Source of the DNA: Methanomassiliicoccales archaeon PtaB.Bin134
Lineage (GTDB): Archaea > Thermoplasmatota > Thermoplasmata > Methanomassiliicoccales > UBA472
NCBI GenBank assembly: GCA_002067045.1
Contig: MVPZ01000084.1
Coordinates: 1 to 56,273 of the forward strand
Direction of reading: 5' to 3'
Length of the DNA stretch: 56,273 bases
Shown here: positions 1-56,273 of the stretch, piece by piece
Layout: each line of letters starts with the position of its first letter
Position numbering within the stretch: the first letter of the stretch is position 1
Made by a program: the position numbers and the translations under genes
Notes under the pieces: generated by a model
Told to the model about the DNA's origin: nothing
What the model saw: the letters and a program-made list of their open reading frames with translations, nothing else
The model's database searches: none

Positions 1-1122
1 TTCTTCTTCCCCAAGCCGAACGTGCACATGACGGAGAAGTTCTTCAAGACCGACGGTCACCAGGAGTTCCTCCACAAGATCTGCACCACCGCGACCGAGA
101 AGGGCAACACCTACTTCGTGTTCGATCGCGGCGGCACCGCCAAGATCTCCGAGTGCTGCCGCCTGACCTTCAAGCTCGACGACAACGACCTGAACGACGC
201 CAAGACCCCCTGGAAGATGAGGTACTCGGCCATGCAGAACGTGACCATCAACCTGCCGCGCATCGCCTACGAGGCGCACCAGGACGATGAGAAGCTGTTC
301 CGCCTGCTGGAGGAGAAGATAGACCTGGTGGCCCAGGCCCACCTGCAGAAGCGCGAGTTCATCGGCAAGCTGCTGGGCATGGGCAAGTACGGCCCCCTGG
401 CCCTGCTGACCATGAACCTGGACGGAGAACCGTACTACCGCTTCAACAAGGCGTCCTTCCTGATCGGGATGGTCGGCCTCAACGAACTGGTGCAGTACCA
501 CACCGGTCAGCAGATGCACGAGAGCAAGGAGGCCACCAAGTTCGGCCTGAAGGTCATCTCGGTCATGAAGAAGCACGCCGAGGCGCTCGGACAGAAGTAT
601 GGCATCAAGATGCCCCTGGAGCAGACCCCGGCCGAAAGCACCGCCTACCGCTTCGCCAAGCTGGATATGAAGTACTACCCCCTGCAGGCCCCCACGGTCA
701 TCCGCGGGAACAAGAGCGCGGGAGAGGTCTATTACACCAACTCCACCTACCTGAACGTTGGGGCCCAGATAAGCGCCATCGAGAGGGTTAAGGCGGAAGG
801 CCTGTTCCACCCCCTGGTGGAGGCTGGAGCGCTCACCCATGTTTGGCTCGGGGAGCACAAGCCCCCGGCGGAGAACCTGGCCGCGTTCGTGGTCAAGACC
901 TTCCAGAACACCCAGAACTCGCAGATCGCCTTCAGCCCGGAGTTCACCTCCTGCCTGAGCTGCGGGAAGACCGCGCGCGGACTGAGCGACACCTGCTCGT
1001 ACTGCCACTCCCCCAACGTGGAGGGCATCACCAGGGTCACCGGGTTCTTCTCCAAGACCTCCGGCTGGAACAAGGGGAAACTGGGAGAACTGAAGGAGCG
1101 CACCAGGAACATCATCTCGTGA
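1..1122 (+). CDS. nrdD: Anaerobic ribonucleoside-triphosphate reductase, C-terminal part (5' end outside window)
   Basis: The reading frame is open from base 1, so the N-terminal part lies upstream. NrdD reduces ribonucleoside triphosphates to deoxyribonucleotides in anaerobes using a glycyl radical. The C-terminal zinc site is visible as two CxxC pairs (Cys codons near 952, 961, 994 and 1003). The glycyl-radical segment RVTGFF follows, with the radical Gly codon at 1042-1044, 26 codons before the stop. No activase (NrdG) gene is visible in the window. A U-rich tract follows the stop. Family assignment is strong; only the N-terminus is missing. Confidence 0.95.
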   Translation, partial: FFFPKPNVHMTEKFFKTDGHQEFLHKICTTATEKGNTYFVFDRGGTAKISECCRLTFKLDDNDLNDAKTPWKMRYSAMQNVTINLPRIAYEAHQDDEKLFRLLEEKIDLVAQAHLQKREFIGKLLGMGKYGPLALLTMNLDGEPYYRFNKASFLIGMVGLNELVQYHTGQQMHESKEATKFGLKVISVMKKHAEALGQKYGIKMPLEQTPAESTAYRFAKLDMKYYPLQAPTVIRGNKSAGEVYYTNSTYLNVGAQISAIERVKAEGLFHPLVEAGALTHVWLGEHKPPAENLAAFVVKTFQNTQNSQIAFSPEFTSCLSCGKTARGLSDTCSYCHSPNVEGITRVTGFFSKTSGWNKGKLGELKERTRNIIS

Positions 1123-1146
1123 TGAGCGGGATTGTCCCCTCCAACC

Positions 1147-1163
1147 TTTTCCCTTTTTTCATT
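1147..1163 (+). terminator. Pyrimidine/U-rich tract after nrdD
   Basis: About 25 bases after the nrdD stop there is a T-rich run (TTTTCCCTTTTTTCATTT) typical of archaeal U-tract termination. There is no convincing hairpin, so this rests on base composition and position only. Confidence 0.4.
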
Positions 1164-1223
1164 TCCCGTTTAACAAATTATTAGTATGGTGAGGACAGAA
1201 GTATTAACGGCGGTTGAGGCTAG

Positions 1224-1499
1224 ATGGCCCACTTACAGGTCTCCGAGCACCGGTTCGTCAACATCCGCAGGCGCAGCCTTTGCGACAACTGTTGCGTGAA
1301 GAACTGCACTTCCTTCAACGGGAGCAGGGTCACCTCCTGCCCCGATTTCAGGCCCACGTTCATAGTTTTCATGAAGTGCCGGGCCTGCGGCAAGGTGTAC
1401 GACCCGTACCAGAGCATCTGCTCCCTGGACTACACACTGTGCCCGGAGTGCAACCGCTCAAAGGACCATGAGCCCATCGCCATGGTCTGCAGGGTCTGA
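1224..1499 (+). CDS. Small cysteine-rich (zinc-binding or Fe-S) protein, function unknown
   Basis: A 91-residue protein with 11 cysteines: C20, C23, C24, C28, C39, C52, C55, C66, C73, C76 and C89. The second half has two CxxC pairs (C52/C55 and C73/C76) as in a zinc ribbon or rubredoxin-like fold. The first half has CxxCCxxxC, which I do not recognise. The start is ATG with a purine-rich GGTTGAGG about 6 bases upstream. It lies 100 bases after nrdD and its stop abuts the stop of the site-2 protease on the other strand. I cannot name a function; metal binding is inferred from cysteine spacing. Confidence 0.7.
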   Translation: MAHLQVSEHRFVNIRRRSLCDNCCVKNCTSFNGSRVTSCPDFRPTFIVFMKCRACGKVYDPYQSICSLDYTLCPECNRSKDHEPIAMVCRV

Positions 1500-3092
1500 T
1501 CATCCCAGCAGCCGGGGGCCGATCAGCTGCCACAGGATGAGGAACAGCACCAGAAGGGCCAGGGTGTAGGTTATGGTCCCCACGTAGCGCATCCTCTGCT
1601 CGTCGGTGGCCCCCTTCTTCACCCGGCGCACCAGGGAGTCGAGCCCGTCCCGGAACAGGTATCCCCCGTCCAGGGGCACGGCGGGGAGCACGTTGGTCAT
1701 GCCCACCATCAGGTTGATCCAGAATATCCAGTAGGCGGAGTTCGCGAGCACCCAGAACAGGCCGTCTGGAAGCGCACCCAGCACGCCCCTGACCTCGAAC
1801 AGCTCGGTCACCGGCTCCTGTATCGGGGCCAGGCCGGAGAAGGGCATGGCGATGTACTGCAGGGATGCGGTGACCACCGAACCGAAGTCGTCGGCCCCCT
1901 TGTACGGGGTGGATAGCCGGTCCAGGATTATCTCGGGAGTGTTGACGGCCGCGCCCATGTAAGCGGAGTTGATGCCCAGGAATCCGTACTCCTCGTATCC
2001 CTGGCTGCCGTAGTACTCCTGGCGGCTCATCACCGTGACGTTGCTCACCGAGGGGTCCACCACGTAGGCGTCCTGTACGCTGTCGTACGAAAGGGCCACC
2101 AGGTCCACGGTCTGATCGGGCACGGTGCGCTTGAGCGCTTCGCTGAGGTCCCCGTCGTTCCTGATCAAGGTGCCGTTCAGGCTGTGTATGATCATCCCCC
2201 TCTCCAGCCCGGCATTGGCCGCCGGATAGCCGCTGGAGACCGCGGTGAGATAAACACCGGCGGTCAACTGAACGATGCCCATCTCACCTTTGTAATAGTA
2301 TGTCAGGTTCACCAGCTCCCCGGGTTCTGGGCCTTCGAAGTCCCGGTAGTCCTCATAGCTGAGAATGGGTACCCCGTCCAGGGAGATCACCTGCGCCCCG
2401 AACTGCAGGCCGGCCAGGTCCGCAGGTCCGTCGCTGGCCACGGACACGATTATGGGGTTCTCCCGGACCGGTTCCACCGAACCCAGGAGGGCCATGGAGA
2501 ATATCAGCGCGAAGACCAGCCCCACTATGATGTTGGTGGCCGGTCCGACCGCGTACACGTTCATCCTGCGACGCTTGTCCGCCTTGACCAGGGCCTCCTC
2601 GTCCGGTTCCACGAACGCGCCCATGGGCACGATGAGCAGCAGGACGCCCATGGACCTTATGGCCATGCCGCCCACCCTGGTCAGTATGCCGTGCGCGAAC
2701 TCGTGTATGAATATGGCCACGACCAGGCCGAGTATGCCGTACCACAGCGGGATTATGGGGTTGATCCCCGGTATCCCCAGGATCATCTCCGGGCTGGGCG
2801 CGGAGGAGGTCGGGATCATGGGCACTATAGTGGCCTCCCACAGCAGCAGGGCCATCATCAGGAACATGACCACCAGGCAGATCCATTTGGCCGCCGCCGC
2901 ATAGGCCAACCAGAACCGTTTGGGGCGTGCCAGGCGCTCGATGAGGTCCTTGCCCCGCTGGGTGCTCCACATCAGGAAGGGGCCGTAGGCCTTCATGCCA
3001 TACTTCTTGATCCATCCCTTTCGATCCGCCAGGCGCACCGCGAAGATGAAGGCGACAATGACCAGGACGGCCAGAAGTATGTCTTCGTACAT
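1500..3092 (-). CDS. Site-2 protease family (M50) membrane metalloprotease with PDZ-like insert
   Basis: A 530-residue multi-spanning intramembrane zinc protease. The HExxH motif is HEFAH (H130, E131, H134). The second conserved element NVLPAVPLDGG (about 467-477) supplies the third ligand D475. Between them lies a long soluble region (about 215-400) with PDZ-like sequence, as in RseP/S2P relatives that cleave membrane-anchored regulators. N-terminal membrane segments lie at about 5-20, 68-88 and 115-135. A TATA box ends about 25 bases before the ATG, so the mRNA is probably leaderless. No anti-sigma-like substrate is evident nearby. Confidence 0.92.
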   Translation of the reverse strand: MYEDILLAVLVIVAFIFAVRLADRKGWIKKYGMKAYGPFLMWSTQRGKDLIERLARPKRFWLAYAAAAKWICLVVMFLMMALLLWEATIVPMIPTSSAPSPEMILGIPGINPIIPLWYGILGLVVAIFIHEFAHGILTRVGGMAIRSMGVLLLIVPMGAFVEPDEEALVKADKRRRMNVYAVGPATNIIVGLVFALIFSMALLGSVEPVRENPIIVSVASDGPADLAGLQFGAQVISLDGVPILSYEDYRDFEGPEPGELVNLTYYYKGEMGIVQLTAGVYLTAVSSGYPAANAGLERGMIIHSLNGTLIRNDGDLSEALKRTVPDQTVDLVALSYDSVQDAYVVDPSVSNVTVMSRQEYYGSQGYEEYGFLGINSAYMGAAVNTPEIILDRLSTPYKGADDFGSVVTASLQYIAMPFSGLAPIQEPVTELFEVRGVLGALPDGLFWVLANSAYWIFWINLMVGMTNVLPAVPLDGGYLFRDGLDSLVRRVKKGATDEQRMRYVGTITYTLALLVLFLILWQLIGPRLLG

Positions 3093-3116
3093 CTGAGGGC
3101 AGGAAGGTAGGCTGGG

Positions 3117-3125
3117 TATAAAATA
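3117..3125 (-). promoter_or_regulatory. TATA box of the site-2 protease gene
   Basis: On the minus strand this reads TATTTTATA, centred about 28 bases before the ATG at 3092. It sits beside the stop codon of the next gene upstream. The spacing implies a leaderless transcript. Confidence 0.6.
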
Positions 3126-3126
3126 C

Positions 3127-3510
3127 CTAACGCTCGCGGCTCTTCCACATCTCGTCGTCCATGTTGGCGTAGATGGCCGAGGGATCTTCAGGACCGCAGG
3201 ACTCCTCGTCGCACTGATGGGCCATCCTCAGTATCTGGTCCTTCTTGAGGATCCAGTAGTGGATGCGCCACAGCTTTCCCTTCTTGAGGTGAACCTCCTC
3301 CTGGGTGGTGGTCAGGAACCCCTCCTCCTCCAGCCAGTAGAACACGTCGCGGTCCTCGGAGGTGAGCTTGTTGTCGATGACCTCATCCGTATAACCGAAG
3401 AAGGACAGTATCCATTCCGCGAGCTTCTCCTGGTTATCAGTGGACATGCCCTTCTTGCCCATGGTATTGGACAGGGCCTTCACGACATCATCCATGGTCA
3501 CAACCGTCAA
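3127..3510 (-). CDS. Small conserved protein, probably the DUF6015 type of Thermoplasmata
   Basis: A soluble acidic protein of 127 residues with a predicted helical N-terminal half and a winged-helix-like pattern (WLEEEGFLTT, followed by a KLWRIHYW strand). It resembles a family I recall from Thermoplasmata as DUF6015; the name is from memory. The TTG start at 3510 is preceded by GAGGAGAG. An in-frame GTG at 3501 and ATG at 3495 are alternatives, but they lie further from this ribosome-binding site. It ends with TAG. Function unknown; DNA binding is possible but unproven. Confidence 0.75.
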   Translation of the reverse strand: MTVVTMDDVVKALSNTMGKKGMSTDNQEKLAEWILSFFGYTDEVIDNKLTSEDRDVFYWLEEEGFLTTTQEEVHLKKGKLWRIHYWILKKDQILRMAHQCDEESCGPEDPSAIYANMDDEMWKSRER

Positions 3511-3542
3511 AGCTCTCCTCCCCGGAGGCGAATCGGGTTTGG

Positions 3543-3550
3543 AATATAAA
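3543..3550 (-). promoter_or_regulatory. TATA box upstream of the 3127-3510 gene
   Basis: The minus strand reads TTTATATTCC. Its centre is about 36 bases from the TTG start, leaving a leader of about 10 bases that carries the purine-rich ribosome-binding site. Confidence 0.55.
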
Positions 3551-3576
3551 TTAACTCAGTTTAGGCATCCATGGGA

Positions 3577-3897
3577 TCAATCCGATGGTTCGCTGCCCCA
3601 TCGCCCTCCGGCCCCCCACAGCCTTATGAAGCCCCATACCCCCAGGGGTATGACGGTCAGCAGGGAGATGAAGGCCCCGGCCAATCCCAGGTCCCCCTGC
3701 AGCGACCTCATGGACTCCAGGGGCAGCAGGCAGGCCGCGGACAGCACGGCCACCGCGTACAGGTACTTGAGGAACACCCGGTTGAACCAGTCCTCCCAGG
3801 TGCCCTCGATGGACACGTCCCTGTCGTCCTCCCATTCGCGTTCCGGTTCAGGCGCCTCCGGGGGAGGCGCCACCCGCAGCCTTCTCTTGCTGGCCAT
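3577..3897 (-). CDS. Small membrane protein at the end of the peptide-transporter operon
   Basis: A 106-residue protein with a basic/acidic N-terminal tail of about 40 residues rich in Pro and Glu, then two hydrophobic segments (about 43-60 and 72-92). The ATG at 3897 is used here; a TTG at 3903 directly abuts the oppF stop and is an alternative. Its position, touching the last transporter ATPase gene, suggests co-transcription with the opp operon. I do not recognise the family; a role as an accessory transporter subunit would be speculation. Confidence 0.65.
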   Translation of the reverse strand: MASKRRLRVAPPPEAPEPEREWEDDRDVSIEGTWEDWFNRVFLKYLYAVAVLSAACLLPLESMRSLQGDLGLAGAFISLLTVIPLGVWGFIRLWGAGGRWGSEPSD

Positions 3898-3903
3898 GGC
3901 CAA

Positions 3904-5016
3904 TCATCGGAAGTGGCAGGCCACCATGTGGCCGTTGCCCTTGTCCACCAGCTGGGGCTCCACCTGCTCGCATATCTCCTGGCGGTAGCGGCAGCGGGTG
4001 TGGAAGCGGCAGCCGGTCGGCGGGTTGGCCGGAGAGGGTATCTCTCCGCTCAGCGGAACCCTCTTCTTCCTCAGTTTGGGGTCGGGCAGGGGTATGGAGG
4101 CCAGCAGCGCCTCGGTGTACGGATGGATGGGGTTGTCGAAGATGTCCTCTTTGGCCCCGGTCTCCACGATCTTCCCCAGGTACATTATGTTCACGTAGTC
4201 GCACATGTACTTGATGGTGGACAGGTCGTGCGAGATGAACATGTAGGTGAGGTCCAGCTCGTCCTGCAGGTCGTTCAGCATGTTGAGTATCTGTGACTGC
4301 ACCGATACATCCAGGGCCGAGGTGGGCTCGTCCAGGACGATGAAGTCGGGATTGAGCGCCAGGGCCTTGGCCACCCCTATGCGCTGCCTCTGCCCCCCGC
4401 TGAACTCGTGAGGATAGCGGTAGATGTGTTCGGGGCTCAGGCCAACGCGCTCCATGAGGTCCCTGACGCGTTCGGTGACGCTAATGCCGCTGGCCATGCC
4501 GTGAAGCTTCATCGGTTCGGCGATTATGTCCTTGATCAGCATGCGCGGGTTCAGGGAGGAGTAGGGGTCCTGGAACACGATCTGCATGTCCTTGCGCAGG
4601 CGCCTGAGGTCCTCGGCGGTCCGGCGGTTCAGGGTGTAGGTGTCGCGTATCTCCTCTAGCTCGGGGATGAGACCGGCGTCCTTCTTCCTGGAGGGACGTT
4701 TCCGCTTCTCCTCCTCCTTGGCCAGCAGCAGTTCGGCCTCCTCGGCCTCCAGCTGGAGCATCCTCTCCCTCACGTCCACGGGCATCTTGTAGTAGATGTT
4801 CCCTCCGGTGGGTGGGGTGAGCATGAGCACGCAGCGACCGGTGGTGGTCTTGCCGCATCCGCTCTCCCCCACCACCCCCAGGGTCTTGCCGGTGGGCACG
4901 CTGAAGTTGATGCCGTCGATGGCCTTCACGTTGCCCAGGTTCTTCTTCAGCAGGCCTCCCCTGATGGGGAAGTACTTCTGGAGGCCGCGGACCTCGAACA
5001 GGTGTTCCTCACTCAT
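3904..5016 (-). CDS. oppF: Oligopeptide-type ABC transporter ATP-binding protein (OppF-like)
   Basis: A 370-residue ATPase of a peptide/nickel-class importer. Walker A is GESGCGKTT (about 50-58), the Q-loop Gln is at about 149, the signature is FSGGQRQR, Walker B is FIVLDEP, and the C-terminal oligopeptide-transporter domain CRFHTRCRY is present. About 55 extra residues (about 80-137), strongly charged and probably helical, separate Walker A from the Q-loop; bacterial OppF lacks them. Its start overlaps the oppD stop by 8 bases, indicating translational coupling. It pairs with OppD as a heterodimer. Confidence 0.93.
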   Translation of the reverse strand: MSEEHLFEVRGLQKYFPIRGGLLKKNLGNVKAIDGINFSVPTGKTLGVVGESGCGKTTTGRCVLMLTPPTGGNIYYKMPVDVRERMLQLEAEEAELLLAKEEEKRKRPSRKKDAGLIPELEEIRDTYTLNRRTAEDLRRLRKDMQIVFQDPYSSLNPRMLIKDIIAEPMKLHGMASGISVTERVRDLMERVGLSPEHIYRYPHEFSGGQRQRIGVAKALALNPDFIVLDEPTSALDVSVQSQILNMLNDLQDELDLTYMFISHDLSTIKYMCDYVNIMYLGKIVETGAKEDIFDNPIHPYTEALLASIPLPDPKLRKKRVPLSGEIPSPANPPTGCRFHTRCRYRQEICEQVEPQLVDKGNGHMVACHFR

Positions 5017-6424
5017 CGTGCATCACCTTCCCATAAAGGTGGCAGGCCACCTGATGGTCCTCGTCGATCTTGCACAGCAATGGTTTGACCTGGCGGCATA
5101 TCTCCATGGCGAACGGGCATCTGGTGTGGAAGCGGCATCCGGCTGGAGGATACAGCAGGTTGGGCACGCTGCCCACGATGACCTCCAGGCGGGTGGCGCT
5201 GCCAGTCAGCTTGGGAATGGAGTTCATCAGCCCCTGGGTGTAGGGGTGCAGCGGCTGGGCGAATATGTCATCGGTGGAACCTATCTCCACGATGTTCCCC
5301 GCATACATGACCCCGATGCGTTCGCAGACCTCTGCGACCACTCCGAGGTTGTGGGTGATCATCAGGATGGAGGTGCCGGTCTCCTCCTGCAGCTCCCTCA
5401 TCAGCTTGAGGATCTGGGCCTGGATGGTCACGTCCAGGGCGGTCGTCGGCTCGTCAGCGATGAGCAGCTTGGGCTTGCAGGCCAGGGCCATGGCGATCAT
5501 GACCCTCTGTTGCATGCCCCCGGAAAGCTCGTGCGGATAGTTCTTCACTATGTTACCAGGATCGGGTATCCTGACCAGACGCAGCATCCTGATGGCGCGG
5601 CTGGTGGCCTCCGCGTTCAGAGGCCTCCGGTAGCGCTTGACGATGGGTATCTTGGACATCAGCCAGAGCATTCCGTCCTCGGGGTTCTTCTGCATCTGCT
5701 TGTAGAGCTTGATCTGTGAGTTGATGCGCCGGACCTGCAGCGCCTTCAGCTTGGACTTGTGGAAGCCGCCCCCGCAATAGGGGCAGCTGCGGGCCTCCCC
5801 GCTGACCATGCATCCGCAATCCGAGCACTTGGACTCGCCCTCGCTGTCCTGGAGGATGTTGGCGCAATGACCGGTCTCCATCAGGTTCTTTCGGTGCTCC
5901 TCCAGCCGGATCAAGGTGCCCTTGATCAGGTCCGGGAGCTCGTGCAGCATGAATATCTCGGTGATCTGGTCCCCGATGGTGAAAACCGGGTTCAGGGCGG
6001 ACATGGGCTCCTGGAATATCATGGAGATGAGCTTGCCCCGTATCCTGCGCAGCTTCCAGTTGGGCATCTTCAGGATATCGTACTTGTCCAGTTCAGGGGC
6101 GATCTCCGCCATCCTCTTCCCCGCGTCCTCCGGGGACGCGCCCGAGGCGGTCATGGCCTCGATCTCGGCGAGCTTGTTGTTCAGGTCCGATGGCATGTCT
6201 ACCAGTATGCGACCCTTCTCGATCTTGCCGGGCGGGGAAGGTATCAGGCGCATCACGGAGTTGGCCGTGACGCTCTTACCGCATCCGCTCTCGCCCACCA
6301 GGCCGAAGGTCTCCCCGCGCTTGATCTGCAGGTCCACGCCATCAATGGCCTTGACCACGCCGGCCTTGGTGTAGAAGTTGACGAAGAGGTCTTTGACCTT
6401 CAGGAAATAATCGTTGTCGTTCAT
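5009..6424 (-). CDS. oppD: Oligopeptide-type ABC transporter ATP-binding protein with inserted zinc ribbon (OppD-like)
   Basis: A 471-residue ATPase, well above the usual 320-350. Walker A is GESGCGKS (44-51), Q-loop Gln 138, signature LSGGMQQR (300-307), Walker B LLIADEP (320-326), and a C-terminal Cys motif CRFHTRCPF. Two insertions stand out: about 75-125, between Walker A and the Q-loop, and about 165-275, between the Q-loop and the signature. The second carries C200-x2-C203 and C214-x2-C217, a zinc-ribbon pattern, with C205 nearby. The ATG at 6424 sits 6 bases after the oppC stop. The frame stays open upstream inside oppC, but that extension is a shadow. Confidence 0.93.
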
Positions 6425-6429
6425 GGTGA

Positions 6430-7455
6430 TCACCTCTTCATCCTGGGGTCCAGTATATCCCTCAGCCCGTCCCCTACCAGGCTGAAGCCCATGGTGAACA
6501 ACAGTATCGACATTCCCGGGAAGACCACGGTCCACCAGTAGCCGGCCACGAACCATTGCTGACCGTCGGAAACCATCCTGCCCCATTCCGCGTAACCGGT
6601 GTCCACACCGAAACCGATGTAGCTTAGCCCCGCGGCGGTGAGGGCCACGGAACCTATGTCCATGGTCACGGCCACTATGAGCGGGGTGAGCGAGTTGGGT
6701 ATGACATGCTTGAACAGGATGCGCTGCCTCTTGGCCCCTATGGCCTTGGCAGCCTCGACATAGGTGTTCTCCTTGATGGCCAATACCTGCCCTCGCACCA
6801 GTCGGGCATAGGCCGGCCACCACACTATGATCAAAGCGAATATGATGCTGTCCAGATTCTTGGCCAATATGCTGGACACGGCCATGGCCAGGATCAGGGC
6901 GGGCAGGGAGAGGAACATGTCGGTTATCCTCATCACCAGATTGTCTATCTTGCCCCCGTAGAAACCGGCTATGGCCCCCAGCATCAGGCCGATGATCGTG
7001 GCGATCGATACCACCAGCAGCGAGGTGTAAATGGTGGTCCTGGCGCCCCATACCACGCCGTAGAACACGTCCAGGCCCATGTCGCCTGAGCCGAAGATGA
7101 GGCCGTCCGTTCCCGGAGGCCTTGGCGGCAGGATGTAGTCCCTCGGGATACGCATAGGGTCCTTGGACAGCGGGTCCGGGGGAGCTATCCAGGGCGCCAG
7201 CAGGGCCACGGCCACTATGGCCAATATGAAGAATATCCCCAGCATGACGCTGGGATTGTGCAGCACCTGCACCAGGGAGCCCTTCAGCTCCTTGAGCCTG
7301 GGCCGCATCTCGGCGACGAACTCGCCGATGCGGCTGTGCTCCGGCGCTACGGGCGCCTTCTTCTGCAGAGCCGCCCCCTTGGGACCGCCATCCTTTCCGG
7401 ATGGGGCACCATCGACCTTGTCCTTCCCTTTCATTCCTTTCTTGAACAAAGCCAT
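6430..7455 (-). CDS. oppC: Oligopeptide-type ABC transporter permease (OppC-like)
   Basis: A 341-residue inner permease. An N-terminal cytoplasmic extension of about 70 residues, rich in Lys and Gly, precedes the first membrane segment (about 72-90). Five further segments follow, with the EAA loop EAAKAIGAKRQRILFKHVIPN-type sequence contacting the ATPases. The sequence DPLSKDPMRIPRDYILPPRPPGTD before the core is the OppC periplasmic signature. It starts with ATG 4 bases after the oppB stop. Confidence 0.92.
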   Translation of the reverse strand: MALFKKGMKGKDKVDGAPSGKDGGPKGAALQKKAPVAPEHSRIGEFVAEMRPRLKELKGSLVQVLHNPSVMLGIFFILAIVAVALLAPWIAPPDPLSKDPMRIPRDYILPPRPPGTDGLIFGSGDMGLDVFYGVVWGARTTIYTSLLVVSIATIIGLMLGAIAGFYGGKIDNLVMRITDMFLSLPALILAMAVSSILAKNLDSIIFALIIVWWPAYARLVRGQVLAIKENTYVEAAKAIGAKRQRILFKHVIPNSLTPLIVAVTMDIGSVALTAAGLSYIGFGVDTGYAEWGRMVSDGQQWFVAGYWWTVVFPGMSILLFTMGFSLVGDGLRDILDPRMKR

Positions 7456-7459
7456 GTTA

Positions 7460-8473
7460 TCACTCCAACCTCACACGCGGATCCAGATATGCGTACAGAA
7501 CATCCACGGCCAGGTTGACCAGCACGTAGACTATGGCGATGAAAAGCACGAATCCCAGCACTGAGGTGCTGTCGAACCTGGTTATGGAATCCGCGGACCA
7601 TCTTCCCAGCCCGGGAAGGGCGAAGATGGATTCGGTAAGAACCGCGCCGCCGAGCGATCCGCCGAAGGATAGACCGATGACGGTGGTGGTGGGGATGAGC
7701 GCGTTGCGCCGGGCATGCTTGTTGATGACCTTCTTTTCCGGCAGTCCCTTTGCCCGGGCGGTCTTGACATAGTCCAGGTTCAGGACCTCCAGCATGCTGT
7801 TGCGCTGTATGCGTATCAATATCGCAATGACCCCGAAGGACAGGGTTATGGCCGGTAGGAGCATGTGTTTCAGATGATTGATGAAGAGCGGTATGTTGCC
7901 CACCAGCAGGGAATCGATCATGATAAAGCCGGTGATGTGCGGGATCTTGCCTATGAAGGCGATGCTGTACAGCCCTCCTGCAGGGAATAGACGTAATTCA
8001 TAGAAGAAGACGTACTGCAGAATGAGCGCTAGCCAGAAGACCGGTATGGAGACCCCTATCAACGATACGATACGGGTGGTATGATCGAACACCTTGTCCT
8101 TCCGGAGGGCGGTCATGGTTCCCAATGTCACTCCAATGGTGACACCGATCAATATGCTCATGATGGTCAGTTCCATCGTCACCGGCACCCTATCTCGTAT
8201 GGCGGTGGTGACCGGCTGCACGGCGGTCTTGGACCACCCCCAATCCCCCTGGACGATGCCCTGGACCCAATACCAGTATTGGTTGATCACTGGTTCATCG
8301 AAATGGTACTTTTCATAGATCTGATCGATCTGCGACTGGCTCATCTTGTCGTTGATGTAGGCGGCCGCAGGATCTCCAGTCATCCTTGTGAGCGTGAATA
8401 TGATGATCGAGACACCGATCAGAACCGGGATCAGGAGAAGCAATCTCTTAACAATATAACCCATCAGTCTCAT
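7460..8473 (-). CDS. oppB: Oligopeptide-type ABC transporter permease (OppB-like)
   Basis: A 337-residue permease with six predicted membrane helices. It begins with the family-typical MGYIVKRLLLLIPVLIGVS and has the conserved MTGDP segment. The EAA loop is around KTARAKGLPEKKVINKHARRN. It follows the substrate-binding protein gene across a 95-base gap containing a T-rich stretch on the coding strand, which may lower expression of the permease relative to the binding protein. Confidence 0.92.
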   Translation of the reverse strand: MRLMGYIVKRLLLLIPVLIGVSIIIFTLTRMTGDPAAAYINDKMSQSQIDQIYEKYHFDEPVINQYWYWVQGIVQGDWGWSKTAVQPVTTAIRDRVPVTMELTIMSILIGVTIGVTLGTMTALRKDKVFDHTTRIVSLIGVSIPVFWLALILQYVFFYELRLFPAGGLYSIAFIGKIPHITGFIMIDSLLVGNIPLFINHLKHMLLPAITLSFGVIAILIRIQRNSMLEVLNLDYVKTARAKGLPEKKVINKHARRNALIPTTTVIGLSFGGSLGGAVLTESIFALPGLGRWSADSITRFDSTSVLGFVLFIAIVYVLVNLAVDVLYAYLDPRVRLE

Positions 8474-8518
8474 GTTCTCGCCTCTTGATATTTCGTTAGG
8501 TCTGACCTGTGCTCCTTG

Positions 8519-8535
8519 TGAAAAAAATTTAAAAG
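8519..8535 (-). terminator. T-rich tract between oppA and oppB, possible partial terminator
   Basis: On the minus strand the 95-base gap holds CCTTTTAAATTTTTTTCAC, including a run of seven T. A leaky U-tract here would explain higher output of the binding protein than of the permease and ATPase genes. It could alternatively be a TATA-like element for an internal promoter. Confidence 0.4.
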
Positions 8536-8568
8536 GTAAGGGGTTTGAACGCCTGTGGCTCCAACGTC

Positions 8569-10365
8569 CTACTTGTCCATCGGATAGTAGTACATGCCGG
8601 AGTACATCGGGTTGAAGGTGTACCCTTCGAGCGTGACCCTCTCAACATGGAAGTTGGTGGCCTGCACGGTCCATATGTGTACGCATTCCTCGTACAGGAT
8701 CATGCTCAGCTCGGAGTACAGGGTTGCCCTCTCCTCCGGGTCCAGCTCTGCGGCGGCCTCCTCGATCAGCGCGTCAACGGTGTGGTTGACGTACGAGGTC
8801 GTGGCGGCGTAGGTTCCAGCAGAGTGGTAGAACGGCTGCATGTAGTTGTTCGGGTCGGCGTAGTCCGGGGCCCATCCCAGGAACAGGACCGGCATGGCCC
8901 CGCCCTTCCTGAGCTCCAGGTAGGTTGCCCACTCGACACCCTTCACGGTGATGGATATCTTGTCGGGGTTGGCAGCCTCAAGTCCGTCCTTGAACATCTC
9001 GCAGGCGGTCTGCCTGACGGTGTTGCCGGTGTTGTAGAAGATGTCCAGCCCGAAGCCCTCGTCCAGCCAGTTCGTGGTGACGTTGTCCTTCACGAAGGTG
9101 GCGTTCTCCAGGTAGGACTTCACCAGGTCCAGGTCGTGGGTGTAGACCGGTATGTCCTCGTCGTAACCGAACAGGCCCTTGGGGATGGCTCCGTTGGGCT
9201 GAATTCCAGCACCGTTGAACTGCGTCTCAATGAGCAGAGAGGCGTTCATGGCGTGAGCGAAGGCCAGCCTGACGTTCCTGTCAGTGAAGAAGTCCGCCGG
9301 AACGTTGGTGTTCGGGGCCTCGGTGGCGTTCTGCTTTATGTTCTGGTTCAGACCGATGAAGTCGATGTTGAAGGTCGGCAGTCCCTCTATGATCCTGATG
9401 TTGGCGTCGGTGTCCAGGGTGGCCCTCAGGGTACGGGGGATGGACGCGACATCGGCCTCGCCGCTCTTGATCATGAGCAGGCGGGTGTTCGGGTCAGGGA
9501 CCTGCATGATGATGACCTTGTCCAGGTTGGCCTCTCCCTGCCAGTAGTCCTCGTGCTTGGTCATGACGAAGCGGGTGTCGGAGACGAACTCCTCCAGGTA
9601 GAAGGCGCCGGTTCCGCACATGTGGTTGAACATGTAGGTGTAACCGTCCTCGGTCATGCCGCCGTTGGCCTCAACGAAGGCCTTGGAGATGATGGAGCCA
9701 ACACCGAAGGTGATGACGTAGTTCCATCCGGGGAAGGCCACGGTCAGGTTGAACTGCACGGTGTAGTCGTCCTTCATCCAGATGTGCTCGTAGATGGCGT
9801 CCATGGGCACACCGGTCGCGGGGTCCATCTCTCCGCTGGCGAGGTATTCGCCGGCGTCATAGTCGTAGTAGTCCGGGATCAGCAGCTCGCCGACCATCCA
9901 GACCGGGCCGTGCGGGTCGTTCAGCCTCAGCGCGCGGGCGAAGCTGTAGAACACATCCTCGGAGGTCATCTCGTTCCCGTCGTGGAACATGACACCCTCG
10001 CGCAGGTTGTAGGTGTAGGTGTACCCGTCGTCGGTGATCAGGCCGTTGGCAACGGTCGGCACCGCGGTGCACAGCATGGGCTTGAGCGTCGCGGCGCTAG
10101 CGCCATCGTAGAACATCAGGGTCTCATACACGTTCTGAATGATCTCTCCGCCGACGGTCTCATAATCGACCGCGGGGTCCAGGCTCTCTGGATTTCCGTC
10201 AATGGTAGCGACGACGAGGACCTTTTCCTCATCCTCCCCACCAGACATCAATAGCGCAGCTCCAATGGCAGCGACCACTAGGATGGCGACAACCACAACA
10301 GCGATTATCATCATCTTGGACTTGCCACCGGCCTCTGCGGGCGGTTTATCAGCACTTCCTTCCAT
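8569..10365 (-). CDS. oppA: Peptide/solute-binding protein of the ABC transporter (SBP_bac_5 family), membrane-anchored
   Basis: A 598-residue extracytoplasmic binding protein. The ATG at 10365 has AGGAGG 7 bases upstream, so longer starts are unlikely. A hydrophilic tail of about 17 residues is followed by one hydrophobic helix (about 18-40) that anchors it outside the membrane; no lipobox is seen. The mature part opens with the family pattern DGNPESLDPAVDYET and ends near the operon start. Peptides are the default substrate for this family; nickel or other solutes cannot be excluded. It ends with TAG. Confidence 0.93.
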   Translation of the reverse strand: MEGSADKPPAEAGGKSKMMIIAVVVVAILVVAAIGAALLMSGGEDEEKVLVVATIDGNPESLDPAVDYETVGGEIIQNVYETLMFYDGASAATLKPMLCTAVPTVANGLITDDGYTYTYNLREGVMFHDGNEMTSEDVFYSFARALRLNDPHGPVWMVGELLIPDYYDYDAGEYLASGEMDPATGVPMDAIYEHIWMKDDYTVQFNLTVAFPGWNYVITFGVGSIISKAFVEANGGMTEDGYTYMFNHMCGTGAFYLEEFVSDTRFVMTKHEDYWQGEANLDKVIIMQVPDPNTRLLMIKSGEADVASIPRTLRATLDTDANIRIIEGLPTFNIDFIGLNQNIKQNATEAPNTNVPADFFTDRNVRLAFAHAMNASLLIETQFNGAGIQPNGAIPKGLFGYDEDIPVYTHDLDLVKSYLENATFVKDNVTTNWLDEGFGLDIFYNTGNTVRQTACEMFKDGLEAANPDKISITVKGVEWATYLELRKGGAMPVLFLGWAPDYADPNNYMQPFYHSAGTYAATTSYVNHTVDALIEEAAAELDPEERATLYSELSMILYEECVHIWTVQATNFHVERVTLEGYTFNPMYSGMYYYPMDK

Positions 10366-10431
10366 TCTCAATCCTCCTTGCTCCCACCCCATGAATGGTT
10401 GGGAGATTGACTTTTGTAAACAATTTGTTGC

Positions 10432-10439
10432 TATATATA
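10432..10439 (-). promoter_or_regulatory. TATA box of the opp operon
   Basis: A perfect TATATATA centred about 70 bases before the oppA ATG predicts transcription start near 10410 and a leader of about 45 bases carrying the AGGAGG site. Confidence 0.7.
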
Positions 10440-10481
10440 CCTTTGTCGATTATGGCCCTTCAAATCATATATCCAGTAGGT

Positions 10482-10507
10482 AAAAAAAACAGGTTGATTG
10501 CCCCTGT
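10482..10507 (-). terminator. Intrinsic-type terminator (hairpin plus eight T) on the minus strand
   Basis: On the minus strand ACAGG (10507-10503) pairs with CCTGT (10493-10489) across a 9-base loop and runs directly into eight T (10489-10482). It lies between the mptE end and the opp promoter, so it would stop mptE transcripts before they enter oppA. Confidence 0.6.
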
Positions 10508-10541
10508 AATTATGGCTTAAATCATCCAACATAATTCTAAT

Positions 10542-10579
10542 AATTTTGTCATTATGCACGATTTATAACGGACAAAATT
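10542..10579. repeat. Nine-base perfect inverted repeat AATTTTGTC / GACAAAATT
   Basis: The arms lie at 10542-10550 and 10571-10579 with a 20-base AT-rich spacer, in the gap between mptE and oppA. It could be an operator or a hairpin in the mptE transcript. Confidence 0.55.
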
Positions 10580-10622
10580 GACAATATGTATTTTTAAACC
10601 ATTTTACGGTTTTTTTGGAAAA

Positions 10623-10637
10623 TTCGCCCGAAGGCAA
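10623..10637 (-). terminator. UUCG-loop hairpin just after mptE
   Basis: On the minus strand TTGCC-TTCG-GGCGAA forms a 5-pair stem (one G-T) with a UUCG tetraloop, followed by a short T run. It lies 6 bases after the mptE stop and is probably a first-stage terminator or 3' end stabiliser. Confidence 0.45.
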
Positions 10638-10642
10638 GCCGA

Positions 10643-11293
10643 TTAGGGTAGCCGATGCCCCTCATTGTTTATGATGCGCGAGGCCCAATTCAACTTCCTC
10701 TGCTTGACCATCGGATCCCTTCCCTGCTTGGGGGCAGGCGAATCCAGGTCCCAACCCACCAACAATATCTCCTTGGCCCCGAAATGCTTGGCGATCAAGA
10801 ATGCCCTATCGCCATCGGTGAAACCCCCGAAGTTGTACACGTTGCCGAAGGGCCTGCATTGGACGGTGGGAACTATGGCCCCGGTCATCCTAGGGACATA
10901 TTCTTTCAGGAGGGGGATGTTGTCCCCATGGGCATGAACGAATGCCAAGGCCCCTTTGGAATTGGCCTCGATGTCGGCCCCCGGTGAACCGTCGAGATCG
11001 GTGACGATGATATCTGGCCGCAAACCTGCCTGTAGCAATCTTTCGGTCGCCGAACCGGCGGATACTATGGTCGATGGTCCTGACATTGTGTCCAATTCCG
11101 CCTCCAAACTGGAGGCGGGTCCACATATCGACACATGATGTCCCACCATTTCGACGATGTCAGAATAGGGAGGGGTCCTCTCAATTCTGATCATTTTGGA
11201 AAGCACCTTAGCGGCCCTCTCATCCTCCGCAGGGTCATAATTGAACTCCGAAAGTATCTCCAGGTACAGGGGCTCCCAGTGGGCCCATTCCAT
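10643..11293 (-). CDS. mptE: 6-hydroxymethyl-7,8-dihydropterin pyrophosphokinase, MptE type (DUF115)
   Basis: A 216-residue protein of the DUF115 family that activates 6-hydroxymethyl-dihydropterin with ATP for folate or methanopterin synthesis in archaea. The characteristic segments ICGPASSLEAEL, VSAGSATERLLQAGLRPDIIVTDLDG and FVHAHGDN are all present. The ATG at 11293 follows the stop of the DUF373 gene by 2 bases; a TTG at 11299 overlapping that stop is an alternative. It ends in TAA, and two terminator-like hairpins follow. Confidence 0.9.
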   Translation of the reverse strand: MEWAHWEPLYLEILSEFNYDPAEDERAAKVLSKMIRIERTPPYSDIVEMVGHHVSICGPASSLEAELDTMSGPSTIVSAGSATERLLQAGLRPDIIVTDLDGSPGADIEANSKGALAFVHAHGDNIPLLKEYVPRMTGAIVPTVQCRPFGNVYNFGGFTDGDRAFLIAKHFGAKEILLVGWDLDSPAPKQGRDPMVKQRKLNWASRIINNEGHRLP

Positions 11294-11295
11294 GA

Positions 11296-12453
11296 TCAAG
11301 CCTCTGGGTACTCTAGCGGCTCGGCCTCCTTCTGCCCCTCTTCCCTGCGGGAGAAGGACTTCATGTTCATGTTGATCAGGCCGCTGAAGCCTGCCAGCAG
11401 GAAACCGACCAGGACCATCAGGAAGATGAAAGATTCACCGTAGTGAGGATAGCCGAAGATCAGGGCCACCAGGTCGAAGCTGGCGTGGACGATGAACACG
11501 ATGGCGAAGGTGCTTATGCTCACCACGATGCTGGTGACGTATACCTTCCCCAAAGACAGATAGTGGTTTACGAAGCGCCCCATCTGATAGGAGAAGAAGG
11601 AGAAGGCCCACATCCAGAGCAGTATGCTCATCACCTTCAGCATCTGGGAGATGAAGCTGGCGTCCCTGTCGTTGGAAAGGGTGTCCAGGGCGAATATTAT
11701 GCCCGCCAGGAACAACAGCATGGACAGTATCACGAAGGGTATCATCTGGCTGCCGTCCTTGACCGCCTTGGCGGTATTGCGCATGGCGTTGTCGATCCTC
11801 TCGCCCACGCGATAGGCGTAGAATATCATGTACAGCCCCAGCACCAGGGCGATCATACCCAGGCTCATGCTGGAGAGTATCCCTATGTCCGCGTCCTGTT
11901 CCAGGAGATTGACGAACTGAGGGAGGATGTTGAAGAAGCCAAGCACCGCCAGTACCAACCCTATGGGCGGGAAGATGCGCTTCCTCATCTTGTCGTCGGA
12001 GAGCATCTTCATTATGATGTAGTAGGTTCCCTCCACGGTCGGGGCCTGTTTCACCCATACCCTGCGGACGGAGTCCACCTTGACCCTAGAGAATATGATG
12101 GGGTAGATGAACTCGTCCTCGGCCCCGTCACTGACCAGGATGACCCGGTCCGGCTTAACCACCTCGAGCACGTTCTCCAGCTGGGTGGTGAGGACCAGGT
12201 CGGACTCGTAGCCCACCTTGGTATCCCCGCAAATGGTGGCTATCTCCACGTCCTCGCCCTTCTTCAGCATCTCATCGTAGATGCCGAGGGCGGCCATCAC
12301 CGTGTTGACGTCGCTGTCCTCGGCATCCCTGAGGCCCAGGGCCATGACCGCGTTTGCGTTCTCCTCGCGTCCGATGAAGGGGCTGTTCAGACCGGCCTTC
12401 TTGCCGAAATCGTCATCGCGATCGACGCTTAGGATCAGGACCTTCATCTGCAT
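11296..12453 (-). CDS. DUF373 family archaeal membrane protein
   Basis: About 385 residues. The N-terminal 170 residues form a Rossmann-like soluble domain (KVLILSVDRDDD at the start, later RVILVSDGAEDEFIYP). At least six membrane helices follow (from about 175 on), and the tail is charged. This matches the archaeal DUF373 family, whose function is unknown to me. Two ATG codons (12453, 12447) are possible; a TATA box about 25 bases upstream fits a leaderless message. It is transcribed with mptE. Confidence 0.88.
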   Translation of the reverse strand: MQMKVLILSVDRDDDFGKKAGLNSPFIGREENANAVMALGLRDAEDSDVNTVMAALGIYDEMLKKGEDVEIATICGDTKVGYESDLVLTTQLENVLEVVKPDRVILVSDGAEDEFIYPIIFSRVKVDSVRRVWVKQAPTVEGTYYIIMKMLSDDKMRKRIFPPIGLVLAVLGFFNILPQFVNLLEQDADIGILSSMSLGMIALVLGLYMIFYAYRVGERIDNAMRNTAKAVKDGSQMIPFVILSMLLFLAGIIFALDTLSNDRDASFISQMLKVMSILLWMWAFSFFSYQMGRFVNHYLSLGKVYVTSIVVSISTFAIVFIVHASFDLVALIFGYPHYGESFIFLMVLVGFLLAGFSGLINMNMKSFSRREEGQKEAEPLEYPEA

Positions 12454-12471
12454 AACAATCCAGTATCCGCC

Positions 12472-12480
12472 TATATAAAA
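12472..12480 (-). promoter_or_regulatory. TATA box of the DUF373-mptE operon
   Basis: The minus strand reads TTTTATATA. Its centre is 23 to 29 bases before the two candidate ATG codons, so the transcript is probably leaderless. Confidence 0.6.
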
Positions 12481-12593
12481 ATAATGCAATGACAATTGAA
12501 TGTTGAGAGCGTGGAGGGCACGAGAGCGATGCCCTAATTTATCAATCCCTCTGGAAAAATGTATTATGTAGGTTAGGGGATTCACTTCCTAAG

Positions 12594-13703
12594 ATGGTGG
12601 ACAAGAAGGCTGGTTTCAAGGAGTGCCCCAAATGCGGCCTGCGCAATAGGCCGAACGCCGTCCAGTGCGACTTCTGCGGGCAGAGCCTGGTGGCGGCCGA
12701 GGACTGGCAGCACCATCTGAAGGACCTGGAGTCCCTCAATAAGATGGAGCTGCGAAAACCGGTGGACGCGCGCACCTCGCGCCGGATAGAGGCCACCATA
12801 ATCCGCAAGGACGCTCCCACGGCAAGAACATTGGAGATCAGGGAGGCCGACAACCTCAAGAGGGCGTTCCAAGAACTGGAGTCCAAGAGCGACAGGGCGG
12901 ATGTGAAGGTCGAGGAGAGGAGAGATCATCCCTCCTGGAGGGACGATGCCCCGTCGACAGTGGCCATGAAATCCACTTCCCTGGTGAAAGAGCCGGACCT
13001 TTTCCCGCCCGAGGAGGGATCCGAACCGGAGCGGCCGCCCGAGGGACCGGCGACCGATGCCGAAGAACCGGGGACCGAACCATCCATCGTTCTGCCTGAG
13101 GCCGCCCCTGAGGAAGAGATTCGGACCGAACCAACCTCAGAGGGGCCGGCCATGGAGCTGACAGAGCCGAAGGCCGCCGAGGTCGTTCCATCGGAAGAGA
13201 CCCCGGAACCGGAGGCAGAGAGGGATGCCGAGCCGATGGTACCCACCGATGTGGCCAAGTTGGAGGTGATGGCCGGACCGGCCATCGATGTTCCATCGAA
13301 TGAGGTGGTCACGGAGGAGGCGTTCATAACCGTAAGCTCCAATGCCGGCGATGAGATCAAGGTAGGACCGGAGAATGGCGTATGCGAAAAAGGGGAGGAG
13401 CATTCCCTCTTCCACACCATGGGCCGTAAGGAGACCGTGACCACCGGGGTCTTTGCCTTGGGGATATTGACCTATCTTATCGTTTTGGGGCTAACCGCGG
13501 TGGGCTTCCTGGACGTGGCCTGGTCCATGGGAGGCGGGGCGATCTCCTCGGTCATGGTCATATATGGAGGGTTCTCGGTATTACCTTCGTTCCACAGGAA
13601 GGACGATGCCGTCGTATTCATATGCCCCCATTGCCATGAGAAGGTGGACCAGGGGGGGAAGGCCTGCCCGGCCTGCGGGGCGGACTTCACCTCCGATGAT
13701 TAG
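12594..13703 (+). CDS. Membrane protein with zinc ribbons at both ends and a Glu/Pro-rich linker
   Basis: A 369-residue protein. An N-terminal zinc ribbon (C11, C14, C25, C28) is followed by a charged helical part to about 115. A disordered linker rich in E, P, A and T runs to about 280. Two hydrophobic helices (about 285-305 and 310-330) come next, and a second zinc ribbon (C344, C347, C358, C361) ends the chain. Both ribbons may face the cytoplasm if the helices form a hairpin. I do not recognise the family as a whole. A TATA-like GTATTATGTA lies about 29 bases before the ATG. It ends in TAG, directly followed by the next gene. Confidence 0.75.
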   Translation: MVDKKAGFKECPKCGLRNRPNAVQCDFCGQSLVAAEDWQHHLKDLESLNKMELRKPVDARTSRRIEATIIRKDAPTARTLEIREADNLKRAFQELESKSDRADVKVEERRDHPSWRDDAPSTVAMKSTSLVKEPDLFPPEEGSEPERPPEGPATDAEEPGTEPSIVLPEAAPEEEIRTEPTSEGPAMELTEPKAAEVVPSEETPEPEAERDAEPMVPTDVAKLEVMAGPAIDVPSNEVVTEEAFITVSSNAGDEIKVGPENGVCEKGEEHSLFHTMGRKETVTTGVFALGILTYLIVLGLTAVGFLDVAWSMGGGAISSVMVIYGGFSVLPSFHRKDDAVVFICPHCHEKVDQGGKACPACGADFTSDD

Positions 13704-13712
13704 GTGAGCTCC

Positions 13713-14348
13713 GTGAGAATCGTTTGGCACATGCATTCATGCTTCGAGGTCGAAGGCTCGGCGACCGTGGTGATAGATCCGCATGACGGCCGGTCGATAG
13801 GGGTGAAGCCCCCCTCGCTGAAGGCCGACCTGGTGCTGATCACCCACGACCATTTCGACCACAACGCCATAAGGGTGGTCAAGGGCGACTACGTGATGCT
13901 CAAGGACGTCGCGCCTAGAAGGGTCAAGAGCGTCTCCGTGCGGGGGACCACCGCCTTCCATGACGACGTGCAGGGGGAGAAGAGGGGGAGGATGAACATT
14001 TTCCAATTCACCATGGATGACATCCGTTTTTGCCACCTGGGGGACCTGGGGCACCTGCTCACGGACAGGCAGGTCCAGGAGATCGGCCAGGTGGACGTGC
14101 TGTTCGTCCCGGTGGGCGGGGTTTTCACCATCGACGGGGCCCAGGCCCAGGAGCTGGTGCGCAGGATGTCCACCAAGGTGGCCATACCCATGCACTTCCG
14201 TGTCGGGGGGCTCTCCCTGTCCATACACAATGCGGACGAGTTCCTGTCGGGGCTTCCCGAGGACAGGGTCATGCGCGTGGGCAATGAGGTGGAGTTCGAG
14301 AAGGAGGAGCTTCCGGAGAGCACCGAGTACTGGGTGTTCTCGCAGTGA
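13713..14348 (+). CDS. Metallo-beta-lactamase fold hydrolase, UlaG/UPF0173-like
   Basis: A protein of about 211 residues with the metal-binding HxHxDH motif as HDHFDH near residue 48 and a later MHF histidine segment, typical of the short UlaG/UPF0173 branch. These are metal-dependent hydrolases of usually unknown substrate. The GTG at 13713 gives the family-like start MRIVWHMHS; a GTG at 13704 directly after the upstream TAG is the alternative. It is probably co-transcribed with the zinc-ribbon membrane protein. Its stop shares a TGATCA with the aIF6 stop. Confidence 0.85.
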   Translation: MRIVWHMHSCFEVEGSATVVIDPHDGRSIGVKPPSLKADLVLITHDHFDHNAIRVVKGDYVMLKDVAPRRVKSVSVRGTTAFHDDVQGEKRGRMNIFQFTMDDIRFCHLGDLGHLLTDRQVQEIGQVDVLFVPVGGVFTIDGAQAQELVRRMSTKVAIPMHFRVGGLSLSIHNADEFLSGLPEDRVMRVGNEVEFEKEELPESTEYWVFSQ

Positions 14349-15008
14349 TCATCCGATGATATCCAGGGCCTCTTCCACGCGACCCTGCTCTATGGGCGTG
14401 CTTCGGGAACCGACCACCCCGCCCTTGCTGTTGGCCACGATGCTGGCCCCCACGTAGGGCGAACCGTAGTTCAGGGTGGTTATGCGCGGGGTGACCTTGA
14501 ACAGGTCCTTGAGCATGCGAAGGTCGTCCTCGCTGGACGCCGGGTGGCATATCAGTCCCTTGTTGGTCACCTTGCACACCGAACCGACGGTGTTCTGCTC
14601 GGCCACGGTGCCCCTGAGCACCTCCACGTCGAAGAGCTCCTCCAGAGCGTGAACGGTCGTGTCGTCCAGCTCGGGATTCACCAGGCAGCCGTGGTCGTTG
14701 ACCAGGATGTTGTTCCCGCAGGCGTTCAGGCGGTCCTCCACCCGGAGGACCTGAAGCTTGGGGAATGCCTTCAGCTCCTCGTCGGTGGCGAAGTTGGTCA
14801 CCGCCGCCCCGTAGGAGTTCATGGCCACCAGCGAACCGATAAGGTTGGTGCTGGCTATGGTGCCGCGGGCGCTGCTGACGGCTAGGGCGCTGGAGATATC
14901 CTCCTGGAAGCGCCCATCGGAGTCCATGGGCAAAAGTGCCATTTCCTCATTGGCCACGGCGTAAACGCCGATGAACTCCACGCCGTTGTAGCTAGAGACC
15001 CGCAACAT
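14349..15008 (-). CDS. eif6: Translation initiation factor 6 (aIF6)
   Basis: A 219-residue protein with the five-fold pseudosymmetric anti-association factor sequence. Typical segments include NNILVNDHGCLVNPEL and TVGSVCKVTNKGLICHP. It binds the large ribosomal subunit and prevents premature joining. The length is normal. It lies last in the S19e-PDCD5-L39e-L31e-aIF6 operon, the usual archaeal order, 9 bases after L31e. Confidence 0.96.
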   Translation of the reverse strand: MLRVSSYNGVEFIGVYAVANEEMALLPMDSDGRFQEDISSALAVSSARGTIASTNLIGSLVAMNSYGAAVTNFATDEELKAFPKLQVLRVEDRLNACGNNILVNDHGCLVNPELDDTTVHALEELFDVEVLRGTVAEQNTVGSVCKVTNKGLICHPASSEDDLRMLKDLFKVTPRITTLNYGSPYVGASIVANSKGGVVGSRSTPIEQGRVEEALDIIG

Positions 15009-15017
15009 GCCTTACGC

Positions 15018-15284
15018 TCACTCGCTGGGAAGGGAGACCTCTACCAGGCCGTCCTCGAAGCGGACCGCCTTGACGCGGACCTTGCTCGGAGGCGCGGTGA
15101 TGCCGCGGGCCCAGATGGCCTCGTTGACCTTGGGGTCGATCCAGACGCTGTCCTCCTCGGCCTTCATATGCCTGGCGACGTACGCCCGTATCTCCTTGAT
15201 GGCCCGGTTGGAGCGCTCGGTGGTCGGTACGGTCTTGGTCTTTATAAGCGGAATGTTGTAAACGGACTCGTTCTCCTCGGCCAT
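15018..15284 (-). CDS. rpl31e: Large-subunit ribosomal protein L31e
   Basis: An 88-residue protein with the L31e core (NIPLIKTKTVPTTERSNRAI and later SVWIDPKVNEAIWARG). The ATG at 15284 has AAGGAGTGATC upstream, so the longer open frame upstream, which overlaps L39e, is not used. The operon position 5 bases after L39e is the standard archaeal arrangement. Confidence 0.95.
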   Translation of the reverse strand: MAEENESVYNIPLIKTKTVPTTERSNRAIKEIRAYVARHMKAEEDSVWIDPKVNEAIWARGITAPPSKVRVKAVRFEDGLVEVSLPSE

Positions 15285-15289
15285 CTGGA

Positions 15290-15445
15290 TCACTCCTTGA
15301 TCTTGCTGTGGCGCCAGTTCCTTCTCATGGGGTGGCGCAGGAAGGTCCGGTCGGTCCTCATCATGACCCATGCCGGGACCCGGCGGTTCTGCTTCAGCTT
15401 CTTCATCAATCGCGCCTTCATGGCGGCGGGCTTGTTGCGTGCCAT
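15290..15445 (-). CDS. rpl39e: Large-subunit ribosomal protein L39e (51 aa)
   Basis: A very short, basic protein that I translated directly: it begins [20 protein letters not shown], and [10 protein letters not shown] and [15 protein letters not shown] complete it. This matches L39e, which lines the exit tunnel. It lies 5 bases before L31e and 1 base after the PDCD5 stop. It is easily missed by length cut-offs. Confidence 0.95.
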
Positions 15446-15446
15446 A

Positions 15447-15782
15447 TTACTTCCTCGCAATATTGATCTCCCTCTTCTGAGGGGAAACCTTCCTGAGTAT
15501 CTGCTTCAGGGTGGGTTCGTCTATCTGGGAGTTTAACTGCCCCATCTGGGCCAGCCTTATCAGCTGTTCCTCCACGGAGCGGGCCACGTCCGGATAGGCC
15601 ATGCGGACATTGGCCAGGCGGTCCCGGGCCTCCGGGGTCAGCAGCTGGCGAAGGATCGCCTGCCTCTGGGTCTCCATGGCCTGGGCCTGTTGTTCCATAG
15701 CAGCCTGCTGCTCGCCCTGGCGCTGCATCTCGGCCATCTTGCGCCGGCGCAGTTCAGAGAGCTCAGCATCTTCCACGGACAT
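15447..15782 (-). CDS. PDCD5-family DNA-binding protein
   Basis: A 111-residue protein with a Gln/Met/Arg-rich N-terminal helix and the PDCD5/TFAR19 core ([23 protein letters not shown], then a C-terminal LRKVSP-type end). Archaeal members bind nucleic acid and are encoded next to S19e and L39e, as here. The ATG at 15782 is chosen; a GTG one codon upstream is possible. Confidence 0.93.
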
Positions 15783-15790
15783 CACCTCGT

Positions 15791-16213
15791 TCAGTTGGAG
15801 TCCTTGACTTCCTTGGCGGCGTTGTCCAGGAGGGCCTGTCCCTTGGGGGTGACCACGCGGCCGTTGTTCTTGTTCTTGCTGACCAGGCCGGCGGCCTCCA
15901 GCTGCATCAGGGACTTCCTGATGATGGAGCGGCTTCCCTTCACGGCCTTGTTGGGCCTGGAGCCGCGGTCAACGAACCCGCCGTACTCGGCGGCCAGCTT
16001 GGAGGTGCCGATAGGCCCCTTAACATAGACCTTCCTCAGAACGGAGGCCGCCCTGGTGTACCACCAGTCGGCTTGTATCGGCGCCTTCTCCGTGTGAACG
16101 CCAGTCTTGGCGAACTCGGCCCACTCGGGCGGGTTCACTGCCCCAGAGTCCTTCAACTTCTGGGCCACGTTTTCGATCAGCTTCTCGGAGGGCACATCAT
16201 AGACCGTAACCAT
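15791..16213 (-). CDS. rps19e: Small-subunit ribosomal protein S19e
   Basis: A 140-residue protein with the S19e winged-helix sequence (WWYTRAASVLRKVYVKGPIG and GSRPNKAVKGSRSIIRKSLMQLE). The ATG at 16213 gives MVTVYDVPSEK; upstream in-frame codons are not needed. It is the first gene of the operon, with a TATA box predicting a leader of about 50 bases. Confidence 0.96.
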   Translation of the reverse strand: MVTVYDVPSEKLIENVAQKLKDSGAVNPPEWAEFAKTGVHTEKAPIQADWWYTRAASVLRKVYVKGPIGTSKLAAEYGGFVDRGSRPNKAVKGSRSIIRKSLMQLEAAGLVSKNKNNGRVVTPKGQALLDNAAKEVKDSN

Positions 16214-16285
16214 CTTAACCAACCTCAATGAACTTCAGATATAGACTAGACCAAATGGTATGTTCGGCCACTAATATGGTGCCCC

Positions 16286-16292
16286 TATATAA
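16286..16292 (-). promoter_or_regulatory. TATA box of the S19e-aIF6 operon
   Basis: The minus strand reads TCCTTATATAG, about 76 bases before the S19e ATG. The predicted start is near 16262. Confidence 0.6.
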
Positions 16293-16383
16293 GGATTCTT
16301 GTCCTCCAAGGCCCCCTGGGACACCTGACCAGCGAACCTGGCGGGATAAGGAGTTTCCACTTCGGGGCCGCACATACGGTATG

Positions 16384-16400
16384 ACGCCGTGAAGAACGGC
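16384..16400. repeat. Hairpin CGCCGT-GAAGA-ACGGCG in the divergent S19e/ubiX gap
   Basis: A perfect 6-pair stem with a 5-base loop lies between the two divergent genes, about 60 bases before the ubiX start. A second long-range pairing GGCCCC / GGGGCC is possible around 16309-16369. No function can be assigned from sequence alone. Confidence 0.4.
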
Positions 16401-16459
16401 GGGGTTCAAAAGCCTTTCGAGCGAATGGATTAATTACGCGGCCACCCTTAATCGAGGTC

Positions 16460-17005
16460 GTGAAGACCGTCGTGGCGATCACCGGGGCCTCGGGCACCAT
16501 TTACGGGATCCGATTGCTGGAGGAGCTTGAGGGTGAGAAGGCGCTCATCGTGACCGAGACCGCCAAGCGCATAATCGAGGCGGAGACCGATCGCCGCGTT
16601 CATGAGCTAGAGGGGCTCGCCGACGCGGTATACCACGAGGACGAGCTGTTCGCCCCGGTGGCCTCCGGTTCCCATCGCTTCGACGCCATGGTCATATGCC
16701 CCTGCTCCGAGTCCACCCTGGCCAAGATCGCCTCGGGGATCGCGGACAATCTGGTGACCAGGGCCGCCGCGGTGTGCCTCAAGGAGCGCAGGAAGCTGAT
16801 CATCGTGCCCCGGGAGACCCCGCAGAGCGCCATCATGCTCCGGAACGCGCTACGATTGGCCGAGGATGGGGCGATCATCATGCCCGCCAGCCCGGGCTTC
16901 TATCCCCGGCCGCAGACCGTTGAGGAGCTGGTGGACTTCCTGGTGGGCAAGATACTCGACCAGCTGGGACAGCCCCATGAGCTCTTCCGTCGCTGGGGAG
17001 ACTGA
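16460..17005 (+). CDS. ubiX: Flavin prenyltransferase UbiX
   Basis: A 181-residue flavoprotein that attaches a dimethylallyl group to FMN, producing the prenyl-FMN cofactor of UbiD-type decarboxylases. It has the family N-terminus AITGASGTIYGIRLLEEL, the CPCSESTLAKIASGIADNLVTRAA segment and the PRETPQS loop. The start is GTG. No ubiD is in the window. In the archaeal mevalonate pathway prenyl-FMN is needed by anhydromevalonate phosphate decarboxylase, which links this gene to the AcnX genes near 44 kb. Its stop abuts the leuS stop. Confidence 0.94.
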   Translation: MKTVVAITGASGTIYGIRLLEELEGEKALIVTETAKRIIEAETDRRVHELEGLADAVYHEDELFAPVASGSHRFDAMVICPCSESTLAKIASGIADNLVTRAAAVCLKERRKLIIVPRETPQSAIMLRNALRLAEDGAIIMPASPGFYPRPQTVEELVDFLVGKILDQLGQPHELFRRWGD

Positions 17006-19879
17006 TCACTCCACCAGGATGGCCGGCCTTCCCGGCGCGGCCTGGCGGGCCTTGTTCTGCGGGTCGCTAACGTCCCCGCCGGCCTGATGCACCTGCACCT
17101 CGCATCCGTACTCCCTCTCCAGGAAGTCCTTGCAGCCCTTCAGGAACTCGAGCTCATCGATCTTTAATGAGAGCTTCTCCACCTCGATGGAGGAACGCTT
17201 CATCAGCTCCTCGGCCAGCTTGCGGGCGAAGTCCTGGGCCTCCTTGCCGCGGGAGCGCACGGACTCCCTGGACATGGCCGCCTTGGTCAGGGAGGGCACC
17301 TTCAGCTCGCCCCTGGCGTGCAGTCCAGCGGCCATCTCCAGCACCTCGTGCTTCCAGGGAGCGGAGGTGAAGAGGGTCATCCTGGACGGCTTGATCCCGG
17401 TGACCTTCAGTATCTCGTTGGCATCGTCCATGAGCGCCCGCAGGTAATCCTCGGCCCGCTCCTTGGCCGCGTCCACCTCTCCCTCGGCCACCTTGGGCAT
17501 GGGGGCCGCGGAGAGCAGCCCGGAGCGCCCGGAGGCCTCCCAGAGCTCCTCGGCGGTGTGCGGGGTGATGGGCATCATCATGGGCAGCAGCAGGTCCAGG
17601 ACCCGGCGCACCGTGGGAGCGTGGGAACCTCCGCGCCTCTGGTACCAGCGCAGATCGTTGAACGCCTCGAAATAGACCTCGTTGGCCATGGAGCGCAGGT
17701 CGTAGGCGCGCATGACCTCCTGCACCCTGAGCAGACGGGAGGCCATGCGGGAGATGAGCCAGCCGTCCACCTCGCTGGCCTGGCCGTCCAAGGCCATCAG
17801 GTCCAACAGGGTGCGCTCCATCCTCTCGGTGCGCGCGGAGTAGCTCTCCACGGCCTCATTGTCCCACTCCACGTCGGCGAAGGGGGAGGCGATGTGCGCG
17901 TAGTACAGCCTGAGGGCGTCGACGCCATACCTCTCCGCGGCCCCGGGAATGGGCTGGGCCCCTCCCTTGGACTTGGATATCTTGCCGCCCTTGCCGATGA
18001 TGTACCAGTTGACGAATATGCCCCGGGGCAGCATGTCCCCGGGCAGTATGGCCACGTGGTTCATCAGAAAGGCCGGGAAGTGCACGGTCATGTGCTCCTT
18101 GCCCCCCAGGTTCAGGTCCAGGGGGTACCAGTAGCGCACATCGTCCTGGATGCGCCTCAGCAGTCCGGGGTCCACGCCCGTGCCCGCGCTCACCGCTTCG
18201 GCGTTCCCGGAACCGAGGATGACCAGATCGAAGAACTCCTCGGTCATCTGCTCCGGGAGCAGGCTGCCCTCGTTGGCGTACTTGGATATGGTGTAGTATA
18301 CGGGGTACAGCGTGGAATCGGAGATGGCCTCGATGATCCACTTCTCGTCGAAGGGGAACCTGGTCCCGATCCAGTTGCCCTGGCGGACGCAGGCCCTCTC
18401 CCGGAACCAGTCCAGGACCCCGTGTATGTTCTGGTAGTATTCCGCGGGGAATATGTCCATGCGCTTGGCCTGCTCCTTGGAGGCCAGGGTCACCTCGGAA
18501 TTAGAATAATCTATGAACCACTGGTCGTCGACCTTCTTGATGACCACCTGTTCGCCGCAGCGGCAGGTGACGGTCTCCGACAGGTCGTACATCACGTCGG
18601 CCTCGCCGGCGGCGATCATGGCCTGCTTCATGCGCTCCTTGGCCTCCATGACCGGCAGGCCAGCATACTCGCCCGAGGCCTGATTCATCCTTCCGGTGTG
18701 GAAGCCGTCCTTGTACACCAGCTTCTTGGCCTCCTCCAGCTTGGGGTCGTCCGGGGCGGTGATGCCCATCCTCTCGGTGATCTCCACGGCGGGAAGGTCC
18801 GACCAGCCCTTCATCTCGATGATGGCGATGGGCCTTATTGCCCGCACAGCCTCCGGGTCCAGACCGTACTTGGAGAGGGCGCCCGGGTCCTGCTGCAGCG
18901 CCCGCAGAGATATCCAGTCGTCCGGGGAGTCGGAGGGCACGGAGGTCACCAGGCCGGTGCCCACCGCGGGGTCCACGAAGTCAGCCGGAAGCGTCAGTAT
19001 CTCCCGGCGGATCATGGGCGCGATGCAACGGAGACCTATGAGCTCGGAGCCCTTGACCTCGGCGACCTTCTCTATGCCGTCCATCTGGTATGACAGCTTG
19101 AAATAGGCCTGCTCGCTGACCACCCATACCTCGTCCTTGACCCTCATCTTCACGTAATCGGCCTGAGGGTTCACCCAGAAGTTTGTCTGCCCGAATACGG
19201 TCTCGGGGCGCAGGGTGGCCGCCACCAGGAACATGTCCCCGCAGCGGAACTTGAGCATGGTGTACTCCACCGTCTCCGCGGACCCGCCGCACTGTATGTC
19301 CGTCTCGGAGGCGTCGATGGCCACCGGCCCGTGGCTGACGCAGGCCGGGGCGTAATAGGGCTTCTGGATGAGCAGGCCCCTCTCCATGAGCTTACGGAAC
19401 TGCCAGCGTATGAACATCTGGTAATCCGGTTTCACCGTGGAGGTGAAGCGCCTCCAGTCGCAGAGGAACCCGAAGCGCTTCCAGTACTGGTTGACATACA
19501 CGTCGTTGAAGAACTCCACGACCTTCACGGGGTCCTTGAGCTGCTCGAGCATGTCCGTGGGACAGGTGTTGCCGCACAGGTAATCTATGGTCTTCTGGTC
19601 CTTGCGGGCGATGCGCGCCGCCAGGCTTATGGCCCCGTTGCCGGTGGCGTGGGTGCCTACCGGGAACATGACGTTGTAGCCCTCCAGCCTCTTGTAGCGG
19701 GCGATTGCGTCCACATAGGTGTAGCCGCGCATGTGCCCGACGTGCAGGTATCCGGTGACGCCGGGGTAGGCGAAGATCAACATGAACTTGGGCCTGCCGT
19801 CCGCCTCGACCTCGTTAATGCGCGCGGCGTACCAACGTTCCTGCCACTTCGCCTCTAGCTCGCTGGACCTTTCCGACAT
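17006..19879 (-). CDS. leuS: Leucyl-tRNA synthetase, archaeal type
   Basis: A 957-residue class I synthetase. The HIGH motif is HVGH (46-49) and the KMSKS motif is KISKSK (from K633). The CP1 editing domain lies between them, and the C-terminal archaeal/eukaryal-type extension is present. It attaches leucine to tRNA-Leu. Length and domain order are normal for archaea. The ATG at 19879 lies about 28 bases after a TATA-like box. Its 3' end meets ubiX at a shared TGATCA. Confidence 0.96.
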   Translation of the reverse strand: MSERSSELEAKWQERWYAARINEVEADGRPKFMLIFAYPGVTGYLHVGHMRGYTYVDAIARYKRLEGYNVMFPVGTHATGNGAISLAARIARKDQKTIDYLCGNTCPTDMLEQLKDPVKVVEFFNDVYVNQYWKRFGFLCDWRRFTSTVKPDYQMFIRWQFRKLMERGLLIQKPYYAPACVSHGPVAIDASETDIQCGGSAETVEYTMLKFRCGDMFLVAATLRPETVFGQTNFWVNPQADYVKMRVKDEVWVVSEQAYFKLSYQMDGIEKVAEVKGSELIGLRCIAPMIRREILTLPADFVDPAVGTGLVTSVPSDSPDDWISLRALQQDPGALSKYGLDPEAVRAIRPIAIIEMKGWSDLPAVEITERMGITAPDDPKLEEAKKLVYKDGFHTGRMNQASGEYAGLPVMEAKERMKQAMIAAGEADVMYDLSETVTCRCGEQVVIKKVDDQWFIDYSNSEVTLASKEQAKRMDIFPAEYYQNIHGVLDWFRERACVRQGNWIGTRFPFDEKWIIEAISDSTLYPVYYTISKYANEGSLLPEQMTEEFFDLVILGSGNAEAVSAGTGVDPGLLRRIQDDVRYWYPLDLNLGGKEHMTVHFPAFLMNHVAILPGDMLPRGIFVNWYIIGKGGKISKSKGGAQPIPGAAERYGVDALRLYYAHIASPFADVEWDNEAVESYSARTERMERTLLDLMALDGQASEVDGWLISRMASRLLRVQEVMRAYDLRSMANEVYFEAFNDLRWYQRRGGSHAPTVRRVLDLLLPMMMPITPHTAEELWEASGRSGLLSAAPMPKVAEGEVDAAKERAEDYLRALMDDANEILKVTGIKPSRMTLFTSAPWKHEVLEMAAGLHARGELKVPSLTKAAMSRESVRSRGKEAQDFARKLAEELMKRSSIEVEKLSLKIDELEFLKGCKDFLEREYGCEVQVHQAGGDVSDPQNKARQAAPGRPAILVE

Positions 19880-19902
19880 CTGTGCACCTGACTTTTGGCC
19901 TG

Positions 19903-19910
19903 ATTAAATA
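19903..19910 (-). promoter_or_regulatory. TATA-like box of leuS
   Basis: The minus strand reads CTATTTAATCA, with its centre about 28 bases before the leuS ATG. Confidence 0.5.
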
Positions 19911-19966
19911 GAGATTAGTTAAAGGTTATTGACGAACGAACGACCGCCCAGAGACGCACCAGAAGA

Positions 19967-20716
19967 TTAGAAGCGCCCCCTTCCCCCTCCGCCTCCGGAG
20001 CGGCCTCCGCCGAAGCCGCCTCCCCCGCGGCCCAGGGTGAGGATGAAGAACAGCAAGTACCAGATGCGCCCCCTGGTGACCGCGGTCAGGGCCACCATGA
20101 CCACGATGATGACCACCCATTGCCAGGTGGTGAGCGGAACGCCTCCGATGGGGAACGCGGGGTCCCCTGACTCGGGTTCCTCGTACTTGTCCAGTATCTC
20201 GGTGCCTATGAAGAGCACCATGTTGTACACTCCGGTATCGTAGTCCTCGTCCGCCAGGTACGGAACCACATAATCGTTGGCCACCTGGTTCAGGAACGTC
20301 GGGGTAAGGACGCCCTCCAGGCCGTAACCCACCTCGACCTTCCATTCCCTGGTGCTCGTTACTATCAGCACCAGGACCCCGTTGTCCTTCCCCTCTTTAC
20401 CCAATCCATTGAGCTGGAAGGTGCGCAGGGCGAACTCGTTCGCCTCCCTGGGCAGGGTGCTGTTCACCACCAGGACGGCGATCTCGCAGGAGGTCTCGTA
20501 GTCCACCGTGTAGCAGATATCCTCTATGTCGTAGTAGCTGTAGAGCACCCCAACGTCATCAGTGACATAGTACTCCAGCTCGGGGATGCCCTCGAACCGG
20601 GGGTCTGGCGGGGGGAAGACCCAGGTCACCAGGGCGTACACCAGCAGCAGTGCCGCCAGGACCAGGGCGATGACCACCGCCGCGGTGCGGCCAGATATTC
20701 GCATCTTGTTGCTCAC
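19967..20716 (-). CDS. TPM-domain membrane protein (YgcG/YdjH-like) with Gly-rich tail
   Basis: A 249-residue protein. One membrane helix at about 12-33 is followed by an extracytoplasmic TPM domain (about 45-175; VLVLIVTSTREWKVEVGYGLEGVLT is characteristic). One or two helices lie at about 195-225, and the extreme C-terminus is Gly/Arg/Phe-rich. TPM proteins commonly pair with LemA, and here the start overlaps the lemA stop as ATGA. In Bacillus the TPM protein YdjH belongs to a membrane-stress complex. A role in envelope stress is inference from context. Confidence 0.9.
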   Translation of the reverse strand: MSNKMRISGRTAAVVIALVLAALLLVYALVTWVFPPPDPRFEGIPELEYYVTDDVGVLYSYYDIEDICYTVDYETSCEIAVLVVNSTLPREANEFALRTFQLNGLGKEGKDNGVLVLIVTSTREWKVEVGYGLEGVLTPTFLNQVANDYVVPYLADEDYDTGVYNMVLFIGTEILDKYEEPESGDPAFPIGGVPLTTWQWVVIIVVMVALTAVTRGRIWYLLFFILTLGRGGGGFGGGRSGGGGGRGRF

Positions 20717-21261
20717 ATCCCCTGCGAGTAGTACACCGCCTCATTGAAGCCGAAGGCCCCGGCGAACAGCACGTTGGGGAAACTTCGTATGGCGGTGTTG
20801 TACTCCCTGACCGCGTCGTTGTAGAATATCCTGGCCGCGTCGATCATGCCCTGGGTGGAAGACAGCTCAGCCACGAAGTACTGAATAACGCTGAGGTCCA
20901 GCTGAGGATAGTTCTCATAGGTGGCCACCAGTATGGCCAGGTTCCTGTCCAGTGTCTCGGTGGCGTTCAATTGGGCTGGAACGTTGCCCAATGAACCGAG
21001 CCATCTTGTACGCGCCTCGGTGATGTTGGTGAGAAGGTTGGCCTGGAACTCGATGGAGAGGTTCATGGCCGAGCTCAGCGACGGAATGAGCTCTATGCGT
21101 CGCTGATAGCGTGCCTCGATGTTGCCCCAGGCGTTCTCCACGCCCTGGTCCTTGGAGACCATGTCGTTGTAGGCCAACACCACCATCATGACCACGATCA
21201 GAACGGCTACGACGGCGATTATGCCGGCTATCAGCCCCTTGCTCAGGCGAAGATCACCCAT
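20713..21261 (-). CDS. LemA family membrane protein
   Basis: A 182-residue protein with one N-terminal membrane helix (about 9-30) and a long helical domain. The LemA signature is present: QGVENAWGNIEARYQRRIELIPSL near the start and YNDAVREYNTAIRSFPN near the end. LemA proteins are of unsettled function and are often adjacent to TPM proteins. A TATA-like GATAAAAAG lies at about 21293-21300 on the minus strand, so this pair may have its own promoter as well as read-through from the upstream cluster. Confidence 0.93.
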   Translation of the reverse strand: MGDLRLSKGLIAGIIAVVAVLIVVMMVVLAYNDMVSKDQGVENAWGNIEARYQRRIELIPSLSSAMNLSIEFQANLLTNITEARTRWLGSLGNVPAQLNATETLDRNLAILVATYENYPQLDLSVIQYFVAELSSTQGMIDAARIFYNDAVREYNTAIRSFPNVLFAGAFGFNEAVYYSQGM

Positions 21262-21308
21262 GCCCCAAGCATATCTGAAGTGAGATATTGAATCTTTTTA
21301 TCGCTCCC

Positions 21309-21896
21309 TCAGAATCCCGGGGTGAGACCCGAAGCGCCGCGCACGAACGGGAGGTACACCAGGCGGGCGTCGTGCACCTGCAGGCTGTAGTCCAGGTACT
21401 GCAGGGTCCCCGGCCTCTCGGCCTCCATGGTCACGATGACGAAGTCGGCCATCTGCATGGCCTCCTCCTTGCTCACCGAGGTCGGTCCCCTCTCCACATT
21501 GTTGAAGTCGGTGCGCAGGGAGTAGACGGGCTGCCCCTCGGTCAGGCTCATGGCCCAGTGCTTGAACTCGTTGACCTCGGTGGCCCATGCCGGGACGTAG
21601 ATGAACAGGTTGCCCCCGTTGGCCGTGCCCTTCATCCAGCGGCTGAGCTTGTGGAAGGTCCCCCCGGCCACGTTGGACTGGTTGATGCGGAATGCTGAGA
21701 AAAGCCTCCAGAAGGGCATGTACACCCTCTCCCCCGGGGAGTTCGGCTTGAACTCTCCGATGTCGAAGTCGATGACCGTGGGAGCCCCGTTGCGTATGTG
21801 CATGGTGCGGCAGTGATGGCAGTAGAAGGCCCGGTCCTTGACCTTGGAGTATATCGGCTGCTGGCAGCTGGGGCATTTGACCTGCACGACCTTCAT
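21309..21896 (-). CDS. Soluble zinc-ribbon protein of the LemA/SPFH cluster
   Basis: A 195-residue protein with an N-terminal zinc ribbon (C8, C11, C26, C29), then a domain containing RVYMPFWRLFSAFRI, a pattern shared with its two upstream neighbours. There are no clear membrane segments. The start ATG overlaps the stop of the upstream gene (ATGA). It is probably a diverged copy of the same family, lacking the membrane part. Function unknown. Confidence 0.85.
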   Translation of the reverse strand: MKVVQVKCPSCQQPIYSKVKDRAFYCHHCRTMHIRNGAPTVIDFDIGEFKPNSPGERVYMPFWRLFSAFRINQSNVAGGTFHKLSRWMKGTANGGNLFIYVPAWATEVNEFKHWAMSLTEGQPVYSLRTDFNNVERGPTSVSKEEAMQMADFVIVTMEAERPGTLQYLDYSLQVHDARLVYLPFVRGASGLTPGF

Positions 21897-22897
21897 ATGC
21901 GGAACCCTCCCACGTTGAACTGCAGTCCCTTCTTGATCTCCTTGACCACGTTGGAGCTGCGCTTGTCCTCGAAGTCCCCCTCGATGATCTCCGAGCCGTG
22001 GCGGAAGAAGCGGTAGGTGACGCCCAGGATGATGGCGCCCACCACCAGGCCGATGATGGCTATCTCCGGCGTCTCGGCCCCGATGCCGAACAGCAGGCCG
22101 CCAGCGGCGATGAGCCCTCCGGCGGAGGTGCCCCCGGTCACCGCCAGGCTCTGGTAGAGCGGGTCGCCCGGAGCGCGTCCGGAGAGCACCTGCCCGGTCA
22201 CCCCGTCCACGGTGGCCATGTACATCCTCTCGCCATAGCCGTACCTCACCACCCATATGGGATAGTAGATCTGGCTGATGTGCTTCGGGATCACTGTCAA
22301 CTTCTCGAAGGTGATATGCGGCACCCTGGCGTCGTGCCTTGCATCCTCCTCGGCCTGCCTCCTGGACATCATGACCATGTCGTCCTTGCTGGTGGTGCTC
22401 TCGAAGGTGGGTATGCTCTCGAAGTCGGCGAAGGAGGCCTCCCCGTTGGTGTTCCTCAGGTGCTTGATGCCCAGGTCCCCGGGGTCGCAGGCGATGTTGG
22501 TGTAGCGGTAGTCGTTCAGCACCATCTCCTCCTTGGGGATGCGCTCGGTGCGTGTGTTCCCATTGCGGTCGGTATGCGTGCGCTCCTCATATCCGCAGAT
22601 CCAGCCGGCCACCCGGGTGCTGGTGCTCCAGAAGGGAAGGTAGATGGGATAGCATTCCAGGAGCTTTCCCTTCACCTTGAGGTCCCTGGCCTTGAGCCCC
22701 TTCCTCCACCACTGCTCGGTGGCCCGCAGGGCGGTGTCCCGGTTCTGCAGGTTCTTGAAGGCTACGGTCATGACCCCCGAATCACCCTCCGCCCACAGCA
22801 GGGACCCGCAATACTGGCAATTCAGGATGTTGTCCCCCTCGGCGATCTGGATGGCCCCTCCGCAGGCCGGGCAGTTCAATCCCACGCTGATGGACAT
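21893..22897 (-). CDS. Zinc-ribbon membrane protein of the LemA/SPFH cluster (YdjG-like)
   Basis: A 334-residue protein with an N-terminal zinc ribbon (C9, C12, C27, C30). The first PFW-type repeat is YPIYLPFWSTSTRVAGW; a second repeat is YYPIWVVRYGYGERMY followed by VDGVTGQV. Two membrane helices lie near 255-305, and the tail is short. The architecture resembles B. subtilis YdjG, which works with YdjH, YdjI and PspA. The ATG at 22897 follows the previous stop by 2 bases; a GTG at 22903 overlaps that stop. Confidence 0.85.
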   Translation of the reverse strand: MSISVGLNCPACGGAIQIAEGDNILNCQYCGSLLWAEGDSGVMTVAFKNLQNRDTALRATEQWWRKGLKARDLKVKGKLLECYPIYLPFWSTSTRVAGWICGYEERTHTDRNGNTRTERIPKEEMVLNDYRYTNIACDPGDLGIKHLRNTNGEASFADFESIPTFESTTSKDDMVMMSRRQAEEDARHDARVPHITFEKLTVIPKHISQIYYPIWVVRYGYGERMYMATVDGVTGQVLSGRAPGDPLYQSLAVTGGTSAGGLIAAGGLLFGIGAETPEIAIIGLVVGAIILGVTYRFFRHGSEIIEGDFEDKRSSNVVKEIKKGLQFNVGGFRI

Positions 22898-22899
22898 GA

Positions 22900-23643
22900 T
22901 CACATCCTCCTGGCCACGAAGTTGGCCGCCGCGAACACGCCCACGACCGTCACCGCCATCGCCACCGCGGCCACCAGGGGTGCGGCCAGGGCCAGCAGCC
23001 CCTCGGCCAGGAAGGCCACGAACCCCAGGCCGGCCACGGCCAAATAGGCCACGGAGCTGCGGGTCGGGAAGTCTGCGGAGAACACCTCACCCGAGGAGGC
23101 GCTGATGACCAGCACATAGGTCCGCTGTTCGAACACGTAGTCCAGTCGCCATATCGGGAAGTACACCAGGGCCTGCTCCTTGGGCTGTCCGGGAAGGCTG
23201 CTGAGGTACGGTGCCATCTCGATGTCGATCTTCACCAGCTCCGCCCCACCGGTGTCGAACTTCTCGTCGAATACCTTCAGGTCCCCGCCTGGAACCTTCA
23301 GGCTATGCAGCCCCGGCAGGGTCGTGGAGGCGGCTGGCTCCACGAACACCTGCTCCATACCATTGACGTCCCTCTTGAACATGTACACCGGGAAGTACTG
23401 CCTCTTGAGCGATGATATCTGGGCCAGCTTGTCCAGGTCCTTGGCCCTGGTCGAACCTCCCGCCCAGCGGCGGAAGGTCCCCACCGCATCGTTCTCCCCG
23501 ATGGCGAACGGCAGGGCGTAGAAGAAGCCCGCACCCGAGCGGTCGATGAAGATCTGCGATGAGCAGTAGGAGCACTTGACGAAGCGGTCCCCTGCATCGA
23601 ACTCCACCGGAGCGCCACACTTGGTGCACTTCATGCTGGCCAT
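22900..23643 (-). CDS. Zinc-ribbon membrane protein of the LemA/SPFH cluster (YdjG-like)
   Basis: A 247-residue protein. The N-terminal zinc ribbon is C6, C9, C24, C27. The PFW-type repeats are QYFPVYMFKRDVN and VYFPIWRLDYVFEQRTY, the latter followed by SASSGEVFS, which aligns by eye with the VDGVTGQV repeat of the next gene. Two membrane helices lie at about 195-245, with almost no tail. It is a clear paralogue of its downstream neighbour. Confidence 0.85.
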   Translation of the reverse strand: MASMKCTKCGAPVEFDAGDRFVKCSYCSSQIFIDRSGAGFFYALPFAIGENDAVGTFRRWAGGSTRAKDLDKLAQISSLKRQYFPVYMFKRDVNGMEQVFVEPAASTTLPGLHSLKVPGGDLKVFDEKFDTGGAELVKIDIEMAPYLSSLPGQPKEQALVYFPIWRLDYVFEQRTYVLVISASSGEVFSADFPTRSSVAYLAVAGLGFVAFLAEGLLALAAPLVAAVAMAVTVVGVFAAANFVARRM

Positions 23644-23652
23644 GCGATCACC

Positions 23653-24795
23653 CTAGAAGCTGGTCCCACACTCCGGGCAGAACTTGGCGGTGATGGGGGA
23701 TTCCTTCCCGCACTTGGCGCAGTTCTTGTTCCCCTTGAGCTGCTGACCGCACTCATGGCAGAACTTGGAGTCGTTGGGGACCTCGTTGCCGCACTTAGGG
23801 CACTTGACGGTGTTATTCTGCATCTTGTTGCCGCAGTTGCGGCAGAACTTGGCGTCAGGAGGGTTGGGGGTGTTGCACTTGGGGCATGCCACGGTGGCCG
23901 CGGCTGGAGCTGGAGCAGGGGCCGGGGCGGATGGGGCGTTGCCCGCAGCCGGCGCCGCGGAACCCTGGCGCATGGCGTCCACCATCATGTATCCCGCCCC
24001 GAAACCGGCTCCGACACCCACCCCAGCGGCCGCCGCCCCTCCCGAGGGGTTCGTGGCCGCCTCGCGCATGGCCTGTCCGGCCTGGTAGGTGGCGTAGTTG
24101 GTGTTCAGGATCTGCATGGAGGCTCGCATGTCCACGGCCTTCTGCACCTCGTCCGGCAGGGATATGTACATCCCGGAGACCTTGTCCACCAGCACCCCGT
24201 AGAGGTCGAAGTGGTCCTTGGCCTTGGCCAGAACGACCTGCTCGATGTTCATCAGCTGGCTGGCCAGGTCGGCCACGCCCATCCCCTTGTTCTTCATCTC
24301 GCCGATGGCGTTGTAGATGAGCACCACCATCTGCTCCTTTATGCGCTCCTCCACATCGGCAGAGGAGGTGAAGTTGAAGGTCCCCACGAACTGGTTGACG
24401 AAGTTCTCGGGCGATCCCACCTTGTAACGGAACTCCCCGAAGACCCTAAGGTTGACCATGCCGAACTCGGCGTCGCGGAACTGGTAAGGCTGCTTGCTGC
24501 CGTACTTTCCGTCGAAGGCCCTCTTCTGCAGATATACGACCTCCGCCTGCTGCCTGGCCCCCGAGAGCGCTTCGATGACCTTGCCGATTATGGGGGCGTT
24601 CAGGGAGGTGAGCGCGTAACGGTCCGGCCGGTCCAGGTAGGCCATGGCCTTGCCGTCGCGATAGAACACCGCGATCTCGTCCTCCCGCACCACGATGTTG
24701 TCGTTGAATCGTATGTTGCGGGGTACGCGGTACATGATGTTGTTCCGCTTGTCCGCATCCTCCCACTTGAATGTCTCAGCACCGATGACGCTCAT
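23653..24795 (-). CDS. SPFH/Band-7 domain protein with three C-terminal zinc ribbons (YdjI-like)
   Basis: A 380-residue protein. An SPFH-like domain (about 20-245) of the 'virion core'/YdjI subfamily begins with GAETFKWEDADKRNNIMYRVP, and the linker (about 250-300) is Ala/Gly/Pro-rich. Three zinc ribbons follow at about 303-322, 331-350 and 359-377, each CxxC...CxxC. SPFH proteins scaffold membrane microdomains; YdjI in Bacillus recruits PspA to the membrane. It ends with TAG. The gene starts 4 bases after the coiled-coil gene. Confidence 0.9.
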   Translation of the reverse strand: MSVIGAETFKWEDADKRNNIMYRVPRNIRFNDNIVVREDEIAVFYRDGKAMAYLDRPDRYALTSLNAPIIGKVIEALSGARQQAEVVYLQKRAFDGKYGSKQPYQFRDAEFGMVNLRVFGEFRYKVGSPENFVNQFVGTFNFTSSADVEERIKEQMVVLIYNAIGEMKNKGMGVADLASQLMNIEQVVLAKAKDHFDLYGVLVDKVSGMYISLPDEVQKAVDMRASMQILNTNYATYQAGQAMREAATNPSGGAAAAGVGVGAGFGAGYMMVDAMRQGSAAPAAGNAPSAPAPAPAPAAATVACPKCNTPNPPDAKFCRNCGNKMQNNTVKCPKCGNEVPNDSKFCHECGQQLKGNKNCAKCGKESPITAKFCPECGTSF

Positions 24796-24799
24796 TTGC

Positions 24800-25333
24800 T
24801 CACAGCCCCGTTCCGGTTATGACCGCCCTGCGGTTCTTGAAGCGGCTCTCCAGTCCATCCACGCGGCCCCTCACGGTCTCCACCAGGGCGCGCAGCTCGG
24901 CATCGTCCCCGCCGCGGATTACCCCCGGCAACCTTGCCAGGGCCTCATCTATGAACTGGATGCTCTCGATCATGGAATTGTCATACTCGTAAAGGTGGTC
25001 CAGCTCCCTCTCCTTGATCTTGAGGTCCGCGGAGATCCCGGAGTAGCCGACCTCGGCGTGAAGGATCTCCCCTTCCACCCTCTTCATGGCGTTGACCACC
25101 CCGCCCATCTCCTCCAGGGCCTTGGACATGGGGTTCTCCCGGACCAGCGCTCGCCTGGAGTCCTCCAGCTGCGAACGCTGCAGCGCCAGCCGCTTGGCGA
25201 TCTCCGTCCTCAGCAGGCGGTCGGAGTCCCTCAGGTCCTCCCTTATGCGATATCCACGAAAGCCCGGGATGACCAGCTGGATCTTCTTTAGCAAACCCCG
25301 GTCATCCTCAACCCTGTCCCTTATGTCTGGCAA
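24800..25333 (-). CDS. Coiled-coil protein, first gene of the SPFH cluster
   Basis: A 177-residue, highly charged and predicted largely helical protein. The N-terminus contains IPGFRGYRIREDLRDSDRLLR, a pattern I recall from small proteins encoded beside SPFH genes in bacteria; that recollection needs a search. The length and coiled coil invite comparison with PspA, the partner of YdjI in Bacillus, but I see no convincing PspA signature. The TTG start has GGGGGAT upstream and a leader of about 16 bases if the TTTTTAAT box at 25371-25379 is the promoter. Confidence 0.75.
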   Translation of the reverse strand: MPDIRDRVEDDRGLLKKIQLVIPGFRGYRIREDLRDSDRLLRTEIAKRLALQRSQLEDSRRALVRENPMSKALEEMGGVVNAMKRVEGEILHAEVGYSGISADLKIKERELDHLYEYDNSMIESIQFIDEALARLPGVIRGGDDAELRALVETVRGRVDGLESRFKNRRAVITGTGL

Positions 25334-25370
25334 AGGTATCCCCCTTCTGCCGTGTATATCGTGAGGGCTG

Positions 25371-25379
25371 ATTAAAAAT
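25371..25379 (-). promoter_or_regulatory. TATA-like box of the SPFH cluster
   Basis: The minus strand reads ATTTTTAAT, about 42 bases before the TTG start at 25333. A second weaker candidate GATATAC lies at 25354-25360. Confidence 0.4.
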
Positions 25380-25385
25380 GTTGGC

Positions 25386-25637
25386 CTATTTCCGGCTGTG
25401 TATGAACTCCTCGGTGGAACCCCATTTGCGCAGGGTCTTGCGACCCAGATAGAATCCTATGGCCGCGCACGGTATGAAAAGCAGGAAGGAGAGCAGGGAA
25501 TCGGTCAGGAAGTAGAGTATGTCCGCGAGTATTATCCCCACGGCCGCCCCCCAGATCGTCCCTAGCCAAATGAGATTGAGCCCCATCGCATGCACCTGTG
25601 ATACCGAATCCTGTCCTCCCATAATAGGATTGCCCAT
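25386..25637 (-). CDS. Small membrane protein, two helices
   Basis: About 83 residues from the ATG at 25637; ATG codons at 25646 and 25586 are alternatives. Two hydrophobic segments (about 22-42 and 46-65) are followed by a basic tail (GRKTLRKWGSTEEFIHSRK). It ends in TAG. It precedes the SPFH cluster on the same strand, separated by a promoter-like box, so it may or may not belong to that cluster. Family not recognised. Confidence 0.6.
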   Translation of the reverse strand: MGNPIMGGQDSVSQVHAMGLNLIWLGTIWGAAVGIILADILYFLTDSLLSFLLFIPCAAIGFYLGRKTLRKWGSTEEFIHSRK

Positions 25638-25688
25638 GGCGATCATTTTTTAAGAATAGACAAATGCTCAGTGTTAACTCCGTTACAG

Positions 25689-25700
25689 TTTAAATATATC
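25689..25700 (+). promoter_or_regulatory. TATA box of the GltB-like gene
   Basis: TTTAAATATATC predicts a start near 25722. The surrounding 25650-25770 is strongly AT-rich and may also serve the divergent small membrane protein. Confidence 0.5.
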
Positions 25701-25769
25701 GTCATTTGCGCATTGTGAATTTATACTATGTGATTATTTGTCTAATTATTACCCAATAACATTCATATA

Positions 25770-27434
25770 ATGACACCCTATGCACTCGTGTCAAACCCTA
25801 GCAAGGGGAGTGAGATCACCTTGAACGTAATAGAGAACAGTAGGTCTACCACCGGTACCAAGACCAGGGTACCGGACATCAGCCCAGTCAATGGTATGTG
25901 CCCCATATGCGTGGAGGATTGCAACGTGCTCTGCGAGGTGGGAAAATCGGCCTTCCGGGGCCGCGAGGTCCTGTACCCCATGCCCGAGTACTTCGGGAAG
26001 AGCACCGCGGCCTCCAACAAGGAGTTCCACCTGGACTGGTCGCACTTCCAGATAATGGCCGAGCTCATCGGGGCGTACGGCATCGAGCCCTCCCCGGACA
26101 AGGCCTTCTTCGAGAACGCCGACGTGACCACCTCGGTGGCCACCCGTTCCAAGAAGCCCATCAAGCTGAAGGTCCCCCTGGTTATCGCCGGACTGGGATC
26201 TACCCAGGTGGCCAAGCGCCACTGGGATGCCATGGCCAAGGGGGCGGCCATGAGCGGGGTTATCCAGACCGTGGGCGAGAACGTCTGCGGGATGGACCAC
26301 GAATCCACCTACACCAACGGCAAGGTCACCCGGTCCCCGGACCTGGAGTTCAGGATCAAGTCCTACAGGGAGCTTTGGGACGGCGAACACGGCGGCATCG
26401 CGGTCCAGACCAACGTCGAGGACCAGCGCGGCGGCGTCGACGAATACGCGCTCAGCAAGCTGGAGGTGGATATCATCGAGAGGAAGTGGGGACAGGGCGC
26501 CAAGGCCATTGGCGGGGAGGTCCGCCTGACCACCCTGGAAAGGGCCCTGGAGCTGAAGAAGCGCGGCTACCTGGTGCTTCCGGACCCCGAGGACAAGGAT
26601 GTGCAGGAGGCCTTCAGGTCCGGCACCTTTAAGAGCTTCGAGAGGCACTCCCGAGTGGGCTTCCCGGAGCACAAGTCCTTCGTGGAGGATGTGGAGGACC
26701 TGCGCTCCAAGGGGGCCAAGTACGTGTTCCTCAAGACCGGGGCCTACCGCCCCGAGGTGGTGGCCTTCACCATGAAGGCGGCCTCCGAGGCCAAGATCGA
26801 CATGCTGACGTTCGACGGCGCGGGGGGCGGCACCGGCATGTCCCCGGTGCCCATGATGAACGAGATGAGCACCCCCACCGTGCACCTGGAGGCCCAGATG
26901 ATGATGTGCGCCCAGGTCATGAAGAAGAAGGGGAAGTTCATCCCGGACATGGTCATGGCTGGCGGGTTCGTTAACGAGACCCAGATCTACAAGTCCATGG
27001 CCATGAGCAACCTGGGCGACGGACCTACCATCAAGGCCATCGCCATGGCCCGCTCCCCACTCCTGACGGTCATGAAGGCCGCGCACTTCATGAAGCTGGC
27101 CGAGAGCAACGGACTGCCCAGCAGCTTCACCGCCGCCTACGGCAGCGATCCGCGCCACTTCTTCATCGCCGCCCAGGAGCTTGACGACCGCTATCCGGAC
27201 AAGCAGCTGGGAAAGGACATCCCCTACGGGGCGGTCGGCGAGTACACCTACTTCGTGGACCGGATAGGTGAGGGGCTGAAACAGCTGATGGCCGGGAGCA
27301 GGAAGTTCACCCTGAAGCACCTCGATCGCCACGACATCGCCTCCCTTACCCCCTATGCCCAGAAGGTCACCGGCATTGAGACCCTCGAGAACATGGCCGA
27401 GAGGGTCATGATGCCCCTCCTGGAAAATTGGTGA
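25770..27434 (+). CDS. Glutamate synthase-like FMN-binding oxidoreductase with N-terminal Cys motif
   Basis: A 554-residue protein from the ATG at 25770. A TTG at 25821 preceded by GGAGTGAG gives 537 residues and may be the true start. The body is the FMN-binding central domain of glutamate synthase, including the DGAGGGTGMSP glycine loop. A Cys cluster C44-x2-C47-x3-C51-x3-C55 (ATG numbering) precedes it and could hold an iron-sulfur centre. There is no amidotransferase domain or GltD partner here, so glutamate synthase activity is not assured. It ends at a U-rich terminator. Confidence 0.88.
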   Translation: MTPYALVSNPSKGSEITLNVIENSRSTTGTKTRVPDISPVNGMCPICVEDCNVLCEVGKSAFRGREVLYPMPEYFGKSTAASNKEFHLDWSHFQIMAELIGAYGIEPSPDKAFFENADVTTSVATRSKKPIKLKVPLVIAGLGSTQVAKRHWDAMAKGAAMSGVIQTVGENVCGMDHESTYTNGKVTRSPDLEFRIKSYRELWDGEHGGIAVQTNVEDQRGGVDEYALSKLEVDIIERKWGQGAKAIGGEVRLTTLERALELKKRGYLVLPDPEDKDVQEAFRSGTFKSFERHSRVGFPEHKSFVEDVEDLRSKGAKYVFLKTGAYRPEVVAFTMKAASEAKIDMLTFDGAGGGTGMSPVPMMNEMSTPTVHLEAQMMMCAQVMKKKGKFIPDMVMAGGFVNETQIYKSMAMSNLGDGPTIKAIAMARSPLLTVMKAAHFMKLAESNGLPSSFTAAYGSDPRHFFIAAQELDDRYPDKQLGKDIPYGAVGEYTYFVDRIGEGLKQLMAGSRKFTLKHLDRHDIASLTPYAQKVTGIETLENMAERVMMPLLENW

Positions 27435-27458
27435 TGCCTAAACCCCTTTGATAAACCC

Positions 27459-27475
27459 TTTTTTTCATCTTTTCT
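27459..27475 (+). terminator. U-tract terminator after the GltB-like gene
   Basis: Seven consecutive T at 27459-27465, then CATCTTTTCTTT, begin 25 bases after the stop. Confidence 0.55.
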
Positions 27476-27517
27476 TTGGAAAATTATTTAATTTTACGTG
27501 CCGTATTCTATCATGCA

Positions 27518-27540
27518 CATGCGGCCCCTAGGTCCGCATG
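27518..27540. repeat. Hairpin CATGCGG / CCGCATG between convergent genes
   Basis: A perfect 7-pair inverted repeat (27518-27524 with 27534-27540) with a 9-base loop. It is the first of two structured elements in the 183-base convergent gap. Confidence 0.55.
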
Positions 27541-27565
27541 CTGCCTATAGGAGGAGAAACGCAAG

Positions 27566-27604
27566 AGGGGTTTCATGCCGAGCAAGTCGGCGAAACAAAC
27601 CCCT
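27566..27604. repeat. Nested stem-loop in the convergent gap, possible bidirectional terminator or small RNA
   Basis: The outer stem AGGGGTTT (27566-27573) pairs with AAACCCCT (27597-27604). An inner stem GCCGA (27577-27581) pairs with TCGGC (27587-27591) around a GCAAG loop. A T-rich run (27611-27617) follows on the plus strand. Pairing is perfect in both stems, so a structured RNA is likely on at least one strand. Confidence 0.55.
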
Positions 27605-27617
27605 TCAAACCTTTTTC

Positions 27618-28829
27618 TTACTTCTTCACGTCCCTCAGGAACATCAGGAACATGGGCAGGAAGAGCAGTTGCAGCCCTACCGATATGGTGACCATGGCCC
27701 CGACGGAGAGGTCGTACATCATCCCAAGGGCCAGCGATCCCAGGAACCAGAATGAGCCGAAGACCGTGTTGTAGTACCCGTATGCCGTGGCGCGCTTGCC
27801 CACCGGCGCCAGGTCGGCCACCATGGCGCGCATGATGGACTCCTGCGCCCCCATCCCCAGGCCGAACAGGCCCATCCCTGCGGCGATAAGCAGCATGGAG
27901 TCGGAGAAGGCCAGAACCGGGAAGAAGGCCGCGGGCACCACCACGAGCAGCAGGATCCTGGGCCCGCCCCGGTCGAAGAACTTTCCGAGCAGCATGGCGG
28001 ATATGGCGTCCGCCCCCATGGCCAGGGCGTAGAGCAGGGGTATGACCGCCTCGTCGCCCAGGGCGTTGTTCTGAATGTGATAGGCCACCAGCGGATAGTC
28101 CACATACCCCGCGGCAAGGAACGCCGCGGCCAGGGTGTATATCCAGAAACGACGGGGCAGCACGGCCTTGACGTGGGGATCGGCCGCCTCCATGGCCTGA
28201 GGCCGGGGATACATGGTGTAGGTGAAGTAGAGCACCACCAGTGTCAGCAGCGCAGGGATGCCCAGCAGCAGGAAGGCCGTGGAGTAGCCCCCACCGCAAA
28301 GGAAGACCACGAATATGGCCATGGGACCTATCATGGCACCTACGGAGGACAGGGCCTCCTGCACCCCGAAGGCCCAGCCCCTGCCGGTCTTGCTGGCGGC
28401 ATGGGAGATCATGGCGTCACGCGCCGGGGCCCTTATGGCCTTGCCCATGCGCTCCATCATGATCAGCAGGGCCACCATGTACCAGTCGCCGGTGAAGGCC
28501 AGCAGCGGTATGGCCAGGAGGTTCATGCTGTAACCTATGAGCACGATGGTCCAGTAGCGGCCGGTGCGATCGGTTATGTGTCCGGAGACCACCCGCCAGC
28601 CGTAGCCGATGAACTCGCCCAGGCCGGAGACCAGGGCCACGGTCGCCGCGCTGGCCCCCAGGGTGCGAAGGTAGGAGCCGCTGATGCTCTTGGCCCCTTC
28701 GTAGGCCATGTCCGCGAAGAGGCTCACCGTGCCCAGCATGATGATGAAGATGGTGGCGTAACGGAGCGACTGGCTTGGGCTGATGCTAGCGCTATCCCTC
28801 CCACCTCCCAAACGATTGCGAATGTTCAC
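27618..28829 (-). CDS. Major facilitator superfamily transporter
   Basis: About 403 residues from the GTG at 28829, which lies 36 bases after the start predicted by the TATA box at 28887-28894. The longer open frame upstream crosses that promoter and is not used. Twelve membrane helices are likely. The MFS loop 2-3 motif is seen as GWRVVSGHITDRTGRYW. The substrate cannot be told from sequence. It is divergent from the YyaL-like gene. Confidence 0.85.
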   Translation of the reverse strand: MNIRNRLGGGRDSASISPSQSLRYATIFIIMLGTVSLFADMAYEGAKSISGSYLRTLGASAATVALVSGLGEFIGYGWRVVSGHITDRTGRYWTIVLIGYSMNLLAIPLLAFTGDWYMVALLIMMERMGKAIRAPARDAMISHAASKTGRGWAFGVQEALSSVGAMIGPMAIFVVFLCGGGYSTAFLLLGIPALLTLVVLYFTYTMYPRPQAMEAADPHVKAVLPRRFWIYTLAAAFLAAGYVDYPLVAYHIQNNALGDEAVIPLLYALAMGADAISAMLLGKFFDRGGPRILLLVVVPAAFFPVLAFSDSMLLIAAGMGLFGLGMGAQESIMRAMVADLAPVGKRATAYGYYNTVFGSFWFLGSLALGMMYDLSVGAMVTISVGLQLLFLPMFLMFLRDVKK

Positions 28830-28886
28830 CGGCGCATCCCATCCCAAAGACCGGCACTGCTGGCCGTTGCGGATGGGGCCGTATCG

Positions 28887-28894
28887 ATATAATA
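28887..28894 (-). promoter_or_regulatory. TATA box of the MFS transporter gene
   Basis: The minus strand reads AGTATTATATCG. It predicts a start near 28865 and helps choose the GTG at 28829 as the start codon. Confidence 0.5.
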
Positions 28895-28964
28895 CTATCA
28901 ATCCCACAGTTCGAAGGTATGGCCATGGCAAGTTAGATTACCAAGCAGCTTCGTTCCCTCGCCC

Positions 28965-30959
<1,995 letters not shown>

Positions 30960-30968
<9 letters not shown>

Positions 30969-31544
30969 GTCGAATGCCGCCGCTAGCGCCCCATCCTCGG
31001 CCTTGGCCACGGTGGAGGCGGTGCCGATGATTATGGCGTCGCCCTCGCGCACGTTGAAGGTCTCGCGCAGCTTGGAGGCCAGCCCGGGATCGTGTTCATC
31101 GATGATGTAGTCGGGGGGAACGATCAGCCGGCCATCGCGGACCACCAGGGTGGTGGCCCCCTCCGCCCCGGCCATGATGGCCGAGTCGCGCTGCTCCACG
31201 CCCAGCTTGATCTTGTTCCCGTTGTTGCTCATCTGCACCGCCACGCACTCCTTGCCCACGGCGATGGAGCCGTGACCGATGTTGGCGGTCTTGATGGGAA
31301 GGTCGGAGAGGAAGGCGTTTCCGTGCCTGGTGATCTTGACCCCCGTCTGCCGGATGTCGATCATGTCCAGGTCACGCAGGTACTCGATTATGGTGCGCAT
31401 GCTGCCCTCGCCGATGCCCACCGCCTCCGCTATGTGCTTGCGTCCCTTGCGTTTCTGGTCCGATAGCACCATCAGCGTACGGTACACGTGGTGATTGCCG
31501 AAGCGGTGCACTGGACCGTAGCGGGGCAGGTCGACGAGCTTCAT
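30960..31544 (-). CDS. HTH protein with C-terminal DUF4443-like domain
   Basis: A 194-residue protein with a winged-helix domain (about 15-80; [34 protein letters not shown]). A C-terminal alpha/beta domain has [24 protein letters not shown] and ends [22 protein letters not shown]. The C-terminal match to DUF4443 is from memory. It lies 3 bases after the AdoMet synthetase gene and is surely co-transcribed with it. It is a candidate regulator of methyl-group metabolism. It ends with TAG. Confidence 0.78.
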
Positions 31545-31547
31545 GCC

Positions 31548-32840
31548 TTAGAATACCGTTACCTGTCCTTTTACAACTTTCTCCGTTACCCTGCCGATGT
31601 TCTCCAGCCACTCGTCGGAGATGGCGTAGGCCTCCTTCTGCCACTTGTTGAAGTCGGAGCCAGGGGCCATGAACAGCTGCACGCTGCAGGTCTCCGGGTC
31701 GCTTATCGGCCGTCCGATCTGGGAAAGGATGCGCACGTTGGCCTCGATTATGTTGCCGTTGCTCTTCTTGACGATGTCGTTGGCTATCCAGTTGGCCAGG
31801 ATGTTGTACATCTTGCCCACGTGGGTGATGGGGTTCTTCCCCGCGGAGGCCTCCATGGACATGGGGCGGTAGGGGGTGATCAGGCCGTTCATGCGGTTCC
31901 CGCGGCCGACCGAACCGTCGTCTCCGTTCTCGGCGCTGAGCCCGGTCACCGTCAGGTAGAAGTTGCCGGTGGCCGGGTTGTCGGCGTGGTTGATGGCCAG
32001 GGCCAGATCGTAGTCGGTGTACTTGGTGGCGTTGTCCAGCACCCTCTCGTGCATCTCCTCGACCACGCTGGCGTAGTGGTCGGCGTCGGGGATGTAGCGG
32101 TCGACCATGGCGCAGGCGATGGTCATGTTGATCTTGTCGCCGTTGCGGGAGCACATGACCTTGACATCCTCACCCGTCTCCTTGAGCTTCTTCTTCATGG
32201 CCCCGTTGACATACCTCTCGGTCTCCAGGCACACCAGCTCGGTATCGGAGTAGGGGGCGAAGGAGCAGCCGAAGGAGGTGTCGTTGGCCAGCAGGCAGTG
32301 GTTCCCGTGCCCGTCCATCTTGCACTGGTCCTTGAGGGCCTCGAAGTTCTTGATCAGGTCGAAGGAGCCCTTGCCGATGCGGCAGTCCACGGTCACCTGC
32401 TTGTAGACGTCCAGGTTGGGGAAGCGCTTGAGGTACTCCTTGGTGGCGTTCATGGCCACGGTGCTGTAGGGAAGCCGCTCCCCGTTCACCTGGGTGATGG
32501 CCCTCCCGGAGAGCATGATGTGAATGGGTTCGAGTACCTCGCCCCCACCGAACTTGGGAGCGGACTGACCTCCCACCACCTCGTTCTGGTCGGTGTTGTG
32601 ATGCAATATCTCCCCGAAGCGTTCCAGATACATCTTGCACAAGGCCAGTGAGACCGCCTCGGCGATGCCGTCGGAGATGCTGTCCGGGTGACCGATGCCC
32701 TTTCTCTCCACCAGCTCCACCTTCTGCTGGGAGAGGGGGGTGGCCTGTATGCTCTCGACCACTATGTTCTTGGATATCTTCTTGGGGGACACCTTGCGGG
32801 CCACCGGCTTAGCCTTGGACTTGACGCTTGCCTTTGCCAT
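31548..32840 (-). CDS. mat: S-adenosylmethionine synthetase, archaeal type
   Basis: A 430-residue enzyme that makes AdoMet from methionine and ATP. The archaeal family signature ERKGIGHPDSISDGIAEAVS and the later GRGNRMNGLITPYRPMS and HVGKMYNILAN segments are present. An N-terminal Lys-rich tail of about 25 residues precedes the core. The ATG at 32840 has AGGTGA upstream; the open frame continues upstream but crosses the promoter. The 45-base leader can fold so that the ribosome-binding site is paired. Confidence 0.95.
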   Translation of the reverse strand: MAKASVKSKAKPVARKVSPKKISKNIVVESIQATPLSQQKVELVERKGIGHPDSISDGIAEAVSLALCKMYLERFGEILHHNTDQNEVVGGQSAPKFGGGEVLEPIHIMLSGRAITQVNGERLPYSTVAMNATKEYLKRFPNLDVYKQVTVDCRIGKGSFDLIKNFEALKDQCKMDGHGNHCLLANDTSFGCSFAPYSDTELVCLETERYVNGAMKKKLKETGEDVKVMCSRNGDKINMTIACAMVDRYIPDADHYASVVEEMHERVLDNATKYTDYDLALAINHADNPATGNFYLTVTGLSAENGDDGSVGRGNRMNGLITPYRPMSMEASAGKNPITHVGKMYNILANWIANDIVKKSNGNIIEANVRILSQIGRPISDPETCSVQLFMAPGSDFNKWQKEAYAISDEWLENIGRVTEKVVKGQVTVF

Positions 32841-32850
32841 GTAACGTTCA

Positions 32851-32886
32851 CCTATGATTTGTGCCCCCTGTGCGGGGCTGGATAGG
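32851..32886 (-). promoter_or_regulatory. Foldable leader of the AdoMet synthetase mRNA
   Basis: On the minus strand CCTAT (32886-32882) can pair with ATAGG (32855-32851), enclosing a GCCCC / GGGGC stem-loop. The 3' arm overlaps ATAGGTGA, the ribosome-binding site. This suggests translational control. It is not a SAM riboswitch class I recognise. Confidence 0.4.
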
Positions 32887-32906
32887 TCCTTGGAAAAGGA
32901 TTTCCT

Positions 32907-32914
32907 CATATAAG
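32907..32914 (-). promoter_or_regulatory. TATA box of mat
   Basis: The minus strand reads CCTTATATG, predicting a start near 32885 and a 45-base leader. Confidence 0.6.
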
Positions 32915-32929
32915 GCTGATTGACTCAAA

Positions 32930-32945
32930 TATTCAAATATGAATA
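32930..32945. promoter_or_regulatory. Inverted repeat TATTCA-AATA-TGAATA, candidate operator between mat and the HTH-CBS gene
   Basis: A perfect 6-base dyad with a 4-base spacer lies over the probable TATA element of the HTH-CBS gene and 16 bases upstream of the mat TATA box. It is well placed for autoregulation and control of mat. Confidence 0.45.
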
Positions 32946-32960
32946 ATCAGATGAGGCCGC

Positions 32961-33524
32961 ATGAAGTTCCCTCCCGAATCGGAGATCAAGCAGCTCCGCA
33001 AGTCCATGGACATAACCCAGGCCGAGCTGGCAGGATTGAGCGGGGTGAGCCAATCCACCATCGCCAAGCTGGAACGGGGGAGCATAAGGGGGAGCTACGA
33101 GGCGGTCACGAGAATATTCGCGTCCCTGCAGGAGGAATCAAGACGCCGGAGTAAGGCCAGCCGCGCCACCGACCTGGCCACCAGGGACATAGTGGGGGTG
33201 CAGTCCAACGAGCTGGTCAAGAACGCCACCGACCTGATGCGCTCCGCGGGGATATCCCAGATGCCGGTGTTCCAGGGCCGCCAGCCGGTGGGGAGCATAA
33301 GCGAGATGCAGATCCTCGCCCGACTACGGGACGGGGAGCGCCTGGAGGCCATAGTGGAGATGAGGGTCATGGACGTGATGGGCGACGCCTTCCCGGTGGT
33401 GAACGAGGACACCCCGATCGAGGCGGTGACCGCCCTGCTGAGCAGCTCCCATGCGGTCATGGTCGGCAAGAAGGGGGACATGGTGGGGATCATCACCTCG
33501 GCGGACCTGCTCAAGCTGCTGTGA
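32961..33524 (+). CDS. HTH (XRE-type) and CBS-pair transcriptional regulator
   Basis: A 187-residue protein. The N-terminal helix-turn-helix (about 8-60) contains ITQAELAGLSGVSQSTIAKLERG. Two CBS motifs follow (about 70-125 and 130-187). CBS pairs bind adenosyl ligands such as AMP, ATP or AdoMet. It is divergent from mat across 120 bases, so AdoMet is an obvious ligand candidate, but this is inference. The ATG is about 24 bases after an AT-rich box, so the message may be leaderless. Confidence 0.9.
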   Translation: MKFPPESEIKQLRKSMDITQAELAGLSGVSQSTIAKLERGSIRGSYEAVTRIFASLQEESRRRSKASRATDLATRDIVGVQSNELVKNATDLMRSAGISQMPVFQGRQPVGSISEMQILARLRDGERLEAIVEMRVMDVMGDAFPVVNEDTPIEAVTALLSSSHAVMVGKKGDMVGIITSADLLKLL

Positions 33525-33542
33525 CCGATATTCTTATGAGAA

Positions 33543-34451
33543 TTAAGGGTCCGGGCGCAGGATGAACGAATCCAGATCGTTGGGCACGACCGTGTTCGGA
33601 AATATTCCTGAGGCCTCCTCCAGTAGCGGGGCGGCATCGTCGTACCGGCCGCTGATGTGCACCAGGTACAGGGTCCCCACGCCGGCCTCCCTGGCCAGCA
33701 GAGCCGCGTCCCTGGCGGTGCTGTGACCGAACTCCCTGGCCTTGGCCTCCAGGTCCGAGGCCACCGTGGCCTCATGCACCAAGACGTCCGCGCCGGCCGC
33801 CGCCCTGCGCAGCTCCTCGCAGGGGGCGGTGTCCCCGCTGTACACCATGCGGAAGCCCCGGCGTGGCGGCCCCATGACCATCCCCGGTTCGACGGTCCTC
33901 CCGTCGGCGACCACGCTCTCGCCGCGCACCAGGCGGGAGAAGTCCGGGCCCTCCCGCACCCCCAGCGCCAGGGCCCTCTGCGGATCGAAGCGCCCGGGCC
34001 TGTCATCCTCCTGGAAAACGTACCCCAGGGCGGGCAGGGGGTGCTCGGCCCTGAAGGCCTCCACCGCGTACCCATCCCCGACCACCCGGTCCCCGGGGGC
34101 CAGGTCATGCCCGTTCACCGTGTATTTCAGGTCGAACACCCCCAGACGGAGGATGGAGGAGACCAGCTCCCCGGTCCCCTGCGGGCCGTAGATGTCCAGA
34201 GGACCTGTCCGACCGTAGAAGTTCATGGATTGTACCAGCCCGGGAAGTCCCAGGAAGTGGTCGCCGTGATGGTGTGATATGAATATCCTGGAGATGCGCA
34301 TGAAGGAGACCGTGGAGGCCATGAGCTGTCGCTGGGTGCCCTCCCCGCAATCGAAGAGCAGCACCTCCGGCCCGGGACGCAGGGCCATGGATACCGTGTT
34401 GCGCTTGGTGGTGGGCACGCTCCCCCCGGTCCCCAGGAAGGTCAGGTCCAT
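33543..34451 (-). CDS. rnz: Ribonuclease Z (tRNA 3' endonuclease)
   Basis: A 302-residue metallo-beta-lactamase fold enzyme that trims tRNA 3' trailers. The metal site is HHHGDH (60-65), with VYSGDT and the C-terminal LVHIS histidine also present. The N-terminus MDLTFLGTGGSVPT is typical. It lies 18 bases after the transporter gene on the same strand. The single tRNA in this window carries an encoded CCA. Confidence 0.95.
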   Translation of the reverse strand: MDLTFLGTGGSVPTTKRNTVSMALRPGPEVLLFDCGEGTQRQLMASTVSFMRISRIFISHHHGDHFLGLPGLVQSMNFYGRTGPLDIYGPQGTGELVSSILRLGVFDLKYTVNGHDLAPGDRVVGDGYAVEAFRAEHPLPALGYVFQEDDRPGRFDPQRALALGVREGPDFSRLVRGESVVADGRTVEPGMVMGPPRRGFRMVYSGDTAPCEELRRAAAGADVLVHEATVASDLEAKAREFGHSTARDAALLAREAGVGTLYLVHISGRYDDAAPLLEEASGIFPNTVVPNDLDSFILRPDP

Positions 34452-34469
34452 GTTCTCCGAATCCCCTTA

Positions 34470-35564
34470 CTAAGCTATTACTCCTTTCTCGCGGCGGTCC
34501 AGGAAGCGGTTTCCGGTTATGAAGACGATTAACCCCACCATCCCCATGGCGGTGGCGATGTACATGGAGCCGTGATAGCCCAGGGTGAAGACGGTCACGC
34601 CCCCGACCAGGGCGCCGATGATGGCCGAGATGCTCAGGAAGGACTGCAGCAGCCCGGAGGAGGTCCCCTTCTCCTCGTTCCTCTCCATCAGGTACTTGAT
34701 GGAGCCCACGTACAGGCAGGACCAGGCCGCGGCGATGGACACCTGCATGGGTATGATCTGCTCCGGGGTGGTGGCCAGGGTGTAGGAGGGGAATGTCAGG
34801 ATGGAGAAGATGAAACCGGCCATCACCAGATGGTAGGTCTTGAAGCGGTCGATGAAACGCATGAACACGTACTGGCCGACGGCGTTGATGCCGTATATGA
34901 AACCGATGAACACCGCGCTGGCCCCCAGGTCGGCCAGGAACAGAGGATATACCACCCATATCATGTTGGCCCCGATGTGCCGGAACATTATTGACACGTA
35001 GACCGGGAAGTTGTGCTTGATGATGTACGCGGGGAACAGCGGGACCTTGTGCATGGTCTGGCCGCTGAAGGTCAGGCGCAGGGACAGAATGTAGGCGAAC
35101 AGCAGCATCAGCCCGCTGACCATGAATATCTGGTAGTAGATGGCGATCACCCCGGCCACGAAGTTGCCGATCCCGAAGCCCAGGCTGCCGAAGGCGGTGA
35201 ACTTGCCGATCTTTCCCTCGCTCTCATAGACGTAAGCCAGCATGGCCGCTGGGTATATCCCCGCGCAGAGCCCGATGAGAATGCGGACCACCGCGATGGA
35301 CTCCTTGCTGTCCACGAACACCAGGAGGAAGAGCGCGATGCTGGTGAGGGCCAGGCCGCCCTGCAGGTACAGCTTCCGTCCGTGCACGTCGGAGGCCCGC
35401 CCGAAGAAGAAGGAGGAGGCGAAGAGGGCCAGATTGAAGGCGGCGGTTATGAGGCCTATCTCCATGGTGTTGGCCCCAAGGTCATCCCTCAGCATGTTGG
35501 GGATGAAGAGGGCCGCGCCGGATAGTCCGGCGCTAGAGAGCAACTGGATGTAACCTGCCTTCAT
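34470..35564 (-). CDS. Major facilitator superfamily transporter
   Basis: A 364-residue protein with about 11-12 membrane helices and the loop motif FFFGRASDVHGRKLYLQGG. The substrate is unknown. A TATA box about 24 bases before the ATG indicates a leaderless transcript that continues into rnz. It ends with TAG. Confidence 0.88.
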   Translation of the reverse strand: MKAGYIQLLSSAGLSGAALFIPNMLRDDLGANTMEIGLITAAFNLALFASSFFFGRASDVHGRKLYLQGGLALTSIALFLLVFVDSKESIAVVRILIGLCAGIYPAAMLAYVYESEGKIGKFTAFGSLGFGIGNFVAGVIAIYYQIFMVSGLMLLFAYILSLRLTFSGQTMHKVPLFPAYIIKHNFPVYVSIMFRHIGANMIWVVYPLFLADLGASAVFIGFIYGINAVGQYVFMRFIDRFKTYHLVMAGFIFSILTFPSYTLATTPEQIIPMQVSIAAAWSCLYVGSIKYLMERNEEKGTSSGLLQSFLSISAIIGALVGGVTVFTLGYHGSMYIATAMGMVGLIVFITGNRFLDRREKGVIA

Positions 35565-35584
35565 GTGCCGGGTTAACCCTTTGA

Positions 35585-35592
35585 ATATATTA
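35585..35592 (-). promoter_or_regulatory. TATA box of the MFS-rnz operon
   Basis: The minus strand reads GATAATATATTC, about 25 bases before the ATG at 35564. Confidence 0.55.
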
Positions 35593-35603
35593 TCGTTTCC
35601 GAA

Positions 35604-35819
35604 TCAACGGCCCAGGGTCTCCAGCTCCCTGTCCTTGCGGGACACCTTCTTGTACTCCCGGTAATGCTCCTTGCACAGGTGCACCCTCTTGAGCCCTTCG
35701 TCCACCTTGAGCTCGGCGTCCTTGGCCGCACTCCCGGAGATGGAACGCTCGGCCTCAGAGCCGCAGCCCTTGACGTCGCAGGCCTTGTTCCCCTTTACAG
35801 CATGACGAGCTTCCGCCAT
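35604..35819 (-). CDS. Small zinc-finger-like protein
   Basis: A 71-residue basic protein with C14, C19, H47, C49 and H52 as potential zinc ligands (ACDVKGCG, later VHLCKEHY) and a Lys/Arg-rich C-terminus. The ATG at 35819 is chosen because the TATA box at 35842-35848 lies 26 bases upstream. GGAGG at 35828-35833 then falls outside the transcript unless an earlier start is used. Function not recognised; nucleic-acid binding is plausible from charge. Confidence 0.65.
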   Translation of the reverse strand: MAEARHAVKGNKACDVKGCGSEAERSISGSAAKDAELKVDEGLKRVHLCKEHYREYKKVSRKDRELETLGR

Positions 35820-35841
35820 ATACCTGGAACCTCCATCATCG

Positions 35842-35848
35842 ATATAAT
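35842..35848 (-). promoter_or_regulatory. TATA box of the small zinc-finger-like gene
   Basis: The minus strand reads CTATTATATC, centred 26 bases before the ATG at 35819. Confidence 0.5.
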
Positions 35849-35901
35849 AGGATTGCTGCACACGGGAATAGAATTATGCCCCCTCCCTGTCATTAAAGGG
35901 C

Positions 35902-36318
35902 ATGAACGACCGCAAGAAGGTTCTGCTCTGCGTGGACGGCTCGGAGAACGCCCTCCGGGCAGTGGAGTTCGCCAGGGACCTGCTGGCCCCCTTGGACGCC
36001 TACTTCACCCTGTTGGTGGTGGTGACCCCTATGGATTGCGATTACTTCATGGAGAAGGACGCGCCGATCTGCGACGTCGACGGGATCGGTAGGGCCAAGT
36101 CCCGGGCCGCGTCCTCCCTGCTGGAAGAGGCGGGGATGGACCACTGCCTGAGCGCCCTCACCGGCAACCCCGCGGAGGTCATCCTTAAGTTGTCCGGGAA
36201 GCACTCCCTGGTGGTCATGGGGCGCAAGGGTTCGGGAAGCCTGCAGTCCATCTCCCTGGGGGGAGTAGCCGGCCAGGTCAGCCAGAACATTAAGGTGCCA
36301 TTGCTGCTGGTCCCTTGA
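35902..36318 (+). CDS. Universal stress protein (UspA family)
   Basis: A 138-residue protein with one UspA domain: KKVLLCVDGSENALRAVEFA at the start and the nucleotide-binding loop GRKGSGSLQSISLGG near 104-118. The final position of the classical GxxGx9G(S/T) motif is Gly rather than Ser/Thr. The fold binds ATP or senses nucleotides in stress. A TATA-like TAGAATTAT lies about 29 bases before the ATG. Confidence 0.9.
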   Translation: MNDRKKVLLCVDGSENALRAVEFARDLLAPLDAYFTLLVVVTPMDCDYFMEKDAPICDVDGIGRAKSRAASSLLEEAGMDHCLSALTGNPAEVILKLSGKHSLVVMGRKGSGSLQSISLGGVAGQVSQNIKVPLLLVP

Positions 36319-36379
36319 CCAATCCAAAGTATTTTTACCCCCGCGGGCATCTCCAGCCCGTTCAGGAAAGGTGCTCGCT

Positions 36380-37027
36380 ATGGTCAAGGTAGCCCCGTCG
36401 ATATTGTCCGCGGACTTCGCCCGCCTGGGAGAGGAGATCCGCCGGGTCCAGGAGGCCAAGGCCGACTGGGTGCATGTGGACGTCATGGACGGGGTGTTCG
36501 TGCCCAACCTGACCATCGGGCCGGAGGTCATCAAGGCCCTGCGGCCCCACGCCGCCATCCCCTTCGACGTCCACCTCATGATCGAGATGCCCGAGAGGTA
36601 CGTGGACCGCTTCGTGGAATGCGGCGCGGACTACCTGACCGTGCACGTGGAGGCCACCCACGACGTGAAGGCCGTGCTGCACCGGATCAGGGCCTTGGGA
36701 TGTAGACCGGGCATCTCTCTGAACCCGGGCACCGAACTGGCCAAGGTGCAGCCCTTCCTGGAGGATGTGGACCTGCTGCTGGTCATGACCGTGCAGCCGG
36801 GCTTCGGGGGGCAATCCTTCAAGCCGGAGGTGCTGCCCAAGATCGCCCGCGCCCGGGAATTGAGGGACGAGGCGGGCCTGGACTTCGAGATCGTCATCGA
36901 CGGGGGCATCAACCGCGAGACCGGCAAGCTGTGCGTGGAACGGGGGGCCACCGTGCTGGCTGCCGGATCGGCGCTCTTCAAGGCCAAGGACATGTCCGAG
37001 GAGATAGCCCTTTGGCACCACTTTTGA
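36380..37027 (+). CDS. rpe: Ribulose-phosphate 3-epimerase
   Basis: A 215-residue TIM-barrel epimerase interconverting ribulose 5-phosphate and xylulose 5-phosphate. The start VKVAPSILSADFARL, the metal ligands in HVDVMDGVFVPN and DVHLMIEMPERY, and TVQPGFGGQSF are all present. The ATG at 36380 has AGGAAAGG upstream; a GTG at 36371 is less likely. Confidence 0.95.
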   Translation: MVKVAPSILSADFARLGEEIRRVQEAKADWVHVDVMDGVFVPNLTIGPEVIKALRPHAAIPFDVHLMIEMPERYVDRFVECGADYLTVHVEATHDVKAVLHRIRALGCRPGISLNPGTELAKVQPFLEDVDLLLVMTVQPGFGGQSFKPEVLPKIARARELRDEAGLDFEIVIDGGINRETGKLCVERGATVLAAGSALFKAKDMSEEIALWHHF

Positions 37028-37089
37028 GTTCGTGCTAACCGATAGCAAGTATAATAACGGTGAACCGGAATCTAGGGCGAACCTTGTCG

Positions 37090-37098
37090 TATTTAAAC
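37090..37098 (+). promoter_or_regulatory. TATA box of the DUF3052 gene
   Basis: TATTTAAAC lies about 41 bases before the ATG at 37135, predicting a leader of about 15 bases. Confidence 0.5.
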
Positions 37099-37134
37099 GA
37101 TAGGGTCAATACAACACGTGAGAATGATCCGACC

Positions 37135-37545
37135 ATGGCGCGAATAGGTTCAAAGAAATCGTTGGTGGCCAAGCTGGGCATCAAGGAAGGCCAGAGGATA
37201 CGCATTATCAACGCCCCTTCCAAGTACGACATGGCCCTGGGCCGCCTGCCCAAGAACGTCGTCGAGGCTGGAAGCGGGGACAGCGATCTCGATTTCGTTC
37301 AGCTCTTCACCGCATCCGAGGACGAGCTCCGCCGGGAGTTCCCCAAGCTGATGCGCTCCCTGAAGGTTGACGGCATATTCTGGGTCTCCTACCCCAGGAC
37401 CTCGTCCAAGATAGACTCGGACCTCACCGGGGTCACCGTAAGGGAAGTGGGGACCGGCAACGGCATGGCCGAGGTGAAGATTTCCTCGCTGGACGAGGAC
37501 TGGGCCGGCATAAAGTTCGTGAACAAGAAGAAGGAATCGGACTGA
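37135..37545 (+). CDS. DUF3052 family protein
   Basis: A 136-residue soluble protein matching the DUF3052 pattern: LGIKEGQRIRIINAPSKY, DFVQLFTASEDELRREFPKLM and DGIFWVSYPRTSSKI. The family is widespread and of unknown function. The ATG at 37135 gives MARIGSKKSL; the upstream extension crosses the TATA box. Confidence 0.85.
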   Translation: MARIGSKKSLVAKLGIKEGQRIRIINAPSKYDMALGRLPKNVVEAGSGDSDLDFVQLFTASEDELRREFPKLMRSLKVDGIFWVSYPRTSSKIDSDLTGVTVREVGTGNGMAEVKISSLDEDWAGIKFVNKKKESD

Positions 37546-37588
37546 GCGGAGCAAAGTTCATATCGGCAGGCCGGTATTGCGGGGTGCA

Positions 37589-37762
37589 ATGTACATGAAC
37601 ATATCTGGCAAACAGATGGTGATGTTCCTCACCGTCATCGTCCCCTTGCTGCTGCTGTTGGCCTCGCTCATCCTGCCCGCGAACATCTGGACGATCATGC
37701 TGGCCCTACTCTGGCTCGGCTTCGGCCTCATGGTGCTCTACCTGCCCAAGGCCAAGGACTGA
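37589..37762 (+). CDS. Small membrane protein, two helices
   Basis: A 57-residue protein that is nearly all hydrophobic, with two segments (about 7-25 and 29-48) and a short Lys-rich end. An ATG at 37595 is also possible. Its stop shares TGATCA with the convergent TRAM gene. No family recognised. Confidence 0.6.
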   Translation: MYMNISGKQMVMFLTVIVPLLLLLASLILPANIWTIMLALLWLGFGLMVLYLPKAKD

Positions 37763-37966
37763 TCAGGCCTTCCGTCCGAAGGCCACCTTCTTTTCTACCC
37801 GGGTTATCCGTACCCTGACCGTCTCCCCGGGATTGGCGTCCGGGACGATTATTACCAGACCGTCCACCTTGCCGATTCCGTCGCCCCTTTCCCCAATGTC
37901 CGTTATCATCACCTCGTACACCTCCCCCTCCCTCACCGGCCTCCTGACCCCCCTCTCCTCGCGCAT
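37763..37966 (-). CDS. Single TRAM-domain protein
   Basis: A 67-residue protein consisting of one TRAM domain (VYEVMITDIGERGDGIGKV and RVRITRVEKKVAFGR). Archaeal stand-alone TRAM proteins act as RNA-binding, cold-shock-like chaperones. The ATG lies about 29 bases from an AT-rich box shared with the divergent fen gene. Confidence 0.92.
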   Translation of the reverse strand: MREERGVRRPVREGEVYEVMITDIGERGDGIGKVDGLVIIVPDANPGETVRVRITRVEKKVAFGRKA

Positions 37967-37989
37967 GCAAATCCATTGGCCGCTTGGAC

Positions 37990-38001
37990 AATAACTTTAT
38001 G
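37990..38001. promoter_or_regulatory. Shared AT-rich box between the TRAM gene and fen
   Basis: AATAACTTTATG reads as CATAAAGTTATT on the other strand. It is about 28-30 bases from both start codons (37966 minus, 38028 plus), so one box may serve two leaderless transcripts. Confidence 0.45.
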
Positions 38002-38027
38002 GCCCGCGGCCGCAATCATTCGGCACA

Positions 38028-39038
38028 ATGGGAGTGAACATTTCCGACCTGGTGGTGGCCAGGGACCTGGAGCCCCGGGACATGATGGGAAGGACCGTGG
38101 CCATAGACGCCTACAACGCCATCTACCAGTTCCTTTCGGTCATAAGGCAGCCGGACGGCACCCCGCTCATGGACCCCCGGGGACGGACCACCTCCCACCT
38201 GGAGGGCCTTCTGAACCGCAACGCCAACCTGCTGGAGATGGGCATCCGGCCGGCCTACGTTTTCGATGGCATCCCCCCGGAGAAGAAGGCCGAGACCATC
38301 AAGGCCCGCCGGGAGCGCAGGGAGGCCGCCCACCGGGAATGGGAGCAGGCCAAGGCCGAGGGGGACGTGCGCAAGGCCTATTCCAAGGCCACGCAGTCCT
38401 CGCGCATCACCAACGAGATCGTGGAATCCTCGCGCATACTCCTGACCCACCTGGGCATCCCGGTGGTCCAGGCCCCGGAGGAGGGCGAGGCCCAGGCCGC
38501 CCACATGTGCGCCAAGGGCGACGTGTGGGCCTCGGCCTCCCAGGACTTCGACTCGCTGCTCTTCGGCGCCCCCCGCCTGGTGCGCAACCTGACCCTCTCC
38601 GGACGCAGGAAGATGCCCGGGCGTGAGGAGTACCGGGAGGTGCGCATGCAGCTGGTGGACCGGGACGAGACCCTGGCCTCCCTGGGGCTGAACGCCCAGC
38701 AGCTGGTGGACCTGTGCATACTGGTGGGCACGGACTTCAACCCGGGGGTGATGGGCATCGGACCGAAGAAGGCCCTGAAGCTGATAAAGACCCACGGCAC
38801 CCTGGCCGGGGCGCTCCGCTCCCTGGGGCTGGAGGGCGACCCCATGGAGAAGGTGCGCTCCATATTCCTGGACTTCGAGCGCACGGATGATTACGTCCTT
38901 CGTTGGTACCCCCCAGACCGCCAGAAGGTCCTGGACATGCTGTGCGGCGAGCACGGCTTCTCCGAGAAGAGGGTGAACGGGGCCCTGGACAAGTTCTCCT
39001 CGGGCAAAAAGGACCAGATGCGGCTGGACATGTTCTAG
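38028..39038 (+). CDS. fen: Flap endonuclease 1
   Basis: A 336-residue structure-specific nuclease for Okazaki fragment processing. The N-terminal XPG region has VAIDAYNAIYQF. The internal region has the acidic sites APEEGEAQAAHM and ASQDFDSLLFG, and VGTDFNPGVMGIGPKKALKLI carries the H2TH motif. The last seven residues QMRLDMF form a PIP-type PCNA-binding tail. It ends with TAG. Length is normal. Confidence 0.96.
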   Translation: MGVNISDLVVARDLEPRDMMGRTVAIDAYNAIYQFLSVIRQPDGTPLMDPRGRTTSHLEGLLNRNANLLEMGIRPAYVFDGIPPEKKAETIKARRERREAAHREWEQAKAEGDVRKAYSKATQSSRITNEIVESSRILLTHLGIPVVQAPEEGEAQAAHMCAKGDVWASASQDFDSLLFGAPRLVRNLTLSGRRKMPGREEYREVRMQLVDRDETLASLGLNAQQLVDLCILVGTDFNPGVMGIGPKKALKLIKTHGTLAGALRSLGLEGDPMEKVRSIFLDFERTDDYVLRWYPPDRQKVLDMLCGEHGFSEKRVNGALDKFSSGKKDQMRLDMF

Positions 39039-39076
39039 CCCGGTATCGGTTCAGATACCCAGCCAGGACCACGAGG

Positions 39077-39084
39077 TTTAAAAG
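39077..39084 (+). promoter_or_regulatory. TATA box of ileS
   Basis: TTTAAAAG lies 37 bases before the ATG, giving a leader of about 12 bases with a short purine-rich site. Confidence 0.5.
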
Positions 39085-39117
39085 GATGATGGCCAATAGG
39101 GGGCCTAAGGGACGGCG

Positions 39118-42100
39118 ATGATAAAGCAGGTCCAAGGCAGTTATAACCCGAGTGCGCTGGAGAAGGAGGTTCAGGCCCATTGGGCCGAGACCGACGCTTA
39201 CAAGAAGACCAAGGAGCTGAGGGCCACCGGCCCCGACTTCTATTTCGTGGACGGTCCGCCGTACACCACTGGATACATCCACATGGGTACGGCCATGAAC
39301 AAGACCATCAAGGACGTGATGGTCCGGTTCAAGAGGATGCAGAGGTTCAACGTCTCTGACACCCCCGGCTACGACATGCACGGTCTCCCCATCGAGGTCA
39401 AGGTGGAGAAGTCCATAGGCGTGAAGAACAAGAAGGAGATCGAGGAGTACGGCATAGACCGCTTCGTCGGCACATGCAAGAACTTCGCCCTGGAGTTCCA
39501 GAAGAAGATGAACGAGGACTTCAAGGAGCTGGGCGTGTGGTTCGACTGGGAGCGTCCATACCTGACCATCTCGCCCAACTACATCGAGGCGGCGTGGTGG
39601 ACCATCAAGCGTGCTTACGACAAGGGACTGCTCATCAGCGCCAGTCGGGTGCTGCCGGGATGTCCGCGCTGCGAGACCGCGCTGGCGGAGGCGGAGATCG
39701 ACTACTGGGATGAGAAGGACCCTTCCATCTACGTCAAGTTCCGTCTCAAGGACGACCCCAAGGCCTCGCTGCTCATCTGGACCACCACCCCCTGGACCCT
39801 GCCGGCCAACCTGGCCGTGGCGGCCCATCCGGACTTCGAGTACGTGAAGGTGCGCTACCGCAGGATAGGGGAGACGGACACCGTCATAATCATGAAGGGG
39901 CTGGAGGAGGAGATCAAGGACCTGGGCGGCTGGGAGAAGTACGACGTGCTGCAGGTCATCCAGGGGGACGACCTGGTGGGGGCCGAGTACATCACCCCCT
40001 TCGTGGACGAGGTCCCCTACCAGACCCAGGCCAGCGGGAAATGGCTGCACAAGGTGCTGCCCTCCAAGAACGTGGAGGCCTCCAACACCGGACTGGTGCA
40101 TATCGCCCCCGGCCACGGCCCGGAGGACTTCGAGCTGGGCAAGGAGTTCGGCCTGGAGCCCTTCTGCCCGGTGGACGAGACCGGTACGTACACCCGCGAG
40201 GTCGGGGACAAGTACGCGGGATGGCACATCAAGAAGGCCAATCCCGAGCTGCTCAAGGACCTGGAGGCCAAGGACCGCCTGTTCTTCAACGGGGTGATCG
40301 AGCACCGTTACGGGCACTGCTGGAGGTGCAAGTCCCCGGTGCTGTTCCGCACCACCGACCAGTGGTTCCTGCGGGTCACCCAGGTCAAGAACCAGATGCT
40401 GGAGGAGATCGAGAAGGTGCGCTGGACCCCGGATTGGGCCGGGTCGTCCCGCGAGTACGACTGGGCCATGAACGCCCGGGACTGGTGCATCTCCCGCCAG
40501 CGGTACTGGGGCATACCCATACCGGTATGGGTCTGCAAGTGCGGGGAGATGAGGGTGGTGGGCATGGCCGACGAGCTCAAGGGGGCCGAGGGCTACCATG
40601 AGGACATGGAGCTGCACCGGCCCTGGATCGACGCGGTCAAGCTGAAGTGCTCTAAGTGCGGGGGACAGATGTCCCGCGTCCCTGACGTCCTGGACGTGTG
40701 GTTCGATTCCGCGGTGGCCTCCTGGGCCCAGCTGGGCTTCCCGAAGAAGAGGGAGGCCTTCGAGCGCCTGTGGCCGGCCAAGTTCATCGTGGAGGCCCAT
40801 GACCAGACCCGCGGATGGTTCTACTCGCAGCTGGCCGCCGGCGTAATCGCCTTCGGCCGCGCGCCCTACGAGTCCGTGCTGATGCACGGATGGATGCTGG
40901 ACGGACAGGGCCAGCCCATGTCAAAGAGCAAGGGCAACGTGGTCGAGCCGGGCAAGGTCATAAAGGAGCACGGCGCGGACGCCCTGCGCTTCTACACCCT
41001 GAAGACCTCCGCCCCCTGGGAGGACATACCCTTCCAGATGGAGGGGGTCAAGAACGCCAGGAAGACCCTCAACGTGCTGTGGAACGTGGTCAACTTCGCC
41101 ACCACCTACATGGCCATAGATAAGTTCGATCCGAGCATGATCACCAAGGAAACGGTCCGGCCCCACTTGAACAGGGAGGATGTCTGGCTGATATCCAGGA
41201 CCGAGATGCTGAAGAACGAGTTCACCAGGCAGGTCAACGCCCTGGAGCTGCACAAGGCCGCAAGGATGCTCGAGGAATACATACTGGAGGACCTCTCCCG
41301 ATGGTACGTGCGGCTCATCCGGGACCGCATGTGGAGCGAGGAGGGGGACGCCGGAAAGCTGGCCGCCTATCGGACGCTCTACGACGCCATCATGGACACC
41401 ACCCTGCTGCTGGCACCCATATGCCCGCACCTGACCGACAGGATATTCATGCATATGGACGGCAGCAAGCCGACCGTGCACATGATGGAATGGCCGAGCA
41501 GCGACCTGACCAAGGTGGACGAGCGCCTGGAGAAGGCCATGGAGATGGTGCAGGAGATCGTGGAGACGGTCACCCGCGAACGCCAGCTCAAGAACGTGAA
41601 GCTCAGATGGCCGATGAAGCGCATCGTCATCAAGGTGGAGAACGACGACCACCTGGCGGCGCTGCGCTCCATGGAGGACATCCTGAGGTCCCAGGCCAAC
41701 GTCAAGGAGGTGGAGTACGTGGGCGCCGGGGAGGAGTGGTCGGAGACCATCCTGAACGTGGTGCCCAACCCCATGGCCATCGGGAAGGTGTACAGGCAAT
41801 GGGCCTCCAAGATCGCCGTCCTGCTGCAGAGCCGCCCCGCCAACCTTATCAAGGAGAGCATGCAGCGCGGACAGTACTCGCTGGGCATCGAAGGGCAGCT
41901 GATCAAGATCGAGCCGAACATGGTCTCCTTCACCATATCGCTGCCCCAGGACGTCTACGCCGCCAACTTCAGCGGGGGCGAGATCTACCTGGACTTCGAG
42001 GTCACCCCGGAGATCGAGGCCGAAGGATACTCCCGGGAGATCATCCGCCGCATCCAGCAGACCCGCAAGGACCTCAAGCTGGACGTTGAGGAGTTCGTCA

Positions 42101-43269
42101 AGGTGGAGATAAGGGCCGACCCACGGGTGGCCGAGTTCGTGAAGATATGGAAGCAGCACATCATGTCCGAGGTGCGCTCCAAATGCCTGGAGCTGGTGGC
42201 CGAGGCCTCCGGCGAGCAGGTCGGCAAGTGGGAGATAGAGGGGGAGAAGGTGGAGATCGGGGTCAGCTCCATGAACCTCAAGGACGCCATGAAGGACCTG
42301 ACCAAGGTCCCGGGGATAACCCCCAAGGTCGCGGAGTCCCTGGTGGACGCCGGGGTGCGCTCGGTCTGCGAGCTGAAGTCCCTGAGCGAGGACAAGCTGG
42401 AGGACCTGACCAAGCTGGGACGGGCGGAGGTGCGCAAGATACTGCACTTCTTTGACCGCTCCCAGGAGCTGGCCAAGGTCCCTGAGCCCGTTGGCGAGTC
42501 TATGGAGAAGAGGGACCTGGTCCCCTACATGCTGCGCATCCCGCGCATGAACGAGCTCAAGGCCGAGATGCTCTACGACGCCGGGTACGATTCCCTGGAG
42601 AAGCTGAAGGCCGCCGGCCGCGAGGACCTGAAGAACTTTCCGGGCCTGGGCAGCAAGACCATCGACGAGATCGTGGGCTACATAGGCAAGGGCGGATTCG
42701 ACCGCGCCTCCAAGTGCCCCAAGTGCGCACACCAGGTGTCCGCCGGGGAGCTGAGCTGCCCCGCCTGCGGCCATTCCATGCTGGCCGAACCAGAGGAAGA
42801 GGCGCCGGAGGAGGAGCAGGGACTGCAGTACGGCTACAGCTACCTGCTGAAGGACGACCGCCCGGACCGCTCCTACCAGCTGTTCATGGAGCAGCTCAGG
42901 AAGGGCAGCAAGGGCTTCTGCATCACCAGGAACTACCCGCTCAAGATCCGCGGGAAGTACGACCTGGGGGACACCCCGGTGATCTGGCTGAGCAACGTGG
43001 GCAAGGAGGACAGCCTGCGCCCCAAGGACCTGGAGAAGCTCAGCTACTCGCTGGAGCAGTTCCTGGCCCAGGGGCAGGGAGTGGTCCTGCTGGACGGGCT
43101 GGAGTACCTGATAACCAACAACAACTTCCTGACCGTGCTGCGCTTCGTGCAGTCCCTCAGGGACCAGGTGGCCATCAACAACTCCATCATGATGATGGTG
43201 CTGAACCCCTCCACCCTGGACGCCAACGAGCTCAATCTGCTGGAGAAGGAGGTCGACGGGACCTTATAG
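39118..43269 (+). CDS. ileS: Isoleucyl-tRNA synthetase with C-terminal HhH / zinc ribbon / DUF835 extension
   Basis: A 1383-residue protein. Residues 1 to about 1050 form a complete archaeal IleRS: HIGH motif HMGT (55-58), KMSKS motif MSKSK (601-605), editing domain and anticodon-binding part. About 330 further residues follow in the same frame. Two helix-hairpin-helix-like repeats (about 1061-1110 and 1139-1190) each contain a PG-type turn. A zinc ribbon has Cys pairs at about 1200/1203 and 1214/1217. An acidic linker and a DUF835-like domain (about 1242-1380) complete the chain. I read the frame through and saw no stop or shift. It ends with TAG. Confidence 0.95.
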   Translation: MIKQVQGSYNPSALEKEVQAHWAETDAYKKTKELRATGPDFYFVDGPPYTTGYIHMGTAMNKTIKDVMVRFKRMQRFNVSDTPGYDMHGLPIEVKVEKSIGVKNKKEIEEYGIDRFVGTCKNFALEFQKKMNEDFKELGVWFDWERPYLTISPNYIEAAWWTIKRAYDKGLLISASRVLPGCPRCETALAEAEIDYWDEKDPSIYVKFRLKDDPKASLLIWTTTPWTLPANLAVAAHPDFEYVKVRYRRIGETDTVIIMKGLEEEIKDLGGWEKYDVLQVIQGDDLVGAEYITPFVDEVPYQTQASGKWLHKVLPSKNVEASNTGLVHIAPGHGPEDFELGKEFGLEPFCPVDETGTYTREVGDKYAGWHIKKANPELLKDLEAKDRLFFNGVIEHRYGHCWRCKSPVLFRTTDQWFLRVTQVKNQMLEEIEKVRWTPDWAGSSREYDWAMNARDWCISRQRYWGIPIPVWVCKCGEMRVVGMADELKGAEGYHEDMELHRPWIDAVKLKCSKCGGQMSRVPDVLDVWFDSAVASWAQLGFPKKREAFERLWPAKFIVEAHDQTRGWFYSQLAAGVIAFGRAPYESVLMHGWMLDGQGQPMSKSKGNVVEPGKVIKEHGADALRFYTLKTSAPWEDIPFQMEGVKNARKTLNVLWNVVNFATTYMAIDKFDPSMITKETVRPHLNREDVWLISRTEMLKNEFTRQVNALELHKAARMLEEYILEDLSRWYVRLIRDRMWSEEGDAGKLAAYRTLYDAIMDTTLLLAPICPHLTDRIFMHMDGSKPTVHMMEWPSSDLTKVDERLEKAMEMVQEIVETVTRERQLKNVKLRWPMKRIVIKVENDDHLAALRSMEDILRSQANVKEVEYVGAGEEWSETILNVVPNPMAIGKVYRQWASKIAVLLQSRPANLIKESMQRGQYSLGIEGQLIKIEPNMVSFTISLPQDVYAANFSGGEIYLDFEVTPEIEAEGYSREIIRRIQQTRKDLKLDVEEFVKVEIRADPRVAEFVKIWKQHIMSEVRSKCLELVAEASGEQVGKWEIEGEKVEIGVSSMNLKDAMKDLTKVPGITPKVAESLVDAGVRSVCELKSLSEDKLEDLTKLGRAEVRKILHFFDRSQELAKVPEPVGESMEKRDLVPYMLRIPRMNELKAEMLYDAGYDSLEKLKAAGREDLKNFPGLGSKTIDEIVGYIGKGGFDRASKCPKCAHQVSAGELSCPACGHSMLAEPEEEAPEEEQGLQYGYSYLLKDDRPDRSYQLFMEQLRKGSKGFCITRNYPLKIRGKYDLGDTPVIWLSNVGKEDSLRPKDLEKLSYSLEQFLAQGQGVVLLDGLEYLITNNNFLTVLRFVQSLRDQVAINNSIMMMVLNPSTLDANELNLLEKEVDGTL

Positions 43270-44037
43270 TCCCAGCGCCTGGAGCACCCTGAGGAAGCCG
43301 GGGACCGTGTCGTAGGAGGCCAGCTCCTCCACGGTGACCCAGGCGTGCTCGGTGTGCTCCCAGTCCAGCTTGACCTCCTCGTCCCCCACCTCGAAGAGGA
43401 AGGGGTAGATGTTCCAGAGGTGGGCCCCGTCCCTTATGCGCAGGGCCTCCGCCTGGCCCATAAGTCTGGCGGTGCTGATGCCGGTCTCCTCGGCCACCTC
43501 CTTCAGGGCGGTCTCCTCCGGCCGCTCCCCGCGCTCCACGAAGCCGCTCACAGCGGCCCACCTCCCCTTGTTGGTGCCGACCTTCTGGCTGCGCTTGAGC
43601 AGCAGCAGGCGGTCCTTGCGCTTCAGGATGCAGGTCACCACCCTCTTCTCCACCAGGTCCATCATGTCCAGGGAATCGCCCACGATCACCGCGCGGTCGC
43701 CCTCTCGCAGGATGGAGATGTCTATGGAATCGATCATGGGCACCTCGGCCATCACCGCGCCGGTGGCCACGATGGTCTCCGCCTCCGAGTTGATTATGGC
43801 CGCGGGGAGGTGGCCGTTCTTCTTCAGGTCCATCATGGTGTACGAACCGACCGTGGAACCCTTGCCATGAGGGAAAACCAGAATCCGGCCGTCGATGCTC
43901 TCCCCCTCCCTGCCGGAGGCCACGGTGAACAGCCCGGTCCGGGGGTCCACCCCGCCTAGGAAGCTGAAGGCCTCGTCCAGTACCATAAGCCGCCCGATCG
44001 CCCTTCCCTTGAATATCGCCCTTCCCTTGATCTTCAC
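43264..44037 (-). CDS. AcnX small subunit (DUF126, phosphomevalonate dehydratase swivel domain) fused to a Nudix hydrolase
   Basis: A 257-residue protein from the GTG at 44037, which overlaps the large-subunit stop as GTGA. Residues 1 to about 125 match the DUF126 swivel domain, with GKGSTVGSY around 58-66 carrying the conserved Ser. Residues about 132-257 are a Nudix domain. The Nudix box spans 165-187 (G165, E171, K179, E180, E183, E184, G186), with Lys in place of the usual Arg before the first catalytic Glu. The small subunit joins AcnX to dehydrate mevalonate 5-phosphate. The Nudix substrate is unknown. The 3' end overlaps ileS by 6 bases. Confidence 0.88.
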   Translation of the reverse strand: MKIKGRAIFKGRAIGRLMVLDEAFSFLGGVDPRTGLFTVASGREGESIDGRILVFPHGKGSTVGSYTMMDLKKNGHLPAAIINSEAETIVATGAVMAEVPMIDSIDISILREGDRAVIVGDSLDMMDLVEKRVVTCILKRKDRLLLLKRSQKVGTNKGRWAAVSGFVERGERPEETALKEVAEETGISTARLMGQAEALRIRDGAHLWNIYPFLFEVGDEEVKLDWEHTEHAWVTVEELASYDTVPGFLRVLQALGL

Positions 44038-45200
44038 AGTATCATCTCCAACAGTTCTCGCTGCGTACCGCAGAACACCTTCTGCGAGCAAAGCCCGGGC
44101 AGGTACGCGCAGGCCTTGGCCGAATCGCTGGCGGTGACCTGGTGCAGCCCCTCGATGGGCGCCACCACCATGCAGGTGTCGCAGAGCACCTTGCCGAAGC
44201 TCTCCAGCACCGCCCGCTCCTTGGGGCAGCGCAGCCACACGCCCTTCGAGGTGCAGAACCAGACCTCCACCCCGCTCCTCTTCTCCTTGCCGTCCAGGTA
44301 ACCGGCGAGCTCCTTAATCTCCCTTTCCGAGAGATGGGGGCAGCCGATGGCTATGAGGTCCGGCCGATCCCCGGTCCTCAGCCGGGAAACGGTCTCCTCC
44401 ACGTCCTTCCTGGTGATCCTGAGCACCGGAAGCCCTTCCAGGCTGTCGGGCTGCTCGGGGGTGACCTTCTCCACCATGAACATGGCCACGGAGCCGGAGG
44501 CGGCCATGGCCGCGGCCAGGGACTTGAGGCCGTTGGCGTCGTTGCCCAGCCCGCGGAAGAAGGGTATGCAGGCCCCCAGCTTGCGGCCGACCGTATGGCC
44601 GACCAGGGACCATTCCTCCCTGGTGATGCCCTCCTCCACCTCCACCACATGGGTCGGCCTGCGGTTCCGGTCCAGGTGCAGGCCGTAGTTGGGCGTGCGT
44701 CCGGTGATGGCCGCGGCCAGGGCCCCCGGTCCGCCCTCCCGGTTGGTGCGCGCGCCCAGCACGGAGTTGGCGAAGGAGAGCGCGGACGATTCCGCCCAGG
44801 CGATGTGCTCGCCGACCTTGGGGCGGTTGGTCAGGAGGTACGGGGTGCAGGTGCAGCTCACCTCCACGCCCATCCTCTCGTACAGGGATATTATATGCAG
44901 CTGCCTCTCCGCGAAGCGCTCCGCGATGCCCATCTCACGCCAGCGCTGGGAATCCATGCCCATGGGGTTCAGGGTGGTGGGCACGGTCACCTTACCGTCC
45001 CGGGCCATCTCCTCCAGGAAGTCTATTCCGCCCTCGCCTATGGTCTTGTAAGATACGCCGGAAAGGTGCGCGGAGGTGATGGGTATGAGCCGGTCGGCAC
45101 CGTAGATCGTGCCGAGGGCCACCAGGAGCTCCATGGCCTTGCGCTTGGCGTTGCCCTGCCTTCCGGCCAGCATCTCCTGTTCCTCGGGTGTGAGTTGCAT
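44034..45200 (-). CDS. AcnX large subunit, phosphomevalonate dehydratase catalytic subunit (DUF521)
   Basis: A 388-residue aconitase X catalytic subunit. Conserved parts include the start LTPEEQEMLAG, the iron-sulfur-linked segment SCTCTPYL, SVLGARTNREGGP and, near the end, ASDSAKACAYLPGLCSQKV. In archaea it converts mevalonate 5-phosphate to trans-anhydromevalonate 5-phosphate using an iron-sulfur cluster. The ATG at 45200 is the natural start; the frame continues upstream but runs antisense-free into the tRNA, so it is not coding. Confidence 0.93.
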   Translation of the reverse strand: MQLTPEEQEMLAGRQGNAKRKAMELLVALGTIYGADRLIPITSAHLSGVSYKTIGEGGIDFLEEMARDGKVTVPTTLNPMGMDSQRWREMGIAERFAERQLHIISLYERMGVEVSCTCTPYLLTNRPKVGEHIAWAESSALSFANSVLGARTNREGGPGALAAAITGRTPNYGLHLDRNRRPTHVVEVEEGITREEWSLVGHTVGRKLGACIPFFRGLGNDANGLKSLAAAMAASGSVAMFMVEKVTPEQPDSLEGLPVLRITRKDVEETVSRLRTGDRPDLIAIGCPHLSEREIKELAGYLDGKEKRSGVEVWFCTSKGVWLRCPKERAVLESFGKVLCDTCMVVAPIEGLHQVTASDSAKACAYLPGLCSQKVFCGTQRELLEMIL

Positions 45201-45250
45201 GGAACAGCGTATAGAATGGAAAGATAAGAAATTGTTGCAGTGAAAGGAGG

Positions 45251-45327
45251 TGGCGGGCCTGTGGGGATTCGAACCCCAGTTCGAAGCTCCGGAGGCTTCA
45301 GTGATATCCAAGCTACACTACAGGCCC
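45251..45327 (-). tRNA. tRNA-Arg (anticodon CCG), CCA encoded
   Basis: The cloverleaf is clear on the minus strand. The acceptor stem is GGGCCTG / CAGGCCC, and the anticodon stem GAAGC / GCTTC holds loop CTCCGGA (anticodon CCG at 34-36). The T-arm is TGGGG-TTCGAAT-CCCCA. The D-arm has GG in the loop and a T-T mismatch at 13-22. The discriminator is G, and CCA follows at 45253-45251. No intron is present. It lies between S27ae and AcnX on the same strand without its own obvious TATA box. Confidence 0.93.
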
Positions 45328-45329
45328 GT

Positions 45330-45352
45330 GGTCATTGGCAGCGCCGATGACC
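45330..45352 (-). other. Strong hairpin immediately 5' of tRNA-Arg
   Basis: Ten pairs (one G-T): 45330-45339 with 45343-45352, loop of three. It ends three bases before the tRNA 5' end and sits after the S27ae stop. It may be a processing signal or a terminator for the ribosomal operon. Confidence 0.6.
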
Positions 45353-45399
45353 GATTCGCCCTCTTCCGGGGGGAGGAGGGGAAGATCGAGATCCCGCGC

Positions 45400-45591
45400 T
45401 CACTTCTTCTTGAACTCGGTGTAGCCGCACTTCCCGCAGGAGGTGCGGTCCTTGTGCTCGGCCATGAACACGCCGGGCCCGCACTTGGGGCAGTTCTTCT
45501 TGATGCGTTCCAGCTTGTCGCCCTTGGTCTGGTAGTAGTCCTTCTTGGCCGAGGGCGTCTCCTTCTTGACTTCCTTCTTCTTGGCAGCCAT
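45400..45591 (-). CDS. rps27ae: Small-subunit ribosomal protein S27ae
   Basis: A 63-residue protein with a Lys-rich N-terminus and the zinc-binding set [22 protein letters not shown]. It lacks the ubiquitin fusion of eukaryotes, as expected in archaea. It follows S24e by 10 bases, the canonical archaeal order. Confidence 0.96.
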
Positions 45592-45601
45592 GGTTCACAC
45601 C

Positions 45602-45910
45602 TCACTTCTTCTTCGCGGCCTTCTTCGGCTCCGCGAGCCCGTTCCTGGCCTGCAGGTAGTTCTTCTCGTACAGCTTGGCCGATTCGGTGGAACCGTATAC
45701 CTTGGCGTACCCCATGCTGACGCCCATCCCGAACTCGGTCTCCATGTGGTCGATTACCACCTTCTCCTTGCTAACCGCCAGGGCCTCAGCCAGCTTGGCC
45801 TTCACATCGGCCCTCTTGGGGGAGCCCTCTCCGCGGTGGTCGGCCTTGAAGGACACCTCGGTGCGGTCCAGCAGGGCGTTGGGTTTCTTGCTCTCGATCT
45901 CGATCTTCAC
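45602..45910 (-). CDS. rps24e: Small-subunit ribosomal protein S24e
   Basis: A 102-residue protein with the S24e core (NALLDRTEVSFKADHRGEGSPKRADVKAKLA and GMGVSMGYAKVYGS) and a Lys-rich tail. It starts with GTG, overlapping the upstream stop (GTGA). Confidence 0.95.
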   Translation of the reverse strand: MKIEIESKKPNALLDRTEVSFKADHRGEGSPKRADVKAKLAEALAVSKEKVVIDHMETEFGMGVSMGYAKVYGSTESAKLYEKNYLQARNGLAEPKKAAKKK

Positions 45911-46401
45911 TTCAATTCCTCCATTGAGCGTATCAGTCTCTGCGCCGCCTTGTTCACTTCGGCGTCGGTGTGCACCAACACCACTCCCTTTCCCGGGAGT
46001 CCGTACAGTAGGCAGGAGCCCGCCGGGGCTATGGCGGCGCACACCAGCGCGGCCAGGTCCTCCTCGCCTTGCACCCGTATCTTGACCTTCCCCTGGCCCT
46101 CCAAGCCCTTCCTCAGGGCCCAGACCAGCTCGGGTACGATCAATCCGGGGGGATTGTCGACCACCGTCTCCGGGACGTCGAGGAGGTCGGCGGCGTGATC
46201 GGACGCGTCCAGCTCCCTTCTCTCGTTGCGGCGGTCGTAAACGGTCAGATGGGGGATGACGCCCTTGTTTATAAGGGTGGTGGATACCATGTCCCCCACA
46301 CTGACTATCCTTTGGCATCCGGTAAGGTTGTCCAGGAGCTCATGCCCCTGCAGCAGCCTTCCGAACGGCATGCCCAGCTCGCTCCTCATGCTCTCCGGCA
46401 T
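45907..46401 (-). CDS. GTP-dependent dephospho-CoA kinase (DUF359)
   Basis: A 164-residue protein from the ATG at 46401, which has GGAGG upstream. A longer frame reaches an ATG at 46464 inside spt4; it includes CAELPLPPGGWRMP, so an alternative start between them is possible. It matches the archaeal enzyme that phosphorylates dephospho-CoA with GTP: the segments SVGDMVSTTLINKGVIPHLTVYD and NPPGLIVPEL are diagnostic. The operon position between spt4 and S24e is the usual archaeal one. Confidence 0.92.
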   Translation of the reverse strand: MPESMRSELGMPFGRLLQGHELLDNLTGCQRIVSVGDMVSTTLINKGVIPHLTVYDRRNERRELDASDHAADLLDVPETVVDNPPGLIVPELVWALRKGLEGQGKVKIRVQGEEDLAALVCAAIAPAGSCLLYGLPGKGVVLVHTDAEVNKAAQRLIRSMEELK

Positions 46402-46429
46402 CCTCCAGCCTCCAGGGGGCAGGGGGAGC

Positions 46430-46615
46430 TCAGCGCACTTTGAGGGCGAACTTCCCGTTGACATTTATGCCCATCCTCTTGGCTATCTCGGACCTGGTGT
46501 GGTCGATTATGACCACGTAACCCTGCCACTCCTTGGAGGTCTCCCCGCCGCAGAGCGGGCAGACGTCCTCCTCGGTGATCGCCGAGCAGACCTTGCAGGC
46601 CTTGGCCACCTTCAT
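46430..46615 (-). CDS. spt4: Transcription elongation factor Spt4 (RpoE'')
   Basis: A 61-residue zinc-binding partner of Spt5. The Cys pairs ACKVCS and CPLCGG are present, followed by the GYVVIIDHTRSEIAKRMG core. The start overlaps the rpo7 stop as ATGA. Confidence 0.95.
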   Translation of the reverse strand: MKVAKACKVCSAITEEDVCPLCGGETSKEWQGYVVIIDHTRSEIAKRMGINVNGKFALKVR

Positions 46616-47178
46616 TTCTCCTGACCCCCTTTCTTGGCCCGGTCCTCGGCCAGCCACTCCTTCTTGCCCAGGCCGGGCTGGCGGGTGGTGAGACCGATCT
46701 TGCTCTCGCGCGGGTTGCGCTCGTTGAAGGACAGGGAGACTATCCTGGCGCGCACCAGGTCGCCCATCTTCAGCTCGCGCTTGGAGTCCTTGCCTATCAG
46801 GCGCTGATTGCCCTCGTCCACGTCCATGCGGTCGTCCATGACCTGGCTGACGTGTAGCAGCCCGTCCAACGGACCGAAGCGCAGGAAGGCCCCGAACTTC
46901 ACGACCTCGCAGACGCGGCCCTCCACGACCTCGTTGACCATCGGCCGGAAGACCAGGGAGTCGAACTTGACGGTCTGGTATACTGCGCCGTCGCCGTGTA
47001 CGATACGTCCGTCGCCGACGGTCTCGATGTTCTTTATCAGAACGGTGAGAGAGTCCTCTCCCTCGATGAATCCCTCGTAGGACTCGCGGGCCAACTCATT
47101 GACCACCTGGTCCACGTCCTCGCCCAAGCGGCTGGGAGGTATGCGGACGACCTTCTCCCTTTGGGTCAACAGATACAT
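46612..47178 (-). CDS. rpo7: DNA-directed RNA polymerase subunit Rpo7 (RpoE')
   Basis: A 188-residue subunit with the N-terminal RNP-like domain (REKVVRIPPSRLG and YQTVKFDSLVFRP) and a C-terminal S1 domain (VVKFGAFLRFGPLDGLLHVSQVMDD). It forms the polymerase stalk with Rpo4. It is first in the operon, with a TATA box giving a leader of about 16 bases. A TTG at 47184 is an alternative start. Confidence 0.95.
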   Translation of the reverse strand: MYLLTQREKVVRIPPSRLGEDVDQVVNELARESYEGFIEGEDSLTVLIKNIETVGDGRIVHGDGAVYQTVKFDSLVFRPMVNEVVEGRVCEVVKFGAFLRFGPLDGLLHVSQVMDDRMDVDEGNQRLIGKDSKRELKMGDLVRARIVSLSFNERNPRESKIGLTTRQPGLGKKEWLAEDRAKKGGQEK

Positions 47179-47216
47179 GAGCAATCCTCTTAACTACCTT
47201 GGCATGATAAATCTGT

Positions 47217-47226
47217 TATATAAAGA
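47217..47226 (-). promoter_or_regulatory. TATA box of the rpo7-spt4-S27ae operon
   Basis: The minus strand reads CTTTATATAA, about 43 bases before the ATG at 47178. The predicted start is near 47195. Confidence 0.65.
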
Positions 47227-47265
47227 TTGAGCACCGAGCATATAAGCGTTTACCATGCTGGATTA

Positions 47266-47280
47266 AGAAAAAAGAAAAGG
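47266..47280 (-). terminator. U-rich terminator after the pyrophosphatase gene
   Basis: The minus strand reads CTTTTCTTTTTTCTT, about 20 bases after the hppA stop. Confidence 0.55.
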
Positions 47281-47298
47281 GATTGAAAGGGGTTTGGC

Positions 47299-49431
<2,133 letters not shown>

Positions 49432-49458
49432 TGAAAAGCCTCTTTAAATTCCAGCCTA

Positions 49459-49494
49459 AATACGGCTACCTATATAAATCGTTTAGGTAGTATT
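49459..49494. promoter_or_regulatory. Dyad element around the hppA TATA box
   Basis: AATAC and TACCTA (49459-49463, 49467-49472) mirror TAGGTA and GTATT (49484-49489, 49490-49494). The TATA box (49471-49478, minus strand TTTATATA) lies inside, so a bound protein would block TBP. Confidence 0.45.
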
Positions 49495-49552
49495 CGGCCA
49501 CGAATTTCGCAGTCTGGATATGTGATTGTGAGATAAACGGCATATAGCTCTT

Positions 49553-49589
49553 ACGGGCAGGGGGCCGCAGGCGCTCCACCGCCCCCCGT
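49553..49589 (-). terminator. GC-rich stem-loop at the end of the KaiC-like gene
   Basis: GGGGGC (49560-49565) pairs with GCCCCC (49581-49586), with extra pairing of ACG to CGT outside. It touches the gene's stop codon. No T run follows, so a role in 3' end protection is as likely as termination. Confidence 0.4.
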
Positions 49590-50290
49590 CAGAACCTGGC
49601 CTTCAGCACAACTATGCCGTCCTTGCGGGAGATGTCGATGGAGTGCTTCCCGGTCTGATGGTTGGTCCCGCGCATCTTCAGCACCTCCAGGTACTTGCGT
49701 CTGGCGCCCAGCTCCTCGGCCAGGTGCAGGAGCACTATGCCATCCACGGCGTACGAGATCTCTGGCGGGTACATCTCCCCCGGTCGGACCTCCCCGGTCA
49801 GCACGGTTGTGGCGTTCCAGTTCTTCAGCCGGTTGGTCAGGTCGAACAGGAAGGTGCGGTAGTCGTCCTTGAACATCTCCCCCACCACGGTTATGGGATC
49901 GATGACGATGCGCTGCGGCACCACCTCGGCGATGCGGGCCTCCATGACCTCCAGGAGCTTGGCGGAATCACCGGCCCGGAGATGGTCCCCCAGGTCCTCG
50001 TACACGATCTCGTTGTCGAAGTACTCCGGCCTCATGAACTCGAACTGCGATGAGAAGCGCAGCATCCACTGCGTCGGCTCGCTCAGGGTGGTGAAGAACA
50101 GCCCCTGCTCGCCCCTCTTGGCCCCCTCGCACAGGAAGCGCAGGGCGAAGGTGGTCTTCCCCGTTCCCGCGGTCCCCGTGGCCAGGATCACCGATGGGAA
50201 CGGGAACCCGCCCTCGATCATCTCGTCCAGACCGGGTATCCCCGTGGGGATGCGTACCAGGTCCGCTCTCTCCGGGCCTCCGTCGTTCAT
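49589..50290 (-). CDS. KaiC-like RecA-superfamily ATPase, single domain
   Basis: A 233-residue protein. The opening TGIPGLDEMIEGGFP and Walker A GTAGTGKTT are those of archaeal KaiC-like proteins; Walker B is in PQRIVIDPITVV. It has one domain rather than the two of cyanobacterial KaiC. Such proteins are thought to act in signalling or motility regulation in archaea. It follows a related but degenerate gene by 34 bases. Confidence 0.9.
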   Translation of the reverse strand: MNDGGPERADLVRIPTGIPGLDEMIEGGFPFPSVILATGTAGTGKTTFALRFLCEGAKRGEQGLFFTTLSEPTQWMLRFSSQFEFMRPEYFDNEIVYEDLGDHLRAGDSAKLLEVMEARIAEVVPQRIVIDPITVVGEMFKDDYRTFLFDLTNRLKNWNATTVLTGEVRPGEMYPPEISYAVDGIVLLHLAEELGARRKYLEVLKMRGTNHQTGKHSIDISRKDGIVVLKARF

Positions 50291-50324
50291 AGGCCATGAC
50301 CTCCTTCGTTCTCCTTAGTCATCT

Positions 50325-50930
50325 TCATGGCTGCGCGCCTCCCGGTGATTGACCGTTTAGCTTTAGCTCCCTTCCCCCCAGCGACAGGATGGTCTGGAAC
50401 AGATGCGGCGTCCTCTCCCGGTCCAGGACCACCGGTATGACCGCCCTGCCCCCGAAGCCGTCCACGAACCTCTTGATGAAATTGGCCACCACCGCCGGAC
50501 TGTTGAAGTTGAGCAGGGTGGCCAGGTTGTCGATCATGGCGAACTCCCATTGATCTACACCCAGCCCGCTATCGCTGGCCCACCTCATGAGCATGTCCGG
50601 CAGGGTGTCTATGTGGCTGGGACCCCGGAGGAACTCCACCCGGGCCGAGGCCTGCTTCTGGTCCGCGGCGAAGCGGGCCACCGCATCCACGAAGGTCACC
50701 TGGGCGTGAGGTATGCGGTGCATGTCCAGGAGATGCACCATGTACTGATGGGGCCGGTCCACGGAGATGAAAATTCCGGGTCGGCCGCCCTCCAGGAGGG
50801 CCTTCAGCACGACCAGCTCCATGCGCACGAACTGGGTGGTCTTGACGTCGAGGACCACCGGACCGGGGCCGGGGGGGCTCCCCAGCTCTCCCCTTATCTG
50901 TTCGTACAGCAGCAGGTCCCGCTCGTTCAT
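50325..50930 (-). CDS. Degenerate KaiC/RecA-like protein lacking Walker A
   Basis: A 201-residue protein whose strand order and spacing recall a RecA/KaiC core (VVLDVKTTQFVRMELVVLKALLEGGRPGIFISVDRP, later WEFAMIDNLATLLNFN), but there is no P-loop. It would not bind ATP in the usual way. It is encoded just before the active KaiC-like ATPase, so it may be its regulatory partner. The family assignment is by pattern and needs a structural search. Confidence 0.65.
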   Translation of the reverse strand: MNERDLLLYEQIRGELGSPPGPGPVVLDVKTTQFVRMELVVLKALLEGGRPGIFISVDRPHQYMVHLLDMHRIPHAQVTFVDAVARFAADQKQASARVEFLRGPSHIDTLPDMLMRWASDSGLGVDQWEFAMIDNLATLLNFNSPAVVANFIKRFVDGFGGRAVIPVVLDRERTPHLFQTILSLGGRELKLNGQSPGGAQP

Positions 50931-50954
50931 CTGGGAGTGATTCGGTCTCGATGG

Positions 50955-50962
50955 TTATAAAA
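50955..50962 (-). promoter_or_regulatory. TATA box of the KaiC-like pair
   Basis: The minus strand reads GTTTTATAACC, centred about 28 bases before the ATG at 50930. The transcript is probably leaderless. Confidence 0.55.
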
Positions 50963-51029
50963 CCCCCGCATCATTTATCCGCTTTGATAATAATCGCGTG
51001 GGCAGGCCTTCTGGAAGGACTCCATTTTT

Positions 51030-51036
51030 TTATATT
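51030..51036 (+). promoter_or_regulatory. TATA box of the phytol/dolichol-kinase-like gene
   Basis: The sequence TTTTTTTATATTACC predicts a start near 51059, just before the TTG at 51064. Confidence 0.5.
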
Positions 51037-51063
51037 ACCAAAGGCCATTGGGGAGGGATTGCT

Positions 51064-51786
51064 TTGATCAGTGGCGACGCCCTCGGTTTGATACTGGTCT
51101 ACGCGTACGTGGGCATCATGGTGGTCATCACGGCCAAGTGGTCCTTCCTCAGGGAGCACTCCTTCCACCGGAAGTTCATCCATGTCATGATCGGCAACAT
51201 CGCCCTGTTCTGGTGGGTTTTCGACACCAATTATGTCATGTCCCTGCTGGCAGCCGCACCTTTCATCCCTTTGCTGCTGCTCTTCTCCCGCTACGGTGGC
51301 AAGGAGGGCGGCAAGGGCCTGGTGAACGGCATCCAGGGGTCCATACTGTCCAAGGCCTCCCACGACGGGCACAGGCTCGGCCTGGTTTACTACGCCATCT
51401 CCTGGACCATCCTGGCCTTCTTCGCCTTCAACGATCTGGTCATCGCTTCCGTGGGCATAGTGTGCATGGCCTATGGGGACGGAATGGGCGGGCTTATGGG
51501 CAAGACCTTCGGCAGGAGGAAGATATTCGGCAACAAGACCCTGGAGGGCACCGTGTCCGTGTTCGCCTTCGCAACACTGGCCATATTCCTGATCATCAAC
51601 TTCTACAACCTGCTGTTCGACGCCGGCCTGTACGGTTCCAGGAGCATCCCCCTGACCGTGGCCGCCATGACGGCCCTGGGTCTGGGGGCCTATGTCTCCA
51701 TCGTGGAGCTGTACACCCCCGGAGAGTACGACAACCTGGTGATCCCCCTGTCCACCGCCCTTATATTGGCCCTTTCGGGGATCTGA
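51064..51786 (+). CDS. Phytol/dolichol kinase-like (SEC59/VTE5) membrane protein
   Basis: A 240-residue polytopic protein from the TTG at 51064, preceded by GGGAGGGATT. The frame is open further upstream but crosses the TATA box. The CTP-dependent polyprenol kinase family pattern is seen in MAYGDGMGGLMGKTFGRRKIFGNKTLEGT. The likely reaction is phosphorylation of an isoprenoid alcohol (geranylgeraniol or dolichol). The downstream kinase-like gene follows by 9 bases. Confidence 0.85.
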   Translation: MISGDALGLILVYAYVGIMVVITAKWSFLREHSFHRKFIHVMIGNIALFWWVFDTNYVMSLLAAAPFIPLLLLFSRYGGKEGGKGLVNGIQGSILSKASHDGHRLGLVYYAISWTILAFFAFNDLVIASVGIVCMAYGDGMGGLMGKTFGRRKIFGNKTLEGTVSVFAFATLAIFLIINFYNLLFDAGLYGSRSIPLTVAAMTALGLGAYVSIVELYTPGEYDNLVIPLSTALILALSGI

Positions 51787-51795
51787 GGTGGGACC

Positions 51796-52374
51796 ATGGA
51801 ACTGATAGTGGTGGACGGCATCGACGGTTCGGGAAAGAGCACGGTCGCCCAATGGATAGCCGAGCATTACCGGTCCCGGGGGGAGTCGGTGCTGGTGCGC
51901 TCCCACCCTTCGGACTCGCTTCTGGGCCGGCTCAGCCGTCGGTCCCTGACCTCCGAGGGCAAGCTGATGCGCGCCGTGGCCACCATCTTCTTCATCCTGG
52001 ACGTGCTTGACTCGCTGAGGAGGCTGCGTTCCTGGAAGGGCTACGACAAGGTGATCTTCGTGCGTTACGTGATGGCCACCGCCTACCTGCCCGGAGGGCT
52101 GCATCACCAGGGCTACGAGTTCTTCTGCAAGGTGCTGCCCATACCCCAGAGGCTGCTCCTGGTCGACGCCACTCCGGAATGCGCTCTGCGTCGCATAGAG
52201 GAGAGGGAGCACGAGCGGGAGATGTTCGAGAACATGGAATCCCTCCGCAAGGTCCGGGCCAAGGTGCTGGAGCTGGCCGAGAACGGGTGGATGGTGCTGG
52301 ACAACTGCGGTCCGACCCGGGAGACCCGTAAAAGGCTGGATGAGGTGCTGGTCTACTGGGACTCCTTGAGCTGA
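51796..52374 (+). CDS. Thymidylate kinase-like P-loop kinase
   Basis: A 192-residue protein with Walker A GIDGSGKST (8-16), the start IVVDGIDGSGKSTVAQWIAEHY and a later RIEEREHERE lid-like segment. The canonical DRY/F motif of thymidylate kinase is replaced by VRYVMATAYL, so nucleotide specificity is uncertain. Coupling to the polyprenol kinase-like gene hints at an isoprenoid or lipid role. The ATG follows GAGGTGGG. Its 3' end overlaps the convergent transporter gene by 22 bases. Confidence 0.82.
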   Translation: MELIVVDGIDGSGKSTVAQWIAEHYRSRGESVLVRSHPSDSLLGRLSRRSLTSEGKLMRAVATIFFILDVLDSLRRLRSWKGYDKVIFVRYVMATAYLPGGLHHQGYEFFCKVLPIPQRLLLVDATPECALRRIEEREHEREMFENMESLRKVRAKVLELAENGWMVLDNCGPTRETRKRLDEVLVYWDSLS

Positions 52375-53507
52375 GAGGACAGGATGCGGACCAGCGGCAG
52401 GCAGAGCAGGCTGAGCGCCATGCCCACCAGCAGCACCGCGTCGAATCCCTGCAGGGCGTAAAGGGGACCGAAGACCAGAGGCCCCAGGGAATAACCGAAG
52501 AAGCGGGTGCTGTTGAACACCGATGACACCGTGCCCTTGAGATGGGGAATTATCTCCACCGTCATGGTCAGGAGCGACGCCCATATGAACGCCGTGCCGG
52601 TCCCCAGCACCAGCAGGGAGGCCGCGAAGGTGATCCAATCCCCGGACATGCAAAGCAGTAGCATGGCCAGCCCGACGATGCAAAAGCCCACCGCGGCGGT
52701 GAACGTCCTACCCCTGGCGTCCACCATCCTGCCCCCCAGGGGCGCGGCGACCATCCCGGCAACTCCGCTCATGCCGATGAGCACCCCGATCAGCCCCTCG
52801 TCCATGGAGAGGGGCGGAAGGGAAAGATGATCGGAGAGGAACCCCAGGGCCCCCATGTAGCACAGGAAGGTCAGGAAGCCGAGCGCGCATAGCGTGCCCA
52901 CGCCTCGTGTCGAGACGGTCTCGCGCACGTTCCTCCTGAGATGCTGCAGGGCCTGGGGGTCCCGCACGGTTATGGGGCAGGCGGTCCTGATCCAGAAGTT
53001 GACCCCCAGGGCCAGGATGGCCACCAGGACGAACATCCACCTCCACCCGTAGGGGATCAGGAAGCCGGCGATCATGGGGCCGGTGGCGATGCCCGCGGTG
53101 GTGAAGGCCCCGAAGTATCCCATGACCCTGCCCCGCTCCTGAGGGGATGTCATGTCCCCCAGGACCGCGAGCAGCACCGGGTTGACGAAGGCGTATCCCA
53201 CCCCCTGCACCGACCGGCTGAGATAGAAGGAGACCAGGTCCGGGCTGGCCACGCAGAGCATGCAGCCCACCGCGTACACCAGGAAGCCCATGCTGAGGAT
53301 CTTCCTCCTGCCGTACACGTCGGAGACCGTGCCGGAGAATAGGTTGAAGAGGGCGAAGGGCAGCATGAAGAAGGTTATGGACAACAGTATCTCCTCGGCC
53401 CCGGCCCCGAACTCGGCCTTGAGCACCGGGATCATGGCCAGCACTGCGTTCCCGGACAGCGGGCCGATGTACCCGCCGCTGAGCACGGCCAGCCGCTTGG
53501 TGTCCAT
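52353..53507 (-). CDS. Major facilitator superfamily drug/metabolite transporter
   Basis: A 384-residue protein with about 12 helices. The loop motif FSGTVSDVYGRRKILSMG and the motif-C-like GYFGAFTTAGIATGPMIAGFL point to the drug:H+ antiporter branch. The substrate is unknown. The AT-rich TAATAATT at about 53531-53539 lies about 26 bases upstream. An 8-base inverted repeat lies further upstream. It ends with TAG. Confidence 0.9.
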   Translation of the reverse strand: MDTKRLAVLSGGYIGPLSGNAVLAMIPVLKAEFGAGAEEILLSITFFMLPFALFNLFSGTVSDVYGRRKILSMGFLVYAVGCMLCVASPDLVSFYLSRSVQGVGYAFVNPVLLAVLGDMTSPQERGRVMGYFGAFTTAGIATGPMIAGFLIPYGWRWMFVLVAILALGVNFWIRTACPITVRDPQALQHLRRNVRETVSTRGVGTLCALGFLTFLCYMGALGFLSDHLSLPPLSMDEGLIGVLIGMSGVAGMVAAPLGGRMVDARGRTFTAAVGFCIVGLAMLLLCMSGDWITFAASLLVLGTGTAFIWASLLTMTVEIIPHLKGTVSSVFNSTRFFGYSLGPLVFGPLYALQGFDAVLLVGMALSLLCLPLVRILSSQLKESQ

Positions 53508-53550
53508 GCCATGGTGAAGGCCCCCTTGGCCTAATAATTCCTTTGCCGCC

Positions 53551-53579
53551 GCTCATCAACACGAACTTGGGTGATGAGC
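53551..53579. promoter_or_regulatory. Eight-base inverted repeat GCTCATCA / TGATGAGC in the divergent MFS/dys gap
   Basis: The arms lie at 53551-53558 and 53572-53579. It is placed between the MFS promoter and the dys start, consistent with an operator. Confidence 0.45.
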
Positions 53580-53620
53580 AACCTATTTCTAGGGGCTGAG
53601 GATAGGAGAGGCTGATACAA

Positions 53621-54553
53621 ATGGATGAGCGGAAGGTACTTGACATCAAGGTCACCCCGGGCATGAGCGTGGACCAGCTGGTCCGTGCCATGTCCGATTC
53701 CGGCGGTTTCACCGCCAAGAAACTTGCTGATGCCATCGACGTGGTGGAGAGGATGGTGCGCGACGATAGTTGCCTGACATTCCTCTCCTTCCCGGCCTGC
53801 ATAATGGCCACCGGCACCAGGGGGGTCATCGTGGAGCTGGTCAAGCGCAAGCTTGTTGACGTGGTCATCACCACCTGCGGCACATTGGACCACGACCTGG
53901 CCAGGACCTGGAGGGAGTACTACCACGGGGACTTCTTCATGGACGATGCGGAGCTCAGGGAGCAGGGTGTGAACCGCCTGGGCAATGTGCTGGTGCCGGA
54001 CGAGTGCTACGGCCTGGTGCTCGAGGAGCACCTCATCCCCATGTTCGAGGAGATCCTGAAGGGCCGGGACTCCATCTCCACCCGCGAGATCATCGACGAG
54101 GTGGGCGCACGGCTCGACGATGAGGGATCGCTGCTCTACTGGGCCCACCGGAACCAGATACCGATCTTCGTCCCAGGGATCACGGACGGCTCCTTCGGCA
54201 GCCAGCTATGGATGTACTGGCAGACCCACCGGGACCTCAAGGTCGACCTGTTCCAGGACGAGCAGGACCTCTCCGGGCTGGTCTTCCGGGCCGAGAGCAG
54301 CGGGGCGCTCATCGTCGGGGGCGGTATATCCAAGCACCATGTCATCTGGTGGAACCAGTTCCGCGGCGGGCTGGATTACGCGGTGTACATGACCACCGCC
54401 GCGGAGTATGATGGTTCACTGAGCGGAGCTCAGGTGCGCGAGGCGGTCTCCTGGGGCAAGGTCCGCGAGGACGCCTGGCAGGTGAACGTAGAGGGTGACG
54501 CCACCATCACCCTGCCGATAATGGTGGCCTCGATCCTAGAGAGATTGGGATGA
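53621..54553 (+). CDS. dys: Deoxyhypusine synthase
   Basis: A 310-residue NAD-dependent enzyme that transfers the aminobutyl group of spermidine to a lysine of aIF5A. The reactive Lys is K238 in GGGISKHHV, and TTCGTLDHDLARTW and FSFPACIMATGTRG-like segments are present. AGGAGAGG lies about 13 bases before the ATG. No aIF5A gene is in the window. Confidence 0.95.
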   Translation: MDERKVLDIKVTPGMSVDQLVRAMSDSGGFTAKKLADAIDVVERMVRDDSCLTFLSFPACIMATGTRGVIVELVKRKLVDVVITTCGTLDHDLARTWREYYHGDFFMDDAELREQGVNRLGNVLVPDECYGLVLEEHLIPMFEEILKGRDSISTREIIDEVGARLDDEGSLLYWAHRNQIPIFVPGITDGSFGSQLWMYWQTHRDLKVDLFQDEQDLSGLVFRAESSGALIVGGGISKHHVIWWNQFRGGLDYAVYMTTAAEYDGSLSGAQVREAVSWGKVREDAWQVNVEGDATITLPIMVASILERLG

Positions 54554-55548
54554 CCCGGGTGGCGGTGATGGGCGGGGACGGAATCGGCCCCGAGGTGGTC
54601 GGCGCGACCATGCGCATCCTGGAGCAGATGGACCTGGACCTGGAATTCGTCAAGGCCCACATGGGCCTGGAATGCTTCAAGCGCACCGGGGAGTACCTGC
54701 CTCCGGAGACCCTGCGGACCCTGGAGGGCTCCAAGGCCGTGCTTTTCGGGGCCATAACCTCCCCGGTGACCCCGGACCCCTGCTACCGTTCCCCGCTGCT
54801 GCAGCTGCGCAAGCACTTCGACCTGTACGCCAACATCCGGCCGTGCATAGCCATGCTCCCCGAGCTCAGCGTGGTGGACCTGAACACGGTCATCGTCAGG
54901 GAGAACACCGAGGGCATGTACACCGGCCGGGAGCGCGAGGAGGACGGGTCGGTCATCCTGGAGCGCGTGGTCAGCGAGAGGGGCTGCCGGCGCATCGTGG
55001 AGAAGGCGGTCAAGGTGTCCAGGGTCATGGGCTTCAACAAGATCACCTGCGTGCACAAGGCCAACGTGCTCCGTAAGTCGGACGGGCTGTTCCGCAGGGT
55101 CTTCTACGAGGTCATGGAGGGGACCGGGCTGCAGGCCGAGGACATGATCGTGGACGCGGTGGCCGCGGCCCTGATATCCAAGCCCAAGCATTTTCAGTGC
55201 ATCGTGACCCTGAACCTGTACGGGGACATCCTATCTGATGAGGCGGCGGCCCTGACCGGGGGGTTGGGAATGGCCCCGTCGGCCAACATCGGCGACCGCT
55301 TCGGCCTCTTCGAACCGGTGCACGGAAGCGCCCCTGACATCGCCGGACATGGCATAGCCAATCCCTCGGCCACCATACTCTCGGCGGTGCTCATGCTGGA
55401 GTTCCTGAAGAAGATGGATGCGGCCAGTCGGCTGCAGTCCGCCCTGGTGCAGACCCTCATGGAGGGAGACCGAACCAGGGACCTGGGCGGGAAGCTGGGC
55501 ACGGTGCAGTTCGCCGACCGGGTGGCGGAGAGGCTCACCAGGCACTAG
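54550..55548 (+). CDS. Isopropylmalate/isocitrate dehydrogenase family enzyme
   Basis: A 332-residue beta-decarboxylating dehydrogenase. The motifs include [32 protein letters not shown], the metal-binding [10 protein letters not shown] and [12 protein letters not shown]. The segment [13 protein letters not shown] is the substrate-determining region and does not settle 3-isopropylmalate versus homoisocitrate or isocitrate. It overlaps dys as ATGA. It ends with TAG. Confidence 0.9.
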
Positions 55549-55578
55549 ACGCGTCAGATATTTCTATGCGCCGGGCCA

Positions 55579-56273
55579 ATGACATCAGACATGGCAGCGG
55601 ACCTGCGGCGCAAGATCGTGGACAAGTGCAGGGAGTGGGGAGTGGAGATGGTGGGGTTCGCCTCCGCGGACGCCTGGGACGATCCTCCCTTCCTACCATG
55701 GCCACCCCGGGAGTTCAGTCCCAAGGCCATATTCCCTGGCTGCCGTACGGTGATCGTGCTGGGGCTGCCGGTCACCCTGCCGATACTGGAGACCTCTCCC
55801 TCCATATGGTACCAGGAGCTGTACAAGAACCTCAACGCCCAGCTTGACGAGCGGGCCTACCAGCTCTCCGAGATGCTCAACCGCATGGGACATCCTTCGG
55901 CCTATGTTCCCCGGGACGGCTACGGTGAGGTGGGACTTCTCATCGACAACCCCCACGCCTTCTTCTCCCATCGCCACGCGGCCTACCTGGCCGGGCTGGG
56001 GACCTTCGGCGTCAACAACATGCTGCTGACCCCGGAATACGGCCCGCGCCAGCGCTTCGTCTCCGTTTTCACCGCCGCAGAGATCCCTCCGGACCGTCCA
56101 ATGGAAAAGCAGCAGTGCGTGCGATGCATGCGCTGCGTGAGGGCCTGCCCTGTGCAGGCCATCGGGGACCTGGAATACCCCAAGGCCTCCATCGACAAGG
56201 CCAGGTGCACCGGACGGAGCATCGAACTGAAGAAGAGGCACCGCTCGCCCTGCGGCATCTGCATAAAGGTCTG
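55579..56273 (+). CDS. QueG-like iron-sulfur protein, 3' end outside window
   Basis: The frame is open from the ATG at 55579 to the window edge (231 codons). The sequence resembles the epoxyqueuosine reductase/DUF1730 group: GLGTFGVNNMLLTPEYGPRQRF, then a ferredoxin-type CVRCMRCVRACP (Cys codons near 56116-56149), and the start of a second Cys set SPCGICIKV. QueG reduces epoxyqueuosine in bacteria; archaeal relatives may have other substrates. The C-terminal part is missing. Confidence 0.85.
   Translation, partial: MTSDMAADLRRKIVDKCREWGVEMVGFASADAWDDPPFLPWPPREFSPKAIFPGCRTVIVLGLPVTLPILETSPSIWYQELYKNLNAQLDERAYQLSEMLNRMGHPSAYVPRDGYGEVGLLIDNPHAFFSHRHAAYLAGLGTFGVNNMLLTPEYGPRQRFVSVFTAAEIPPDRPMEKQQCVRCMRCVRACPVQAIGDLEYPKASIDKARCTGRSIELKKRHRSPCGICIKV

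What the first reader, a model, noticed from the sequence alone, without database searches (positions are those of the whole stretch)
39118..43269. IleRS fused to HhH repeats, a zinc ribbon and a DUF835-like domain
A complete archaeal isoleucyl-tRNA synthetase (motifs HMGT and MSKSK intact) continues without a stop into about 330 extra residues: two helix-hairpin-helix-like repeats, one zinc ribbon and a DUF835-like domain. DUF835 is normally found in archaeal signalling or membrane-linked proteins of unknown role. The HhH and ribbon could add tRNA affinity; the DUF835 part could report charging state or attach the enzyme to another complex. I know of no described function for this combination.
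Basis: partly seen in the sequence, partly recalled or inferred. Interest (0 to 1): 0.75.

Follow-up and report, generated by a model that had tools for sequence, protein, structure and literature searches.

The report
IleRS carrying a KaiC-like signalling domain
An archaeal enzyme that loads isoleucine onto its tRNA carries a strongly conserved, KaiC-like domain at its end, and in related archaea the same fusion is kept even after its enzyme active-site motifs have been lost, which suggests it also works as a sensor or adaptor.

The parts
39118..43269 (+). IleRS-HhH-Zn ribbon-DUF835 fusion gene, 1383 aa (stop codon included)
39118..42267 (+). IleRS body, residues 1-1050: catalytic + CP1 editing, anticodon-binding and DUF5915 domains; HMGT from residue 55, MSKSK from residue 601
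42280..42453 (+). first HhH_5 domain, residues 1055-1112
   Evidence: Pfam HHH_5; helical in the model
42508..42687 (+). second HhH_5 domain, residues 1131-1190
   Evidence: second HHH_5 stretch and HHH_2/RNA_pol_A_CTD matches; helical in the model
42703..42783 (+). zinc ribbon, residues 1196-1222 (CPKC...CPAC), followed by an acidic linker to about residue 1240
   Evidence: missing in many fused homologues
42838..43266 (+). DUF835 domain, residues 1241-1383: KaiC/FlaH-like fold with no room for a P-loop

Best explanation
In the window this is, by its motifs, a catalytically competent housekeeping IleRS that also acts as a signalling input or adaptor. Shown by computation: the C-terminal DUF835 is predicted to be a KaiC/FlaH-like RecA fold with only four residues where a P-loop would be, so it should not be an ATPase. 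It sits on a variable HhH/zinc-ribbon spacer, was joined to IleRS apparently once, and is the best conserved part of the protein. Shown: in one subclade the IleRS body lost KMSKS, while DUF835 stayed nearly unchanged and an ordinary IleRS is present. Inferred: DUF835 docks on a partner of the archaeal KaiC/DUF835 network (a KaiC-family ATPase or another DUF835 protein), and the state of the IleRS body (isoleucine, Ile-AMP, or charged versus uncharged tRNA-Ile) decides what is passed on. Because decayed copies are unlikely to be regulated as charging enzymes, the information most likely runs from the IleRS body to DUF835, not the reverse.
For: Fold and missing P-loop. DUF835 listed as iKaiC in archaeal response regulators (PMC5847659, passages); REC-DUF835 proteins exist in the window's relatives. 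One gain, two losses on the trees. Mean share of the commonest residue 0.79 in DUF835 against 0.71 in the catalytic part over 113 rows. Decayed copies (13): mean identity to 32 intact fused copies falls from 0.60 to 0.40 in the catalytic part but only from 0.64 to 0.58 in DUF835. KMSKS intact wherever the fused copy is the sole IleRS found (21 of 21, one a fragment); lost in 7 genomes, all 7 with a plain IleRS with intact motifs. Purifying selection on one decayed pair: catalytic part pS 0.80, pN 0.073; DUF835 pS 0.55, pN 0.012. Tail-less genomes of the two nested types (8 examined) have 2-3 PF06745 and 0-2 PF05763 hits, against 14-36 and 7-37 in 25 of 26 fused genomes examined. Positions conserved at 80% or more in 45 IleRS-linked DUF835s (NVGKE, RPKDLEKLS, LEQFL, QSLRDQ) mostly do not reach 50% in 33 other DUF835s.
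Confidence: 0.5

Rival explanations
1. Scaffold: DUF835, being related to ring- and filament-forming RecA/KaiC proteins, serves only to oligomerise IleRS or hold it in a multi-protein (for example multi-synthetase) assembly, with no sensing.
For: KaiC/RecA-like fold; the linker is highly variable, tails of 255-811 aa, as a tether would be; the giant member P0123 (2921 aa) carries accessions that I recall as TPR families.
Against: Decayed copies keep DUF835 although they probably no longer charge tRNA, so assembling a charging enzyme is unlikely to be their role. Apart from IleRS, none of six large DUF835 ORFs looked at was a synthetase (four scanned with Pfam; L087 and L089 only lacked an IleRS match); most other DUF835 proteins were not examined.
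Confidence: 0.22
2. tRNA handling: HhH domains and ribbon raise tRNA affinity, as appended domains of other synthetases do; DUF835 is a passenger.
For: HhH and zinc ribbons often bind nucleic acid (general knowledge); the tail HhHs match those of RadA, DNA polymerase X and ligase.
Against: HhH and ribbon are the least conserved domains (0.46-0.48 and 0.29 against 0.79 for DUF835); L084 has about 30 residues between IleRS and DUF835 and the precomputed Pfam list of P0080 has no HhH; the HhH regions have net charge +1 and 0.
Confidence: 0.1
3. Trans-editing: decayed copies keep CP1 editing and clear Val-tRNA-Ile in trans; the DUF835 localises them.
For: 15 of 28 fused proteins scored as having lost KMSKS keep the T-rich editing motif TTxPW (one of the 15, P0181, is a mild case), and in the L075 group the Asp-bearing motif is kept as well (read by eye from the rows).
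Against: The L071 group has altered editing motifs (TPYPW; Glu for Asp), and L081 and L082 have lost them, yet these keep DUF835. The plain IleRSs of all 7 genomes carry their own editing motifs.
Confidence: 0.07
4. Inhibitor tolerance: two IleRSs coexist because one resists a natural IleRS inhibitor, as with mupirocin-resistant IleRS2.
For: Coexisting IleRS1/IleRS2 are known (PMC10485003, passages); a plain copy in G361 (L129) has a GVHH motif like the swapped motif described there.
Against: Fused copies without KMSKS are poor candidates for resistant back-ups; in 21 of 31 fused genomes only one IleRS was found.
Confidence: 0.05
5. Artefact: assembly joins two genes, or two-IleRS genomes are mixed bins.
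Against: The same fusion in many assemblies and in the named species Methanomassiliicoccus luminyensis (P0080); pairs of decayed and plain copies recur as sister pairs in separate genomes (L071/L133 with L072/L132; L081/L135 with L082/L136; tree).
Confidence: 0.01

Closest known systems
DUF835 / iKaiC response regulators (REC-DUF835; Galperin et al. 2018, PMC5847659)
   Same: Same Pfam domain, PF05763, listed there as an inactivated KaiC-like domain of archaeal response regulators (passages)
   Different: Here the partner domain is a whole IleRS, not a receiver domain; IleRS-linked DUF835 has its own conserved positions
FlaH/ArlH and KaiC (RecA-superfamily ATPases)
   Different: No P-loop: four residues between strand 197-201 and helix 206-217 of the model, so no ATPase activity expected
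HisZ (HisRS-like regulatory subunit of HisG; PMC9437257, passages)
   Same: A synthetase-like body without aminoacylation kept as a regulator
   Different: HisRS-derived, bacterial; here the fusion also exists with intact catalytic motifs, and it carries DUF835
LeuRS-I of Sulfolobaceae (PMC9437257, passages)
   Same: Archaeal class I synthetase paralogue that cannot aminoacylate, with a disrupted editing domain and a divergent C-terminal domain
   Different: No DUF835/HhH tail is mentioned in the passages seen; it still forms adenylate
IleRS with N-acetyltransferase domain (NCBIfam NF040702 ileS_w_GNAT)
   Same: A curated case of IleRS with an extra domain (model name)
   Different: GNAT, not DUF835; the window protein scores 427.6 bits against a cut-off of 1999

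Membership tests
Isoleucyl-tRNA synthetase | full-length match to the curated ileS model | tested here: met
   946 bits, cut-off 621.4
Isoleucyl-tRNA synthetase | HIGH and KMSKS motifs, CP1 editing motifs | tested here: met
   HMGT (Thr as last residue, usual among the IleRSs compared), MSKSK, TTTPWT, APGHGPED
Isoleucyl-tRNA synthetase | charges tRNA-Ile with isoleucine | not testable with these tools
   inferred from motifs and from 21 of 31 fused genomes having no other IleRS found; the window's own genome is not held
DUF835 (PF05763) | match above the Pfam gathering score | tested here: met
   117.1 bits, cut-off 33.1
KaiC/FlaH ATPases | RecA/KaiC fold | tested here: met
KaiC/FlaH ATPases | P-loop (Walker A) for ATP | tested here: not met
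   four-residue loop DDRP where GxxxxGK[ST] would be; five KaiC-like proteins from fused genomes have GSFGTGKT
iKaiC signalling domains | KaiC-like fold without ATPase motifs in a signalling protein | tested here: inconclusive
   fold and missing motif met; the signalling role of the IleRS fusion is not tested
Non-catalytic synthetase paralogues (HisZ/LeuRS-I kind) | loss of catalytic motifs beside an intact paralogue | tested here: not met
   the window protein has intact motifs; seven relatives in G genomes do meet it

The most novel reading that the evidence does not exclude
IleRS-DUF835 is an archaeal amino-acid or tRNA-charging sensor: the IleRS body reads isoleucine or tRNA-Ile state and the KaiC-like DUF835 transmits it into the archaeal KaiC network. 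In one lineage the enzyme has become a dedicated pseudo-synthetase receptor, an archaeal counterpart in principle to Gcn2 (recalled) or HisZ. If so, archaea have a synthetase-based starvation signal that I found no description of in the held papers.
Probability: 0.28. Interest if true: 0.88.

Novelty: new variant of a known kind. Interest (0 to 1): 0.64.

Why it matters
To my knowledge DUF835 has no known input or output. This fusion ties it to a defined, essential enzyme with measurable ligands, and nature has already separated the two functions: some copies keep both, others keep DUF835 and lose KMSKS. That makes the question of what DUF835 does, and whether archaea sense amino-acid starvation through a synthetase, directly testable.

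Tried and rejected
Sequencing error or two split ORFs: rejected. REC-DUF835 as the obligatory partner: considered after G143 proved to hold just IleRS-DUF835 and one REC-DUF835, then dropped as a general rule. KaiC ATPase as obligatory partner: not shown; G143 speaks against it. Conserved downstream gene of the decayed copies: four loci (L071, L072, L081, L082) have a neighbour of about 295 aa, but Pfam shows ketopantoate reductase in L081 and L082 and nothing over cut-off in L071 (L072 not scanned), so no partner shared by all. hhalign of DUF835 against five KaiC-like proteins gave only P 0.053 on 83 columns, so the link rests on the predicted structure, not sequence. IleRS-linked DUF835 as one clean clade: not obtained (5 changes); L084 and L080 sit with other DUF835s, so domain exchange or long-branch error is possible there. 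Motif screens used other patterns and gave other counts (18 of 141 flagged; 38 of 218 without the KMSKS pattern); one search is the one counted. In one search my pattern for the editing Asp was wrong (it scored 3 of 176 intact enzymes), so that column is not used. Trees carry long branches (L079, L081, L082, L129). Searches of the held papers that found no earlier report: (DUF835 is named in 1 paper); in PMC11237513 a term search found neither IleRS nor DUF835. The paper on KaiC hubs cited there (PMC5717392) is not held, so it may already mention this architecture.
Full report
Observation. The ORF 39118-43269 (+) is open from ATG to stop, 1383 aa. Residues 1-1050 are a complete IleRS: NCBIfam ileS 946 bits against a cut-off of 621.4, with catalytic, anticodon-binding and DUF5915 domains, and with HMGT, MSKSK and both CP1 editing motifs. 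Then follow two HhH_5 domains, a zinc ribbon (below Pfam's cut-off, but with both CxxC pairs) and DUF835 at E 6.3e-34. The whole 1-1383 aligns in one frame in six relatives, some titled Methanomassiliicoccales or Methanomassiliicoccaceae, and a seventh is cut by its contig end.

How widespread. A search with the tail gave 332 proteins at E <= 1e-3, of which 120 were listed; one is from the named species Methanomassiliicoccus luminyensis (P0080, 1301 aa). In 29 of the 38 I confirmed an IleRS fusion. In the other 9 no matching ORF has a known IleRS part; I judged these by ORF length and looked at three of them (L060, L088, L089). G143 (found by the body search) and G004 bring the fused genomes examined to 31.

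What varies and what does not. Among the 121 proteins the CxxC pairs of the ribbon are often missing, and tails run from 255 to 811 aa. L084 has about 30 residues between the IleRS match and DUF835. DUF835 at the C-terminal end is nearly constant (L081 has about 250 further residues). Over 113 proteins (8 fragments dropped) the mean share of the commonest residue is 0.79 in DUF835, 0.71 in the catalytic part, 0.65 and 0.69 in the anticodon and DUF5915 parts, 0.48 and 0.46 in the HhH domains and 0.29 in the ribbon. That set was collected by tail similarity, which favours the tail. Among 32 intact fused proteins (two pairs of them identical in the body) mean pairwise identities are closer: 0.64 for DUF835 and 0.60 for the catalytic part.

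History. On a tree of 72 IleRS bodies (residues 1-1050; IQ-TREE quick, LG+G4) one branch with SH-aLRT 99 separates 24 unfused proteins from 48 that comprise all 40 fused ones and 8 unfused ones nested among them. A FastTree of 89 rows gave the same picture: 3 changes, that is one gain and two losses if the root lies among the unfused. The two losses are a group of seven (L090, L101, L102, L104, L111, L112, L138), whose sister L080 of G143 is still fused, and L094 of G180. The DUF835 tree is less clean: IleRS-linked domains need 5 changes, and L084 and L080 sit with other DUF835s.

Loss of the tail and the KaiC network. For 26 of the 31 fused genomes I counted PF06745 hits: 14-36 in 25, and 5 in G143. 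They number 2-3 in 8 genomes with a tail-less IleRS of the two nested types, and 5-26 in 10 other unfused genomes. PF05763 hits are 7-37 in the same 25, 2 in G143, 0-2 in the 8 and 0-14 in the 10. Six of the 8 are rows of the tree; G207 and G168 (L103, L105) were left out of the trees to thin the set, and two tail-less tree rows (G204, G171) were not counted. The tail was thus lost where the network is small, on two branches. Two events are few, and a large network alone does not bring the tail (G087, G012).

Pseudo-synthetases. In 21 genomes the fused copy is the only IleRS found; its KMSKS is intact in all 21 (MHKS in G333) and its HIGH motif in the 20 that reach that far (G183 is a fragment). 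In 7 genomes (G256, G258, G323, G357, G313, G363, G367) the fused copy has lost KMSKS, and in three of them (L079, L081, L082) HIGH as well; all 7 hold a plain IleRS with intact motifs above the model's cut-off. In the last 3 (G253, G391, G361) the fused copy is intact and the plain copy has changed motifs (KISRA, KIKRG, and GVHH with MHRS). A profile HMM of intact enzymes confirms the KMSKS loss, with well-aligned flanks in the milder cases. Among 209 fused proteins with readable motifs (three duplicates and fragments dropped; some near-identical rows remain) my pattern scored 176 intact, 5 changed and 28 lost. By eye, P0163 and P0181 of the 28 are mild changes in otherwise normal enzymes, and P0120 and P0126 of the 5 belong with the lost ones. 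The 17 degenerate rows in the tree form one subclade (SH-aLRT 99) together with two members that have MSKT. Loss of a signature motif is not proof of inactivity: IleRS2 enzymes with a swapped HXGH motif are active (PMC10485003, passages). The genomes' completeness is not given, so a second IleRS may have been missed in some.

Selection. In 13 decayed copies (L081 not included) identity to intact ones drops from 0.60 to 0.40 in the catalytic part and only from 0.64 to 0.58 in DUF835. In the pair L071/L072 synonymous sites are saturated in the catalytic part (pS 0.80) while pN is 0.073; in DUF835 pS is 0.55 and pN 0.012. At least this pair is maintained, not pseudogenic. IleRS-linked DUF835s, intact and decayed together (45), share NVGKE, RPKDLEKLS, LEQFL and QSLRDQ at 80% or more; apart from single positions (P, L, L, D and the like) these do not reach 50% in 33 other DUF835s, as expected of a dedicated docking surface.

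Mechanism. Since the decayed proteins are unlikely to be regulated charging enzymes and yet keep DUF835, the output is most likely DUF835 and the input the IleRS body. Whether the input is isoleucine, adenylate or tRNA is open. Some decayed copies, such as L075 and its relatives, keep the editing motifs (15 of 28 keep TTxPW), others do not, so editing cannot be the common role. Precedents for synthetase-like regulators exist (HisZ, LeuRS-I; PMC9437257, passages). I found none built on IleRS with a KaiC-like domain in the held papers, but PMC5717392 is not held.

Verdict. The fusion is real and old; the window copy is a working IleRS by the sequence tests made here. The natural series of motif loss with DUF835 kept is what makes it interesting. 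The kind, a synthetase with an extra domain and non-catalytic relatives, is known; this variant I did not find described.

Noticed in passing
window 43264-44238 (-), beside 44034-45311 (-): Aconitase X swivel domain (PF01989) fused to a NUDIX domain, next to and overlapping an aconitase X (PF04412) gene; a swivel-NUDIX ORF also lies beside the fused IleRS in L070. I recall AcnX pairs as phosphomevalonate dehydratase.
   Followed up: partly
window 38028-39038 (+); also L062, L070, L084: A FEN1/XPG-type nuclease gene lies directly upstream of the fused IleRS in the window and in these three fused relatives.
   Followed up: partly
L129 (G361) and L144 (G156): Plain IleRSs with GVHH/GIHH in place of HIGH, like the swapped motif described for mupirocin hyper-resistant IleRS2.
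   Followed up: no
P0123 (2921 aa), P0133 (2561 aa), P0134 (2330 aa), P0135 (2329 aa): Giant decayed IleRS-DUF835 proteins; P0123's Pfam list includes accessions that I recall as TPR families.
   Followed up: no
L101, L102, L103, L104, L105: Tail-less IleRSs are also short (about 981-988 aa); in four of the five the match to the window stops near residue 870, so the DUF5915 region is shortened or diverged too.
   Followed up: no
L085 (G333, 1036-aa ORF) and L084 (G333 IleRS): In the same genome a large non-IleRS DUF835 protein has the DUF835 that groups with that of the fused IleRS (support 99): a possible partner or domain exchange.
   Followed up: no
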